Shown here: positions 1 to 64,000 of the stretch, piece by piece
How positions within the stretch are numbered: the first letter of the stretch is position 1
How the letters are laid out: every line of letters starts with the position of its first letter
Translations under genes and position numbers: made by a program
The notes under the pieces: model-generated
The model's database searches: none
The model's input: the letters and a program-made list of their open reading frames with translations, nothing else
Told to the model about the DNA's origin: nothing
From: Candidatus Celerinatantimonas neptuna
GTDB lineage: Bacteria > Pseudomonadota > Gammaproteobacteria > Enterobacterales > Celerinatantimonadaceae
Assembly (NCBI GenBank): GCA_911810475.1
Contig: OU461276.1
Span: 2,667,501-2,731,500 of the forward strand
Reading direction: 5' to 3'
Length of the DNA stretch: 64,000 bases

Positions 1-554
1 TGGTGATCCGAGTTCAGCAAGGTGATAAACAGGCTTTCAACCTGCTCGTCGGCAAATACCAGCACAAAGTGGCTGGTTTGATTGCGAAGTATGTTAATAA
101 CCCGGGGGATGTGGCTGATATTACTCAGGAAGCATTTATTAAAGCGTATCGGGCCTTACCTAATTTTCGTGGTGATAGTGCTTTTTATACGTGGCTTTAC
201 CGAATTGCTGTGAATACGGCTAAAAACCATATTGTGGCTCAGGGACGAAGACCGCCTGCAAATGATGTCGATGCGCAGGAGGCTGAGTTTTATGATGGGG
301 GAGAAGTGATGCATGAGAGTTCAACTCCTGAGGCATTACTTTTAACCGATGAAATTCGCAACATGGTTTTTGCAACCATCGACGAGTTGCCCGAAGAGTT
401 GCGCATGGCAATTACTTTGCGCGAAATAGAAGGGTTAAGCTATGATGAAATTGCTGACGTTATGGCTTGCCCGGTAGGTACAGTTCGTTCTCGTATCTTT
501 CGGGCCCGTGAGGCAATTGATAAACGGATCCAGCCTTTGCTGGAACGATCATGA
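1..554 (+). CDS. rpoE: RNA polymerase sigma-E factor (5'-truncated by window edge)
   Basis: ECF sigma factor that directs RNA polymerase to envelope-stress promoters. The reading frame is open to the window edge (first full codon at position 3), so about ten N-terminal residues lie outside; the GTG at 3 is not the real start. Region 2 is seen in DITQEAFIKAYRALPNF and RGDSAFYTWLYRIAVNTAKN. Region 4 is seen in EGLSYDEIADVMACPVGTVR. Both are nearly identical to E. coli RpoE. The stop overlaps the start region of rseA, so it heads an rpoE-rseA-rseB-rseC operon whose products hold it inactive at the membrane. Identity is certain; the promoter is not in view. Confidence 0.97.
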   Translation, partial: VIRVQQGDKQAFNLLVGKYQHKVAGLIAKYVNNPGDVADITQEAFIKAYRALPNFRGDSAFYTWLYRIAVNTAKNHIVAQGRRPPANDVDAQEAEFYDGGEVMHESSTPEALLLTDEIRNMVFATIDELPEELRMAITLREIEGLSYDEIADVMACPVGTVRSRIFRAREAIDKRIQPLLERS

Positions 555-565
555 AGGGAAAATGT

Positions 566-1114
566 ATGGTCAAAGATGAGCAAATATCAGCATTAATGGA
601 TAGCGAGCTACAGGATGAGAAAGTACTCGAATCATTCATTGCTGATGACATGACTCATAACCGGTGGCAGCGTTATCACCTAATCGGTGATGTGATGCGT
701 GGCGATGCCCCTCAAATGCTCAATTTAGATCTATCTGCAGGTATTGCACAAGCTTTAGAAAATGAACCTGCTCATGAGATGTCTGGTGATAATGATATAT
801 CGCGGATGAGAAAAGCTAACCGGCCGGTACCTCAATGGCTCAAACCGCTGGGTCAATATGCTATTGCTGCATCAGTTGCCGTGATTGCTATTTTGGGAGT
901 ACAGCATTATCAGGGCGTGGGGTCATCAGGCAAAGATCAACCATTACCTGTTTTTAATACGGTTCCAATCGGTGGAACCATATCGCCCGTTAGCCTACAG
1001 GCGAATTTTATTCATCCGAAACAACAACTGACAGAGCAGCAATGGTTGGAGCAGCGTCGTGAAATTGCTGCTTATTTGCAGGATCACCAGTTGCAGCAGC
1101 GTCATCAAGATTAG
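566..1114 (+). CDS. rseA: Anti-sigma-E factor RseA
   Basis: Inner-membrane anti-sigma factor that sequesters sigma-E and is cut by DegS and RseP under envelope stress. The N-terminal cytoplasmic domain (about residues 1-85, with WQRYHLIGDVMRGD) is the sigma-binding fold. One membrane segment lies near residues 96-113 (AIAASVAVIAILGVQHY), followed by a periplasmic tail containing PVFNTVPIGGTISPVSLQ as in E. coli. I chose the ATG at 566 because AAGGGAA sits just upstream. An in-frame ATG at 551 overlaps the rpoE stop and is the alternative. At about 182 residues it is shorter than E. coli RseA (216), mainly at the C-terminus. Confidence 0.93.
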   Translation: MVKDEQISALMDSELQDEKVLESFIADDMTHNRWQRYHLIGDVMRGDAPQMLNLDLSAGIAQALENEPAHEMSGDNDISRMRKANRPVPQWLKPLGQYAIAASVAVIAILGVQHYQGVGSSGKDQPLPVFNTVPIGGTISPVSLQANFIHPKQQLTEQQWLEQRREIAAYLQDHQLQQRHQD

Positions 1115-1121
1115 AGAGTTT

Positions 1122-2144
1122 ATGCGTAATTTGGCTGTTGTTGGCATGTTGCTCTTAGGTCTGGGAGCTCAGCCGGTATTTGCAAATCAACAAGTTGTTG
1201 AGCCGACTCATCAATTGTCGGTGTCGAAGGTTTCACCGCGTCAACTCATAGAAAAGCTACAGAATGCTTTTCACCGGTTAGATTACGAATTGTCTTACAT
1301 TCGGGTCCGTCAGGGTTCTATTGAACCGATTCGTCTCTTTCATGGTGTGGTTGGAAAACATGAGGTGGTGCATCGGATTTTTCTGAATGGTCCGGTACGA
1401 GAAGCGGTTCGCAGGGATCAAACGGTTGCTTATTATGAGTTTGGTAAATCGCCATTCGCGATACATGCGAAGCGATTACCGGGTATGTTGGCTACATTAG
1501 CTGATATTCCCCTTGATGTTCTTAGTGCTAATTATGATTTGTTGGTTTCAGGAAGAGGTCGGGTAGCTGGCCGGCCCGCTCAGATCATGAGGATTATTCC
1601 TAAACATGAGAGTCTGTATGGACTTTATGTGTGGCAGGATATTTCAACTGGTTTACCATTGCGTGTTGATATTGTTGATCGGCAGGGAAACCTAGTTGAA
1701 CAATTGATGGTGATTGGTTTATCTGAATTTAAAAAACCAACACTTTGGATGAATAAACTGGCTGCTCTTAAACTTCCTGTGGTTATTGAGCCACCTAAAT
1801 CTCAGCAGATGTCTGCTGATTGGCAGGTTCGCTGGAAACCTGGTGGGATGAAAGTTGTTGCTGAAAATCAGCATAAATTACCGATTACTGATCAGTCGGT
1901 TGATTATCTGAAACTCAGTGATGGTTTATTTGATGTTTCGATTTATGCCAGCTCATCTAAAGCCAGTCAGTCATTGCAGGGTGAATTGGTTCGTCAGGGA
2001 GCTATTTCTTTGCATTCGATTATTCGTCATGGTGTCGTGATTACGGTTGTCGGAGAAGTTCCGCCACAAACAGCAACACTTATTGCTGAATCTGTTAAAC
2101 TAGTCCCAGTAGAGAATAAACCGGAAGAAACGATTCATGATTGA
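1122..2144 (+). CDS. rseB: Sigma-E regulatory protein RseB
   Basis: Periplasmic negative regulator that binds the RseA periplasmic domain and shields it from DegS; it is thought to sense mislocalised lipoproteins or LPS. The ATG at 1122 gives a signal peptide (MRNLAVVGMLLLGLGAQPVF, cleavage after Ala21). The frame is open further upstream into rseA, but those codons do not look like a leader. The mature part has the two-domain RseB layout, with conserved pieces such as LSYIRVRQGSIEPIR and LYGLYVWQDISTGLPLRVD. At 340 residues it is slightly longer than E. coli RseB (318). It starts 7 nt after rseA and overlaps rseC by 8 nt. Confidence 0.93.
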   Translation: MRNLAVVGMLLLGLGAQPVFANQQVVEPTHQLSVSKVSPRQLIEKLQNAFHRLDYELSYIRVRQGSIEPIRLFHGVVGKHEVVHRIFLNGPVREAVRRDQTVAYYEFGKSPFAIHAKRLPGMLATLADIPLDVLSANYDLLVSGRGRVAGRPAQIMRIIPKHESLYGLYVWQDISTGLPLRVDIVDRQGNLVEQLMVIGLSEFKKPTLWMNKLAALKLPVVIEPPKSQQMSADWQVRWKPGGMKVVAENQHKLPITDQSVDYLKLSDGLFDVSIYASSSKASQSLQGELVRQGAISLHSIIRHGVVITVVGEVPPQTATLIAESVKLVPVENKPEETIHD

Positions 2145-2589
2145 TCAATCTCAGATGGTTACAGAGACAGCGCTTGTGTTGGATGTTGACGGTGATTTTG
2201 CCTGGGTAGAGTGTGTTAGTCGCAGTGCTTGTGGACATTGCCATGCGGCTGATAGCTGCGGTAATTCTACAATTGCAAAAGCCTTTGCTCCACGATCCCA
2301 CCGTTTTCAGGTCAAGCTAAAACATCCGGTGTTGCCCGGACAACGTATCGATATTGGTTTACCAGCTCAGAGTTTGGTGCGTAGTGCGCTTCTTGTCTAT
2401 ATTATGCCTCTTATTTTGATGATAGCAGGTGTTTTAATTGCGGTTAATGTATTTGGTAATACAGATAATATTGCATTAGCTGGCTGCGTTGTTGGGGCCT
2501 TAATTGGTTTTATCGGTGCCAGATGGTGGGCAAAACGGTTAAACAATAATTGCGCCTATCAACCTGTCATGTTATCTGTTCATTCCTAA
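2137..2589 (+). CDS. rseC: SoxR-reducing / sigma-E regulatory protein RseC
   Basis: Small inner-membrane protein of the RseC/MucC family, linked to sigma-E control and, in E. coli, to reduction of SoxR together with the Rsx complex. A four-cysteine cluster (Cys26, Cys32, Cys35, Cys41 in CVSRSACGHCHAADSC) precedes two adjacent membrane segments at about residues 85-107 and 112-130. At 150 residues it matches the family (159 in E. coli). The start overlaps the rseB stop, so translation is probably coupled. It is the last gene of the rpoE operon; lepA follows after an 89-nt gap. Confidence 0.9.
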   Translation: MIDQSQMVTETALVLDVDGDFAWVECVSRSACGHCHAADSCGNSTIAKAFAPRSHRFQVKLKHPVLPGQRIDIGLPAQSLVRSALLVYIMPLILMIAGVLIAVNVFGNTDNIALAGCVVGALIGFIGARWWAKRLNNNCAYQPVMLSVHS

Positions 2590-2678
2590 TTCGATTATCT
2601 GAATGGCCTTAGCTGGTTAAATCGAGTAAAATTCTCACCTTTGAACATTTCGTTAACGTTGAGTAAAGTCCTTATTTC

Positions 2679-4472
2679 ATGAAGCACATTCGTAACTTTT
2701 CAATTATTGCCCACATCGATCACGGTAAATCAACATTATCTGATCGGTTGATTCAGCATTGCGGCGGATTAACTGACCGGGAGATGGCCGAACAAGTGCT
2801 TGATTCGATGGACCTTGAGCGTGAACGGGGAATTACCATTAAAGCCCAAAGTGTCACGCTTAATTATACAGCTAAAAATGGCGAGGTTTATCAGCTAAAT
2901 TTTATCGATACACCAGGACATGTGGATTTTTCTTATGAAGTATCGCGTTCGTTAGCTGCTTGTGAGGGGGCGCTACTGGTTGTTGATGCTGCACAGGGCG
3001 TTGAGGCGCAAACGCTTGCTAACTGCTATACAGCAATCGATATGGATTTAGAAGTTATCCCTGTACTCAATAAAATCGATTTGCCTCAGGCTGATCCACT
3101 TCGTGTTGCTCAGGAAATTGAAGATATTGTAGGGATTGATGCTCTGGATGCAACGCATTGCTCTGCAAAAACAGGCGTTGGTATTGAAGATGTATTAGAA
3201 TCGATTGTGACTCAGATCCCAGGGCCTGAAGGGGATCCTGATGGGCCATTACAGGCTTTGATTGTGGATTCCTGGTTTGATAATTATCAGGGGGTTGTAT
3301 CACTGGTTCGTGTCAAAAATGGTGTTGTTCGGGCGGGCGACAAAATGAAAGTTCTGTCGACTGGACAGACTCATATTATTGATAAGGTTGGTATTTTTAC
3401 ACCTAAATCAAAAGATACTGGCGTTTTGTATGCAGGTGAGGTGGGATTTGTTATCGCCGGGATTAAAGAAATCCATGGTGCGCCAGTCGGGGATACGCTG
3501 ACGCTTGCTAAAAATCCGACCAATGAACCGCTTCCCGGGTTTAAAAAAGTGAAACCTCAGGTTTATGCAGGGCTTTTCCCAGTTAGTTCAGATGACTATG
3601 AAGCATTTCGGGATGCACTTGGTAAATTAAGTCTTAACGACTCATCTTTATTCTACGAACCTGAGACATCTACTGCATTGGGATTTGGTTTCCGGTGTGG
3701 TTTTTTGGGTATGCTTCATATGGAGATTATTCAGGAGCGTCTGGAACGGGAATATAATCTGGATTTGATTACGACTGCGCCGACTGTAATTTACGAAATC
3801 TTAAATACAGACGGTCAGACTCAGTATGTTGACAGCCCTTCGAAATTGCCTCCGGTGAATAATATTGAACAGATCCGTGAACCCATTGCAGAAGTAAATA
3901 TTCTGGTTCCTAAAGAGTATCTGGGAAATGTAATTACTCTGTGCGTTGAAAAACGGGGGGGACAGACCAATATGGCTTATCACGGTAATCAGGTTGCACT
4001 GACTTATGAAATACCCATGGCTGAGGTTGTTCTGGACTTCTTTGACCGACTCAAATCAACCAGTCGTGGATATGCATCACTCGATTATAATTTTAAACGC
4101 TTTGAAGCCTCTGATATGGTTCGGGTTGATATCATGATTAATGGTGACAGGGTTGATGCTTTGGCTTTGATTACGCATCGCGATAATGCTGCTTATCGGG
4201 GACGGGAAGTCGTTGATAAAATGAAAGAACTTATTCCAAGGCAAATGTTTGATATTGCTATTCAAGCGGCTATCGGAAATCACATTATTGCACGGAGTAC
4301 GGTTAAGCAGTTACGTAAAAACGTTCTGGCGAAATGTTACGGTGGGGATGTTAGTCGTAAGAAAAAATTATTAGCGAAACAGAAAGAAGGTAAAAAACGA
4401 ATGAAACAGGTAGGCAATGTTGAGGTTCCTCAGGAAGCTTTCCTTGCCGTTCTTCACATTGGTAAGGACTAA
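2679..4472 (+). CDS. lepA: Translation factor LepA (EF4) GTPase
   Basis: Ribosome-associated GTPase related to EF-G that acts in translation and ribosome assembly. G1 (AHIDHGKST, near residue 11), G2 (GITIKAQSV), G3 (DTPGHVDF), G4 (NKID) and G5 (SAKTG) are all present. The LepA-specific C-terminal domain follows ([20 protein letters not shown]). Length is 597 residues against 599 in E. coli. It opens the lepA-lepB-rnc-era-recO-pdxJ-acpS run; lepB follows after 3 nt. No strong ribosome binding site is seen in front of the ATG. Confidence 0.97.
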
Positions 4473-4475
4473 TTC

Positions 4476-5390
4476 ATGGCTGCTTATTTTTCAGTTATCT
4501 TAGTTGTAGTAACAGTTGTAACAGGAATTATCTGGGCATTGGATCGCTGGGTTTGGTCGAAAAGTCGTCAGGCTAATTTAGCGCGTGCTCAAATTGCTGC
4601 AGAAGGGAAGCTGCCAGAACAAGCTCAGGAAAAATTACTTAAAGAAGCTGGTTGGATTGAAAATTCCAAATCGGTTTTCCCCGTATTACTTGTCGTTTTA
4701 ATTTTACGTTCATTTGTTTATGAACCATTTCAAATTCCATCCGGATCAATGAAGCCTACATTATTGGTGGGCGATTTTATTTTGGTTGAGAAGTTTGCTT
4801 ATGGCCTTAAAGATCCGATTTTTAACGATACCCTTATTCCAACAGGTAAACCGAAAAGAGGAGATATTATTGTTTTTAAATATCCGCCTAATCCTAAAGT
4901 CGATTACATTAAACGGGTGGTCGGATTACCTGGAGACCGTATCATTTATCGAAATAAAAGACTGTTTATTCAACCCAAATGTGAGCAGAATAAATGCCCG
5001 TCAGTGAAAGAGATCCCAGAAAAATATCTGGCATCCGGGCAATTTAAAATGGGTCCATATCCTCTTGAAACATATCAGGAAAAACTGGGCCATGTGACAC
5101 ATGATATTTTAATTAATCCGGCGTTGACAGATAGGGTTAACTATTATTATCAGCAACCGGGAACAGCATCAGATGAATTTATTGTTCCTAATGGCGAATA
5201 TTTCGTGATGGGAGATAATCGTGACAATAGTGCTGATAGTCGCTACTGGGGATTCGTCCCTGAACATAATCTGATTGGTCGTGCAGTTGCCATTTGGATT
5301 AGTTTTACATTTAATCATTCAGCGAATTCCTGGTTACCAAGGTGGGTTCCTACAGGTGTTCGTTTTAATCGGATTGGAGCCATTCATTAA
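4476..5390 (+). CDS. lepB: Signal peptidase I
   Basis: Inner-membrane endopeptidase that removes signal peptides from exported proteins. Two N-terminal membrane segments (about residues 4-22 and 66-84) anchor a periplasmic S26 catalytic domain. The catalytic serine is Ser91 in PSGSMKPTL and the general-base lysine is Lys146 in [11 protein letters not shown], the same numbering as E. coli LepB. The conserved box [18 protein letters not shown] follows. At 304 residues it is a little shorter than E. coli (324), with the deletion in the periplasmic insertion. Its stop shares one base with the rnc start. Confidence 0.97.
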
Positions 5391-6064
5391 TGGTTGATGA
5401 TACAGACCGTTTACAGCGGTCATTAGGCTATACATTTAAAGATAAGCGGTTGTTGAATCAGGCTTTGACTCATCGCAGTGCAAGTGCTCAGCATAATGAG
5501 CGCCTTGAGTTTTTAGGCGATGCGATTTTAAGTTGGGTTATTGCAGATGCTTTGTACCGGCAGTTTCCAGAGTCACCTGAAGGTGACTTATCGAGAATGC
5601 GTGCAACGTTAGTCAGAGGGAAAACTCTGGCTGAATTTGGTCGTGAGTTTGAACTTGGCGATTACCTCCATTTAGGGCCGGGTGAGCTGAAAAGTGGCGG
5701 ATTTCGAAGGGAGTCGATTCTTGCTGATACTATTGAAGCACTGATTGGCGCAATCTATCTTGATAGTGGTACCGATGTGATTCAGCCGTTGCTGTTACGT
5801 TGGTATGAAAGCCGGCTGGCAGCGATTAAGCCGGGTAATGATCAAAAAGATCCGAAAACCAGACTGCAAGAGTTTCTCCAGGGGCAGCGTAAAGCACTGC
5901 CAGAATATGAAGTAATTGATATCCATGGAGAAGCTCATAATCAGCTCTTTACTGTGAGTTGCAAAGTTGAACTGATGGAACATCCGGTAAACGGTCATGG
6001 AACAAGCCGGCGTAAGGCTGAGCAAGATGCTGCAAGGCGTATTCTTGAGGAGTTTAAAGTATGA
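5390..6064 (+). CDS. rnc: Ribonuclease III
   Basis: Double-strand-specific endoribonuclease for rRNA, mRNA and sRNA processing. The signature [20 protein letters not shown] carries the catalytic acidic residues, with the second acidic patch in [14 protein letters not shown] double-stranded RNA binding domain occupies roughly residues 150-224 ([12 protein letters not shown] through [16 protein letters not shown]). Length is 224 residues against 226 in E. coli. It overlaps lepB by 1 nt and era by 4 nt (ATGA), so translation is coupled along the operon. Confidence 0.97.
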
Positions 6065-6984
6065 CCGATGACACGCCTTCTTATGGGACTCATTGTGGTT
6101 TTGTGGCGATTGTTGGCCGTCCTAATGTTGGAAAGTCGACGCTGTTAAATCGTTTACTTGGTCAAAAAGTAAGTATTACCTCTAAAAAGCCACAAACGAC
6201 ACGGCATCGAATTTTAGGGATTCATACAGAAGGCGATTATCAGACCATTTATGTTGATACTCCCGGGCTGCACATTGAAGAGCAACGTGCGATAAACCGA
6301 TTAATGAATCGGGCAGCAAGTAGTTCTCTGGCTGATGTGTCGATGGTTGTCATGGTGGTTGATGGTACACATTGGACTGATGATGATGAAATGGTGCTTA
6401 GCAAATTACGTTATGTAAATGCACCTGTTATTCTAGCTTTGAATAAAGTCGACAATATTGCTGATAAAGATCAGATTTTACTGCCTTATCTGCAAGAGAT
6501 TGCTAAAAAACGTGAGTTTTTTCAAATTTTGCCTATTAGTGCTAAACATGGAACGAATGTCGACAACATTATTCGGTGGTCACAACAGGTTTTGCCGGAT
6601 AATGTGTTTTTCTTCCCCGAAGACTATATTACTGATCGCTCTTCCCGGTTTATGGCATCTGAGATTATTCGTGAAAAGTTGATGCGTTTTACAGGACAGG
6701 AATTACCTTATTCAACGACGGTTGAAATAGAACAGTTTCGACTTCAGGAGAATGGCGTCTATCAGATTAATGCACTGATTCTGGTTGAGCGTAAAGGCCA
6801 GAAAAAAATGATTATTGGTAATAAAGGTGAAAAACTTAAAACGATAGGACGCGAGGCTCGTATGGATATGGAGCGGTTATTCGATAATAAAGTCTTTTTA
6901 GAAATATGGGTGAAAGTGAAATCCGGATGGGCTGATGATGAAAGAGCCTTGAGAAGTCTGGGTTATGGAGATGATCCGTTGTAG
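6061..6984 (+). CDS. era: GTPase Era
   Basis: Essential GTPase that binds 16S rRNA and assists small-subunit maturation. G1 is [10 protein letters not shown]3 is DTPG and G4 is NKVD. A KH RNA-binding domain at the C-terminal third contains [20 protein letters not shown]. Length is 307 residues against 301 in E. coli. The start lies in the ATGA overlap with rnc, and recO follows after 8 nt. Confidence 0.97.
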
Positions 6985-6992
6985 GTCGGCTT

Positions 6993-7673
6993 ATGGAGTT
7001 GACTCCTGCTTTTGTTTTACATAGACGGCCATATCGGGAAAACAGCGCTTTAATTCAGCTGTTTAGTTGGCGATACGGTAGATTGAGTGCTGTTGCACGG
7101 TTATCAAAAGGGCGGGTTGGATTATTACAACCGTTTACGCCATTACAACTTGGACTAACTGGGCGCTCAGCCTTGAAAACGATTGCTCGTTTAGAGTCAC
7201 AATCGCTTTCAATTCCTTTATTTGGTGATGCTTTATACAGTGGTTTTTATATGAACGAACTACTGTATTATTTATTGCCTGAGTCAGATGTTTATCCTTT
7301 ACTTTACCAGACGTATCAACAAGCGCTTATTGAGCTGGCTGATACTGAGGTTTCTTTAGCTGCAACCTTGCGTCAATTTGAATTGACGTTATTATCCCAG
7401 CTAGGTTATGGCTTACCAACATCGACAGATATTCATCCCGATCTTCGATATATATTTGTTCCCGGGCAAGGATTTGTCGTTACAGATGTTCAGGGGCAAG
7501 GGTATGTAGGAGCTATGTTACAGTCACTAAGTCATTTTGACCGGTGTGATACAAAGCAGCTGAAATGTGCTAAAAAATTATGTCGGGAACAATTGGATGA
7601 GTTACTTGCCGGGCGAGTTTTGCATAGTCGTGAATTGCTGGTTCGCCATCGGGCTATTCAACGAGAGGATTAA
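6993..7673 (+). CDS. recO: DNA repair protein RecO
   Basis: RecFOR-pathway mediator that helps load RecA on SSB-coated single-stranded DNA. The N-terminal OB fold (PAFVLHRRPYRENSALIQLF, SWRYGRLSAVARLSKG) and the helical C-terminal domain match the family, although the zinc cysteines found in some RecO proteins are not evident, as in other enteric-type RecO. Length is 226 residues against 242 in E. coli. It sits between era and pdxJ, the canonical position. Confidence 0.93.
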   Translation: MELTPAFVLHRRPYRENSALIQLFSWRYGRLSAVARLSKGRVGLLQPFTPLQLGLTGRSALKTIARLESQSLSIPLFGDALYSGFYMNELLYYLLPESDVYPLLYQTYQQALIELADTEVSLAATLRQFELTLLSQLGYGLPTSTDIHPDLRYIFVPGQGFVVTDVQGQGYVGAMLQSLSHFDRCDTKQLKCAKKLCREQLDELLAGRVLHSRELLVRHRAIQRED

Positions 7674-7676
7674 ATC

Positions 7677-8408
7677 GTGGACGATATTTTTTTAGGCGTA
7701 AATATTGATCATATTGCAACACTACGTCAAGCGCGTGGGACCCGTTATCCTGATCCTGTTTATGCTGCTGCGTTAGCCGAATCTGCAGGAGCGGATGGAA
7801 TTACAATTCATTTGAGAGAAGACCGACGTCATATTCAGGATCGTGATTTAACACTGATTAGCCAGACAGTTCAGACACGATTGAATCTGGAAATGGCTGT
7901 GACAGATGAAATGGTGGAAATTGCCTGTCAGCGTCATCCAGATTTTGTTTGCCTTGTTCCTGAAAATCGTCAGGAACTGACAACTGAAGGTGGTTTAGAT
8001 GTCATCGGTGCTCAGTCAAAAATTACAGCAGCAGTTGAACGACTGCAAGATACTGGTATTAAAGTGTCTTTATTTATTGATGCTGACCGTGAACAGATTG
8101 AAGCATCTCATGCTTGTGGTGCCCGATTTGTGGAACTGCATACCGGTCATTATGCTGATGCGGAAGATGATTCTTCTCAACAATCTGAATTGAAGAAAAT
8201 TTCTGCAGGGGCAAGTTTAGCAAGTGATTTGGGGCTTAAGGTTAATGCAGGGCATGGTTTGCATTATCATAATGTAAAAGCTATTGCGGCACTTCCTGAG
8301 ATTTATGAACTGAATATTGGTCATGCCATTATCGCAAGGGCTGTCATGGTCGGATTATCTCAGGCTGTTCGTGATATGAAATCTCTGATGTTGCAGGCGC
8401 GGAGTTAG
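7677..8408 (+). CDS. pdxJ: Pyridoxine 5'-phosphate synthase
   Basis: Condenses 1-deoxy-xylulose 5-phosphate with the PdxA product to give pyridoxine 5'-phosphate, the last ring-forming step of vitamin B6 synthesis. Family motifs [30 protein letters not shown] and the C-terminal [16 protein letters not shown] are intact. Length is 243 residues, the normal size. It starts with GTG at 7677, three bases after the recO stop, behind a purine-rich stretch (ACGAGAGGA). acpS follows directly. Confidence 0.96.
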
Positions 8409-8412
8409 ACGA

Positions 8413-8793
8413 ATGCCTATACTGGGTATAGGAACTGATATTGTGCAAATTGACCGTTTGGCATTGAAGCAAACCGAGCGCTTGGCTCGTCGGATTCTTT
8501 GTCAGCAAGAGTGGGCACAATGGAATGAGTCGAATCAGCCAGTTCGATTTTTAGCAAAGCGTTTTGCAGCCAAAGAAGCTGCAGCAAAGGCATTGGGGAC
8601 AGGTATTGCTCAGGGTGTCACTTTTCAGGATTTTAAAATTGATCATGATGATCTGGGTAAACCTAAGTTAATTTTGACAGGTAAAGCGCTTGAAATTGCA
8701 GGTCGATTGGGGGCGAATCATTGGCTTGTTTCTCTCAGTGATGAACGGGATTATGCGCTTGCGATGGTCGTTTGTGAGAAAACAACGTGTTAA
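8413..8793 (+). CDS. acpS: Holo-[acyl-carrier-protein] synthase
   Basis: Transfers 4'-phosphopantetheine from CoA to acyl carrier protein. The magnesium-binding motif IGTDIVQIDRL at the N-terminus and the family signature RFAAKEAAAKALGTG are present. At 126 residues it equals E. coli AcpS. It is four bases downstream of pdxJ, in the standard pdxJ-acpS pair. Confidence 0.96.
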   Translation: MPILGIGTDIVQIDRLALKQTERLARRILCQQEWAQWNESNQPVRFLAKRFAAKEAAAKALGTGIAQGVTFQDFKIDHDDLGKPKLILTGKALEIAGRLGANHWLVSLSDERDYALAMVVCEKTTC

Positions 8794-8817
8794 ATATTCA
8801 GTAATGCGGAGAATTTT

Positions 8818-9114
8818 GTGATATCTCAATATAGGGTTCAGTTAAACCTTATCAGCTTAGTTAGATTAATGGCTTTGATTGGCTTTGGCATTGGTGTCAT
8901 CGTCGGCGTGGCTACTATTATATGGGCCCTTTTAGGAGGCTCAATTGGAATGGCTCAAGCCGTTTTATCTGCTGTAATTTCTCCGTTTTCGAATGCGGTG
9001 ATTATGGCGCTTTTCGGTGTTGTCGGTTATCCATTTTATAACTGGTTTTGTATACGGAACAGAGGTCAGGTGTTACAAGGGAAGTTTTTAGAAGAAAAAA
9101 ATGATAATCCGTAA
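8818..9114 (+). CDS. Small two-segment membrane protein, function unknown
   Basis: I do not recognise the family with certainty. The 98-residue product has two long hydrophobic stretches (about residues 12-40 and 46-72), a charged C-terminal tail ending KFLEEKNDNP, and an N-terminal SQYRVQLNLISLVRLM that could be amphipathic. The start is GTG at 8818 with GCGGAGA upstream, 24 nt after acpS, so it is probably the last gene of the lepA-acpS transcription unit. It faces barA across a short convergent gap. The reading frame is clean and has no overlapping competitor, so I take it as real. Confidence 0.7.
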   Translation: MISQYRVQLNLISLVRLMALIGFGIGVIVGVATIIWALLGGSIGMAQAVLSAVISPFSNAVIMALFGVVGYPFYNWFCIRNRGQVLQGKFLEEKNDNP

Positions 9115-9150
9115 TATGATTTCTGCTGATTTCTGCTCTTTTATCGGGGG

Positions 9151-11949
9151 TCAGGCCTTTTCCCATGGGGGAGTGAGCTCTGTTTCCAGTAATTGCTTTG
9201 TTTCATCGAGTAATTCAAGAAGTTCTGGTTCTATTTCAGTTATGGCAATGCCCTGAGTCAGAGACTGTTCAATCAGGTGGGCGAGCTGTTGTAAGTGTTC
9301 GGCACCCGTATAACTACACCCCCCGTGGAATTTATGGATAGATGCCCGTAATTCTTCTTCATTAAGATGTGCATCTAATGCCTGATTGATCTGATTTTGC
9401 AATTCAGGGACAGATTGTTTGAGCATAGTGAACATCTCTTGTGCGAGAGGTTGGCGATTACCAGCTCTTTGTAATGCAAGTGCCCAGTTATATAGTGTAT
9501 TTTTTGGCTCTTCGGTAACTGGCAGAGATTGCTGATATCTGCCTTTGGAACAGTTTTCCCGATCAGTCGTTTGGGCATTCGGACAAAATTTATGAATGAC
9601 CCGAATTAAGGCTTCTTCTGCAATCGGCTTAGATAGATAATCATCTAAACCTTCTTCTAAAAGTCTTTCTTTATCTGCTGTACTGGCGTGGGCTGTAACA
9701 GCAACAATAGGGGCTTTGACTTCTGGGTATTGATGCCTGATTTTTGAGCTGGTTGTTATGCCATCCATCCCTGGCATCTGGATGTCCATAAAAATGATAT
9801 CATATTCATTTTGCTTGAGGTTATTGAGTGCTTCTTGACCACTGGCACAAACATCCACTCCGGTAACTAAGTCACTTAAAATAGTCTTGATCAATTTCAG
9901 GTTGGCCGGGTTATCGTCGACGGCTAAAACATTGAGACGATGGCAATCGGGTTGGTTATTATCTGGTGTGATATGGGGATTATCCTGCTGCGTGTGATCG
10001 GCTAATTGATCCGCTAATTTCCGGTGTTGGATAGGTTTGCTAATGTAATGGGTTGCTCCAGACTGTAACAGTGATGATATCTGTTGCTGATCTTGCTCAA
10101 ACATAGCGGCAATAAGGTTATCAGTGTATGCAGATAACTCGCTAATTCGCTGTTTGAAATGTTTAAAAGGTTGTTCGATTGATTTCCCAAGTAAAATACT
10201 AAACTCGCCATCTGGATTTTCTTTCAAAGAGTCTTGTAGTGCGTTATAGGAATCAAAGCTAATGAGTTTTATAGGCCAGCGTCGGCAAATGTTCTCAAGA
10301 CTTTGTCGGGTTTTTGCCATTGGCTCATAAAGATATAGTTTTGTATGACTCAGTGGCTCGAATGGCAGAGGATCACCTAATGCAATATCAGCAATATCAC
10401 ATGTGATTGTAAATGCAAATTTAGCGCCTTCATCGGGTGATGATTCCAGTGAGATATCACCTCCCATTTGTTGAATCAGTTTACGGGTAATGACCAGCCC
10501 TAAGCCTGTCCCTCCATATTGTCGACTGATACTGGCATCGGCCTGACGAAATGCTTGGAACAGTAATTGTTGCTGTTCTTTCGGAATACCTATTCCTGTA
10601 TCGGTAATACTGACAAAAAGAATTAACTGACCGGGTTTTGAGTTAGGTTCACGTTTTAATTGGATATGTACAGATCCGTAATTGGTGAATTTTAGAGCAT
10701 TTCCAATTAGGTTAGTCAGTACTTGCTGATAGCGCAGTGGGTCACCATAAATGCCTTCAGGCAAGGTAGGATCAAGATCTAACACGAGTTCTAAGTGTTT
10801 ATCGCGAGCGGTATGAGCTAATAGTGAGATAACTTCTTCTGTTGTGTCTAACAGGTGGAAAGCAAGCCTTTCTAAGCGAAGCTGGCCTGCTTCTAATTTC
10901 GAGAAATCAAGAATATCATTGATAATTGACAGGAGGTTGGTTGCGGAGTTTTCAATGGTTTGTAAGAAATCTCGTTGTTCTTTATTCAGTGGCGTTTTTT
11001 GCAATTGTCTGGCAAAACCGAGGACACCGTTTAATGGCGTACGTAATTCATGGCTCATATTTGCCAGAAATTCAGATTTGACCCGGGCCGCTTGCTGTGC
11101 TTCACGTTTAGCTAAATCTAACTCGATATTTTGAATCTCAATCTGTTCAAGCGTTTCTCTGAGATCACTGGTAGCTTGATCGATGCTTTGATGCATTTCT
11201 TCATGGTAATCAGCTAATGATTTAGCCATTGCATTAATCCCGTTTTTGAGCATTTCAAGCTCACCGGGAAATTCTTCTGATGTGACTCGGGTATCGAGTC
11301 GTCCCTGACGGATTCGGTCAACAACTCTCACCATTTTGCCGACAGGGACTGTGACATTTCGAACCAGTTGGTAGGAAAATAAAACGCTTAATAGTAGCCC
11401 AAAGAGAACAATAAAAACGGCGATGGTTGTATCTCTGAATTGCAAAAGAATGGCGTGTTCTTTATCAAGCCGGAGTGCAATATAACCCAGTAATTTGGGA
11501 CGTCCCGTTGTATAGTTGGCGAAACTATCTTCACCATCATCCCAAATCGGGGCTCGAATAATTAAATAATGGGTGTGGTTAATGACTTCTGTTTGTGTCG
11601 GAAGCCCTTTATTTTTAGGTACTTGTAAGTGTTCCAGCGTACTATGATAATTATTCGTAACAAATAGTTGATTGTTCTCATCAAATACCGCAATGCTATG
11701 AATTTGGGGTGAATGTTTGTGGTGACTTAAGGTGATGACTGCCTTGACCCGTTCCCGGCTATGCCGGGAAAGTCCGAATTCACTGGCAATGGCAAGAGGT
11801 TCAATAACATCAACGCCCTGTTGGATGGCAAATTGTTCCAACTGATGATTACGATTCATCGTAAAATAACTAGCCAGTAATATGCCAATTAATAGTGTCG
11901 GTAGAATCGTTAAAGTGTATACGCGTGCGCGTAATCCGTATTTGGTCAT
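9151..11949 (-). CDS. barA: Hybrid sensor histidine kinase BarA
   Basis: Tripartite sensor kinase that, with UvrY/GacA, drives expression of the Csr small RNAs that titrate CsrA; csrA also lies in this window. In order: membrane segment (about 13-30), periplasmic loop, second membrane segment (about 175-200), HAMP, dimerisation/phosphoacceptor box (FLANMSHELRTPLNGVLGFA, near residue 300), HATPase (TGIGIP, GGTGLGL), a degenerate first receiver-like region, a receiver with phospho-Asp in IIFMDIQMPGMDG, and a C-terminal HPt domain (IHKFHGGCSYTG). Length is 932 residues against 918 in E. coli. It is monocistronic and divergent from rlmD, as in enterics. Confidence 0.95.
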   Translation of the reverse strand: MTKYGLRARVYTLTILPTLLIGILLASYFTMNRNHQLEQFAIQQGVDVIEPLAIASEFGLSRHSRERVKAVITLSHHKHSPQIHSIAVFDENNQLFVTNNYHSTLEHLQVPKNKGLPTQTEVINHTHYLIIRAPIWDDGEDSFANYTTGRPKLLGYIALRLDKEHAILLQFRDTTIAVFIVLFGLLLSVLFSYQLVRNVTVPVGKMVRVVDRIRQGRLDTRVTSEEFPGELEMLKNGINAMAKSLADYHEEMHQSIDQATSDLRETLEQIEIQNIELDLAKREAQQAARVKSEFLANMSHELRTPLNGVLGFARQLQKTPLNKEQRDFLQTIENSATNLLSIINDILDFSKLEAGQLRLERLAFHLLDTTEEVISLLAHTARDKHLELVLDLDPTLPEGIYGDPLRYQQVLTNLIGNALKFTNYGSVHIQLKREPNSKPGQLILFVSITDTGIGIPKEQQQLLFQAFRQADASISRQYGGTGLGLVITRKLIQQMGGDISLESSPDEGAKFAFTITCDIADIALGDPLPFEPLSHTKLYLYEPMAKTRQSLENICRRWPIKLISFDSYNALQDSLKENPDGEFSILLGKSIEQPFKHFKQRISELSAYTDNLIAAMFEQDQQQISSLLQSGATHYISKPIQHRKLADQLADHTQQDNPHITPDNNQPDCHRLNVLAVDDNPANLKLIKTILSDLVTGVDVCASGQEALNNLKQNEYDIIFMDIQMPGMDGITTSSKIRHQYPEVKAPIVAVTAHASTADKERLLEEGLDDYLSKPIAEEALIRVIHKFCPNAQTTDRENCSKGRYQQSLPVTEEPKNTLYNWALALQRAGNRQPLAQEMFTMLKQSVPELQNQINQALDAHLNEEELRASIHKFHGGCSYTGAEHLQQLAHLIEQSLTQGIAITEIEPELLELLDETKQLLETELTPPWEKA

Positions 11950-12193
11950 AGTCTAGTCTTGTGGGGAAATGCTCGAATCGTTTACCGGGTTATGATGACA
12001 CAACCGCCCGGGAATTGGTATTGACTGCTGAATGTACATGTTGATGTTTGATGGTGTTTTTCAATTGATAGTTGTTTCATAGAAAACATAACGCGCTTTA
12101 TTGTGGCTGACTGAGTTAGAATAGAATGCTAAAACGTTTAATAGAATTACAAATAATCAGTTACAACAAAGATTAACAGATCCCAGAGAAAAT

Positions 12194-13501
12194 ATGGTTC
12201 AGTTTTATAAGGCAAAACCGGTTTCAAAGAATTCGCTACCTTCGATGGAAGGTTCTGTAGAAGGTGTTGATCATCAACTCAATGGCATTATCCGTCATCA
12301 CCAACGAACATTTTTTGTGGCAGATACATTGCCTGAAGAGCGGGTTATCTTCAAGCCTCAATCAGGCTATCATGGAAAGTTGGTTAAGCGACTTTCATCC
12401 CATCCGCTGAGAATAGCTCCAGCTTGCCGTTATTATAAACAGTGTGGCGGATGTCAGGCTCAAATTTTAGATGCATCGGATCAATTGGCATTAAAAACAC
12501 CTCAGATTGCTCAGTTGATCACTCAATTAAGTGGATTTGTGGATTTACCTGAACCCCTGTTAATACAAGGACAGCCCTGGCGTTATCGCCGGATCACCCG
12601 GTTATCGACATGGTTTGATAAAAAGATGGGGTGGAAGCTGGGATTCCGTGCAGCTCAGGGAAAACAAGTCGTTTCTATCAATCATTGTCTTGTACTGACT
12701 GAATCACTGGATTTTTTGTTACAGCCACTGCAACAACTTATTCAATCTTTTCCAAAAAATGCGGGGGTTGGGCATATTGAATTAATTGATTGCCTGCCTC
12801 GTCCTGTGGTTAATTTACGACTAACAAAAAACCTCAGTCCGAAGTTGGAGCAATTGTGTTGTGATTTTGCTGAAACCTATCATGTGCATTTTGCAGTGAC
12901 AGGGATGGATGTCCAATGGCTCTGTGGCTTGGGTTGTTATTATGAAATAGATGGATTAACTTTATATTTTTCGCCTGGTGACTTTATTCAGGTTAATTCA
13001 TTGATGAATCAGCAATTGGTTGATTTGGCCATTAAGTGGCTAGATTTGTCGGAGCAAGATTTGGTTGCCGATCTGTTTTGCGGCGTTGGAAATTTTACAT
13101 TGCCGATTGCCAAACAATGCCAGAGTGTTGTTGCAGTTGAAGGGGTCTTGAGAATGGTTGAGCAGTTAAGAGCCAATGCTAAGACTAATCATCTGACAAA
13201 TATTGAAGCATTCAGTGGTGATTTGAGTGATCCAGAAACTCTTGCAGGAAGGCTTAATGGTATTGATAAAGTTTTATTGGATCCTGCCCGGGCCGGTGCA
13301 AAAATAGCAATAGAACTAATTGCGAAACTTCAGGTGAAGCGCGTAGTCTATATTGCATGTGATCCTGCGACGATGGCACGGGATATCGCAGTTCTAAAAG
13401 AAGCGGGCTATCGATTGAAATGTTGGGCTCTCATCGATATGTTTAGTCAAACGAGTCATATCGAAACAGCAGTCTTACTGACATCCGAATCACAACATTA
13501 A
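12194..13501 (+). CDS. rlmD: 23S rRNA (uracil-1939-C5)-methyltransferase RlmD
   Basis: SAM-dependent methyltransferase (formerly RumA) modifying U1939 of 23S rRNA. A TRAM domain is followed by the iron-sulfur ligands in CRYYKQCGGCQ and a later cysteine in INHCLVL. The SAM motif DLFCGVGNFTLPIA and the catalytic cysteine motif YIACDPATMARD are intact. Length is 435 residues against 433 in E. coli. It lies 10 nt upstream of relA and is divergent from barA, the conserved arrangement. Confidence 0.96.
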   Translation: MVQFYKAKPVSKNSLPSMEGSVEGVDHQLNGIIRHHQRTFFVADTLPEERVIFKPQSGYHGKLVKRLSSHPLRIAPACRYYKQCGGCQAQILDASDQLALKTPQIAQLITQLSGFVDLPEPLLIQGQPWRYRRITRLSTWFDKKMGWKLGFRAAQGKQVVSINHCLVLTESLDFLLQPLQQLIQSFPKNAGVGHIELIDCLPRPVVNLRLTKNLSPKLEQLCCDFAETYHVHFAVTGMDVQWLCGLGCYYEIDGLTLYFSPGDFIQVNSLMNQQLVDLAIKWLDLSEQDLVADLFCGVGNFTLPIAKQCQSVVAVEGVLRMVEQLRANAKTNHLTNIEAFSGDLSDPETLAGRLNGIDKVLLDPARAGAKIAIELIAKLQVKRVVYIACDPATMARDIAVLKEAGYRLKCWALIDMFSQTSHIETAVLLTSESQH

Positions 13502-13511
13502 AGGGTAAGGC

Positions 13512-15740
13512 ATGGTTTCTATTCGTGAAACGCATCTGAATAAACAGCTTTTGACCAATGAAAGAGAGTGGACTGCTGCTCTGAATATAAGTGAAAGTGA
13601 TCAAGGTGCTTTATTAGAAGATTGCGAATTATTACGTCGTCTTGAATCCGATAAAGATGCGATTCAGCGTTGCCTGAATAAAGGCAAAGAGATGGTGGAG
13701 ATCCTCATCACGCTGAATATGGATAGAACGACATTAGAAGCGGCTTTGTTATTCCCTTTTGCTCAGTCCCAACTGTTATTGCAGGACGATTTGAGCGGGT
13801 TGTTTCGTGATGAAGTTATAGAACTGCAAAATAAAGTTGCGCAGATGGACGCGATTCATGATCTGCATAGTAGTGATGACGATATATCTCCCTCTCAGGT
13901 GGATAACATCCGGCGCATGTTGTTGGCCATGGTGGGAGATGTTCGGGCTATTGTTATTAAAATTGCCGAGAGAATTTGTAATCTCCGGAGTGTTAAGAAT
14001 GAGCCCGAAGATGTTCGCGTTGTTGCGGCCAGAGAAAGCCAGGATATTTATGCGCCTTTAGCAAATCGTCTGGGAATCGGCCAACTGAAGTGGGAACTTG
14101 AAGACTTAATGTTCCGTTATCAGCATCCCCAAACCTATAAGCAGATAGCCAGGCAACTTGATGAAAAGCGTCTAGATCGTGAAAAATACATTGCTGATTT
14201 TGTCGAGACGTTATCTAAGGAAATGCAAAAGTCAGATATTCGTGCAGAGGTTTATGGACGGCCTAAGCATATTTACAGTATCTGGCGCAAAATGCAGAAG
14301 AAAAATCTCGCCTTTGATGAATTATTTGATGTGCGGGCCGTGCGAATCATCGCCGAGCGATTACAGGACTGTTATGGTGCGTTAGGGGTGGTCCATACGC
14401 TTTGGCATCACCTGCCTAGTGAATTTGATGACTATGTTGCCAATCCCAAACCTAACGGATATCAATCGATTCATACGGTTGTGATTGGCCCTGTCGGAAA
14501 GACAGTCGAAATACAGATCAGAACGAAGCAAATGCACCAGGATGCAGAATTAGGAGTTGCTGCGCACTGGAAATACAAAGAAGGGAACAATTCTGGCAGC
14601 AGTAAAGGCCATTATGAAGATAAAATTGCCTGGTTGCGCAAATTGCTGAAATGGCAGGAAGATATGGCAGAGAATGGAGCACTTTTGGATGAGCTTCGTT
14701 CTCAGGTGTTTGATGACCGGGTTTACGTATTTACGCCTAAAGGAGAAGTAGTTGATTTACCCTCAGGCTCAACGCCGCTTGATTTCGCTTACTACGTTCA
14801 TAGTCTGGTCGGCCACCGCTGTATCGGGGCGAAGATTGGTGGTCGTATCGTGCCGTTTACCTATCAACTGCAAACTGGTGAACAAGTTGAGATTATTACT
14901 CAAAAAGAGCCCAATCCGAGTCGGGACTGGCTTAATCCTAATTTAGGCTATGTCCGTTCATCAAGAGCCCGTAATAAAATTTCAACCTGGTTTAAGAAAC
15001 AGGATCGGGAGAAGAATATCTTTGCCGGCAAGGAAATCCTTGATACTGAATTGATTCGGCATGGATTTAAAATGTCTGATACTGACCAGTGTCTCGAACG
15101 TTTTAACGTGCAAACGCAAGATGATCTGATGGCAGCTGTCGGGGCTGGCGATATTCGTATCAATCAGTTGCTGAACTATTTACAGAATAAATTAAACCAG
15201 CCGTCTGCTGAAGAAGAAGACCGTCAGGCGCTGGAGCAATTGGAAAAAAGTAGTGCTCATGCTGCAAAATCCCATAAGAAAGGTCAGGCTAAAGATCATA
15301 TCGTCGTTGAAGGTGTTGGTAATTTAATGACGCATATTGCACGTTGTTGTCAGCCTATCCCTGGTGATTCTATTAAAGGCTTTATTACTCAGGGACGAGG
15401 TATTAGTATTCATCGCTCTGACTGTGTTCAACTTGTTGAGTTACAAAGTCGCTCCCCTGAAAGAGTCATTGATGCAGTTTGGGGAGAGAACTACTCTGGT
15501 GGATATTCACTAACCATTCGTGTGATAGCCAATGATCGAAGTGGTTTATTACGCGATATCACCACCGTACTTGCGAATGATAGAGTGAATGTTCTGGGTA
15601 TGAATACCCGCTCTGATGTAAAAGAACAGACTGCAACGATGGATATTGAAGTCGAAGTTTATAATATTGCGACGGTTTCTCGTATCTTGTCGAAGATCGG
15701 TCAGCTACCTGGCATTATCAACGCTCATCGTCAGAAATGA
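13512..15740 (+). CDS. relA: GTP pyrophosphokinase RelA
   Basis: Ribosome-associated (p)ppGpp synthetase that triggers the stringent response on uncharged tRNA. The N-terminal hydrolase-like domain has lost the HD catalytic pair (MDAIHDLHSSDDD region), as expected for RelA rather than SpoT. The synthetase domain (YGRPKHIYSIWRKM), TGS domain (RVYVFTPKGEVVDLPSGSTP), zinc-finger region (HIARCCQPIPGD) and C-terminal ACT domain (IANDRSGLLRDITTVLAND) follow. Length is 742 residues against 744 in E. coli. A strong terminator lies immediately downstream; mazG, normally close by, is displaced by about 3.2 kb of accessory DNA. Confidence 0.96.
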   Translation: MVSIRETHLNKQLLTNEREWTAALNISESDQGALLEDCELLRRLESDKDAIQRCLNKGKEMVEILITLNMDRTTLEAALLFPFAQSQLLLQDDLSGLFRDEVIELQNKVAQMDAIHDLHSSDDDISPSQVDNIRRMLLAMVGDVRAIVIKIAERICNLRSVKNEPEDVRVVAARESQDIYAPLANRLGIGQLKWELEDLMFRYQHPQTYKQIARQLDEKRLDREKYIADFVETLSKEMQKSDIRAEVYGRPKHIYSIWRKMQKKNLAFDELFDVRAVRIIAERLQDCYGALGVVHTLWHHLPSEFDDYVANPKPNGYQSIHTVVIGPVGKTVEIQIRTKQMHQDAELGVAAHWKYKEGNNSGSSKGHYEDKIAWLRKLLKWQEDMAENGALLDELRSQVFDDRVYVFTPKGEVVDLPSGSTPLDFAYYVHSLVGHRCIGAKIGGRIVPFTYQLQTGEQVEIITQKEPNPSRDWLNPNLGYVRSSRARNKISTWFKKQDREKNIFAGKEILDTELIRHGFKMSDTDQCLERFNVQTQDDLMAAVGAGDIRINQLLNYLQNKLNQPSAEEEDRQALEQLEKSSAHAAKSHKKGQAKDHIVVEGVGNLMTHIARCCQPIPGDSIKGFITQGRGISIHRSDCVQLVELQSRSPERVIDAVWGENYSGGYSLTIRVIANDRSGLLRDITTVLANDRVNVLGMNTRSDVKEQTATMDIEVEVYNIATVSRILSKIGQLPGIINAHRQK

Positions 15741-15772
15741 TATTAATGATGGTTTATTGGAGTTTTCTGGAT

Positions 15773-15809
15773 AAATCGTAAAAAGAGCGGGTTGCTCTTT
15801 TTACGATTT
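15773..15809 (+). terminator. Rho-independent-type hairpin after relA
   Basis: A perfect 16-bp inverted repeat (AAATCGTAAAAAGAGC and its complement) with a 5-nt loop starts 32 nt after the relA stop. The right arm carries the TTTTTACGATTT stretch. It is well placed to end relA transcription and separates the core operon from the accessory island. Confidence 0.75.
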
Positions 15810-15899
15810 AACCTCAACTCGGGATAAGAAAACAAGACAAGACTGACCCATCATGAATCAATCGTTATTCATTGTAACTTCTTATCTCGAGTTGAGGTT
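15810..15899. repeat. 21-bp inverted repeat pair flanking about 48 bp
   Basis: The arms at 15810-15830 (AACCTCAACTCGGGATAAGA plus A) and 15879-15899 are complementary at 20 of 21 positions. They are separated by 48 bp with no reading frame. The element begins at the last base of the relA terminator and ends about 20 bp before the broken nitroreductase gene, at the left edge of the island. It could be a small mobile-element remnant or a structured 3' element serving the leftward gene. A diverged half copy (CTCGAAGTTGAGGT) lies near 18854 on the other side of the island. Confidence 0.55.
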
Positions 15900-15919
15900 A
15901 TTCAGCTTTTTTCAATGAA

Positions 15920-16572
15920 TTAAATAATCTTGATGACATCTTCAAAAGCTAAACGTGATTTGGGTGTCTTTGTATTTCGATCATCTTCATGATGGTAGCT
16001 AATGGCCAGAGCAACACGGCATTCATATCCATCTAATTCTTGATTGAATTGTTGTTTAATCAGCTCTGAATCGATTCCTTCCATTGTTGTTGAGTCGATA
16101 TTTTGTCGTGCCAGAGTATGTAATACATTACTTAGAGCAATATAGATTTGTGCTCTGGTCCACTCTTTATGTTCTCCATTTGCGTTCCCATTCATTTTTA
16201 AAAAATTAAATGCTGCAAAAGCATTCGATTTTTTTCAGCAGATAAATGTTGATCTGCAATGCTTTTTTCAATGACTGCCTCGTAGTCCTGTTCGGTATAT
16301 ATAATTTTATTGGCAAATAAGATGATGTGAGATGCTGTTTTTGCATGAACTTGATTAAACAAAAAGTGATCTTCAAATGAGTTAAAGAAGCGTTGTTTTG
16401 ATTCATCGGACTCCAAAACAATAAATTTCCAGGGTTGCGAATTTATAGAAGAGGTCAATAACCGGAGCGCCTCAAGAAAAACGGCAAGTGCTTGAGGGCT
16501 GATGGCCTTTGTACTGTCATATTTTTTTGTCATATATCGGTGCTTCAGGTCAGCAATAATCTCATGTGTCAT
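15920..16572 (-). pseudogene. Nitroreductase (NfsB-like), single frameshift
   Basis: Two adjacent minus-strand frames (124 and 91 residues) together make one FMN nitroreductase of the NfsB type. The N-terminal part has KYDSTKAISPQALAVFLEAL and SSINSQPWKFIVLESDE (family: SSTNSQPWHFIV). The C-terminal part has EWTRAQIYIALSNVLHTLA, NIDSTTMEGID and a GY..RVALAISYHH segment with TPKSR near the end. The frames differ by one nucleotide. Adding one T to the seven-T run at 16229-16235 (plus strand) joins them as ..SAEKKSNAFAAFNFLKM. It is divergent from an HxlR regulator that is also frameshifted. It could be decaying, phase-variable, rescued by slippage, or a sequencing error. Confidence 0.85.
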
Positions 16573-16658
16573 AAATGCCTCTAATAATCAGGATTGAGTG
16601 TTAATTTGAAATTTTGAGATTATTTTTTGTATTTTTAAGTGACCAAAGTCAACTAGTG

Positions 16659-16669
16659 TACTTTTAGTA
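16659..16669. promoter_or_regulatory. Possible HxlR-type operator in the divergent intergenic region
   Basis: TACTTTTAGTA, an inverted repeat with 4-bp arms and a 3-bp spacer, lies between the divergent nitroreductase and HxlR genes, 23 bp before the regulator start. HxlR/YodB-family regulators often bind TACT/AGTA-type dyads. The match is short, so this is only suggestive. Confidence 0.3.
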
Positions 16670-16691
16670 ACCTTGAATGTAGCGTGAACAT

Positions 16692-17035
16692 ATGGAAACA
16701 GAATCTATCGATAAACATGTAGAAACCAATAGTTGTATATCGCCTTGTGCTATTGAAAGAGATATGAGAATCCTGGGGAGTAAGTGGAAAGGTACCATTT
16801 TATGGCACCTTAAAGATGGCCCTGTCCGATTCAACGAACTGGCCCGTATGATAAGTGGTGCCAGTAAAAAATGATTGACCAAAGACTCAAAGAATTGGAA
16901 CAGCAAAAGTTAGTCAAGAGAACTGTCTTAAACACCCGGCCTATTGCTGTTTGTTATGAAATTACACCATTTGGTTGTACTGCTCTGGAGTTTTTAGAAG
17001 AATTAAAAAACTGGGTTGAGAAACATGATTTGTAA
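16692..17035 (+). pseudogene. HxlR-family transcriptional regulator, single frameshift
   Basis: The first frame gives an HxlR winged-helix N-terminus with the family cysteine (SPCAIERDMRILGSKWKGTI, ILWHLKDGPVRFNELARM) and stops at 16872 after ISGASKK. The second frame begins MIDQRLKELEQQKLVKRTVL and continues through ITPFGCTALEFLEELKNWVE to the stop at 17033-17035. One additional A in the six-A run at 16866-16871 would give ..GASKKMIDQRLKELEQ, the usual family sequence. HxlR regulators commonly control a divergent oxidoreductase, here the equally broken nitroreductase. About 114 residues if restored, the normal size. Confidence 0.85.
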
Positions 17036-17144
17036 ATTATATCAATTTGTTTGAGCGTGTTGAGCGCATATGGTTTGGGTACATACAGAATTACTGGTTG
17101 ACCAGCCAATTCATATCATGAATAGGCTGGTGGATTTTGTGCTG

Positions 17145-18667
17145 TTAGATATGAGCCATAGATGCAACGCGACCTTTCGGAATGACTTTCATATTCCTCA
17201 TGGTTATTTCACCAGAAACATTGATGATATTGCTATATTCGGTATTTTCGAAGTGACTATCTTTGAAATGAATTTGATCAAGAATAGCGTCATCAAAGGC
17301 TACGATAAACATCACTCGGGGGCTGTTATCACATTGGATTCCGCTGATATTGATATTGCGGATGATGGGCATAAACTTGCCATTTGGTCCCTCTGCGTAA
17401 AGTAAGTCAATGGTTAAAAATGCTTCTTGCGCATGTAGACATTTTCAATATGTCCTCCCCGGACCGCATTATCTTTAAAGTGTAAGGCGCGTTGCAGTTT
17501 TGGGCTGCTCATTTCACAGTTTTTTACAAATACGTTGTAGATATGTCCGGAGCATTCACTGCCCATGACGACACCGCCATGTCCATCGAGTATATGGCAT
17601 TTGCGAATGATAATATTTTGTGAAGGGATATGAACTCTGCGGCTATCTTTGTTTTTACCTGATTTAATTGCAATGCAATCATCTCCTGTATTGAATTTAC
17701 AATCTTCAATAAGTACATCAGTACAGCATTCAGGGTTACAGCCATCATTATTTGGACCATGTGACTGAATAGTCACATTACGTACAGTGACGTTTTTACA
17801 GAGAGTCGGATGGACTTCCCACATGGGTGAGTTTTTAATAGTAATCCCTTCAACAAGGACATTTTCACAACAATGGGGTTCAATAAAGCATGGACGTAGG
17901 AAATGACCGTCCCCAAAGACACGTTCTTTGACAGGCATGTCATTGTTGCTCATTTCAATCAGTTTTTTACTATCAGCCGATTGTTTATATGGTTTGGGTT
18001 TCGATTTGTCTTTCCAGGCCCACCAATTTGATAAAGCGGCTTGCCCGTCTACTGTTCCTTGACCCGTGACAGCCCCATTTTTTTGACCATGTGCATAGAT
18101 GAGGGGTGAATAGTTCATACACTCAGTGCCTTCAAAACGAGTGAGTACTGAAGGGTAGCCTCTCGGGTTGGTTGAGAACTTCAGAATAGCGTTTTTTTCT
18201 ATGTGGAGATCGATGTTACTTTTGAGATGAATGGCTGAACAATAAAATGTTCCTGCTGGGATAATAACATGTCCACCACCAGCCTTATGACACTGATGCA
18301 TTGCTTCATGAATTGCCTTAGTACAGTCATGGCCTGCTTGTGCGCCAAAATTAAGGATTTTAAAGTGACGATTTGGAAATACAGGGGCATTAATGCGGCT
18401 AAGAATATCTTTATACAACTTTTCATCCCAGTGACTATGTTCACCAGTTTGGTTTGGGAGGTCTGTTCGTTTGGGATCGTTTGGGTGATGAGGTTTTTCT
18501 GAAGAATGAGATTTAGTCAATGCAGATTGACCAGGAATCATACTGGTCAACGCGACGGTTGATAGGCCAAATAAAGTGGATTTAAGCATGGATCTTTTAC
18601 TGGGATCTGCACAAGAAGAATTTATTGGCGTTTTATCTGATTTAGGTGAGAGTTGTTTACGACTCAT
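17145..18667 (-). pseudogene. Exported glycoside hydrolase family 28 (polygalacturonase-like), frameshifted near its C-terminus
   Basis: The 417-residue main frame has the right-handed beta-helix signatures of GH28: NNDGCNPECC, TGDDCIAIKSG, DGHGGVVMGSE and a RALHFKDN segment, which correspond to the catalytic NxD, DD, GHG and RxK-type motifs. It stops at 17414 after MRKKHF. A further 75-residue frame (17145-17372) continues the beta-helix (IIRNINISGIQCDNSPR). One extra A/T in the five-A run at 17416-17420 joins them through TIDLLYAEGPNGKFMPI. The N-terminus has SKRSMLK before a hydrophobic stretch, resembling a Tat signal with KR replacing RR. The catalytic core is complete, so only the tail is displaced. 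Substrate is probably pectin or a related uronide (inferred). Confidence 0.8.
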
Positions 18668-18978
18668 GATTATTTCTTAATGTGTTGAAAAATAATGGAA
18701 TACTATTGATGATAGTAAAACTAATGTAATTATATTGATAATATAATTATTTTTATATAAAAATAAGGAAATCTTTTTTAATAAAAATAGAATCTAATTT
18801 CATTGGTGATGGGGTTCACGATAAAACAGTCTTGAATCCTTTTTTGTTGACGAACTCGAAGTTGAGGTAAGATATCTATCTACAAGGCTCGGTGATTTAG
18901 ACGGTTGTTTAATCGAGTAGTCTCCTTTTATCACTTTATGATTGAAGTGGCAGATAAATTAAGGAACAGGAGTTCGGT
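18668..18978. other. Intergenic region between the GH28 gene and mazG
   Basis: 311 bp with no convincing gene. The part next to the GH28 start is very AT-rich and contains a 10-bp-arm AT palindrome at 18727-18749 (TAATTATATT, GAT, AATATAATTA), which could be a regulator site for the leftward gene. A CTCGAAGTTGAGGT segment near 18854 resembles one arm of the repeat at 15810-15899. The mazG ribosome binding site is GGAACAGGAG just before 18979. Confidence 0.5.
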
Positions 18979-19791
18979 ATGTCTGAGATAGAACCTCCTT
19001 ATACAATAGAAACGTTATTGACCATTATGAAGCAGTTGCGGGACCCCAAAACGGGTTGCCCATGGGATCGCAAACAGAATTTTGAATCAGTTGTACCTTG
19101 TGCTATAGAGGAAGTTTATGAAGTTGCTGAAGCGATTCGAATTCAGGATTATGATGATCTTCGATTGGAGTTAGGTGATTTACTTTTTCAGGTTGTCTTT
19201 TATGCCCAATTAGGTCAGGAACAGCAATTATTTGATTTTCCAGGTATTGTCAGTGGGATTTGCGAAAAGTTAATTCGTCGTCATCCGCATGTGTTTGGTC
19301 AGCAACATTTTGATAATGAATCACAGGTAAATGCCAACTGGGAAGCGACTAAAGCGAAAGAGCGTGCCAGTAAAGCTGCTGAGAGTGTGTTAGACGATGT
19401 GCCACTGGCTTTGCCTGCATTAAGTCGTGCCCAGAAATTACAAAAACGTTGTGCGAATGTTGGGTTTGACTGGAATGATCCTGAACCTGCGTTAGCAAAA
19501 GTTGCTGAGGAATTAGAAGAAGTTCGTGAAGAGGTACTTCAGGATAACCGTGAAGCTTTGGCTGAAGAGATTGGTGATCTGATGTTTGCCTGTGTTAATT
19601 TCGCGCGTAAGAATAAATTTGATAGTGAAGCATTATTGCGTCAGGCGAATGAAAAATTTGAGCGGCGTTTCCGGCAGGTAGAAGGGCAGGCAAAATCAGC
19701 TGGTAAGCTATTGAAAGATCATACATTAGAAGAATTAGAAGTGTTATGGCAGAACGTTAAAGAGCAAGAAAAAAGTAAAAAATTGGGATAA
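18979..19791 (+). CDS. mazG: Nucleoside triphosphate pyrophosphohydrolase MazG
   Basis: Hydrolyses (d)NTPs to monophosphates, cleaning aberrant nucleotides and affecting ppGpp levels in starved cells. Two tandem all-alpha MazG repeats are visible. The first has LRDPKTGCPWDRKQ and EEVYEVAEAIRI; the second has GFDWNDPEPALAKVAEELEE and EIGDLMFACVNFARK. Length is 270 residues against 263 in E. coli. GGAACAGGAG precedes the ATG. It is separated from relA by the accessory island, so it probably has its own promoter. Confidence 0.95.
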   Translation: MSEIEPPYTIETLLTIMKQLRDPKTGCPWDRKQNFESVVPCAIEEVYEVAEAIRIQDYDDLRLELGDLLFQVVFYAQLGQEQQLFDFPGIVSGICEKLIRRHPHVFGQQHFDNESQVNANWEATKAKERASKAAESVLDDVPLALPALSRAQKLQKRCANVGFDWNDPEPALAKVAEELEEVREEVLQDNREALAEEIGDLMFACVNFARKNKFDSEALLRQANEKFERRFRQVEGQAKSAGKLLKDHTLEELEVLWQNVKEQEKSKKLG

Positions 19792-19939
19792 AACGTTTTT
19801 TGATAGAGATTAAATCTGATTTTGGCATCTAATTTACGTACGATGACGGCTTAAGGTGAGAAGTCGAATATCAGAAAAGAATTTTGATGATGTTATTGTA
19901 AATTGAAGTTAACGCCATTTTATTCAGTTCTGAGATGAT

Positions 19940-19966
19940 AAAAAAAACCGCCAGTGAACTGGCGGT
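19940..19966 (-). terminator. Terminator of the acetyl-CoA synthetase gene
   Basis: Read on the minus strand, an 8-bp GC-rich stem (ACCGCCAG with a TTCA loop) is followed by a run of eight T. It starts 30 nt after the acs stop. It is a canonical Rho-independent terminator in the convergent gap with mazG. Confidence 0.85.
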
Positions 19967-19995
19967 GTCAATACATGTTACTATCTATGAACCCG

Positions 19996-21909
19996 TTATT
20001 TTTTTACTTCGACTAATGCCCCATCAATAATGGTGTCAATGATTTGTTCATCCAACAGCGTGGTTATATCCCCCAGATTTGATGCATCTCCCTGGGCTAT
20101 TTTACGTAAAATTCGCCTCATTATTTTACCACTGCGGGTTTTTGGTAACCCAGGAACGATCTGGATCAGGTCGGGTTTGGCGATTGGACCAATGCGTTTA
20201 GTTAATCCTTGTTTTATGCTGAGTTTTACGCCTTCTTCACCACCGGTAGAGGTTTCAGGACAAACCACAAATGCATAAATACCTTGTCCTTTGATGAGGT
20301 GAGGGTATCCAACTACCGCGGATTCGTTGATCAGAGGATGTTCGTTTATCGCATTCTCTATTTCGGCTGTACCTAATCGGTGGCCCGATACATTAATGAC
20401 ATCATCAACCCGACCAAGAATCCGGTAATAACCATCTTCATCGCGTCTGGCTCCATCACCAGAAAAGTAGTAATTGCTGAAACTACTAAAATAGACTTGC
20501 TTGAAGCGTTCGTGATCTTTCCATATGGTTCGGGCTATGCCGGGCCAAGGGAATCGAATACAGAGGTTTCCTTCAACTGAGTTTCCCCCTAGTTCATGAC
20601 CTTCGTTGTCAACGATTGCTGGCTGTATTCCCGGTAATGGAAGAGTTGCAAACGATGGTTTTGTAGGTGTGATACCGGCAAGTGGTGCAATCATCATTCC
20701 CCCGGTTTCTGTCTGCCACCAGGTGTCAACTACCGGGCACCGGTTCTGGCCTACATGATCATGGACCCAATGCCAGGCATCTTCGTTGATGGGTTCGCCA
20801 ACGGTGCCAATTACTTTCAGCGAATTTAAATTTTTATTTTCCAGATATTCATTACCCATTGACAACAATGAGCGAATGGCCGTTGGGGCAGTATAAAACT
20901 GGCTGACCTGATATTTATCGATGATATCCCACATACGACCGGCATCCGGCCAGTTAGGAACCCCTTCAAACATGACAATTTTAGCGCCATTTAATAAAGG
21001 ACCGTAGATCAGATATGAGTGCCCGGTAATCCACCCGACATCCGCAGTACAAAAATAGACATCTCCAGAATTGTATTGAAATACATTTTTAAAAGTATAG
21101 GCACTGTAAACCATATAGCCGCCACTGGAGTGAACAATCCCCTTAGGTTGGCCAGTAGAACCTGATGTATAAATAATAAATAATGGATCCTCACTGTCGA
21201 TAATTTCAGCCGGGCAATCATAATTGTGATTATTGATGCATTCATTCCACCAGATATCGCGTTCTGGAACCATCTCAACGGGTTGATTTAACCGTGGATA
21301 GACAATCACTTTTTCAATGCATTCTGTCTGCGATAAGGCTTCGTCGACAATGTTTTTTAATGAAATTGTTTTGTTAGCGCGATAGCTACCATCTGCTGTC
21401 AGTAATATTTTTGATTGCGCGTCATTGATGCGATCTGCTAATGACTGAGCAGAGAATCCGGCAAAAACAACCGAGTGAATCGCTCCAATTCGGGCACAAG
21501 CTAAGACGCCAATGATTAGTTCGGGAACCATTGGCATATAGAGCGTGACGGTATCTCCTTTATTAACACCGAGTTGTTTCAGGCTGTTGGCAAATTGATT
21601 TACTTTTTCAAAAAGTTCCTGATAAGTAAGGACCCGATTGGGTTCATTGGGGTCATTGGGCTCCCAAAAAATGGCTTCTTGTGAGCCATGTGTGTAGAGG
21701 TTTTTCTCAAATATATTTTCAGTAATGTTTAATTTTGCATCTTCAAACCAACGGATATATGGCACTTTAAAGTTCCATGTAACCGTATTCTTCCAGCGTT
21801 GACGCCAAAAGAACATTTCTGCCTGTTGTGTCCAAAAGTTTTCAGGATCAGAGATACTTTTTTGGTATTCATGGAAATATCCACCTAGTGTATTGATTTT
21901 ACTGATCAT
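19996..21909 (-). CDS. acs: Acetyl-CoA synthetase (AMP-forming)
   Basis: Adenylates acetate and transfers it to CoA. The AMP-binding P-loop YTSGSTGQPKGIVHSSGG, the DTWWQTETGG motif, YYFSGDGARRDEDGYYRILG, GRVDDVINVSGHR and the acetylatable-lysine motif PKTRSGKIMRR are all intact. Length is 637 residues against 652 in E. coli. A propionate-specific enzyme is less likely given the Acs-type TWWQTETGG pocket, but I cannot exclude it. The gene is reversed between mazG and pyrG, which usually adjoin, so it is a lineage-specific insertion. A long AT-rich leader lies upstream. Confidence 0.9.
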   Translation of the reverse strand: MISKINTLGGYFHEYQKSISDPENFWTQQAEMFFWRQRWKNTVTWNFKVPYIRWFEDAKLNITENIFEKNLYTHGSQEAIFWEPNDPNEPNRVLTYQELFEKVNQFANSLKQLGVNKGDTVTLYMPMVPELIIGVLACARIGAIHSVVFAGFSAQSLADRINDAQSKILLTADGSYRANKTISLKNIVDEALSQTECIEKVIVYPRLNQPVEMVPERDIWWNECINNHNYDCPAEIIDSEDPLFIIYTSGSTGQPKGIVHSSGGYMVYSAYTFKNVFQYNSGDVYFCTADVGWITGHSYLIYGPLLNGAKIVMFEGVPNWPDAGRMWDIIDKYQVSQFYTAPTAIRSLLSMGNEYLENKNLNSLKVIGTVGEPINEDAWHWVHDHVGQNRCPVVDTWWQTETGGMMIAPLAGITPTKPSFATLPLPGIQPAIVDNEGHELGGNSVEGNLCIRFPWPGIARTIWKDHERFKQVYFSSFSNYYFSGDGARRDEDGYYRILGRVDDVINVSGHRLGTAEIENAINEHPLINESAVVGYPHLIKGQGIYAFVVCPETSTGGEEGVKLSIKQGLTKRIGPIAKPDLIQIVPGLPKTRSGKIMRRILRKIAQGDASNLGDITTLLDEQIIDTIIDGALVEVKK

Positions 21910-24036
<2,127 letters not shown>

Positions 24037-24055
24037 AGTGCACATTAAATTTTAA

Positions 24056-25390
<1,335 letters not shown>

Positions 25391-25432
25391 TTAAATGATC
25401 GCTTAGGCGGTTATTGCTGATTTTTATTGATT

Positions 25433-25470
25433 ACCCCTCGATTTATCATTGATAAGTCGGGGGTTTTTTA
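25433..25470 (+). terminator. Terminator after eno
   Basis: ACCCCTCGATTTATC pairs imperfectly with GATAAGTCGGGGGT around a short ATT(G) loop and is followed by TTTTTTA. It starts about 43 nt after the eno stop. Confidence 0.75.
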
Positions 25471-25687
25471 TTGAGGGCTGTTGATTTTATGTTGAGTTGG
25501 AAGTCGTTTGATACTGATTCTATCTGAGTTCAAGCTGCTGTTATGGCTTTGAGTCGCAGTAGCTAATGACTGAACTCGAGATGAATAGTGATTAGAAAAG
25601 ATTTTTTATCTAAAACTGAGATAAATGATGAGGAGTGGCGAATTGCAGGCGAATATGGGATGATCGAGAAAGAAGTAAGGAGGGGGC

Positions 25688-25978
25688 ATGCGATTGTTAA
25701 CCTTGGTATTAGCTGCATTAATGATACTAATGCAATATGATTTGTGGTTTGGGAAAAATTCATTGACGGATTATTTTCAGGTGCAACAAGAAGTCGCTCA
25801 GCAGCAACTGCAAAATCAAAAACTAGTTCAACGTAACCGGATTCTTAAGGCAGAGATTAGTGATCTGCGTGATGGTAATGCTGCCATTGAAGAACATGCC
25901 CGAAATGAATTAGGAATGATCCGTAAGGGAGAAACTTTTTATCGTTTTATCCCAGATAAACAAACATATGAGGAATAA
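25688..25978 (+). CDS. ftsB: Cell division protein FtsB
   Basis: Bitopic inner-membrane protein of the FtsQBL divisome complex. A single N-terminal membrane segment (about residues 3-20) is followed by a periplasmic coiled coil (VAQQQLQNQKLVQRNRILKA, EISDLRDGNAAIEEHARNEL) and the conserved GMIRKGETFYRFI. Length is 96 residues against 103 in E. coli. AAGGAGG sits just before the ATG. It overlaps ispD by 11 nt, the conserved ftsB-ispD-ispF order. Confidence 0.95.
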   Translation: MRLLTLVLAALMILMQYDLWFGKNSLTDYFQVQQEVAQQQLQNQKLVQRNRILKAEISDLRDGNAAIEEHARNELGMIRKGETFYRFIPDKQTYEE

Positions 25979-26663
25979 TTTGAATTTTTCTGCAATCATC
26001 CCCGCGGCTGGTATAGGTCAAAGAATGGGCGCTGGTTGTCCTAAGCAGTATCTTTCATTATTGGGTCAGGCAATGCTCTGCCACAGTATCCAACCTTTCT
26101 TAGACGAATCGCTCATTCATCAGGTTGTAATAGCCCTCCATCCGGACGATCACTGGTTCACGCAGTTGCCGATCGCTAGCCATCCCAAAGTAGTTACTGT
26201 TCTTGGGGGAAAAGAGAGGGTTGATTCAGTTTTAGCTGCGTTGACTCAAGTTCCAGAACAAGATTGGGTGTTAGTGCATGATGCTGCCCGGCCTTGTTTA
26301 ACCCGGTGTGATCTAACATCTTTATTAAAGATGGCTGAGTCGGGCCATGGTGCTATTTTGGCAAGTCCAGTCCGTGATACCATGAAACGCAGTGACTTAT
26401 CAGGACATATTTTAAAAACGGTAGATAGGGAGCAACTTTGGCACGCACAAACACCTCAGTGTTTCCCTTCATTTGATTTGCGGCAAAATTTAATAGCGGC
26501 ATTAGAATCTGGCCTTCATGTGACTGATGAAGCGTCTGCTATGGAATGGGCAGGTTATCCGGTTCAGATTATTCAGTGTGGTTGCCATAATTTAAAAGTG
26601 ACACATCTTGAAGATTTGTCTGTAGCTGAATTTTTTATAACAAAAAACAGAGGTGAGCAATGA
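25968..26663 (+). CDS. ispD: 2-C-methyl-D-erythritol 4-phosphate cytidylyltransferase
   Basis: Third step of the MEP isoprenoid pathway, forming CDP-ME from MEP and CTP. The nucleotide-binding N-terminus [31 protein letters not shown] and [12 protein letters not shown] match the family. Length is 231 residues against 236 in E. coli. Start and end overlap ftsB (11 nt) and ispF (4 nt), indicating translational coupling. Confidence 0.96.
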
Positions 26664-27142
26664 TTCGAATCGGTCATGGTTATGACGTTCATCGTTTCGG
26701 CGGAGAGGGTCCTTTGACAATAGCTGGAATTAAGATCCCTTATGAGCAAGGATTCATTGCGCATTCGGATGGCGATGTTGCTCTGCATGCTTTGTGCGAT
26801 GCTTTATTAGGTGCTCTTGCTTTGGGGGATATTGGGCATCATTTCCCTGATGATGATCCAGCTTATGCCGGGATCGATAGTCGTGAACTTTTAAAACAAG
26901 TTTATTCGGGTATTCAGAAAAATGGATACCGGCTGGTGAATCTAGATTTAACGATTATTGCTCAGGCGCCTAAAATGGCCCCCTATATTAGTCAGATGCG
27001 TGAACAGATTGAGACATGCCTGAACTGCGGGTTAGACGCCGTAAATGTCAAAGCAACAACAACTGAGCAACTTGGATTTACAGGTCGAAAAGAAGGTATT
27101 GCCAGTCATTGTGTTGTTCTTATTGAGGCACTTGATGAGTGA
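26660..27142 (+). CDS. ispF: 2-C-methyl-D-erythritol 2,4-cyclodiphosphate synthase
   Basis: Cyclises CDP-ME 2-phosphate in the MEP pathway. The zinc-binding motif [10 protein letters not shown] (Asp8, His10) and [20 protein letters not shown] are intact, with [16 protein letters not shown] near the end. Length is 160 residues against 159 in E. coli. It overlaps ispD by 4 nt and truD by 8 nt. Confidence 0.97.
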
Positions 27143-28157
27143 TTTAGCCTATTTATATGGTGAGCCAGATGTGACTTGTTTTTTCAAGCAGTTCTTTGCT
27201 GATTTTCAAGTGACGGAAATATTGCCTTTTACTCCTTGTGGTGAGGGGGAGCATCTGTGGATTGAGTTAGAGAAAACAGGTGAGAATACCATGTGGGCTG
27301 CGGAGCAGTTAGCTCGTTGTCTGAAGGTCTCTCCTCGTCAAGTAAGTTTTGCAGGCCTTAAAGATCGCCAGGGCATAACCCGGCAATGGTTTAGTATTCA
27401 ATATCCGATTTCATCTCAGCCAGATTTAACCCGGTTACCTGAAACATTAAAAGTGCTTCAGTGTCATCGAAATCTTCGTAAGCTTCGCCGGGGAGCGTTA
27501 TCAGGAAATCATTTTACAATGAAATTGCGTCATGTGAACAATATTGAATCATTGACGCATCGGATTGATTCTATTAAAAAAGGTGTTCCGAATTATTTCG
27601 GCCCTCAACGATTTGGCCATGATGGCAGTAATTTGCAAAAAGCTGAACAGATGTTTGCAGGGAAAAGAATCAAAAATCGGGATAAACGAAGTTTATATAT
27701 TTCGGCTGCAAGAAGCTTCGTTTTCAATCAGCTTGTCAGTGCCCGAATTCGCTCTGGTCTGGCTCATCAGATATTATCAGGAGATTGCATGATCTTATCT
27801 GGTAGTCATTCTTATTTTATTGCACATGAAGTGGATGATGAATTGAGACAGCGATTGGCTCAGCGGGATATCCGGTTGTCTGGCCCGTTAGTGGGGGCGG
27901 GTAAGTTACCAAGTGAGGATGAGGCTTATCAGTTTGAAATGAAACAATTAGAAGAAAATAGCCACTGGTTAATCGGGCTTGAGCGTGTTGGACTTAAGCA
28001 GGAACGCCGTCCTCTTTTAGTTGTCCCAGAAGAATTATCCTGGCAAATTGAAGGTGATTCAGTGAATTTGTCATTTTATTTACCTGCTGGAAGTTATGCG
28101 ACTAGTGTGATTCGAGAGTTAGCTTGTTTTTCATCAGTCTATCAAGGGGATGCATGA
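27135..28157 (+). CDS. truD: tRNA pseudouridine(13) synthase TruD
   Basis: Makes pseudouridine 13 in tRNA-Glu. The catalytic aspartate is in [16 protein letters not shown], with the FGPQRFG motif in [15 protein letters not shown] chose the ATG at 27135 ([18 protein letters not shown]), which matches the family N-terminus and overlaps the ispF stop; the frame is open for 30 codons upstream inside ispF. About 340 residues against 349 in E. coli. It overlaps surE by 4 nt (ATGA). Confidence 0.94.
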
Positions 28158-28906
28158 AGATATTAGTCAGCAATGATGATGGTGTACATGCACCGGGGAT
28201 CAGAGCATTGAGTCAGGAATTGTCGCAGGTGGCACACGTCACGACGATTGCTCCGGACCGAAACTGTAGTGGTGCAAGCAATTCATTGACGCTTGAGCAG
28301 CCATTGCGAGTTCAGAAATTAGAGAATGGTTATCTTTCAGTCAATGGAACCCCGACAGATTGTGTCCATTTGGCCGTGAATGCATTGTTGAGTGAGCAAC
28401 CAGAGCTGGTTGTTAGCGGTATTAATCGGGGTGCAAATCTGGGCGATGATGTACTTTATTCGGGAACTGTTGCTGCGGCGACGGAAGGACGGATGATGGG
28501 AATTCCGGCGATTGCTGTTTCATTGGTTGGACAATTTCCGAATCATTATCAAACTGCTGCTAAAGTAGCCTTGCATTTAGTGAATCATAGTATGGTACGG
28601 CGTCTGGCAAATGGAACAATCCTGAATGTTAATGTTCCTGATTGTCCATATGAAGATATCCGTGGAATTCGGGTGACTCGGTTGGGAAACCGGCATCATG
28701 CCGAGCCTGTAATTATCGATGAGGACCCGAGAGGGCAGGCTATTTATTGGATTGGTCCTCCTGGAGAGTTGGCTGATGCAGGTCCCGGAACTGATTTTTC
28801 GGCGATTGAGCAGGGATATGTATCTGTTACACCATTGAGTGTTGATATGACCGCACACCAGCAGTTGGAGCCGGTGGCAGATTGGGTTAAACAGTTGGAG
28901 ATTTAA
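28154..28906 (+). CDS. surE: 5'/3'-nucleotidase SurE
   Basis: Metal-dependent nucleotidase and exopolyphosphatase of stationary-phase survival. The N-terminal metal site [15 protein letters not shown], the [11 protein letters not shown] loop and [20 protein letters not shown] are the family signature. I chose the ATG at 28154, which overlaps the truD stop. It gives 250 residues against 253 in E. coli. pcm follows after 5 nt. Confidence 0.96.
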
Positions 28907-28911
28907 TTGTT

Positions 28912-29547
28912 ATGCAGTTGGGGACAACCCCGCAGAGCCTTCATCTTTGTCAGCAGCTGCGGGAACAGGGAATTATGGATGAACGCGTATTGGCCGCGAT
29001 AGCCAATTTACCTCGCCATTATTTTGTGGATGAGGCTTTAGCCCATCAGGCCTGGGATAATTCATCACTGCCAATAGGGCAAGGGCAGACATTATCTCAG
29101 CCCTATATTGTGGCAAAAATGACCGAATGTTTGTTACGTCAGCCGGTTCATAAGGTTCTTGAGATCGGGACGGGGTCAGGCTATCAGACGGCTGTTTTAG
29201 CACAGTTAGTTGATGAAGTGTATTCGGTTGAACGTATCAAAGGGTTGCAATTTCAGGCAAAACGGAGACTGAAAAATTTAGATCTTCATAATATATCAAC
29301 GAAGCATGGCGATGGCTGGTTGGGATGGTCAGCTAAAGCACCTTTTGATGCTATTATTGTGACAGCGGCTGCCGTTCAGCTTCCTGAGAATCTGATCGAG
29401 CAGCTAAATGATGGTGGTGTCATGTTGATTCCATTGGGGGATCAGCAGCAATCACTTTATCGTATAGAGCGACAAGGTGCAGAAATTGTTCAGACTTTAC
29501 TTGAACCGGTTCGTTTTGTTCCTTTAATCAGTGGTGAGCTTGCGTGA
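28912..29547 (+). CDS. pcm: Protein-L-isoaspartate O-methyltransferase
   Basis: Repairs isoaspartyl residues using SAM. The SAM-binding motif [18 protein letters not shown] is clear, as are [16 protein letters not shown] and FDAIIVTAA. Length is 211 residues against 208 in E. coli. It sits in the surE-pcm-nlpD-rpoS order; its stop overlaps the next gene by 4 nt. Confidence 0.96.
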
Positions 29548-30119
29548 AAATTTTTACAGCACTATATGATTGGGCATTGCGCTGGTCACAAAAGAAAAAT
29601 GCACCGATTTATTTATCACTGATGAGTTTTGTCGAGTCGATCTTCTGGCCTATACCTGTTGATGTCATGCTGGCACCCATGGCATTATCCCGTCCCAACA
29701 GAGCCTGGCGTTTTGCGTTATTAGCTACTTTCTTTTCTGTTTTTGGTGCTGTGTTTGGTTATTACTTGGGACGGTATTTTTATGATCTATTAGAGCCTGC
29801 TATTCATTTGGTTGGATATGATCATGAAATGCAGCTGGTCGAAAGGTGGTTTTCTGATTGGGGAATTTGGGTGATTTTTATTGCTGGTTTTTCTCCTATT
29901 CCTTATAAAGTTTTTACAATTAGTGCCGGACTTTTGCAAATGGTCTTCTGGCCATTTATTCTTGCTTCTTTAGTTGGACGTGGTATGCGTTTTTTCCTCG
30001 TGGCAGGTTTGATGAAATGGGGAGGAAAACGAATGGAAGAAAAACTACGTCATTATATTGATATCTTAGGCTGGGTCGTTGTTGGAATTGTGGTGATTGC
30101 CGTATTGATTTTCAGATAA
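29544..30119 (+). CDS. YqaA-type DedA/VTT-domain membrane protein
   Basis: Inner-membrane protein of the DedA/VTT superfamily, implicated in lipid and envelope homeostasis. Several membrane segments surround the characteristic re-entrant region [20 protein letters not shown], and the conserved GRGMRFF arginines follow. The N-terminal [19 protein letters not shown] is the first half of the duplicated motif. At 191 residues it matches the YqaA-like proteins found between pcm and nlpD in Vibrio- and Aeromonas-type genomes, and is longer than E. coli YqaA (142). Start overlaps pcm. Confidence 0.85.
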
Positions 30120-30141
30120 GAAAAGGTAATGAAATAGTTTG

Positions 30142-30972
30142 ATGATGAGGATGAAGTGGATTATTGTCGCTGTCGTATTAACTTTGTTGTTAAGCGCTTG
30201 CAGCAGTGATCCCCGTCCAGTGCCGGTTGTGGCTGCTGGCTCCTATAATCAGTATAATCAAGGCATTATCAAAGGCACCTTCTATAGGGTGAAACGTGGC
30301 GATACACTTTATTCTATTGCTTGGCGAACCGGGGTTGAAGTTAAAACTTTAGCCCGAATTAATCACATTAGATCTCCTTATCTTATTTATGCTGGGCAAA
30401 AGCTCCGATTGCGATGGCATTCTAGTACGAGGTCTGTTAAACGAAATACTTCTCATCATCATTCATCTAAACGGGTTAGAATAAAAAAACGTGATTCAGA
30501 TAGAAAAAAACATGAATCGCACCTTGTAAGTCGTAAAACAAAAGATTATGTTGTTAATTCGCCGAGCAGAAAAAAGCTGGTGAGAAATACTTCAAATCGA
30601 ATCAGACGTTGGGTTTGGCCAACGAAAGGTCGGTTAATAAGTGGTTTTTCCAGTGAAGTAACAGGCAACAAAGGCATTGATATTGCCGGTCATCGTAATC
30701 AACCAGTCTATGCAGCAGCTGCTGGTCGGGTTGTCTACGCAGGGAATGCACTGCGTGGCTACGGTAACCTCATAATTATTAAGCATAATGATGATTATTT
30801 GAGCGCGTATGCACATAATAGTCGTATTTTGGTGAAAGAACATCAAACAGTCAAAGCGGGACAGCATATTGCCGATATGGGTGAGACAGGGACGATAAGT
30901 GTCCGTCTTCACTTTGAGATTCGGTACAAAGGTAAGTCGGTAGATCCACTTAAGTTTCTGCCGAAACGTTAA
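30142..30972 (+). CDS. nlpD: Lipoprotein NlpD, LysM and M23 activator of amidases
   Basis: Outer-membrane lipoprotein that activates AmiC during daughter-cell separation. The signal peptide ends in the lipobox LLSAC (SSD follows). A LysM domain ([20 protein letters not shown]) and a lysine/arginine-rich linker precede a degenerate LytM/M23 domain ([38 protein letters not shown]). Several in-frame starts lie close together: TTG 30139, ATG 30142, 30145 and 30151. The ribosome binding site AAAGGT fits the first two best. At about 276 residues it is shorter than E. coli NlpD (379), through a short linker. An internal rpoS promoter is expected here from the family. Confidence 0.92.
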
Positions 30973-31022
30973 ACTTGGCTGCCCTCGGCGTATTGGCAGC
31001 CGGGCTATCAGGGAGGTTACCT

Positions 31023-31997
31023 ATGAGCCAAGCTAAAAGTACTGTTGATGTGAAAGTTGCTTGTTTTAGTGATTATAGTCATGTAGCAAAGGATTCTGCC
31101 GTTGATGGCACTATTGTTGAGTTTGATCCCCATGAAGAACTGATGTCGATGGATCAGGCTAAAAGCCTTGATGCCACCCAAATGTATTTGGGCGAAATCG
31201 GTTATTCTCCACTACTTTCTGCTGAAGAAGAAGTACTATTCGCACGTAGAGCCCTGCGTGGTGATGAAGCATCCCGTCAGCGGATGATTGAAAGTAACCT
31301 CCGATTAGTCGTTAAAATTGCCAGACGTTATAACAACCGTGGTTTGGCTTTGCTTGACCTGATCGAAGAGGGTAATCTTGGGTTGATTCGGGCTGTTGAA
31401 AAGTTTGATCCCGAAAGAGGCTTCCGTTTTTCAACGTATGCGACCTGGTGGATTCGACAAACCATCGAACGGGCCATTATGAATCAGACCCGTACCATTC
31501 GATTACCTATTCATATCGTTAAAGAATTAAATGTTTATCTAAGAACAGCTCGAGAGTTGGCTCAGGAATTAGATCATGAACCGACGGCTGAAGAGATTGC
31601 ACTGCGTTTGGATAAGCCGGTTGATGATGTGAGTAAAATGCTTCGTCTTAATGAGCGTATTGGTTCTATTGATATGCCAATCGGCGGCGAAAATGATAAA
31701 GCCTTGTTGGATATTATTGCCGATGAGAATACCTTTGGACCAGAAGATAGTACTCAGGATGATGATATGAAGTCCAGCATCGTCCGGTGGCTTGAAGAGC
31801 TTAATGGGAAGCAAAGAGAAGTTCTTGCCAGACGTTTTGGATTACTCGGATATGAAGCCTCTACGTTAGAAGATGTTGGGCATGAAATTGGCCTGACCCG
31901 TGAACGGGTTCGTCAAATTCAGGTCGAGGCGTTGCGACGTTTACGTGATATTTTGAGTGCGCAAGGTCTTTCTCTTGAGTCATTGTTTAAGGTGTAG
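31023..31997 (+). CDS. rpoS: RNA polymerase sigma factor RpoS
   Basis: Stationary-phase and general stress sigma factor. Region 1.2 ([20 protein letters not shown]), region 2 ([39 protein letters not shown]), region 3 and region 4 ([20 protein letters not shown]) are intact. I chose the ATG at 31023, behind GGGAGG. The frame is open 16 codons further up but without a good start. Length is 324 residues against 330 in E. coli. A perfect 11-bp hairpin follows. Confidence 0.96.
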
Positions 31998-32013
31998 TAG
32001 TGGATTTTTAAAT

Positions 32014-32038
32014 AGAACAGCGCAAAATGCGCTGTTCT
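32014..32038. terminator. Hairpin between convergent rpoS and mutS
   Basis: AGAACAGCGCA and its complement form a perfect 11-bp stem with a three-A loop, 17 nt after the rpoS stop and 27 nt beyond the mutS stop. The flanking T tract is weak on both strands, so it may act as a bidirectional terminator or a 3' stabilising hairpin. Confidence 0.65.
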
Positions 32039-32064
32039 GTTGGGGTTTCGTCGCTTTTAGATGG

Positions 32065-34644
32065 TCAGATGAGCTTGGCTTTTTGACTCAAGGTATAGAT
32101 AAGCTCCAAAGCTGCTTTGGGTGTCAGTTCATCTGGATCAGTTTGTTTAAGTTGATCCATTAATGCCTGCATCGGTTCGTCCAGAGCCAGAGGTCGTTGC
32201 TGTGGCTCTATTGCTTCCTGACTGGCAACAGTGTGTGGTGAAGGTTGGTTTTCCAGGCGGTTCAACTTCTCTTTAGCCATTGTGATGACATCTTTAGGTA
32301 TCCCCGCTAATGCGGCTACCTGCAGACCATAGCTTTTGCTGGCAGAGCCCGGTTGTACTTGGTGCATGAATGCAATGGTATCCTGATGTTCTATGGCATC
32401 CAGATGAATGTTATCCCCATATTTTAATTGTTCGGCCAACTCAGTCAGTTCAAAATAGTGAGTTGCAAATAGTGTCAGAGCGCTTATTTCAGCTAGCTTT
32501 TCTGCACAAGCCCATGCCAGTGAGAGCCCGTCATATGTGCTGGTTCCCCGGCCAATTTCATCCATTAATACAAGGCTGTGTTGGGTGGCATTATGAAGAA
32601 TATTTGCAGTTTCTGTCATTTCCACCATAAATGTTGACCGGCCACTTGCCAAATCATCTGATGCACCGATTCGGGTAAAAATACGATCGATTTTTCCAAT
32701 AGTAGCCTGTGATGCAGGAATAAAACTTCCGATATGAGCAAGCAGGACAATAAGTGCCGTCTGTCTCATAAATGTTGATTTCCCACCCATATTTGGCCCG
32801 GTGATAATTAGCAGACGGCGGTTGTCTGTCAGCTGTGTCGGATTTGCAATGAAAGGGTCCTTGCTGACCTGTTCTATCACTGGATGCCGCCCTTCTTTGA
32901 TGATGATTTGCTCGCTATCATCGAGCGTCGGGCAGCAATAGTTGAGTGTTTGAGCTCGTTCAGCCAGGTTGGTTAAAACATCCAGTTCTGCCAGTGCATC
33001 GCTGGTTTTTTGTAATTTTCCGATGCTTGGTAGTAATTCATCAAGTAGTTCATCATAAAGCCGTTTTTCGATAGCCAGTGCTTTTCCTTGACTGGAGAGA
33101 ACTTTATCTTCGTATTCCTTGAGTTCAGGAATGATGTACCGCTCCATATTTTTTAGTGTTTGTCGGCGGGTATAGTAACTTGGAACTTGATGTGACTGAG
33201 CCCGGCTGACTTCGATATAGTAACCATGGACTTTATTGAAACCCAGTTTCAGCGTATTGATGCCAGTCAGATCGCGCTCTCTCTGTTCAATTTGAGTAAG
33301 ATAATCACTCGCACCACTGCTTAAAGCTCGCCATTCGTCTAATTCTTCATTATATCCGGGGGCAATGACACCGCCATCACGAATTAAAACAGGTGGGTTT
33401 TCAATGATAGCCCGTTCTAATAAATTCAATAAGTCAGGAAATTCACTGATTTCTTTGGCCAGAGTTTGCAGTTTAGGAGCGTCTGCCTGCAGCAAGACTG
33501 GCTGGATCAGAGGAAGTTGTGAAAAAGCATTTCGTAGTCGCACTAAATCACGAGGTCTGGCGCTTTTGAGCGCTAGCCTGGCAATGACACGTTCAATATC
33601 GCCGATGTTTCGTAATATGGGTTGAAGGGCATCACAGAGTTCATCATCAAGTAATTGTTGAATTGCCTGCTGGCGTTTATTTAAAATTATACGATCGGTG
33701 ATAGGTTGATGAAGCCAGCGTTTGAGCAATCGACTGCCCATGGCTGTTACACACCGGTCAACAATAGAACTTAATGTGTGTTCGACTCCTCCCGATAGAT
33801 TTTGAGTCAGCTCTAGATTTTTGCGTGTTGCCGCATCAAGCTGTACATATTGTTGGGATTGTTCTGCTGTGATGGTTCTAATATGGGGAAGTTTTGTCCG
33901 TTGAGTGTCTTTAACATAATTGAGCAGGCAACCAGCTGCAGCGATAGCAACGGGATATTGACTGATACCAAATCCATCCAGATGCTGTGTTCCAAATTGC
34001 TGGTTGAGCAGTTTGATCGCTGTGTCAATATCAAATTCCCATTCCCCGCGCCGGCGTAACCCTTGCCGTTGCTCTATTAAATATTCATATGTAAATGTTT
34101 CTGGATATAGAAGTTCTGCGGGATTAAGGCGTTGAAGTTCCGTGGTCAGTTGGGCTTCGTTGGTAAATTGTTGGATAACAAACCGCCCACTGCTGATATC
34201 AAACCAGGCAAGCCCGAACTGGTGTTGTTGATAACAGATGCTGACTAACAGATTATCCTGTCTTTCATCCAGCAGAGCTTCATCACTGACCGTCCCCGGA
34301 GTAACGATGCGGATGACTTTTCTTTCAACAGGTCCTTTTGCTGTCGCTGGATCGCCAATTTGTTCACAAATGGCAACTGATTCTCCCTTATTGACCAGTC
34401 GTGCTAAATAATTTTCGACAGCATGGTACGGGACCCCTGCCATAGGAATAGGTTGACCTGCTGACTGGCCTCGTTTGGTTAATGAAATATCCAGTAATTC
34501 AGCTGCTCTTTTGGCATCATCAAAAAACAATTCATAGAAATCGCCCATACGGTAGAAAAGCAGGATTTCCGGATGTTCCGATTTGATGGTGAGATATTGG
34601 CGCATCATCGGTGTATGAGAAGCGAATTTTTCATTGGAATTCAT
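32065..34644 (-). CDS. mutS: DNA mismatch repair protein MutS
   Basis: Recognises mismatches and recruits MutL. The mismatch-binding FYE motif is in [14 protein letters not shown] near the N-terminus. The ATPase has Walker [16 protein letters not shown], signature [13 protein letters not shown], Walker [17 protein letters not shown] and the His-box FATHYFEL. The C-terminal dimerisation tail is present ([17 protein letters not shown]). Length is 859 residues against 853 in E. coli. It converges on rpoS, as in many gammaproteobacteria. Confidence 0.97.
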
Positions 34645-35161
34645 AAGATTATTCGGTTTACCTTCATCAATATAAATCAGCTTAAAATCTGTTTATTTAG
34701 GTGGTTGGATATTTGTTTAAATTAAATGCGTTATGAGTGCAGCGCTGAGTGTGAAGCTTAGCATTCTAAGTGAATAGGTCGCAACAAAGCTCATTTCCAG
34801 AAAATTGCTGGTTTGGATAAGAGAACCTTTCTGACAGGGATGAAGCCCGGTTTTAATTGGGTTTTATATCTTTTGCTATTGGTTCTTAAAAATTTGTTGA
34901 ATATGGGTTGATAAAATAAGGGGAGTTTGAACCGAAATTCGTTATGTGATGATTGATTAAAAAATGACGAATTGTGTTTAGGGTGTGTTGACGTTTTACG
35001 ATGGTTTTTGCAACAAACGCTGCTTCTTGGGTTCATTAAAAGTGTATTGAACTTTGTTGCGGCCTGTTTCCTTAGGAGACTAAGTTTCACAGTCCGCGTC
35101 GTGCTCAAAATGCGTTTTATTTAAACAAAATTCAACTGCTAAACGTCAACACGCCCTAAGT
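34645..35161. other. Intergenic region upstream of mutS containing a repeat element
   Basis: 517 bp between mutS and the thiolase gene, with both genes leftward. The right third is the terminal-inverted-repeat element listed separately. The rest is AT-rich with no supported gene; a 105-codon minus-strand frame across it lacks protein-like composition and spans the repeat. Confidence 0.5.
34978..35159. repeat. MITE-like element with 18-20 bp terminal inverted repeats
   Basis: The left end TTAGGGTGTGTTGACGTTTT and the right end (complement of AAACGTCAACACGCCCTAA) form terminal inverted repeats differing at about two positions. The roughly 180-bp interior has no transposase frame, so it is a miniature or internally deleted insertion sequence. 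It ends only a few bases from the thiolase stop. A 51-bp interior segment (35072-35122) has a diverged copy at 39959-40009 (38 of 51 identical by eye). No clear target duplication was seen. Confidence 0.65.
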
Positions 35162-36340
35162 TTATCCGAGATATTCAATTGCGATGGCTGTAGCTTCGCC
35201 TCCGCCAATGCATAAAGATGCGATACCTCGTTTTAATCCCCGGGTTCGCAGAGCATTAATTAATGTGACAACTATTCGTGCACCTGATGCTCCGATTGGA
35301 TGTCCTAAAGAGCATGCTCCGCCATTTACATTGAGTTTGTCCATTGGAATATCAAGGTCGTGCATCGATGAAAGAGGCACTACGGCCAGAGCTTCGTTAA
35401 TTTCAAATAGATCAACTGATGAGATTGTCCATCCTGTTTTGTCGAGTAATTTTTGAATAGCACCAGTGGGGGCAGTTGTAAACCATTCTGGTTCTTGTGA
35501 GAATGTTGAATGGCCGATAATCCGGGCAATTGGCTTGGCTCCGGTGTTTTCCAGAGTTTCTTTAGACATCAGCATTAAAGCGGCCGCTCCGTCACTAAAA
35601 CCTGATGCGCTGGCTGCTGTAATGGTTCCATCGGGTTTAAATGATGGTGGCAGTTGAGGAATTTTTGTAATGTCAGCTCGCTGTGGTAATTCATCAGTAT
35701 CAATGCTAATGGTCTGATGATGTTGTTCTACACTGACTGCTGTTATTTCACCACTATATGTCCCTGTTTCCTGTGCATGTCGGGAACGGCGTACAGATTC
35801 AATGGCATATTCGTCTTGTTGCGCCCGGGTGAATCCATATTTAGTGGCACAATCTTCAGAAAACAGGCCTAAAGAGCGGCCATCGGCATTATCGATTCCA
35901 TCTCGGGTCAGATGATCATAGGTGGTGGCATTACCTAGGCGAATGCCGCTTCTCGCTTTTAATAAGTGAGGCGCATTACTCATTGATTCCATACCTCCAG
36001 CAGTAACAATTTCTGCAGAGCCGGCTACAATGGTGTCATGAGCTAAGATCAGAGCTTTCATTCCTGAGCCACAGACTTTATTGACGGTTGTCGCCCCGGT
36101 AGACAGAGGAATGTCTGCCTGCATCATAGCCTGGCGGGCAGGAGCCTGACCAACCCCTGCGGTGAGTACGCATCCCATGATGACTTCGTCGATTTTTTTG
36201 ACATCAACACCACTTTCATTGATAGCTGCTTTGATGGCTGTGGCTCCTAAGGTAGGCGCTGGAATATCGCGAAATTGACCTAGCAAAGATCCAATTGGAG
36301 TTCTTTTTGCTGCAACTATATACACTTCATTTGATGACAT
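35162..36340 (-). CDS. Acetyl-CoA acetyltransferase (thiolase)
   Basis: Thiolase II family enzyme joining two acetyl-CoA or cleaving 3-ketoacyl-CoA. The nucleophilic cysteine is in VNKVCGSGMKALILA. The C-terminal NVNGGACSLGHPIGASGARI and CIGGGEATAIAIE give the catalytic His and second Cys. I chose the ATG at 36340 (MSSNEVYIVAAKRTPIG) with GGAGATCAC upstream; 23 further codons upstream run into the preceding gene and are unlikely. 392 residues, normal. It is the third gene of a leftward cyclase-lipocalin-thiolase operon behind a TetR operator. The atoB or phaA role is not distinguishable by sequence reading. Confidence 0.9.
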   Translation of the reverse strand: MSSNEVYIVAAKRTPIGSLLGQFRDIPAPTLGATAIKAAINESGVDVKKIDEVIMGCVLTAGVGQAPARQAMMQADIPLSTGATTVNKVCGSGMKALILAHDTIVAGSAEIVTAGGMESMSNAPHLLKARSGIRLGNATTYDHLTRDGIDNADGRSLGLFSEDCATKYGFTRAQQDEYAIESVRRSRHAQETGTYSGEITAVSVEQHHQTISIDTDELPQRADITKIPQLPPSFKPDGTITAASASGFSDGAAALMLMSKETLENTGAKPIARIIGHSTFSQEPEWFTTAPTGAIQKLLDKTGWTISSVDLFEINEALAVVPLSSMHDLDIPMDKLNVNGGACSLGHPIGASGARIVVTLINALRTRGLKRGIASLCIGGGEATAIAIEYLG

Positions 36341-36353
36341 AGTGATCTCCTTA

Positions 36354-36812
36354 TTAACCGTTAACGCGTCGGCGCCAACGCAGTTCTGGATTATGAGTGA
36401 CATCGTCAAATACCATGGGATCAGATGAAAGCGTTAAAAGCATATCATTTTCACTGAATTCGACGTGACGGAGCTGGGCTGAGTTGACCCAGTTTGGGAT
36501 TAAACAAAAATCAAGATGATGAGTGACCGTTTGTTCTGCTTCATTGGTGACATATTCTCCTGCATAGGCAAAATAGCTGGTAGATGCCTTTGCCAGTTGC
36601 TCGGTTGTGCCACCGGTGATATCGGCATTATTGAATTGTTCACGTTCTGCGCTCATGATCTGAACTGAAACCCAGCCATCAGGGCTGTAGCTGATATAGC
36701 CGGTAGCACCTTCGCCCATTGTATGGACAACTTCGTTGCCATCGCGTACATCGATAAAACGTTCCAGTGTCCAGACACCACATAATTTTTCGCGTAATGA
36801 ACCTTCTGACAT
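36354..36812 (-). CDS. Lipocalin-like domain protein
   Basis: 152-residue cytoplasmic protein resembling the small bacterial lipocalin-like family (Lipocalin_5 type). The N-terminal GVWTLERFIDVRDGNEVVHT is followed by GYISYSPDGWVSVQIMS, and the C-terminal beta strands end in RWRRRVNG. No signal peptide is seen. Members of this family often sit beside catabolic or polyketide-type enzymes and may bind or convert a small hydrophobic ligand; the function is unknown. It lies 22 nt after the cyclase gene and 13 nt before the thiolase start, so it belongs to the same operon. Confidence 0.75.
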   Translation of the reverse strand: MSEGSLREKLCGVWTLERFIDVRDGNEVVHTMGEGATGYISYSPDGWVSVQIMSAEREQFNNADITGGTTEQLAKASTSYFAYAGEYVTNEAEQTVTHHLDFCLIPNWVNSAQLRHVEFSENDMLLTLSSDPMVFDDVTHNPELRWRRRVNG

Positions 36813-36834
36813 ATTTCTCTCCGTTAAAAATGAG

Positions 36835-37608
36835 TTATTTGACGATGGCTACTGCTCTGGTCCAGCCGGCTGAAGCCGCATGAATTTTCACAGGGAAGCA
36901 GGCCACCATAAATCCACTGGAAGGTAGTGATTCCAGGTTATGAAGTTTTTCCATATGGCAATAACCGATATCCATCCCGACTCTGTGTCCTTGCCAGATA
37001 ACGCTGGCATCACCTTCTTTTTGATATTGTTCTGCCATATATTTGAATGGGACGTCCCAGCTCCAGCTATCGATGCCTGTAATCCGTACACCTCTTTCGA
37101 GCAGATATAAAGTAGCTTCTCGGCCCATTCCACATCCTTTAGATACAAACGATTCGCTTCCGTAAGCTGCGCCTGCGCAGGTGTTTACTAGAACAATGTC
37201 TAACGGTTGAAGCGTGTGGTTAATTCGCTTTAATTCTTGCTCTACTTCATCCGATGTGACGACATGCCCATCAGGGAAATGCCGAAAATCGAGTTTCACT
37301 CCCGGGCGAAAACACCAATCCAGAGGAATTTGATCAATTGTTGCGGCCGGTTCGCCATGATTCATTGTTGAGGCATAGTGATAAGGGGCATCCATATGGG
37401 TACCGGCATGGGTGGTTAGTGATATTTCCTCTACAGCCCATCCTTCTGAATTTGGAAAATCATCAGGAGTAATGCCCGGGAAGATACTGGCCATCTGCGA
37501 AGCCATGGTCTGATGATCCAGATAATTAATTTTTGGTCCTAAACCTGGGGGATCGGCCATGACATCATTCTCAATGCTGACGGATAGATCGATAAATTTA
37601 GTCATCAC
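36835..37608 (-). CDS. Cyclase-family metal-dependent hydrolase (kynurenine formamidase-like fold)
   Basis: 257-residue member of the Cyclase superfamily. The metal-binding signature HAGTHMDAPYHY and a downstream TGIDSWSWD block are clear. Relatives include kynurenine formamidase, isatin hydrolase and amide or lactone hydrolases, so the substrate cannot be assigned. First gene of the operon with the lipocalin-like protein and thiolase; the 32-bp TetR-type palindrome lies 38 bp upstream of its start. Two adjacent Met codons at 37608 and 37605 are possible starts; TCAGGAGAA upstream fits either. Confidence 0.85.
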   Translation of the reverse strand: MMTKFIDLSVSIENDVMADPPGLGPKINYLDHQTMASQMASIFPGITPDDFPNSEGWAVEEISLTTHAGTHMDAPYHYASTMNHGEPAATIDQIPLDWCFRPGVKLDFRHFPDGHVVTSDEVEQELKRINHTLQPLDIVLVNTCAGAAYGSESFVSKGCGMGREATLYLLERGVRITGIDSWSWDVPFKYMAEQYQKEGDASVIWQGHRVGMDIGYCHMEKLHNLESLPSSGFMVACFPVKIHAASAGWTRAVAIVK

Positions 37609-37645
37609 TTATTCTCCTGAATTGTCGCAGTAGAATTACCTTAAC

Positions 37646-37677
37646 AAAAAATAGGTCGGTCGACCAACCTATTTTTT
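37646..37677. promoter_or_regulatory. 32-bp palindromic operator for the divergent TetR regulator
   Basis: AAAAAATAGGTCGGT followed by its near-exact reverse complement around a central CG forms a 32-bp palindrome with one mismatched pair. The core GGTCGGTCGACCAACC looks like TetR-family operators of the GGTCG-type. It lies between the leftward operon (start 37608) and the rightward TetR gene (37870), so it can control both. Confidence 0.75.
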
Positions 37678-37869
37678 AATCAATTTAGTGATAAGAATAA
37701 AATTTGTGATTTTGATCCAGAATGATTGTTTGGTTTTAAAAGCTTGGCGTTATCAATATATAATTGTTTTTTATGGAGAGTCGGCTTGCAGGATTTGCTA
37801 TTGATGTTTTATGCTGATTCGATTTTATAGGATGTGGATAGGATTGATTTCCAAAGGATCGCTTGGGTT

Positions 37870-38499
37870 ATGGGGAAAAGCACACGTGAAAAGATTATCG
37901 ATTCTGCGGAATTACAGTTTGCTGAATATGGCTATGATGCAGTTTCTGTAAGGAATATTACCGATTTGGCTCAAGTCAGATTAGGGTTACTTGCATATCA
38001 TTTTGGAACGAAGGAAGCGTTGTTTGAGGCGGTGATAGTCAGAAGGGTCGATGAGCTTAACCGGCGTCGTCTGGATGCATTGCATGCTGTTTGCGAACAA
38101 CCGTCTTACACGGTTGAACAGGTGATTGAAGCATTTCTACATCCTTATTTAGAGCTCGCCTGTCGAGATGATCCGGGCTGGCAGGCTTATACCAAACTGA
38201 TTGCGCAAATTTCACATAATGAACACCACTTGCCTGTTCTAAAAAAATATCTGGATCCGGTCGGACATGAATTTATCGATGCGATGAAAGCGTGTTTTCC
38301 AAAATCGAGCCGTCAGCAGGTCTCTTATGGTTTTATTTTTACTGCTGCAGTGATGGTTGGGATCTTTTCCCGTCCATCACGGATTCATAGTCTCTCGAAA
38401 GGCGTTATTGCTAATAATGATTTATTGCAACTATATCCTGAGTTGCTTGCTTATACTGTGGCTGGTGTCAAGGCAACATGCCAAAGTAGCAGTGACTAA
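37870..38499 (+). CDS. TetR-family transcriptional regulator
   Basis: The N-terminal helix-turn-helix (STREKIIDSAELQFAEYGYD, VRNITDLAQVRLGLLAYHFG, TKEALFEAV) is a textbook TetR domain. The ligand-binding half contains HPYLELACRDDPGWQAYTKL, similar to PsrA/CerR-type regulators that respond to acyl or small lipophilic compounds. I chose the ATG at 37870; a GTG at 37834 would add 12 residues. About 209 residues. Divergent from the cyclase-lipocalin-thiolase operon with an operator palindrome between, so it is most likely its repressor and may autoregulate. Confidence 0.88.
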   Translation: MGKSTREKIIDSAELQFAEYGYDAVSVRNITDLAQVRLGLLAYHFGTKEALFEAVIVRRVDELNRRRLDALHAVCEQPSYTVEQVIEAFLHPYLELACRDDPGWQAYTKLIAQISHNEHHLPVLKKYLDPVGHEFIDAMKACFPKSSRQQVSYGFIFTAAVMVGIFSRPSRIHSLSKGVIANNDLLQLYPELLAYTVAGVKATCQSSSD

Positions 38500-38613
38500 T
38501 GATAGGATTTAACATGAATCCTGATTTAGAAAATTAATCAGTATTTTTATGATTAAAAGATCATAATGAAAGAGTTTTTAAGACGTGAAATGAAATAGTT
38601 TTTAGAATGCGAC

Positions 38614-38641
38614 TTGATACTGTATGGATAAACAGTATACT
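38614..38641 (+). promoter_or_regulatory. recA promoter with embedded LexA (SOS) box
   Basis: TTGATA (-35, 38614-38619) and TATACT (-10, 38636-38641) are 16 bp apart. The spacer is exactly CTGTATGGATAAACAG, a CTGT-N8-ACAG LexA box at 38620-38635. This is the same architecture as the E. coli recA promoter. Confidence 0.93.
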
Positions 38642-38679
38642 ATTCAGGTAAGCCATAATTAGTTCGGATGAGGGTTTGA

Positions 38680-39732
38680 ATGGACCAGAATAAACAAAAG
38701 GCACTGGCGGCTGCGTTAGGCCAGATTGAAAAACAATTTGGTAAAGGTTCTATCATGCGGTTGGGGGATGGAGCAGCAGCAATGATGGATATTGAATCAG
38801 TCTCGACTGGTTCACTTGGGCTTGATGTTGCGCTTGGCATTGGTGGTTTGCCGTTCGGACGGGTTGTTGAAATTTATGGTCCAGAATCATCAGGTAAAAC
38901 AACGCTGACCCTTTCTGTGATTGCCGAGGCGCAAAAACAAGGTAAAACGTGTGCTTTTATCGATGCTGAACATGCACTTGACCCGGTTTATGCCCGTAAA
39001 TTAGGTGTCAATGTTGATGATTTGCTGGTTTCTCAACCGGATACTGGTGAACAGGCATTAGAAATTTGTGACATGTTAGTTCGCTCAGGAGCTATTAATG
39101 TTGTGATTATTGATTCTGTTGCAGCTTTGACACCTAAAGCTGAAATTGAAGGTGATATGGGCGATAGCCATGTTGGGTTACAAGCCCGGTTAATGTCTCA
39201 GGCATTGCGTAAGCTGACTGGTAACATTAAACAATCAAATTGTCTGGTCATCTTTATTAACCAAATTCGAATGAAAATTGGTGTGATGTTCGGAAATCCT
39301 GAAACGACTACCGGTGGTAATGCCCTGAAATTTTACTCGTCAGTACGGTTGGATATCCGACGCATTGGCGCTGTGAAAGATGGCGATGAAGTGGTTGGTA
39401 ACGAAACCAGGGTTAAAGTGGTTAAGAACAAAGTTTCTCCACCATTTCGTCAGGCTGAGTTTCAAATTATGTATGGTACAGGTATTAACCGGCTGGGTGA
39501 ACTGATTGATTTGGGTGTCAAAGAAAAATTAATTGAAAAAGCAGGGGCTTGGTTTAGTTACAACGGTACAAAAATTGGTCAGGGTAAGGCGAATGCGTGT
39601 AAATACCTTGCTGAGCATCCTCAAGATATGCAAACCATTGAAACCAAGCTTCGTGATTTGTTATTAGGGCAGCCCGGTGTAGAGCCTGAACCATTAAAAA
39701 AATCGGAATCTTTAGATGATATTGAAAAATAG
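38680..39732 (+). CDS. recA: Recombinase RecA
   Basis: DNA strand-exchange ATPase and LexA co-protease. Walker A is [17 protein letters not shown]. The loop regions [20 protein letters not shown] and [20 protein letters not shown] are intact. The C-terminal tail is acidic (ESLDDIEK). Length is 350 residues against 353 in E. coli. It has its own SOS promoter; recX follows after an unusually long 382-bp gap that contains a repeat remnant. Confidence 0.97.
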
Positions 39733-40114
39733 TTTAGGTGTTATCTGTTGCTTAAAATGAAATCTAGCTCTCAGTTTTAAAGAGGTTAGATTGATTGATA
39801 ATTTTTATCAAATAAGTTTGGTAAGACGCGTTTTGGTCTCGATATATTATATTTTATTAAGGTATAACGTACAAAGCGCGTTTAGAAATAGTTTGGGTTA
39901 TAGGCGTTCTTTATGTGTGTATATGCGTTTTGAGTTTTTCCAAGGTTGATTGATTTACTTAGGCTACGATGTTTCATCATCTGCGCCTTGCTCAAAACGA
40001 GTTTGATTTGCACACCCCCGATCATCAAAGATCAATTGCCTCTAATGTAACTGTTGAAAATAATCTTTTTGAAACAGACTTTGATTCGTTGAATTACAGT
40101 GCCGATAGGTTATC
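39733..40114. other. recA-recX intergenic region with repeat remnant
   Basis: 382 bp without a gene. A 51-bp stretch at 39959-40009 (TTAGG..TTTCA..TGCTCAAAA..GTTT.ATTT) matches the interior of the element at 34978-35159 at 38 of 51 positions, but no terminal repeats are preserved. GATCATCAAAGATC near 40021 is a small dyad. No clear terminator of recA was recognised. Confidence 0.5.
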
Positions 40115-40591
40115 TTGTCATTATTAAACAAAATGCGAAAAACTAAATTGACAGCTCAGGGAGCTGCGGTTGAATTACTGTCCAGACAAGGATATAGCCG
40201 AATTAGATTAGCCCGAAAGCTTCGTGATAAAGAATATGCTGAGGATGAAATTGAGGCTGCTTTAAACTATGTTGAAGAGTACGGTTGGCTGAATGATTAT
40301 GAGTATGCGTTAAATCTGATTCAGAGTCGGCTCAATCGTGGATATGGCGCGGCTTATATCCGTCAATATTTAAGAAGTAAAGAGATTGCGCGTAATGTTA
40401 TAGAGGCTGTTTTTGTTGAAAATGAGTGGGATTGGTTTGTTGCAATTAAAAAAGCATTTTGTAAAAAATTTCAATGCGAAACCTATGAGGATCGGCTGCG
40501 TCAAAAATATTCTGCTTATTTATATCGACGGGGATTCGACTCAGAATTAATTCGATCTTTTTTGGCTCAGACTAAAGAAAATTATTCATAA
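40115..40591 (+). CDS. recX: RecA regulatory protein RecX
   Basis: Inhibits RecA filament extension. The product is built of three-helix repeats with family motifs SRQGYSRIRLARKLRDKEYA, YVEEYGWLNDYEYALNLIQS and RLRQKYSAYLYRRGFDSELI. Length is 158 residues against 166 in E. coli. The start is uncertain: TTG at 40115 has AGG upstream at good spacing, while the ATG at 40133 would remove six residues but has no ribosome binding site. Standard position after recA but widely spaced. Confidence 0.88.
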   Translation: MSLLNKMRKTKLTAQGAAVELLSRQGYSRIRLARKLRDKEYAEDEIEAALNYVEEYGWLNDYEYALNLIQSRLNRGYGAAYIRQYLRSKEIARNVIEAVFVENEWDWFVAIKKAFCKKFQCETYEDRLRQKYSAYLYRRGFDSELIRSFLAQTKENYS

Positions 40592-40956
40592 CTGCATTAT
40601 CCATTCAAAACGACTTCGATCTTTTTGAAATTCACCTTGACAGTGTTGGCCTTTGCTTTCTAAGCGTCTTTGCCCATGTTATATTGTGCTCAACCCAAAG
40701 CCGCGATGAAGTAGGCTTTCAGTTTATACTAAAAAGTAGGGTAGCGCTTAGTTTGCGAGAGGACTTGCTGTATCCATAAATGTTCCTGACTGGAATATGT
40801 TAAGTTATATCCGACAATCATCTGGAGATGCACTCTGCGACTCTTTTATCAGTTGATATGGTCGATGTGATTTACACCGAATAAAAGATACCGATTTACC
40901 GAAGCGATAAACGCTCAATTCTACTGGATGGAATCACAAGAATCAGGATTAATTAG
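40592..40956. other. recX-alaS intergenic region
   Basis: 365 bp without a supported reading frame. It should hold the alaS promoter and leader; TATACT near 40722 is a possible -10, but no convincing -35 was found. I recognised no riboswitch, T-box or repeat. Confidence 0.45.
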
Positions 40957-43575
40957 ATGAAGATGACTTCTGCTGAGATTAGGACAGCGTTTCTGGAGTA
41001 CTTTCATAGCAAAGGGCACCAGATTGTTCCAAGCAGCTCACTGGTTCCTCATAATGACCCGACTTTGTTATTTACTAATGCCGGGATGAATCAGTTTAAA
41101 GATACGTTTTTAGGGTTGGAAAAGCGCAGTTATCACCGAGCGACGACAGCACAGCGTTGTGTGAGGGCGGGTGGTAAGCATAATGATTTAGAGAATGTGG
41201 GGTATACAGCCCGACATCATACATTTTTTGAAATGATGGGAAACTTTAGTTTCGGTGATTATTTCAAACATGATGCGATTGCATTTGCCTGGGGTTTTTT
41301 AACCGAAATTCTTAAGTTGTCCCAAGAAAGATTATTAGTCACTGTCTACGCAGAAGATGACGAAGCTTATGATATTTGGGCTTCAGAAATAGGCATACCA
41401 GCTGATCGAATTATTCGTATTGGTGATAATAAAGGTGCGCGTTATGCCTCAGATAACTTCTGGCAGATGGGCGATACCGGACCTTGCGGACCAAGCAGTG
41501 AAATTTTTTATGACCATGGTGCGCATATCTGGGGAGGCCCTCCTGGATCACCTGAAGAAGATGGTGACCGGTTTATCGAAATTTGGAACCTGGTCTTTAT
41601 GCAGTTTAACCGCCAGGCTGACGGAACTTTGAATCCACTGCCGAAACCATCTGTTGATACCGGAATGGGATTGGAGCGAATGGCTGCTATTTTGCAAGGT
41701 GTCCATTCGAACTATGAGATCGATATTTTCCAGGATTTAATCCATTGTGCAGCAAAAATCATTGGTACAGATGATTTAGATAGTAAATCGCTGCGCGTGA
41801 TTGCTGACCATATTCGATCGTGTAGTTTCTTGATTGCTGATGGTGTGATGCCTTCGAATGAAGGCCGGGGATATGTTCTACGACGCATTATTCGCAGGGC
41901 TGTTCGTCATGGTAATAAACTGGGCTGTCAGGAAATATTCTTCTATAAATTGGTTGATGAACTGGCTCGCCTGATGGGGGATGCGTACCCCGAACTTAAT
42001 GCGCAGCAGCAGATGATTGAAAAAGTGTTGCGTCTAGAAGAAGAACAGTTTGCGAAAACTTTAGAGCGTGGGCTGCAAATTTTAGATGAAGCGCTGTCTT
42101 CATTAGATAGTCGTGAGATCCCCGGTGAACTGGTTTTCAAATTGTATGATACCTATGGTTTCCCTGCTGATTTAACCGCTGATGTTGCTCGTGAACGCGA
42201 TTTTACGATTGATGAGGCGGGTTTTGATCAGGCGATGAATGCACAGCGCCAACGGGCTAAGCAGGCCAGTCAATTTGATGTTGACTATGGTGTCAATATT
42301 AAAGTTGATCATAAAACTGAATTTTTAGGGTATCAGCAGCTTGATGCTGATGCACTTGTTGTTGGTTTATACCAGAATGGCCAGTCTGTTGAATTGGTTC
42401 GCTCCGGTGATGTCCAGATTGTCTTGGATAAAACGCCTTTTTATGCTGAATCCGGTGGTCAAGTCGGTGATCGCGGTGCCTTAAGTTTTAACGGTGGCAG
42501 CGCGAAGGTAACGGATACAACCAAAACCGGAGATGCATTTATTCATCATGCGCAGATCAACGGTGGCGTTTTGTCATTGAACGATGCGGTTAAAACGAGT
42601 GTTGATTCTCGTAAACGCCAGGCAACTGCGTTGAATCATTCGGTGACGCATCTGTTACATGCTGCATTACGACAAGTTCTCGGAACGCATGTGAGTCAAA
42701 AAGGGTCACTGGTTGAAGCATCCAGATTACGGTTTGACTTCTCTCATTTGGAAGCAATTGACCCTGAAACGTTGGCAACAATTGAGCACTTGGTTAATGA
42801 ACAGATCCGTTTAGATTTACCAGTAACGACTGAAGTGATGGCTATTGAAGACGCTAAAAAAGCGGGGGCAATGGCTTTGTTCGGTGAAAAATATAGTGAT
42901 GAAGTTCGTGTCGTTAAAATGGGCAACTTTTCAACGGAGCTGTGCGGTGGAACCCACGTCAAACGAAGTGGTGAAATCGGTTTATTTAAAATTATCCACG
43001 AAACAGGTATTGCGGCTGGGATTCGTAGAATCGAAGCGGTTACAGGCCAATTTGCTGTGCAATATATTCAGAAAATGGAACATCAGTTACAGGCTGCAGC
43101 TTCTGAACTGAAAGGAGATTTGTTTACTGTTGCCGAGCGGATTGAGCATCAACAGGAACGAACCCGGAGTCTTGAAAAAGAACTTGCGCAATTGAAAGCT
43201 AAATTGGCTGCACAGGCCGGATCAAATCTTTTGGATCAAGTCCAGACAATGGGGGATGTGAAAGTTCTAGTTGCTGATCTGGAAGGTGTTGAAGCTAAAT
43301 CACTCCGGACAACTTTGGATGATCTGAAAGTTAAACTTAACAGCGGTATTGTTGTGTTAGGTACAGCAAATGGCGATAAGGTCAATCTGATTGCTGGTGT
43401 GACGAAGGATTTAACCTCTAAAGTAAAAGCTGGTGAGCTGGTGAATATTGCTGCTGAGCAGGTTGGAGGCCGCGGTGGTGGGCGTCCTGATATGGCTCAG
43501 GCTGGTGGTTCGAACCCTGCTGCGTTGCCAGAGGCATTAAATGCAGCGCGTCTTTGGTTACAGAATCAACTCTAG
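40957..43575 (+). CDS. alaS: Alanyl-tRNA synthetase
   Basis: Charges tRNA-Ala. The class II catalytic core begins [18 protein letters not shown] and includes [16 protein letters not shown]. The editing domain has [16 protein letters not shown] and the zinc motif [16 protein letters not shown]. The C-terminal glycine-rich end [15 protein letters not shown] is intact. Length is 872 residues against 876 in E. coli. Followed by lysC after 28 nt, the conserved alaS-lysC-csrA order of many marine gammaproteobacteria. Confidence 0.97.
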
Positions 43576-43603
43576 CTCAATTATTTCACTAAAAGGATCA
43601 TAA

Positions 43604-44842
43604 GTGGCTTTATTGGTGCAAAAATATGGCGGGACTTCGGTTGGCTCTCTGGAGAGGATCGAATCCGTTGCCAAACGGGTTTCGCGGTTTCGTAGTCAAG
43701 GGGATGATGTTGTCGTGGTTGTCTCTGCTATGTCTGGTGAAACGAATCGATTACTGGAAATGGCAGACGCTCTGGATATGCAAGCCTGCGCACGAGAAAA
43801 AGATGTTCTTGTGTCGACAGGAGAGCAGGTCACGATTGCATTACTTACTATTGCTCTACAGAAAATAGGTTGTGATGCTGTTTCTATGACTGGTGACCAA
43901 CTTCGGATGCATACCGATGGTGCTCATGGTAAGGCTCGTATTACGCAGGTTGATGATGCTCCTTTGCAGCATCATCTTAAACAAGGGCGTGTTGTTGTGG
44001 TCGCCGGTTTTCAGGGAAGGGCTCCGGATAATAGTATTACCACATTAGGGCGCGGTGGTAGTGATACGACGGCGGTTGCAATTGCAGCGGCTATCAAAGC
44101 TAATGAGTGTCAAATTTATACTGATGTTGATGGTGTTTATACGACGGATCCAAGGGTTGAACCAAGAGCCAGACGGTTAAGCTCGATTACCTTTGAAGAG
44201 ATGTTGGAAATGGCAAGTTTGGGAGCGAAAGTTCTACAGATCCGTTCAGTTGAATTCGCTGGGAAATACAATGTTCCGCTAAGAGTGTTGTCTTCATTTG
44301 AAGAAAATAGTCAGGGCACGTTAATCACATATGAGAGGAAGGAAATGGAATCACCGGTCATTTCAGGGATAGCGTTTATGCGGGATACAGCCAGCTTGAC
44401 CGTATTGGGGATATTTGATAAGCCGGCTGTTGCTGCGTCTATTCTGGATCCTATAGGCGATGCTCATATTGATGTCGATATGATTGTTCAAAATAGTATG
44501 GGAGATGGAACTGCTGATTTTACTTTTACGGTAAACCGCAGGGATTATCAAAAAGCCAAGTCCCTTCTGGAAAAATCTGCACAAAATATGGGAGCAGGGA
44601 CAGTTCATGGGAACGATCGTATTGCAAAATTGTCTATTGTTGGTGTTGGTATGATGAATCACCCCGGAGTGGCTAAGAAAATGTTTGATACATTAGGCCA
44701 AGAAGGGATTAATATGGAACTTATTTCTACGTCAGAAATTAAAGTTTCCGTTATTATAGATGAAAAATATTTGGAGTTGGGTGTTCGAGCACTACATCGG
44801 GCGTTTGAATTAGAAAATATTGCTGTAGACGAAAATGTTTAG
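43604..44842 (+). CDS. lysC: Aspartate kinase
   Basis: Phosphorylates aspartate, the first step to lysine, threonine and methionine. The N-terminal kinase motif QKYGGTSVGSLERI, GRGGSDTTAVAIAAAI and YTDVDGVYTTDPR are intact. Two ACT domains at the C-terminus (from about residue 265, SLTVLGIFDKPAVAA and IVGVGMMNHPGVAKKMF) give feedback control. Start is GTG at 43604 behind AAAAGGATCA. Length is 412 residues, the short monofunctional type. Confidence 0.94.
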   Translation: MALLVQKYGGTSVGSLERIESVAKRVSRFRSQGDDVVVVVSAMSGETNRLLEMADALDMQACAREKDVLVSTGEQVTIALLTIALQKIGCDAVSMTGDQLRMHTDGAHGKARITQVDDAPLQHHLKQGRVVVVAGFQGRAPDNSITTLGRGGSDTTAVAIAAAIKANECQIYTDVDGVYTTDPRVEPRARRLSSITFEEMLEMASLGAKVLQIRSVEFAGKYNVPLRVLSSFEENSQGTLITYERKEMESPVISGIAFMRDTASLTVLGIFDKPAVAASILDPIGDAHIDVDMIVQNSMGDGTADFTFTVNRRDYQKAKSLLEKSAQNMGAGTVHGNDRIAKLSIVGVGMMNHPGVAKKMFDTLGQEGINMELISTSEIKVSVIIDEKYLELGVRALHRAFELENIAVDENV

Positions 44843-44945
44843 TTATGGTGGTATTGGATAATCCATATAGTTTATCAAATGGGATTGGCCTTATTATAGA
44901 TATATTGATTGAGGGCAAATTTCTCAGGATTTTAAGGAGCAACGA

Positions 44946-45137
44946 ATGCTTATTTTAACTCGTAGAGTTGGGGAAACACTGATGATCGGTGATGAAGTCA
45001 CCGTGACTGTTCTTGGTGTTAAGGGGAATCAAGTTCGCATTGGTGTTAATGCTCCCAAAGAAGTGTCTGTTCATCGTGAAGAGATTTATATGCGGATTCA
45101 AGCCGAAAAAAATGCAACCCAAGCTGCTAATGGCTAG
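44946..45137 (+). CDS. csrA: Carbon storage regulator CsrA
   Basis: Dimeric RNA-binding protein that blocks translation at GGA-containing leaders and is titrated by Csr small RNAs under BarA/UvrY control. The sequence [20 protein letters not shown] and [16 protein letters not shown] are typical. Length is 63 residues against 61 in E. coli. Good ribosome binding site (AAGGAG) just before the ATG, which itself could be a CsrA target. A terminator follows. Confidence 0.97.
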
Positions 45138-45169
45138 TTGTCTAGTTTATTCTTGAATCTGTTTTTCTA

Positions 45170-45196
45170 AAAAGGAAGCATAAAGCTTCCTTTTTT
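45170..45196 (+). terminator. Terminator after csrA
   Basis: AAAGGAAGC, loop ATAAA, then GCTTCCTTT and a T run (TTTTTTATT), starting about 33 nt after the csrA stop. Confidence 0.85.
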
Positions 45197-45516
45197 ATTG
45201 ATGACAACATAAATTATCATCAATAAAGCATCTTTTATAGAGGCTGGGACTGTTAATCAAAGTGATGTCTGCTGCCCGATTATGATTTTGCGGTGATTTT
45301 GACAACCGTTATATTGATAGCAAATTTACATTAAAGTGACTTGATAGAATCTGACTTACTATGGTTTTTGATGTGTTCTGTGGCCATTTAGTTGATTTTA
45401 TATTCGTTATAAAAGCTGATAGGATCTGCTTTGGTCGTTTGCTGAGCAAACAGTAATGAATTCAAAAAAAATGTTTGACTAAATTTTTTTAGGCAGTAAT
45501 ATCTGCACCCAATCCC
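45197..45516. other. csrA-tRNA intergenic region
   Basis: About 320 bp with no supported gene. The distal end holds the tRNA operon promoter (listed). The rest is AT-rich with a small ATGACAACATAAATTATCAT dyad near 45200. Confidence 0.45.
45475..45502 (+). promoter_or_regulatory. Promoter of the tRNA-Ser/Arg operon
   Basis: TTGACT (45475-45480) and TAATAT (45497-45502) are 16 bp apart, with a GC-rich discriminator-like CTGCACCC before the first tRNA. It should transcribe all four tRNAs as one unit. Confidence 0.65.
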
Positions 45517-45609
45517 GGTGAGGTGGCCGAGCGGCTGAAGGCGCTCCCCTGCTAAGGGAGTATAGGGTTTATAGCCCTATCGAGGGTTCGAATCCCTCCC
45601 TCACCGCCA
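45517..45609 (+). tRNA. tRNA-Ser (GCT)
   Basis: 93-nt class II tRNA. The acceptor GGTGAGG pairs with CCTCACC, discriminator G, encoded CCA. Anticodon GCT in CCCCTGCTAAGGG. A long variable arm (TATAGGGTTTATAGCCCTAT) is typical of serine, followed by the GGTTCGAATCC T arm. Confidence 0.96.
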
Positions 45610-45617
45610 TTTAAGAT

Positions 45618-45694
45618 GCGTGTGTAGCTCAGCTGGATAGAGTACCTGGCTACGAACCAGGCGGTCGGAGGTTCGAATCCTTCCACACGCACCA
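45618..45694 (+). tRNA. tRNA-Arg (ACG), copy 1
   Basis: 77-nt tRNA with acceptor GCGTGTG/CACACGC, encoded ACCA end, anticodon ACG in CTGGCTACGAACCAG (A34 expected to be edited to inosine) and T arm GGTTCGAATCC. First of three identical copies. Confidence 0.96.
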
Positions 45695-45726
45695 TTAGAT
45701 CGGATTAAGTTATTACTGCTTTATAT

Positions 45727-45803
45727 GCGTGTGTAGCTCAGCTGGATAGAGTACCTGGCTACGAACCAGGCGGTCGGAGGTTCGAATCCTTCCACACGCA
45801 CCA
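45727..45803 (+). tRNA. tRNA-Arg (ACG), copy 2
   Basis: Identical in sequence to the copy at 45618-45694, 32 nt downstream. The preceding dinucleotide AT is shared by all three copies; the rest of the spacers differs. Confidence 0.96.
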
Positions 45804-45841
45804 TTTCCCAGTATTAACAAGATGTTTTTGTATTATGACAT

Positions 45842-45918
45842 GCGTGTGTAGCTCAGCTGGATAGAGTACCTGGCTACGAACCAGGCGGTCGGAGGTTCGA
45901 ATCCTTCCACACGCACCA
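45842..45918 (+). tRNA. tRNA-Arg (ACG), copy 3
   Basis: Third identical copy, 38 nt after the second. E. coli carries several Arg-ACG tRNAs behind tRNA-Ser-GCT next to csrA, so the cluster is ancestral. Confidence 0.96.
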
Positions 45919-46000
45919 TCCTTTTTTCTTGCCATTCCTGAGTTTATCCTTTAAGGGTTATCGTTTAATTTTGTTTATGTCATCCTTTATGAGTTATATC

Positions 46001-46030
46001 ATTCTGTTAATTTTAAATAATTAACAGAAT
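46001..46030. terminator. 12-bp inverted repeat at the tRNA / small-membrane-gene junction
   Basis: ATTCTGTTAATT and its exact complement flank a TTAAAT loop between the tRNA cluster and the leftward small gene. The stem is AT-rich and neither strand has a clean T tract, so termination is likely by position but not proven. Confidence 0.45.
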
Positions 46031-46042
46031 AAGATGGTCATG

Positions 46043-46225
46043 TTAACCAAGGATATTATATCCGGTTAGTATCATCATAATGATTAAAAAGCCAATAATG
46101 GCTAGCCCCAGACCTCCAATCCCATAAAATCCTTTTATAATGGTTTCCACCGGAAGTTTGAAGATTATCCCGAGTACGATCCAACCGAATGCTAAGATCA
46201 AAGGTATTAAAAAAAGTCGGGCCAT
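46043..46225 (-). CDS. Small membrane protein, function unknown
   Basis: 60-residue product made almost entirely of two membrane segments (about residues 4-22 and 33-56) joined by a short KLPVETIIKG linker. I do not recognise a named family. It is alone on the minus strand between the tRNA cluster and yqaB, and GAGGTC upstream may be a ribosome binding site. The clean hydrophobic pattern supports a real gene. Confidence 0.6.
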   Translation of the reverse strand: MARLFLIPLILAFGWIVLGIIFKLPVETIIKGFYGIGGLGLAIIGFLIIMMILTGYNILG

Positions 46226-46553
46226 ATTGAGGTCTCATTAATAAACTCTTATTCAATATTAGTTGATTAACGGAAAATCATGAACCGTTTTAGTGTTTCG
46301 TGACGGTTATAATAGTCAGTTGTGTCTAATTACGGTTAAGATAGCTTTATCTTGGAGATAAGTATGTTTTTGAGCGTGATTCAACCTGAGCTTTATTACC
46401 GATTAGAAAATTATCGTCATTAACGTGCATAAGTGATTAGAGTCTGCATTTTTTATCCCGAGCTGGCATCTGTATTATTGTGGTAATCATTTTGATGATA
46501 AAGCAATTATCAGGTGATTGATTTTTATATAAATATCTTTGTTTTGAGGTTTT
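46226..46553. other. Intergenic region upstream of yqaB
   Basis: 328 bp between the divergent small membrane gene and yqaB. No gene, repeat or structured RNA was recognised. It is AT-rich, with a TTGAGG ribosome binding-like stretch before the yqaB ATG. Confidence 0.4.
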
Positions 46554-47150
46554 ATGTATTCTCGTTATCAAGCCCTTATTTTTGATATGGATGGCACAAT
46601 TATTAATTCATTGCCGACTCACCAAAAGGCATGGGAACAAATCCTTTGTAAGTATAAAATTCCATATACACCAAAACAAATGATTTACTTAAATGGTTGG
46701 CCATCATATCAAACTGTTGAATATCTGTGTCAGCAGGCAAATATTACAGAGATGGATATTGCACAGGTTAGTCAGGAGAAGGAACAGTTATATAATCGAT
46801 TAGCGCCTGATTCAGTCACAACAACGCCGGTGGTAGATATTGTTAAAGAGTATGCTTCTCAAAAGCTCTTAGCACTTGGTACCGGAGCTAGTACTAAAGA
46901 GGCAGTTAGACTCCTTACGATTCTTGGGATTAAAAATTATTTTCAGGCTATTGTTGGTGCTGATCAGGTTATTGATCATAAACCGGCGCCAGATACATTT
47001 TTGCAATGTGCCAGTTTATTAGCTGTTAAACCAGAAGATTGCATTGTTTTTGAAGATGCAGAAGCCGGATTTAGCGCAGCGAAGAGTGCCGGTATGGACT
47101 TCGTAGATGCCAGAACAATCTGGCAGGGGAATTATTTTATAAACGCGTAG
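46554..47150 (+). CDS. yqaB: HAD-family sugar-phosphate phosphatase (YqaB-like)
   Basis: HAD hydrolase subclass with a helical cap. The nucleophile motif is FDMDGTIINSLPTHQKAWEQ, motif II is LGTGAS, and motifs III/IV are HKPAPDTFLQCA and CIVFEDAEAGFSAAKSAGMD. Family members dephosphorylate fructose-1-phosphate or act as beta-phosphoglucomutases. The position between the csrA-tRNA cluster and gshA and the length (198 against 188) match E. coli yqaB. Confidence 0.85.
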   Translation: MYSRYQALIFDMDGTIINSLPTHQKAWEQILCKYKIPYTPKQMIYLNGWPSYQTVEYLCQQANITEMDIAQVSQEKEQLYNRLAPDSVTTTPVVDIVKEYASQKLLALGTGASTKEAVRLLTILGIKNYFQAIVGADQVIDHKPAPDTFLQCASLLAVKPEDCIVFEDAEAGFSAAKSAGMDFVDARTIWQGNYFINA

Positions 47151-47258
47151 CAATAACTTGATTATTGATCGATAGAATTTCCCTCACCGAGTAATTTGTT
47201 AGGGTGATTGGATCTTTAATGCTATAACCTATATGCTAAATCAATATTTTATTTGTTT

Positions 47259-48836
47259 ATGAGATTTAGCTTGAATCAGGATTATTCTGACCGTTTAAAT
47301 AAGCTGCTTGAACATAAACCGGTCAATTTAGGACGGCGGATCGGCAGAGGAATCGAGCGGGAAGCGCTACGTATTCAACCTAACGGTTATTTGGCCAAAA
47401 CGCCTCACCCCCGACAAAAATTGGGGAGTAATCTGACTCACCCATTAATTACTACAGACTATTCTGAAAGTCTGCTGGAGTTTATTACTCCTGTGAGCCG
47501 AAATCATCAGCAATTGATGGTTTCACTACGAGATATTCATAGTTTTGCGCTTAAGTCTTTAGGCAATGAAGCGCTATGGCCAATGAGTATGCCTTGTTTT
47601 GTTCAGGATGAGGCTGAGATCCCGTTAGCCCGGTACGGAACATCAAATATCGGTGTTATGAAGTATCTTTATCGGCAGGGGTTAAAAAATCGTTATGGTA
47701 GCCCCATGCAGATCATCGCGGGGCTCCATTACAATTTTTCATTACCCGATGAGTTTTGGCCTAAGTGGCAGCAATTATTAGGTGATGAAAGTCCTTTGCA
47801 GACATTTATTTCTGAACAATATATGGGACTCATTCGTAATTTTTATCGATATGGATGGGTTATTCCATACTGGTTTGGTGCCTCACCAGCCCTTTGTCGC
47901 AGTTTTTTACAAGGCAAGACTGACGGATTCGATTTTCAAACTATTGGTCAAGGAAGCTTATATCTGCCATATGCGACTTCCTTGCGAATGAGTGATCTTG
48001 GATATACCAGTAATGCCCAATCCAGTCTTCATATTAGTTATAACTCTTTAGATGAATATGTGCAGAGTGTACGTAGAGCAACTCAGACTTTTTCGGATGA
48101 ATTTGCAAATATTGGTGTGAAAGTTGATGGCGAATACCGCCAATTGAACGCGAATATTTTGCAGATTGAAAATGAGCTTTATGCGCCTATTCGGGCAAAA
48201 CGTACCGCAAGTTCAGGTCAGTCACCATCGCGAGCTTTACATGAGCAAGGTGTTGAATATATTGAGGTTAGATCGCTGGATCTTAACCCATTTGTACCTG
48301 AAGGAGTGGCATCGAATCAGCTACAGTTTATTGATGCGTTGTTATTGTGGTGTCTGGTTATGCCTTCACCTTCGTTTGGAGAAGATGAATTACAACAATG
48401 CCGTTCTAACCTGAGCTTAATTGCGACGCAGGGGCGAAACCCATCCCTCAAGCTGTCCATTGAAGGGCAAGATAAATTAGTAACAACCTGGCTTGAGGAG
48501 ATCATGAACGGCATGAAAGGGATATCTCACTTATTGTTAGGTGACGAGTTTGTCGAAGCGATTCATAGTGTTCAACAGCATTTGCCACTTTCAGAGCAAT
48601 TATTATCTCAATTACTTGAGCACAATGAAGATAACGGACGATTAGCGCTTAAGTTGTCTCAAACTCATAGGAAGAGTATTCTGGATAACAGTTTATCTTT
48701 CTGGGATGAGAGTACTTTACAAGAGATGGTTCAAAAAAGTATAGATGATCAGCGGGCTATAGAGGCGGCTGATTCACTATCGCTGGATGATTTTTTGAAC
48801 GATTATTTTCAGCGAGCGTCAGCTCCGTTAAATTAA
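47259..48836 (+). CDS. gshA: Glutamate-cysteine ligase
   Basis: First step of glutathione synthesis. RRIGRGIEREALRI, TTDYSESLLEFITPV, WPMSMPCFV, YGTSNIGVMKYLYRQGLKNR and GLHYNFSLP match the gammaproteobacterial GshA family. I chose the ATG at 47259; a TTG two codons earlier is also open. Length is about 525 residues against 518 in E. coli. Follows yqaB; the next gene starts 1 nt after its stop. Confidence 0.95.
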   Translation: MRFSLNQDYSDRLNKLLEHKPVNLGRRIGRGIEREALRIQPNGYLAKTPHPRQKLGSNLTHPLITTDYSESLLEFITPVSRNHQQLMVSLRDIHSFALKSLGNEALWPMSMPCFVQDEAEIPLARYGTSNIGVMKYLYRQGLKNRYGSPMQIIAGLHYNFSLPDEFWPKWQQLLGDESPLQTFISEQYMGLIRNFYRYGWVIPYWFGASPALCRSFLQGKTDGFDFQTIGQGSLYLPYATSLRMSDLGYTSNAQSSLHISYNSLDEYVQSVRRATQTFSDEFANIGVKVDGEYRQLNANILQIENELYAPIRAKRTASSGQSPSRALHEQGVEYIEVRSLDLNPFVPEGVASNQLQFIDALLLWCLVMPSPSFGEDELQQCRSNLSLIATQGRNPSLKLSIEGQDKLVTTWLEEIMNGMKGISHLLLGDEFVEAIHSVQQHLPLSEQLLSQLLEHNEDNGRLALKLSQTHRKSILDNSLSFWDESTLQEMVQKSIDDQRAIEAADSLSLDDFLNDYFQRASAPLN

Positions 48837-48837
48837 T

Positions 48838-49458
48838 ATGTGGCCTGTTCATCGATATTTGTTTGTTGCTGTTGCAATAATTTTTTTGGCGGGGTGTGCA
48901 ACCCCGCCACCCAGAAATCCGAATAATCTTTGTGATATCTTTCGCCAATATCATAGTTGGTATGAAGCTGCAAAAGATATGAATGAGCGATGGGGAACCC
49001 CGATTCAGGTGCCCATGGCGATTATCTATCAGGAGTCGCGTTTTCGTTCTGATGCTGAGCAGCCGATGAAGTATTTTTTAGGATTTATACCGATTGGTCG
49101 TGTATCTTCTGCGTATGGCTATAGTCAGGCTCAAGATGGTACATGGCGTGATTATCAACACGAAACCGGACGTTATGGGGCTGAGCGCGATGACTTTGCA
49201 GATGCGATTGATTTTATCGGTTGGTATACTTATAAAACTTATCAAATCAATAAAGTTTCAAAGTGGAATGCCAGAGACCAATACCTTAATTACCACGAAG
49301 GGTGGGGAGGTTACAGGCAGGGAACATATAAGCATAAACGCTGGTTGATCCGGGTTGCCGGTAAAGTTGGGCGAAGAGCAAGCCGTTATGGTGCGCAGTT
49401 CCATGAATGTAAAGATGAGCTGAACCACGGTTGGTTATACCGACTGTTCTTTGGATAA
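48838..49458 (+). CDS. Lipoprotein with lytic-transglycosylase-like (SLT) fold
   Basis: The N-terminal signal peptide ends at lipobox LAGC (near residue 20), so the protein is a lipoprotein. The body has MAIIYQESRFRSDAEQPMKY, with the ES pair of SLT goose-lysozyme-like enzymes, and SSAYGYSQAQDGTWRDY and YLNYHEGWGGYRQGTY. Homologues sit between gshA and luxS in vibrios and relatives. A peptidoglycan-cleaving role is inferred from the fold. Last gene of a short run with gshA; luxS follows after 44 nt. Confidence 0.82.
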   Translation: MWPVHRYLFVAVAIIFLAGCATPPPRNPNNLCDIFRQYHSWYEAAKDMNERWGTPIQVPMAIIYQESRFRSDAEQPMKYFLGFIPIGRVSSAYGYSQAQDGTWRDYQHETGRYGAERDDFADAIDFIGWYTYKTYQINKVSKWNARDQYLNYHEGWGGYRQGTYKHKRWLIRVAGKVGRRASRYGAQFHECKDELNHGWLYRLFFG

Positions 49459-49502
49459 ATTGAGTTGATGTCTGACCAAAAGGTCCAACAGAGGGACATA
49501 TT

Positions 49503-50012
49503 ATGCCGTTATTAGATAGTTTCAGAGTCGATCATACTCGTATGAATGCACCTGCAGTGCGTGTTGCTAAAACGATGACTACTCCAGGTAAAGATACAAT
49601 TACCGTGTTTGATTTACGTTATTGTGTGCCGAATCAGGAAATTTTACCTGAGAAAGGGATCCACACGTTAGAACATTTGTTTGCCGGATTTATGCGTAAC
49701 CATCTAAATTCAGATCATGTGGAAATTATTGATATTTCACCTATGGGGTGTCGAACCGGATTTTACATGAGTCTGATAGGTGAGCCTGGAGAGCAAAAAG
49801 TTGCTGACGCATGGCTTGCTTCAATGAAAGACGTATTGGGTGTCAAGTCTCAAAAAGAGATCCCAGAGCTGAATGAATATCAGTGTGGAACATATCATAT
49901 GCATTCACTGGATGAGGCTAAACAGATTGCTCAGAATATTTTGGATCGCGGTGTAAGTGTAAACCATAATGACGAGCTGAAGTTAAGTGAAGAGCAGTTG
50001 GCTGCCCTTTAG
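49503..50012 (+). CDS. luxS: S-ribosylhomocysteine lyase LuxS
   Basis: Splits S-ribosylhomocysteine into homocysteine and DPD, the AI-2 signal precursor, in the activated methyl cycle. The metal site [12 protein letters not shown] (two His) and the cysteine in [15 protein letters not shown] are intact. Length is 169 residues against 171 in E. coli. GAGGGAC precedes the ATG, and a strong hairpin follows. Confidence 0.97.
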
Positions 50013-50044
50013 ACTGACTTGACTGATGAGCCTGTCGGGCTGAA

Positions 50045-50076
50045 TTAAAAATCCGGCTAAAAAGCCGGATTTTTAA
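50045..50076. terminator. Bidirectional terminator between luxS and the CorB-like gene
   Basis: A perfect 14-bp stem (TTAAAAATCCGGCT with a four-A loop) has A and T tracts on either side of the GC core, so it works in both directions for convergent luxS and the CorB-like gene. Confidence 0.9.
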
Positions 50077-50112
50077 TTCTATAGATATAAAGTTTTGCTT
50101 AAAAACGAAATA

Positions 50113-51396
50113 TTAATAATTGTCATCTTGTCTTAAGAAGTATTCAGGTAAGATGCGTGCCTGTCGAATCGCGTTATTATCTATTTCTAAGACTTCGATA
50201 GGATAGCCCGCTATTCTCATGCTTACCGGGGACTTAGGAATATCTTCCAGATACTCAACAATTAGTCCATTAAGTGTTCTTGGCCCGTCGGTTGGCAGCT
50301 CCCAGCCTAGCTCTTTGTTCAAATCACGGATATTGACAGCCCCATCTATGATATAGCTGCCGTCAGGTTGAGGGTGAATTTCTTCACTAGTCGTGGGGGT
50401 AATGGTTGTTGTAAAGTCACCAACTATTTCTTCCAGAATATCTTCCAGAGTAACCAGCCCCTGAATGTCACCATATTCATCGACAATGAGTCCAATTCGT
50501 TCTTTTCGACGTTGGAATTTTCCAAGTTGGACGTTGAGGGGGGTATTTTCAGGAATAAAGTAGATCTCTTTAACAGCCCTTAACAAGGTCGTTTTATCAA
50601 ATTGATCCTTGACCAGTAAACGTAATGCATCCCGAGCGTGAACAAACCCTACTGCATCGTCTACGTTGTCCCGATAAAGTAATAATCGGGTATGCGATGT
50701 ATAGGTAAGCTGTTTTAATATAGATTCCCAGTCATCGTTGATATCAATGCCTGAAATATCATTACGAGGCACCATGATGTCATCGACAGTCACATGCTCA
50801 AGATCGAGAATACTTAATAGCATATCCTGATGTCGTCTTGGAATTAATGTGCCTGCTTCATGAACGACAGTACGCAGTTCCTCTGGGTTGAGAGCGGAGT
50901 TAGTGATTTTTTTAGGGTTCATTCTGAATAGAATCAGCAACGCATTTGAAATGCCATTGATCAGCCAAATGACTGGGAAAAGCAGTTTCATCAATGGCCC
51001 TAAAAGCCAGGATGAAGTGAAAGCAAACCGTTCAGGGTAGAGCGCAGCCATCGTCTTCGGAGTCACTTCAGAAAAAATCAGAATAACGAACGTTAACCCA
51101 AAGGTGGCGATAACTAATCCATAGTCACCGAACAAGCGTAACCCTAAAACAGTCGCGATTGCAGATGCAAGGATATTGACAAGGTTATTCCCGATGAGGA
51201 TAAGACTTAGCAAACGATCGGTTCGTTTGAGTAACGCATCGGTTCTTTTGGCACTTCGATGGTTATTTTTAACCAAATGCTTCAATCGATAACGATTGAG
51301 TGACATCATCCCTGTTTCTGAACTGGAAAAAAATGCCGAGATAATAATCATCAAAACGAGTGTTATCAGCAAAATACTCGTTGATATATCTTCCAA
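50113..51396 (-). CDS. CNNM/CorB-family membrane protein (YfjD-like)
   Basis: Inner-membrane protein of the CorB/CorC/HlyC type, proposed in magnesium or cobalt homeostasis. A DUF21 transmembrane domain (about residues 5-190, SAFFSSSETGMMSLNRYRLK) is followed by a CBS pair (VTVDDIMVPRNDISGIDIND; GLIVDEYGDIQGLVTLEDIL) and a C-terminal transporter-associated domain (YIIDGAVNIRDLNKEL). Length is 427 residues. It is next to ypjD and near ffh, as yfjD is in E. coli. Confidence 0.9.
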   Translation of the reverse strand: MEDISTSILLITLVLMIIISAFFSSSETGMMSLNRYRLKHLVKNNHRSAKRTDALLKRTDRLLSLILIGNNLVNILASAIATVLGLRLFGDYGLVIATFGLTFVILIFSEVTPKTMAALYPERFAFTSSWLLGPLMKLLFPVIWLINGISNALLILFRMNPKKITNSALNPEELRTVVHEAGTLIPRRHQDMLLSILDLEHVTVDDIMVPRNDISGIDINDDWESILKQLTYTSHTRLLLYRDNVDDAVGFVHARDALRLLVKDQFDKTTLLRAVKEIYFIPENTPLNVQLGKFQRRKERIGLIVDEYGDIQGLVTLEDILEEIVGDFTTTITPTTSEEIHPQPDGSYIIDGAVNIRDLNKELGWELPTDGPRTLNGLIVEYLEDIPKSPVSMRIAGYPIEVLEIDNNAIRQARILPEYFLRQDDNY

Positions 51397-51476
51397 GAAT
51401 ATAACTCCTATTGAACTTCAGAGCTCATTAAAAGTGTTGAGTCAGGTGCTGTCAAGCTCTGAAATCGATGTTGTTG

Positions 51477-52262
51477 TTAATAAAAGCTAGAAAAGATACG
51501 ACTACCAAAATAAGAAAGTATCAATAATACTGCGCCTATTAACGTTAGTATGCCAATGGTCCTTCCACGCCAGCCCCATCGGTGGTGGCCTAATAGTAAG
51601 ATGAGATAAACGATCCAGGCAAGTACGGCAAGCAACGCTTTATGAGCACGACCATGCTCAAATATATGATTTAAAAAGATAAAACCTGTAACCAGTGAAA
51701 TAGTCAATAAAACGACACCTATACGAATAAGTGCAATTAACTGGTTTTCAATTTTAGTCAGTGGTGCCATTGAAAGCTGGAGTGCATGAGGTCTGTGCCG
51801 CTTTAGCATATAGTCCAGGTAGCCTAATTGAAGTGCGAAAAGCGCGGCGATCATCATGATCGTGAAGGCTACTAAGGCAAATCCGATATGTACCATTACC
51901 TGCGGATAAATCCCCAAGTGTAAGATATATGGTTTGGTAATAAATGCTGACAAAAGGAGTGTAATTATACTGGCCGTATAAACAACCGGTAACATGATCC
52001 AGAGTTGAAAATGGGAACATCCCATTGTAACTGACAAACTAAGTAACAAACAAAGTAGTACGGCAACATTGATAATGCTTAAATCTTGCCCATTGCTGAG
52101 CAACATATGCTGGCTGACCCACACGGCGTGAAAAATCAAAGCGACACTACTAAAAATCCATACCCAGCGACGATACCGCCGGCTCTGGGCCAGCATGGAT
52201 TTTCCGCAAGCATATGAGGCAAGAATATAAAAAGCGATTGCTGGTAGCAGCATTAATTCCAT
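51477..52262 (-). CDS. ypjD: CcsA-like integral membrane protein YpjD
   Basis: Inner-membrane protein of the cytochrome c assembly (CcsA/CcmF-like) superfamily with about eight membrane segments. The HIGFALVAFTIMMIAALFAL segment and a GLLLGHHRWGWRGR-like histidine-tryptophan loop near the C-terminus (LILLGHHRWGWRGRTIGILT) are diagnostic. Length is 261 residues, as for E. coli YpjD. Divergent from ffh across 466 bp. Its exact function is unknown. Confidence 0.87.
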   Translation of the reverse strand: MELMLLPAIAFYILASYACGKSMLAQSRRYRRWVWIFSSVALIFHAVWVSQHMLLSNGQDLSIINVAVLLCLLLSLSVTMGCSHFQLWIMLPVVYTASIITLLLSAFITKPYILHLGIYPQVMVHIGFALVAFTIMMIAALFALQLGYLDYMLKRHRPHALQLSMAPLTKIENQLIALIRIGVVLLTISLVTGFIFLNHIFEHGRAHKALLAVLAWIVYLILLLGHHRWGWRGRTIGILTLIGAVLLILSYFGSRIFSSFY

Positions 52263-52728
52263 GATATTGATAATGAACTTTGACCGTTAACCCATTGTGA
52301 CAGTATACCGTTGTGATGTGGTCACTGCTAGCTAAAGTCATTCAGGCTGAATATAAGAAAGACTATTCAATGAATTATTTGATAAAAATGAAAGGAAAAG
52401 ACCCTTATATGTATTTACCCTGGTAAAGATCGTTACGATCTTGTTCCAAATTGGATATAAATTTCCTGTCATTTTCTATGCGAAAGGAAGAGAGAGTGTT
52501 GGATAATGAGATGATTTTGCGTGATACAGATGACGATGCGAAGAGCTGCCTGGTTCTGCCTCGTCAGCCACAACATCGTAATTTAACATAAAAATACCCT
52601 GGAGATGGAGTCAAAGAGATTGTTCTTTATGATGCATTGTCTGATGTCTATGTTGTATGCGAGAAAATCAGGTACAATGTCGTCCTTAAATTTAAGTCAA
52701 GCATCACCGGTCATTTTTAAGGATTACT
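52263..52728. other. ypjD-ffh divergent intergenic region
   Basis: 466 bp. A possible 31-codon small frame at 52496-52591 is listed separately. A TACAAT at 52673-52678 is a plausible ffh -10 without a good -35. Otherwise nothing recognised. Confidence 0.4.
52496..52591 (+). CDS. Possible small ORF upstream of ffh
   Basis: A GTG at 52496 with AAGGAAGAGA just upstream opens a 31-codon frame rich in charged residues (LDNEMILRDTDDDAKSCLVL, ending PRQPQHRNLT). It has no recognised family. It may be a real small protein, a leader peptide or chance; the good ribosome binding site is the only support. Confidence 0.22.
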   Translation: MLDNEMILRDTDDDAKSCLVLPRQPQHRNLT

Positions 52729-54108
52729 ATGTTTGAAAATCTATCAGAGCGCCTGTCGAAAACGCTGAAAAATATCAGTGGTCGGGGCCGGCTGACCGAA
52801 GAGAATATTAAAGATACATTGCGCGAAGTGCGGATGGCTTTATTGGAAGCCGATGTTGCATTGCCTGTTGTACGAGAATTTGTTAAACGAGTTAAAGAGC
52901 GTGCTGTTGGTCAGGAAGTTTCTAAAAGTCTGACCCCCGGGCAAGCTTTTATTAAGATTGTTCAGTCTGAACTGGAACAATCGATGGGTGAGATCAACGA
53001 AGCTCTAAACCTGGCGACTCAACCCCCTGCAGTTATTCTTATGGCCGGTTTACAAGGGGCCGGTAAAACTACCAGCGTTGCTAAGTTAGCCAAATTTTTA
53101 AAAGAACGCGAGAAAAAGAAAGTTTTAGTGGTCAGTGCTGACGTTTATCGCCCAGCGGCGATTAAACAGCTTGAAACATTGGCCAGTGAAGTTGACGTTG
53201 AATTTTTTCCCAGTAGCACCGAGCAAAAACCTGTAGCCATTGCTGAGGCTGCAGTTGATCATGCTAAACGTCATATGTTTGATGTCTTATTGGTGGATAC
53301 CGCAGGGCGTTTACATGTTGATGCCGACATGATGGATGAAATTCAGCAACTGCATCAGACTATCGATCCGATTGAAACATTATTTGTTGTGGATTCAATG
53401 ACCGGTCAGGATGCCGCCAATACGGCGAAAGCATTTCATGAAGCATTACCATTGACCGGGGTGATTTTAACCAAAGCAGATGGTGATGCCCGGGGCGGTG
53501 CTGCATTATCGATTCGTCAAATTACTGGTAAACCGATTAAATTTATCGGGATGGGTGAAAAAACGGATGCGTTAGAACCATTCTATCCAGATCGTATTGC
53601 TTCGCGAATTCTGGGAATGGGCGATGTTTTGTCGCTTATTGAAGAAGTTGAACGAAATGTTGATCGCGATAAAGCTGAAAAATTAGCCCAGAAAGTTAAA
53701 AAGGGCAAAGGCTTCGATCTGGAAGATTTCCGCGAACAATTGCAGCAGATGAAAAAAATGGGTGGCATGGTGGGGCTGTTAGATAAGCTTCCTGGAATGG
53801 GTCAGTTACCCGATGGCGTTAAAGACCAAATGGATGATAAATTAACAGTACGAATGGAAGCTATCATTAATTCAATGACGTCCGCCGAACGTGCTCGTCC
53901 AGACATGATTAAAGGGTCTCGTAAACGTCGGATTGCAGCCGGTTCCGGGACTCAGATCCAGGATGTGAACCGCTTGCTGAAGCAATTTACCCAGATGCAG
54001 AAAATGATGAAGAAAATGTCTGGTAAAGGCGGTATGCGTAAGATGATGAGCCAGATGAAAGGTATGATGCCCCCAGGAATGGGCGGTGGTCGACGCGGAC
54101 CATTTTAA
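52729..54108 (+). CDS. ffh: Signal recognition particle protein Ffh
   Basis: SRP54 homologue that binds 4.5S RNA and signal sequences. NG domain: GLQGAGKTTSVAKLAKFL (G1), DTAGR (G3) and TKADGDARGG (G4). The methionine-rich M domain from about residue 300 ends with MMSQMKGMMPPGMGGGRRGP and has the SGTQIQDVN RNA-binding region. Length is 459 residues against 453 in E. coli. A terminator follows at once. Confidence 0.97.
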   Translation: MFENLSERLSKTLKNISGRGRLTEENIKDTLREVRMALLEADVALPVVREFVKRVKERAVGQEVSKSLTPGQAFIKIVQSELEQSMGEINEALNLATQPPAVILMAGLQGAGKTTSVAKLAKFLKEREKKKVLVVSADVYRPAAIKQLETLASEVDVEFFPSSTEQKPVAIAEAAVDHAKRHMFDVLLVDTAGRLHVDADMMDEIQQLHQTIDPIETLFVVDSMTGQDAANTAKAFHEALPLTGVILTKADGDARGGAALSIRQITGKPIKFIGMGEKTDALEPFYPDRIASRILGMGDVLSLIEEVERNVDRDKAEKLAQKVKKGKGFDLEDFREQLQQMKKMGGMVGLLDKLPGMGQLPDGVKDQMDDKLTVRMEAIINSMTSAERARPDMIKGSRKRRIAAGSGTQIQDVNRLLKQFTQMQKMMKKMSGKGGMRKMMSQMKGMMPPGMGGGRRGPF

Positions 54109-54128
54109 TTTGCAGTTAGCCCATATAA

Positions 54129-54157
54129 ATAAAGCGCCATTTGGCGCTTTATTTTTT
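54129..54157 (+). terminator. Terminator after ffh
   Basis: ATAAAGCGCC, loop ATTT, GGCGCTTTAT then TTTTTT, 20 nt after the ffh stop. It overlaps the end of the convergent rpmJ2 gene by a few bases. Confidence 0.88.
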
Positions 54158-54289
54158 CTTTGCTTTGCCCTGAACGGCTTTAAAGCGGGGATTGCTTTTA
54201 CAAATGACATATAAGCGGCTTTGGCGCTTGACGATCTGACAATCTTGATGGCGGTTTTTCGCGCTTTTTAGTGAGCTGAGTACTTTCAT
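54149..54289 (-). CDS. rpmJ2: 50S ribosomal protein L36, zinc-free paralogue
   Basis: 46-residue minus-strand gene, [20 protein letters not shown] followed by [17 protein letters not shown], almost identical to E. coli YkgO. It lacks the full zinc ribbon of the housekeeping L36, keeping only the two cysteines seen in YkgO. It replaces zinc-binding L36 under zinc starvation. It starts 8 nt after rpmE2 and shares its Zur-controlled promoter. Confidence 0.93.
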
Positions 54290-54297
54290 GATGCGCC

Positions 54298-54558
54298 TTA
54301 AGATCGTTTAGTTCCTATTTGACCAAACCGGCGGGTGAAGTTTGCTACGCGTCCTTCTTTATTGGCGATACGCTGTTTTCCGGTGTAGAACGGATGCGAT
54401 TTGGAAGAGACTTCAATTGTGAGATATGGATAGGTTTGGCCGTCTTTCCATTCAATCGTGCGATCGGTTTCAAGTGTAGAGCCAATCAAAAAATATTCAT
54501 CGACGCTGGTGTCGTGAAAGATAACGGTTCGATATGTTGGGTGGATCCCTTCTTTCAT
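54298..54558 (-). CDS. rpmE2: 50S ribosomal protein L31 type B, zinc-free paralogue
   Basis: 86 residues from the ATG at 54558 ([20 protein letters not shown], then [13 protein letters not shown]), matching E. coli YkgM (87). It lacks the CxxC zinc motif of normal L31. The frame is open 21 codons further upstream, but the GGAGAAC ribosome binding site and homology fix the start. Released or exchanged L31 frees zinc in starved cells. A Zur box lies 87 bp upstream. Confidence 0.95.
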
Positions 54559-54644
54559 TTGATGTTCTCCTTTTTTGTCTGAATTAGACTTTTTAACAGG
54601 GGAATTCAAAATAGATAACACAAATAAGAATTATTATCGTTTAA

Positions 54645-54663
54645 AATGTTATAACATAACATT
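54645..54663 (-). promoter_or_regulatory. Zur box controlling rpmE2-rpmJ2
   Basis: AATGTTATAACATAACATT, an exact 8-bp-arm dyad, closely matches the gammaproteobacterial Zur consensus (AATGTTATA-N-TATAACATT). It lies upstream of the zinc-free ribosomal protein pair, which is the classical Zur regulon. Confidence 0.88.
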
Positions 54664-54761
54664 GTTGGATAAATCAACCCCAGTAAAATCAAAGGCAGCA
54701 TGTCTAGGAAATCAGTGACGATTCACAAGTCTTATGGATATATTAACTATTGTACTGACTT

Positions 54762-55979
54762 TTATTTGGGCAATCTGATTGATTGCGAGGTATTTTTTAC
54801 TTTACTTGGATTGCTAACTAAAGAACCAAAGAATGGAATAGCTAAAAAGCTTGCTGCCCCGAGAATCCCGCAACAAAGCCAAAGTAGGTTTCCATTGTTG
54901 AACTTGTATAAAAAAATTCCAACAGGGGCACCAAGAAAAGAGCCTGTCGCAAAGAGAGTTTGGTGCCAGCCCACAATTTTACCTCTATTTGTTGTTGAGT
55001 TTTTTATAAATTCATTGAGAATAATTGGGAAAAATATCATTTCACCACAAGTCCAAATAAGCACGGATAAGAATGGAGTTATCTGACTTTTATATAATGC
55101 GACTAATGAATATCCTATACAAAGTGCAGCGCTTCCAATGAGCATTACTTTAATCTGATTTAACTTAGATGTCAGCGAAATTATCGGTACTTCAAATAAT
55201 ACAACAATAAGAGTATTCAGTATAAATAAATAAGATATGGTCTTTGCACTAAATAGAAAGCTTTCTTTTAGATATAAAACAAAAGTGGTTTTAAACTGAG
55301 AAAACACAATAACATTAGCTAAAAGCAAGCCGGAAAGAATCAATATAGGCTTTGCATTTTCAAAAATTTTATTTTTATCTTGGCTTGAATATTTATTGTT
55401 AGATATTTGTTTTTGTGGATGTATGTTGCGGCAAATTTCTTCTCGTACAAGAATAAGAAATATCAATGTAATTATATTAAATAGAGCATCAAACAAGAAA
55501 ATAAACTTCATGTTATAGCCGAATATAAGACCACCTATTGCCGCAGATAAACCAATACTGATATTCATAACTGTACTTCTAATGCCTAAAATAAAAGTGC
55601 GTTTATCACTACTGGAATTATTAACGAGCATGATAGTAAAAGCAGGCCTAAAAGAGTGATCGGAGAAACCGAAGATCAACAATAAGACCAGTAAACTGAT
55701 TATGCCATTTGAAATGTAAATCCCTAACAAAACAACAATTGATACCAACAGGCTGCTAGTTATTATCAAATAAGGAGAAATTTTATCTGAAAGGAGACCG
55801 CCAGTAAATCCTCCAATGAAGCCACCCAGACCGTATGCTGTTAATGTGTATCCAATAACGGCTAAGCTCTGGCCATCTTTATGTAGATAAAGTGACAGGA
55901 ACATTGGCACCACAAAGCCTATATAGTTTGTGAATGTCGCAAATAGTAACGCGTAGATAGCTTTGCTTAGTTGTATCAT
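54762..55979 (-). CDS. Major facilitator superfamily transporter next to YcaO
   Basis: 405-residue protein with about twelve membrane segments. The N-terminal MFS loop (GGFTGGLLSDKISPYLIITS) corresponds to motif A (G-x-L-a-D-k). The interior is rich in Ile, Asn and Lys, and the gene is visibly more AT-rich than the housekeeping genes around it, suggesting horizontal origin. It starts 22 nt after the ycaO-like stop, so the two form an operon. Known klebsazolicin-type gene clusters pair a YcaO cyclodehydratase with an MFS exporter, so export of a modified peptide is a reasonable guess; uptake of another substrate is equally possible. Confidence 0.8.
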   Translation of the reverse strand: MIQLSKAIYALLFATFTNYIGFVVPMFLSLYLHKDGQSLAVIGYTLTAYGLGGFIGGFTGGLLSDKISPYLIITSSLLVSIVVLLGIYISNGIISLLVLLLIFGFSDHSFRPAFTIMLVNNSSSDKRTFILGIRSTVMNISIGLSAAIGGLIFGYNMKFIFLFDALFNIITLIFLILVREEICRNIHPQKQISNNKYSSQDKNKIFENAKPILILSGLLLANVIVFSQFKTTFVLYLKESFLFSAKTISYLFILNTLIVVLFEVPIISLTSKLNQIKVMLIGSAALCIGYSLVALYKSQITPFLSVLIWTCGEMIFFPIILNEFIKNSTTNRGKIVGWHQTLFATGSFLGAPVGIFLYKFNNGNLLWLCCGILGAASFLAIPFFGSLVSNPSKVKNTSQSIRLPK

Positions 55980-56001
55980 GACTTATTTTTTATTGCCTCT
56001 A

Positions 56002-57033
56002 TTAACCTAACGGATTGTACTTAGGTATCGATTTGACAAAACCAAGGAATTCTTGGTCTAATCGTAAATGATTTATTGCATCTGTTTGCAATGGAATTGT
56101 CATTGGAATGACAACTTCACAATATACTAAATCATGAAGAGTACCTTCAGTAAAATAGTAAACATCATTATTTTTCAGAATATCCTCAGTTATACTGATA
56201 GGGTTAGATGATAGGGCACAGTTTATTTTTGCCTGCAATTCATCTGTGCCGGCTCCAGAGAGATAGAATAATGAACTGCAATTAATGTTTTTGTCAAATG
56301 CAAGGTAAGCCTCCAATGTTTGCAAACATTCAGTATAGGCTCTCAAGCAAGGTTCTTCCCTTTTCCCATAGGATAATCCAATTACTATTCCTTCAGAGGC
56401 AAATCGAGAATCTCGGATATTCGTCATTACACAAAGTGTGCAGGAAACATAGTCAGTAATAGTGAAAAAGTCTATTTTCCACCCTAGTTCGGTAGTATAT
56501 TTGATGACTTCACACGAAAAATCATAGGTAAATAAGTTTTTTTCAAAAAGCCAAAAGATATTGTATAAATGACGCTCGAGAAGCTCATCTTTAGCTGATT
56601 TTATGGCTTCTCTTTTGGTCTCATGCACAGCTGAACCATTTGAGGTATGAACAAAATATGATGCGTAATTTCTGACGTTTACAGGCCTGTGAATGTAAAT
56701 TTCATGGCCATCAACCTCTGATTGATATTTCTTCCACTCAACTACTCTGTTGTCTAACAGAGAACCTAAAGGCAATAATTGTTTTAACGGAGAAAGCATT
56801 TCATGTTTCTGATTATGCGGAAAATAGGACGATATTAGGTCAGCTTGTTGGCTCCAAAGACTGTAGCGTTCAATAATTTCAGCAAAAGCGGTGATGATTC
56901 TAGTGTCGTTATCTCCACCTCTACCCATTGAAACATACTGATTAACTTTCTCGTGAATCGTGACAATGTTCGGTAGTTTGCTACAAAAAACATTGTCTTT
57001 TTCTGAAATTGTGTAATCGATATTATCTATCAT
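56002..57033 (-). CDS. YcaO-domain protein (stand-alone)
   Basis: 343 residues. YcaO ATP-binding motifs are intact: SMGRGGDNDTRIITAFAEII ending in ER (family S-x-G-K/R-G...E-x-x-ER), then NGSAVHETKREAIKSAKDEL with LLER, and LRAYTECLQTLEAYLAF (R-A-x-x-E-x-x-Q). YcaO enzymes activate peptide backbone amides with ATP to form azolines, thioamides or amidines, or modify ribosomal protein S12. The C-terminus ends PKYNPLG, only weakly like the proline-rich end of azoline synthases. No E1-like or dehydrogenase partner gene is nearby. The gene is AT-rich like its MFS neighbour. Weak ribosome binding site. Confidence 0.82.
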   Translation of the reverse strand: MIDNIDYTISEKDNVFCSKLPNIVTIHEKVNQYVSMGRGGDNDTRIITAFAEIIERYSLWSQQADLISSYFPHNQKHEMLSPLKQLLPLGSLLDNRVVEWKKYQSEVDGHEIYIHRPVNVRNYASYFVHTSNGSAVHETKREAIKSAKDELLERHLYNIFWLFEKNLFTYDFSCEVIKYTTELGWKIDFFTITDYVSCTLCVMTNIRDSRFASEGIVIGLSYGKREEPCLRAYTECLQTLEAYLAFDKNINCSSLFYLSGAGTDELQAKINCALSSNPISITEDILKNNDVYYFTEGTLHDLVYCEVVIPMTIPLQTDAINHLRLDQEFLGFVKSIPKYNPLG

Positions 57034-57097
57034 ATAAATTTGTTAATAATCAAAGGTGAAAACTCTTATATAAGAGGACTTAATAATTATGATGGGT

Positions 57098-57128
57098 TTT
57101 TCACCTGAATAATTAATTCAGGTGAAAA
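57098..57128. promoter_or_regulatory. 31-bp dyad upstream of the ycaO-like gene
   Basis: TTTTCACCTGAAT and its exact complement flank AATTA, 64 bp before the ycaO start. Neither strand has a T tract after it, so an operator or an mRNA hairpin is more likely than a terminator. A third half site (AAAGGTGAAAA) occurs at 57053-57062, and a perfect 14-bp palindrome CTCTTATATAAGAG at 57063-57076. Confidence 0.5.
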
Positions 57129-57162
57129 TATTTAATGTTTTATGACATAAGTCTGTATTAGA

Positions 57163-57254
57163 CTATTTAGCTGACACAGAACATCTATCAGATATTTTAC
57201 AACATTTATCTGCCATAGATATCGAAGAAATAAGGGTTCTGGTTTTACTTTCAT
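57163..57254 (-). other. Candidate Cys-rich precursor peptide region upstream of ycaO
   Basis: Speculative. As written, an ATG at 57216 encodes the 17-residue peptide MADKCCKISDRCSVSAK. In-frame codons upstream (KTRTLISSIS) look like the rest of a short leader but lack a start. One extra A in the four-A run complementary to 57243-57246 would join them to the ATG at 57254 and give a 30-residue peptide starting MKVKTRTLISSIS. Cys, Ser and Thr in the tail are what YcaO enzymes modify. Without the insertion, the ATG at 57254 reads a different 40-codon frame. No strong ribosome binding site. Confidence 0.25.
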
Positions 57255-57572
57255 TTACTTTGATTTTATTTTATTTAATAAAGATATTATCAACTCCATT
57301 TTCAATATATTTGTATTAATAAAATAATCCCGGTAAATAAATATATGCTATTGATTAAAAATAAAATTAATATAGATCAAATATTTTATGATGATAAACA
57401 TCATAGTAATTCATTATTAATATGATTTATTTTCACTTTGTCATTGTCAGATTATTGTAACTGAGAGCTATATTAAAGTTATGTTAATAACTTTAATTCG
57501 GTGGTAAAAATGCGTTAACTTAATTAAATGCTAATGATATATCATTAGTATTTAATGTTTGAGTAGCAATGT

Positions 57573-57840
57573 ATGACAGAGTATTTGTATGAATGGTTAA
57601 AATTTATTCATTGACGTAAACCTTGCAAAAAAACTTGCTCCAAGAGGACTTGTGCCATCATGTAGCGTCAGCACATTGGTCTTGATTGATCGTATTGAAG
57701 TCTGAATTCAGATAATAAGTACAACTCTGACGTTTCAGGATACACTTGCCGCTATTAAAGCGATTATTTCTAGTGGCAGCAGGAATAATCGGGTTGATTG
57801 TGATGGATTATTTCTGAACTGTGGTTATACCAAAGTTTAA
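57573..57840 (+). pseudogene. Decayed reading frame of unknown family
   Basis: Protein-like fragments lie in register: MTEYLYEWLKFI from 57573, then one base out of frame DVNLAKKLAPRGLVPSCSVS and TLVLIDRIEV. After an in-frame TGA at 57703 they continue in the same frame with TTLTFQDTLAAIKAIISSGS and NRVDCDGLFLNCGYTKV, to a stop at 57838. The length of coherent sequence across a stop and a frameshift suggests a dead gene rather than chance. I do not recognise the family. Confidence 0.4.
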
Positions 57841-58020
57841 TGCGATCTGTTCTGGGTCTATTACCCTCAAAGTCTTAGATTAATAGCCTGAATATGTGAT
57901 ATCGAAGCTCGAGCATATATGATGATGGTTTAAACGCATTTATGCTTTATGCCTGTGATGAACTTGGTGAAAGAGCGCGGCTTGTACGCTCTCATTCAGC
58001 TTAATTAAATCATCAATCAC

Positions 58021-59694
58021 TTAGTCACGGTTTTGGGGGCCTCTTGGGCCATAATCGAAATTGGCACAGGCCGCGCCGAATTGATGTAGTTCAGTTGGCG
58101 CATCGTATGGGTCCAGTATTAATTCAATGACCGTTGCCTGTTTTGATGAGATCTGTTGCAGACAGGTATCTAATTGTCCATGTGTTTCGATTTTATGATA
58201 ATCGAGCGGGATTTGAGGGGCTAATGCATGGACCAGTTTTTGAAAATCCCATTGGGCTATGTCGTTGTATTTTGCTTTCATGCCCAGAATGTAGCGTTCG
58301 ATGGTATATCCCCGGTTATTTAAAATCACGATAATGGGGTTCAAATGACGGTTCAAAATGGTAGATAGTTCCTGAATGGTCATTTGCAGTGACCCATCGC
58401 CGATAAACAGCCAATGTCTTTTATCCGGTGCGGCCAGCATACTGCCCAGCAATGCAGGGAGAGTAAAACCGATGGAGCCCCAAATGGATTGCGCTATGTA
58501 ATGGCATCCGCTTGGCAGCGGCAATGTCGATAGTACAATATTGGCACAGCCATTTTCAGCCAGAATGATGTCGTCAGAGCGAAAATAGCTGTGGATCTGC
58601 GGCCACATATTATCTTGTTTCAAAGCCGCTTGCGGTTGATAGTCGATGACTTTAGATGCCGGGCGTTGAGGGCGCTTGACGCTTGTGTTGACGTCAGGGA
58701 GATCCTCTAGAAGTGTTTCAAGCAGTTTGCGGGCATTGATGCCTTCATACGTGGTCTGACCGATTGAGATATCAAATCCTCGAAGATAGATGGTTTTATC
58801 TTCTGGCAGGCCTTGTGTTGCGACCATGGAGCTCCCTTCCTGGTAGCAGGGGGCTGTCGCTAAAATAAAATCGGCTTGATGGACCCATTGGGTCTGCTCT
58901 GTATCACCTTGCATCGGATAGCTGCCAAGCCACAGCTCTGAGCTTTCATCTAATATGGCTTTACCGGTGCGAAAGCTCGCATAGGGAATATTTAATTGTT
59001 CGGCGATTTGTTGCAGCGGTTTGGCCAGCATGGAGCGATCGGCGTCCATATCAATCAGGATGAGTGGCCGAACGGCATTGTGTAACCGGGTTTTTATTTC
59101 CTGGCACGCAGTTTTTAACTGATATGGGTCATACGCTGCTGTTTGTCTGTTAAGTGGTGTGTCTGGAATATGAATATCCAGATAACTGATATTGGATGGA
59201 ATTTGCAGATACACCGGGCAGCGTTCCTGCCAGCAGGTCATGAGTGCACGGTCTATCTCCAATGGGGCGTTAGAAGGCGTGATCCGGCTGTCGGTGAGTG
59301 TGAACTCTTTGACACAATTCATAATATTGTCGAAATTACCTTCGGCCATTGAGTGATGAACGCGTAGTCTGTTTTGAATGACATAAAGCGGTGGAACACC
59401 ACTTATCATGACGACGGGGACATGTTCGGCAAAGCTTCCAGCGATACCGCAGAGTGCACTCAGATCGCCAACGCCATAAGTGGTCAGCAGGGCGGCCATG
59501 CCATTTTGCCGGGCATGCCCGTCTGCTGCGTATGCAGCATTGAGTTCGTTACAGTCTCCGACAAATTCGATCCCTTCAACATCATTGAGTTGTTCCAGTA
59601 ATTGCAAATTAAAATCACCAGGGACACCAAAAACGTAGCGTACGCCCATTTGTTTCAGGCGTCGCCAGAGAAAGGTACCGATAGTTGTACGCAT
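58021..59694 (-). CDS. ThDP-dependent 2-oxo-acid decarboxylase (indolepyruvate / phenylpyruvate / pyruvate decarboxylase type)
   Basis: 557 residues, the PDC/IPDC family. Asp27 (VPGDFN), Glu50 (GDCNELNAAYAADG), His113-His114 (RVHHS), the cofactor motif GDGSLQMTIQELSTILNRHL..NN and the GYTIE glutamate are all present, with numbering equal to Zymomonas pyruvate decarboxylase at the first three sites. It non-oxidatively decarboxylates a 2-oxo acid to an aldehyde. The adjoining aromatic aminotransferase and prephenate dehydratase favour phenylpyruvate or indolepyruvate (Ehrlich or auxin pathway), but pyruvate cannot be excluded. tyrB upstream has its own terminator, so this gene probably has a separate promoter. 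Confidence 0.85.
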   Translation of the reverse strand: MRTTIGTFLWRRLKQMGVRYVFGVPGDFNLQLLEQLNDVEGIEFVGDCNELNAAYAADGHARQNGMAALLTTYGVGDLSALCGIAGSFAEHVPVVMISGVPPLYVIQNRLRVHHSMAEGNFDNIMNCVKEFTLTDSRITPSNAPLEIDRALMTCWQERCPVYLQIPSNISYLDIHIPDTPLNRQTAAYDPYQLKTACQEIKTRLHNAVRPLILIDMDADRSMLAKPLQQIAEQLNIPYASFRTGKAILDESSELWLGSYPMQGDTEQTQWVHQADFILATAPCYQEGSSMVATQGLPEDKTIYLRGFDISIGQTTYEGINARKLLETLLEDLPDVNTSVKRPQRPASKVIDYQPQAALKQDNMWPQIHSYFRSDDIILAENGCANIVLSTLPLPSGCHYIAQSIWGSIGFTLPALLGSMLAAPDKRHWLFIGDGSLQMTIQELSTILNRHLNPIIVILNNRGYTIERYILGMKAKYNDIAQWDFQKLVHALAPQIPLDYHKIETHGQLDTCLQQISSKQATVIELILDPYDAPTELHQFGAACANFDYGPRGPQNRD

Positions 59695-59711
59695 GTTTTT
59701 ATCTCCGTATA

Positions 59712-59749
59712 AAACCAGCTATCTGATTGGATCTTAAGATAGCTGGTTT
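59712..59749 (-). promoter_or_regulatory. 13-bp inverted repeat upstream of the decarboxylase gene
   Basis: AAACCAGCTATCT and its exact complement are separated by a 12-nt loop. On the minus strand it ends in GGTTTTAT and lies 17 bp before the decarboxylase ATG, beyond the tyrB terminator. It could be a leader hairpin limiting translation, an operator, or a second terminator. Confidence 0.5.
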
Positions 59750-59763
59750 AAAGGGCTTTAATG

Positions 59764-59787
59764 AAAAAGACCGCAAGAGCGGTCTTT
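59764..59787 (-). terminator. Terminator after tyrB
   Basis: On the minus strand AAAGACCGC, loop TCTT, GCGGTCTTTTTCATT starts 9 nt after the tyrB stop. It should end most tyrB transcripts before the decarboxylase gene. Confidence 0.82.
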
Positions 59788-59796
59788 GAGAGAAAT

Positions 59797-60984
59797 TTAT
59801 TGCACGGCAGCAAATGCCTGGGCCACTTGTTCAACGTTTGAATGATTCAGGCCAGAAATACAAATCCGGCCATTGCCAACTAAGTAAATTGCATGTTTTT
59901 CACGTAATTCATCCACTTGCTGCGCACTAAAACCGGTATAGCTGAACATACCATTTTGTGTCAGGAAGTGTTGGGCGTCCACATCAGGGAGTGTGGCTTT
60001 CATTGTGTTGACTAACGTCTGGCGCATCTCCCGGATTCGATGGCGCATCTGTTCGACTTCGCTGTGCCAGATACTCACAAGCTCTGGCGTATTTAAGACT
60101 CTGTCAACTATTTGAGCCCCGAAGATAGCCGGGCTTGAGTAATTGCGTCGAACCGCAGCTTTTAACTGGCCCAGGACTTTGAGCATATTTGTTTCATTTT
60201 CACAGACAACGGATAATCCGCCGGTTCGGTGTCCATAAAGTGAGAAGATTTTTGAAAATGAGTTTGAGACCAGGCAAGGGACCCCCGCAGATACCATTTG
60301 ACGGATGACAAAAGCATCATCGTCAAGGCTACTGGATAGTCCCTGATAGGCAATGTCCATAAAAGGGATTAATTCACGGTGTTTGGCGACTTCAATAATC
60401 TGTAGCCATTGCTGTTGGTTTAGATCCGCACCTGTTGGGTTATGACAGCAAGGATGAAGAAGCACAATGCTTTGAGCCGGTAGCTGGTTGAAACAGGCAA
60501 GCATTGCTTCGAAATCAACGCCTTTGGTTTGGGGGTCGAAATAAGGATATCGGTTTACTTTAAATCCGCTGCCGGCAAAGATGGCTTCGTGGTTATCCCA
60601 GGTTGGGTTGCTAATCCAGACTTGTGAGTCGGGGAAATAGCGACTTAAAAAGTCAGCGCCTATTTTTAATGCGCCAGAGCCACCTAATGTCTGAATGGTT
60701 GCTATTTGCTGATTTTGTACAGCTGGATGATCCTGACCAAAAAGTAAACGCTGAATAGACTGGCGATAAGGTGCTAATCCTTCCATGGGTAAATAGGTGG
60801 CTGCCTTCTCTAAATCAATGGCCTGAATGGCTTGTTTGACTGATTCTAATTGGGGGACATTACCGTTTTCATCGTAATAAAGTCCGATGCTTAAATTGAC
60901 TTTATGGGGTCTTGTGTCCTGTTTGAAATCTTCGACCAATGATAAAATCGGGTCGCCGGCATAGGCGTCGACGTGTGAAAACAT
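59797..60984 (-). CDS. tyrB: Aromatic amino acid aminotransferase
   Basis: PLP enzyme interconverting aromatic amino acids and their 2-oxo acids. 395 residues, very close to E. coli Tyr[65 protein letters not shown], and the PLP lysine in [16 protein letters not shown]. It supplies or consumes phenylpyruvate, hydroxyphenylpyruvate and indolepyruvate, linking the prephenate dehydratase upstream with the decarboxylase downstream. It lies 14 nt after the YitT gene on the same strand, with AAGGAGAGA before its ATG. Confidence 0.93.
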
Positions 60985-60998
60985 GTATCTCTCCTTGT

Positions 60999-61628
60999 TT
61001 AGGCCAAATATCGGTTAGGCCTGTGATTTATCGCTATAATCAGATTGATCACAATAGCGCCAAGAATGGATGCAAGCAATATGGGTAGTGCAACGATAAA
61101 AAGCGAAGCGAGAACAATGCAGCAATCGACACCCATCTGAAACTTTCCAGCCCGAATTGAAAAGTGTTCCTGAAGGAACAATGCCAGAATATTGACGCCA
61201 CCTAAACTAGCTTTGTGTCTGAATAAAATGACAAAACCGGTGCCCATTAATAAGTTACCGAACAAAATTGCATAAAGTGGTGTAATTTTTTCAAATTGTA
61301 TGAAATCCAGGTGTAACTCTGAAAAAACAGAAACCATTGCAACGGCTGCAAAAGTCTTTATGGTGAATTCCCAGCCCATCCGTTTTATCGCTAAGAAGTA
61401 AAATGGCAGATTGATGATAAAAAAGAGATATCCGAAGGATATATGGGTGACATAATGCAGCAGAAATGCCATCCCTGCTGTTCCGCCGGTAAGTCCTCCA
61501 ACCTGTTTAAGCATGACAACGCCAAAAGAAACCAGCAGGCAACCGATTAAAATCGATAAAATATCTTCAAACCAGCGATGAGGGATGATCTCAAACTCAT
61601 CATTTAGGGAATTGGTACGGTCTGTCAT
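60999..61628 (-). CDS. YitT-family membrane protein
   Basis: 209-residue integral membrane protein with five to six membrane segments, of the YitT/DUF161 family. [20 protein letters not shown] and [20 protein letters not shown] carry the duplicated glycine-rich family motif. Transport is suspected for the family but substrates are unknown. Operon position directly before tyrB suggests movement of an aromatic amino acid, oxo acid or derived aldehyde/acid. A 213-bp gap separates it from the Lrp gene upstream, where its promoter should lie. Confidence 0.82.
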
Positions 61629-61841
61629 TGCATGGAAATCGTTAAAGTTTTCTCAAATGTACATTGTTTTAATCTTTTTGTGCATATTTTTTTAAAAAAT
61701 TCATATTTAAACTAATTTTTGAATATTATTGCACATTTTGATTTATGGTTTTTTACGGATTTATTCTCAGTGAGATTCGTCGAGATGATTGAACCCATTC
61801 CAGGCAGGTGAAAAAATGAGTTCAATCGGTTATTGCTAAGA

Positions 61842-62315
61842 TCAGTCTGTTGATGTGTTTTGCCGGACAATCTGGTTTTCTTTTAAACGTTCGAGAATAA
61901 CCGAGGTTTTGAGCTGTCGGACAATGGTATAACCTGATAATTCTGTAATTAGCTGATTGAGTCCATCAAGGTTACGGGCGGCCACTTTGAGCTGATAATC
62001 ATGCTCTCCAGTGATTTTGAATGCATCTAAAATGGCTGGGTTTGCTGCAATCTGTTCATGAAATTGCTCAACGTGTATTGGATTATGAACATTCAGGCTG
62101 ACTTCAACTAGGCTTTGTACCTGTAGTTTCTGAGCTTTGGGGGCTAATCTGGCCTGATAACCTTCGATATATCCATTTTGTTCAAGGGCAATGCGTCGAC
62201 GCGAACATTGTGATGTTGAGAGTCCAATCAATTGGCTGAGTTCCTGATTGGTTAATCTTCCATTTCGTTGTAGATGATTCAGAATCAGCCAGTCGTAATC
62301 GTCGAGTGAAGTCAT
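61842..62315 (-). CDS. Lrp/AsnC-family transcriptional regulator
   Basis: 157 residues. The N-terminal helix-turn-helix (LDDYDWLILNHLQRNGRLTN, QELSQLIGLSTSQCSRRRIA) and C-terminal RAM/ACT-like ligand domain (ITGEHDYQLKVAARNLDGLN) are typical. It probably senses an amino acid, here likely aromatic, and controls the flanking genes. It starts 45 nt after the prephenate dehydratase fusion gene. A short palindrome (AAGCGGCCTGGCCGCTT) lies in that gap. Confidence 0.9.
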   Translation of the reverse strand: MTSLDDYDWLILNHLQRNGRLTNQELSQLIGLSTSQCSRRRIALEQNGYIEGYQARLAPKAQKLQVQSLVEVSLNVHNPIHVEQFHEQIAANPAILDAFKITGEHDYQLKVAARNLDGLNQLITELSGYTIVRQLKTSVILERLKENQIVRQNTSTD

Positions 62316-62336
62316 ATATTGGGTTCCATGTTTTAT

Positions 62337-62353
62337 AAGCGGCCTGGCCGCTT
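62337..62353. promoter_or_regulatory. 17-bp palindrome between the fusion gene and the Lrp gene
   Basis: AAGCGGCCTGGCCGCTT is a near-perfect GC-rich dyad followed on the minus strand by ATAAAACATGG. It may be a partial terminator of the fusion gene or an operator for the regulator. Confidence 0.5.
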
Positions 62354-62360
62354 ATAACTA

Positions 62361-64000
62361 TCAATTTTGAAACAGGTAGGTCATTAATGCTTTGAATTCC
62401 GTGAAATTCAGTGACTGTTTAGGGGCCACTTTCGCATGGACCGGATCCGGGTGAATATTGAGCATGATGCCATCGACACCCAGCTGGCGGGCTGCAATCG
62501 CCAGAGGTGCGATATCTTCAGATTGAGTCACTCCATCGCATGGGTTGAGTAAAATAGGCAGATGGGTTCTTTTGCGCAGCAGTGCTATTGCGCTGAGGTC
62601 AATAATCGAACGGGTCTGATGATCCGCGGTGCGAATACCTCTTTCGCAGAGAATAACCTGTTGATTCCCCTGTGCCAGTAAATAATCAGCAGCCTGGAGC
62701 CATTCATCCAGCGAGGCAACACTTCCCCGTTCCAGAACAATGGGTCGCGTAGAATTACCCGCAGCTTTAAGCAGAGGATAGTTTTGCATATTTGCAGCAC
62801 CAATTTGCAGAACATCTACATGGCCACATATATCTCTGAGTTTATCGATATGTGTAACTTCGGTCATGATGGGTAATTCTGATTGTCTGGAGGCTTCGCT
62901 TAGCCAGTCCAAGCCAGATAATCCGGGACCTGAATAATCATAAGGGTTGCTGGATGATTTGAAGCAAGCTCCATGAAGAACGGCTGCTCCACTGTCGCTG
63001 ATGATTTCGACACATTGATTGAGTTGGTTTGGATCTTCTAATGTATCAGGTCCTGCCATTACCAAAAAATGACCATTTCCAAGCGTGTGTTTACCAATGG
63101 TGATTGAGGTGGGTTCAGGTTTATGCTGTCGGCTTGAAAGTGGGGCATCCTGATGCCGGCCGATGACTGTTGGCCTGTCCTGAATTGCAGCCATGGGCTG
63201 TGCTGCCAGAACCGATGCTGGTATTGTGGGGGCCTTGATGTCTGCACATGGGTAACATCCGAGTACTTTTATAAAGCGGGTAGTTCGGGTTAAATCGGCA
63301 AGGGCTTGTTGCATTGATTCCGATTCGACATGCTCTGTGACATCCACATAAAAGATCTCCTGCCAGGGATTGCCCTGTACCGGGCGGGATTCCAGATGTG
63401 TCATATTGATATGACGGGCTGCTAATACTTGCAGAGCATCGGCAAGTGCTCCCGGGTGTTGCCCTGTTGCCATGATAAATGTTGTTTTCGCCTGAATTTG
63501 TTGCGGAACATCAATTGGATTTCTGGCAACGGCGATAAAGCGCGTGTAATTTTCCTGTTGATTGGCAATGTGACTTTGAATACTACTGAGCTGGTACATT
63601 CTTCCGCCGGTTTCACTACCCAGCGCGGCAATTGTATGATCGTGACTTTCTGCTACCAGCTGCATAGCTTTTGATGAGCTGTCGACGACTTCAAATTTTA
63701 TATGGGGATATTGGGATAAAAACTGATTGCACTGTGAGAATGGTTGTGGATGACCATAAAGTGTCTGTATTTGGCTGATATCACATGTTTTTTTGACCAA
63801 TATGCCATGATCGACCGGAATGGTTAACTCTCCGATAATCGACAAACTGGTTTGTTGGAGCAGATCATATACTTCATTAATACTCCCGGAACTGGTGTTT
63901 TCTATCGGTAACAGAGCATAATCGGCGTGACGCTGCTCTACACTATTTACAATATCCCGAAAGTTGTGACAACCGACTTCGATGACTGGAGTGGTTGTAT
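62361..64000 (-). CDS. Prephenate dehydratase - ACT - degenerate DAHP-synthase-like fusion (5' end beyond window)
   Basis: The frame is open to the window edge, where prephenate dehydratase sequence is already running (YALLPIENTSSGSINEVYDL), so the start is outside. Then follow VDHGILV, GHPQPFSQCNQFL and the TRF motif (NYTRFIAVA), an ACT domain with phenylalanine-site motifs GAL and ESRP, a linker rich in Pro/Gln, and from about 63095 down a DAHP-synthase-like domain (CFKSSSNPYDYSGPGLSG, VLQIGAANMQNYPLLKAAG, VILCERGIRT). Expected metal or catalytic sites are altered: GPC is GPD, DPSH is NPCD, EVHP is NIHP, LKRG is LERG. I infer a working, Phe-regulated dehydratase with a non-catalytic or repurposed C-terminal domain. 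Confidence 0.85.
   Translation of the reverse strand, partial: TTTPVIEVGCHNFRDIVNSVEQRHADYALLPIENTSSGSINEVYDLLQQTSLSIIGELTIPVDHGILVKKTCDISQIQTLYGHPQPFSQCNQFLSQYPHIKFEVVDSSSKAMQLVAESHDHTIAALGSETGGRMYQLSSIQSHIANQQENYTRFIAVARNPIDVPQQIQAKTTFIMATGQHPGALADALQVLAARHINMTHLESRPVQGNPWQEIFYVDVTEHVESESMQQALADLTRTTRFIKVLGCYPCADIKAPTIPASVLAAQPMAAIQDRPTVIGRHQDAPLSSRQHKPEPTSITIGKHTLGNGHFLVMAGPDTLEDPNQLNQCVEIISDSGAAVLHGACFKSSSNPYDYSGPGLSGLDWLSEASRQSELPIMTEVTHIDKLRDICGHVDVLQIGAANMQNYPLLKAAGNSTRPIVLERGSVASLDEWLQAADYLLAQGNQQVILCERGIRTADHQTRSIIDLSAIALLRKRTHLPILLNPCDGVTQSEDIAPLAIAARQLGVDGIMLNIHPDPVHAKVAPKQSLNFTEFKALMTYLFQN

Follow-up and report, generated by a model that had tools for sequence, protein, structure and literature searches.

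The window analysed here, a stretch of 64,000 nucleotides, ends in a pheA gene whose product carries, behind its prephenate dehydratase, a barrel related to DAHP synthase (DAHPS) in which the metal ligands are replaced. The locus raises the question of why an enzyme of the phenylalanine branch should hold a copy of the first enzyme of the pathway without its catalytic residues, whether such a barrel is still folded and selected, and how it came to be joined to PheA. The reading put forward here, to which a probability of roughly 0.58 is given, is that the housekeeping PheA derives from a trifunctional chorismate mutase–prephenate dehydratase–ACT–type I-beta DAHPS, and that the barrel lost its active site but is still made, folded, and selected as a non-catalytic module.

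Domain organization and genomic setting of PheA

The pheA gene lies on the minus strand, and its part within the window (62361..64000) is an open frame that closes with a stop codon at 62363-62361 and runs off the window end. The full frame of 678 aa is uninterrupted in the genome, with its ATG 397 bases past the window end. Pfam matches on the full protein are CM_2 (residues 15-94), PDT (113-293), ACT (314-369), and DAHP_synth_1 (437-671; E 4e-47), and the domain order is chorismate mutase (CM), prephenate dehydratase (PDT), ACT, and DAHP-synthase-like barrel. The preliminary description was right that PDT and barrel are fused but incomplete as to composition, as a full N-terminal CM lies beyond the window end. 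This CM has RRKDRESQ at the eight catalytic positions of E. coli PheA that we take as reference, all identical to E. coli. The PDT domain (part within the window at 63519..64000, minus strand; PF00800, E 4e-56) contains TRF, and the ACT region (residues 305-387; 63237..63485, minus strand) contains GAL and ESRP as in E. coli PheA by Pfam and motif comparison, which bears out the earlier view of a normal PDT with these motifs. It is followed by the ACT-barrel linker (residues 388-430; 63108..63236, minus strand), where the structure model has low confidence at residues 399-415, and by the type I-beta DAHP-synthase-like barrel without a catalytic site (residues 433-676; 62370..63101, minus strand), delimited by PF00793 (E 4e-47), PDB matches, the ligand map, and the model. 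Against NF007910 (P-protein PheA), the protein scores 499.7, below the cut-off of 577.

The fused protein is the only PDT match in the window's genome. Just past the window end, upstream of pheA, a short frame (L008:4407-4536) codes for MKYVMHFFFLGFFFFTPQ, a Phe-rich leader peptide, and is followed by a terminator-like hairpin and a T run; a promoter/terminator scan of this upstream region gave no match, though the hairpin is readily recognized both on inspection and on folding of the sequence. The sole PDT match together with the leader and hairpin therefore points to the organism's housekeeping pheA, probably under Phe attenuation. The ORF upstream sits where E. coli has raiA, the gene order in E. 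coli K-12 being raiA-pheL-pheA, and Phe-rich short frames were also seen upstream in nine of the 11 other fused pheA genes examined (a count made without a shuffle control).

Several neighbouring genes are on the same strand as pheA, namely an adjoining Lrp/AsnC-like regulator (61842-62315), a membrane protein without an NCBIfam match (60999-61628), an aromatic amino acid transaminase that exceeds the NF006719 cut-off (59797-60984), and a decarboxylase (58021-59694) nearest to indolepyruvate/phenylpyruvate decarboxylases, although below the cut-off. Together with pheA, they could form a route from phenylpyruvate to phenylacetaldehyde. Elsewhere in the genome, three PF00793 matches correspond to an AroF-like type I-alpha DAHPS, whose gene is directly before aroQ-tyrA, to KdsA, and to the fused PheA. 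A type II DAHPS (L181; G000:C1:2008480-2009793; 708.9 bits to PF01474) exists beside the sole type I-alpha enzyme, and a third CM match in a 178-aa frame (L007; G000:C1:3342357-3342566) is perhaps an exported AroQ.

Loss of the active site in a conserved barrel

The barrel gives 194 bits to T. maritima DAHPS and at most 57 bits to any KDO8P synthase (KDO8PS) chain; from the AroA-beta/KDO8P-type fold named in the preliminary description, the type I-beta DAHPS assignment stands, and KDO8PS does not. The identity as a KDO8P synthase was rejected on these scores and on the presence of a separate KdsA. The barrel protein falls below the cut-offs of both DAHPS models (254.5 against 267.75 for TIGR01361; 280.5 against 335 for NF006421).

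The mapped positions of T. maritima DAHPS, whose numbering is used below, are established metal or substrate contacts. All four metal ligands are replaced (0/4 kept): C102D (codon of D451, 63045..63047), H272D (D621, 62535..62537), E298N (N647, 62457..62459), and D309A (A658, 62424..62426), all on the minus strand. Further replacements are R126H, PRTS 132-135 to SSSN, R186A, K207E (active-site Lys; codon of E556, 62730..62732, minus strand), D269N (Asp of DPSH; codon of N618, 62544..62546, minus strand), and S271C, so that the KPRTS loop reads KSSSN and LKRG reads LERG; K131, R208, E236, R237, and R240 are retained. Substitution of the metal-binding Cys, His, Glu, and Asp, of the catalytic Lys, and of the PRTSP loop had been recognized from the letters of the window and is confirmed by this mapping, to which the R126 and R186 changes are additional. 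To judge by its residues, the DAHPS-like domain is catalytically dead. As regards a substitute metal site, no conserved one was seen: D451 and D621 occur in both members of the window's genus, and the other rows of the window's family have G, S, or A and mostly Glu. A metal-independent KdsA-like enzyme was ruled out because PRTS, Lys207, Arg126, and Arg186 are lost as well.

The fold appears to have outlasted the active site. In the full-length AlphaFold model, the barrel mostly has pLDDT >90, and the whole-model pTM of 0.52 makes the placement of the domains uncertain. Foldseek aligned the window's barrel to 1zco with a TM score of 0.94 by target and an rmsd of 1.4. Families of the window's order are designated f1, f6, and so on, where f1 is the window's family and f6 may, at a guess suggested by the 2005 Shewanella paper, be Shewanellaceae. 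For f6, whose barrel has diverged much further, a model built on that family's 21 sequences reached pLDDT 94.1 and pTM 0.91, with TM scores by query of 0.81-0.89 to the listed type I-beta structures. These alignment-based models predict, rather than prove, that a homologous (beta/alpha)8 barrel is kept despite the lost catalytic residues.

The pattern of change within the barrel is uneven. Among the 33 rows of f1 and f6, the columns that are conserved in the active set are kept in 1 of 21 cases at the active site and in 26 of 65 elsewhere (p 0.002), and the non-active-site columns are kept in 19 of 33 cases within T. maritima 188-265 and in 7 of 32 outside it (p 0.005), where both p values are only a guide as the rows are related. 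The enrichment in 188-265 is seen in f6 and in the pooled rows and is absent in f1 alone (25/33 inside, 23/32 outside, p 0.78). Within this segment lie helix alpha5 and the loops beta4-alpha4 and beta5-alpha5, elements named as the interface between barrels for the P. gingivalis DAH7PS-CM model (PMC12202928). By analogy, matched on secondary-structure names and not on coordinates, 188-265 would hold most of that interface.

Two of the replacements are nearly fixed. K207E is found in 32 of the 33 rows (12/12 in f1, 20/21 in f6) and D269N in 31 (12/12 and 19/21), with R208 and D251 retained alongside, although f6 barrel identity is mostly <0.5 per segment. Such constancy in two otherwise widely diverged families would suit a remodelled pocket, with the Glu and Asn that replace Lys207 and Asp269 making up a new site; this site would sense an effector, such as an aromatic metabolite, or carry a new activity, and would tune PheA. 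Against this, the two may be an inherited structural pair inside the barrel with no site at all, and the fused copies with lost ligands in f8 and f20 g23 keep K207; a remodelled pocket is considered doubtful. The combination of loss centred on the active site, retention of 188-265, and near-fixation of K207E and D269N favours a scaffold or regulatory module, with the pocket as the bolder alternative.

Selection on the catalytically dead barrel

The ratio of substitution rates (omega) was estimated by the Nei-Gojobori method for 20 pairs of fused genes, in which 12 had a measurable barrel dS (<2) and the other eight, saturated or with dS >2, were not counted; L026, with a contig-edge frame of 526 aa, was omitted. 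In eight of the 11 measurable dead-barrel pairs, belonging to f1, f6, and f12, omega was 0.006-0.078, and barrel dN in these pairs was one to several times PDT dN. The single pair with an intact barrel gave 0.106. All three measurable pairs of f25 g28, also dead (L068-L070, L185), gave 0.21, 0.26, and 0.54, the last against L064. The fused barrel of f25 g28 is short and possibly caught in decay, which makes it a natural contrast to the window's family. Within the window's genus (L011 versus L012; dS saturated), dN was 0.196 in the barrel, 0.162 in PDT, and 0.146 in ACT. In the same comparison, the CM domain (residues 15-94) evolved much faster (dN 0.449), with its eight catalytic positions unchanged.

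The fusion is also retained as an open frame. All 12 genomes of f1 and all 21 f6 genomes sampled have it, each with a frame of at least 643 aa, and no stop or frame break was found among the 47 fused frames compared. A stop after ACT would leave an E. coli-like PheA, yet the frames of f1 and f6 stay long, which counts for retention. The preliminary description had proposed conservation of the substituted state among relatives as a check on decay; with 12 of 12 in f1 and the omega values, simple decay does not apply to the window's family.

The dead barrel is under purifying selection in most lineages tested (f1, f6, and f12, not f25 g28). A relic in slow decay, that is, a functionless barrel awaiting deletion, is how the S. 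oneidensis copy has been seen in print, where it is labelled a pseudogene (PMC1173090), and this reading would agree with the repeated absence of the domain in sister lineages, the high omega in f25 g28, and the shortened or very diverged barrels of several families (f12 and single rows of f10, f14, and f20 being very diverged). Omega far below 1 in eight of 11 pairs and unbroken frames indicate that the barrel is not a simple pseudogene, and the pseudogene label is contradicted in most lineages tested. The confident models predicted for two distant dead versions and the near-fixed K207E and D269N also argue against a relic, which is judged unlikely and is already disfavoured for f1 and f6. 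With catalysis lost, the fold kept by prediction, and the domain maintained by selection, the barrel would fit the description of a pseudoenzyme.

Intact relatives and the order of events

Among 56 fused copies, the number of metal ligands is two-humped, with nine copies keeping 4/4 and 47 keeping 0-2, where the ligand positions cannot be aligned with certainty in the rows that have diverged furthest (f10, f12, f25, L058, L067, and L100). Of the 96 free-standing type I-beta copies, 95 have the full four, the exception having three. Intact fused copies within the order belong to f14 g17 and to one f15 genome. The other six of the nine lie outside the order: one is from Iodidimonas muriae, two are from Actinomycetota MAGs, one is from a KSB1 MAG, and two are from further MAG records. 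They come from a scan of genome contigs that is no census, with 74 free-standing enzymes among the 80 matches listed. A search for the same fusion with the same substitutions, suggested in the preliminary description, finds that both recur in relatives but also that the same fusion exists with all four ligands.

In a sample of 158 genomes of the order, 33 of 140 PheA matches have a frame of at least 600 aa, and the others are of E. coli-like length or shorter. Fused copies occur in f1, f6, f8, f10, f12, f14, f15, f20, and f25, covering at least eight families of the order. A class-wide search by frame length (274 genomes, 227 with a match) gave, among the matches listed, long frames of 779 and 789 aa and one of 520 aa, all without a DAHPS part; these were rejected as fusions, their length being due to upstream read-through.

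Two barrel trees bring the fused copies together. In the first, all 48 fused rows then collected lie on one side of a branch with support of 99/89; in the second, 25 fused rows, including six from outside the order, do so at 99/88, with 31 fused rows (fast-evolving dead rows and near-copies, including L100 and L185) and 48 of the 74 free-standing scan rows left out of that tree. The intact fused rows are nearest the free-standing enzymes, and the domain order is identical in all fused copies. Trees of the PheA half behave differently. There, one group supported at 100/100 unites the PheAs of the order with the fused copies from outside it and separates them from 12 unfused PheAs of the class. 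Within this group, unfused rows, including E. coli K-12, are nested among the fused ones, frequently with a fused row of their own family as neighbour (f15, f20, and f25). Constraining the fused rows to one clade is rejected (AU p 7e-7), and the starred branches force at least six changes. One of these alignments dropped nine near-copies, and the K-12 tree dropped 14 earlier rows and added E. coli K-12.

Fused rows that stay together in the barrel trees and unfused rows that are nested in the PheA-half trees imply that the trifunctional enzyme is probably the older form. Both trees are consistent with a single fusion after which DAHPS catalysis, or the domain as a whole, was lost repeatedly, and this is the probable course. 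Catalysis was probably lost more than once because f14 has both intact (g17) and dead (g35) copies and because the partly dead copies of f8 and f20 g23 keep K207, whereas K207E is common to f1 and f6. The trees must be read with real caution, given the long branches of the dead rows and some horizontal transfer. Several independent fusions, or transfer of the barrel alone, would account for the scatter of fused and unfused rows in the PheA-half tree, and a degree of horizontal movement follows from the presence of fused copies in Actinomycetota, KSB1, and an alphaproteobacterium. The grouping of 48/48 and of 25 fused rows in the barrel trees and the common domain order speak against this explanation; the rejection of a fused clade in the PheA-half tree, taken together with the barrel tree, points to losses, and independent fusions are held to be improbable.

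A single fusion with later losses would have wider consequences. The textbook P-protein of E. coli, with its two domains, would, provided that the trees are right, be the remnant of an enzyme that once had a third catalytic domain and lost it. In the intact CM-PDT-ACT-DAHPS proteins, a single chain would unite the first step with the two Phe branch steps, and one ACT would be placed to control all of them. A more far-reaching version, which is a rather long shot, would have the PheA of the whole order, E. coli included, descend from such a three-in-one ancestor under one Phe-sensing ACT, with intact versions in several phyla, and would have the dead barrel of the window's lineage act as an effector-sensing regulatory module that tunes PheA through the Glu/Asn pair in the old site.

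Possible role of the barrel in PheA

Free-standing type I-beta DAHPS has an ACT-like regulatory domain directly N-terminal to its barrel, and the barrels pair. Pairing of barrels is also described for the P. gingivalis DAH7PS-CM model (PMC12202928). In the fused protein, the Phe-sensing ACT of PheA would occupy the position of that regulatory domain, and the barrel-barrel contacts and the ACT-barrel junction could determine how the protein oligomerizes and how CM and PDT respond to Phe. Once free-standing DAHP synthases took over the first step, the catalytic residues would have been free to go, with the scaffold retained. The barrel is now most likely a structural or regulatory module of PheA; domain order, metal-site loss, purifying selection, the four-ligand relatives, and the trees are supported by the computations, and the structural role is what we infer. 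Against a scaffold, unfused PheA works in many sister lineages, as the share of long frames in the order indicates, and the module is dispensable over evolution.

A partner outside the chain is another candidate. The dead barrel might bind an active DAHPS of the same cell and couple entry flux to phenylpyruvate production, in the manner of the Mycobacterium DAHPS-chorismate mutase pair. DAHPS-CM complexes with mutual regulation are known (PMC4281200, PMC10520331), and the window's genome has one type I-alpha and one type II DAHPS for such a contact. Both free enzymes are, however, of other DAHPS types, and there is no free type I-beta copy among the genome's three PF00793 matches. PF00793 totals, among the matches listed, are 3-4 in six f1 genomes, 5-6 in eight f6 genomes, and 2-5 in unfused ones, and no clear link of DAHPS copy number with the fusion was found across 55 genomes, among the matches listed. 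Binding to a separate DAHPS is regarded as improbable, and a module acting within PheA itself is preferred.

Comparison with known systems

The E. coli P-protein PheA (NF007910) resembles the window protein in its CM, PDT, and ACT domains, with 191 of 386 residues identical, and in having a Phe-rich leader and raiA upstream, but it ends after ACT at 386 aa. Type I-beta DAHPS, as in T. maritima (1rzm) and P. furiosus (1zco), shares fold and sequence kinship with the window's barrel, which has no metal ligands, PRTS loop, or Lys207 and falls below the cut-offs of both models, TIGR01361 and NF006421. The bifunctional DAHPS-CM enzymes (P. gingivalis, Geobacillus 5j6f, and Listeria 3nvt; NF009239) likewise have a type I-beta barrel and CM on one chain, with cross-talk between them, as outlined in the P. 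gingivalis study (PMC12202928). Their barrel is catalytic and accompanied by neither PDT nor ACT, whereas the window protein has the order CM-PDT-ACT-barrel with a dead barrel. The other related paper has exported CM fusions as its subject (PMC10520331).

The closest known case is S. oneidensis, whose AroQ-PheA with a C-terminal aroAIbeta has the same domain order as the window protein. Song et al. called the fused aroAIbeta a "bizarre" pseudogene, and Table 6 of the same report lists the fusion to aroQ-pheA as one event (event 2) in the Shewanella lineage (Song et al., 2005; PMC1173090). The fusion with a dead barrel noted in the preliminary description is accordingly real, but its arrangement was already in print for Shewanella in 2005 as a pseudogene. 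In the open-access papers searched, no further account of a dead or trifunctional CM-PDT-DAHPS fusion was found beyond that paper. In comparison with one species and a pseudogene (PMC1173090), the present analysis adds purifying selection, at least eight families, intact fused relatives, and a fusion that is probably older than the loss. New here are the selection evidence, the existence of trifunctional relatives with an intact barrel, and a probable reversal in the order of events; the fusion itself was known. A remark of 20 years ago on a "bizarre" fused pseudogene is turned into a testable conversion from enzyme to scaffold inside a housekeeping enzyme, for which living, intermediate, and dead versions of the barrel are all at hand for comparison.
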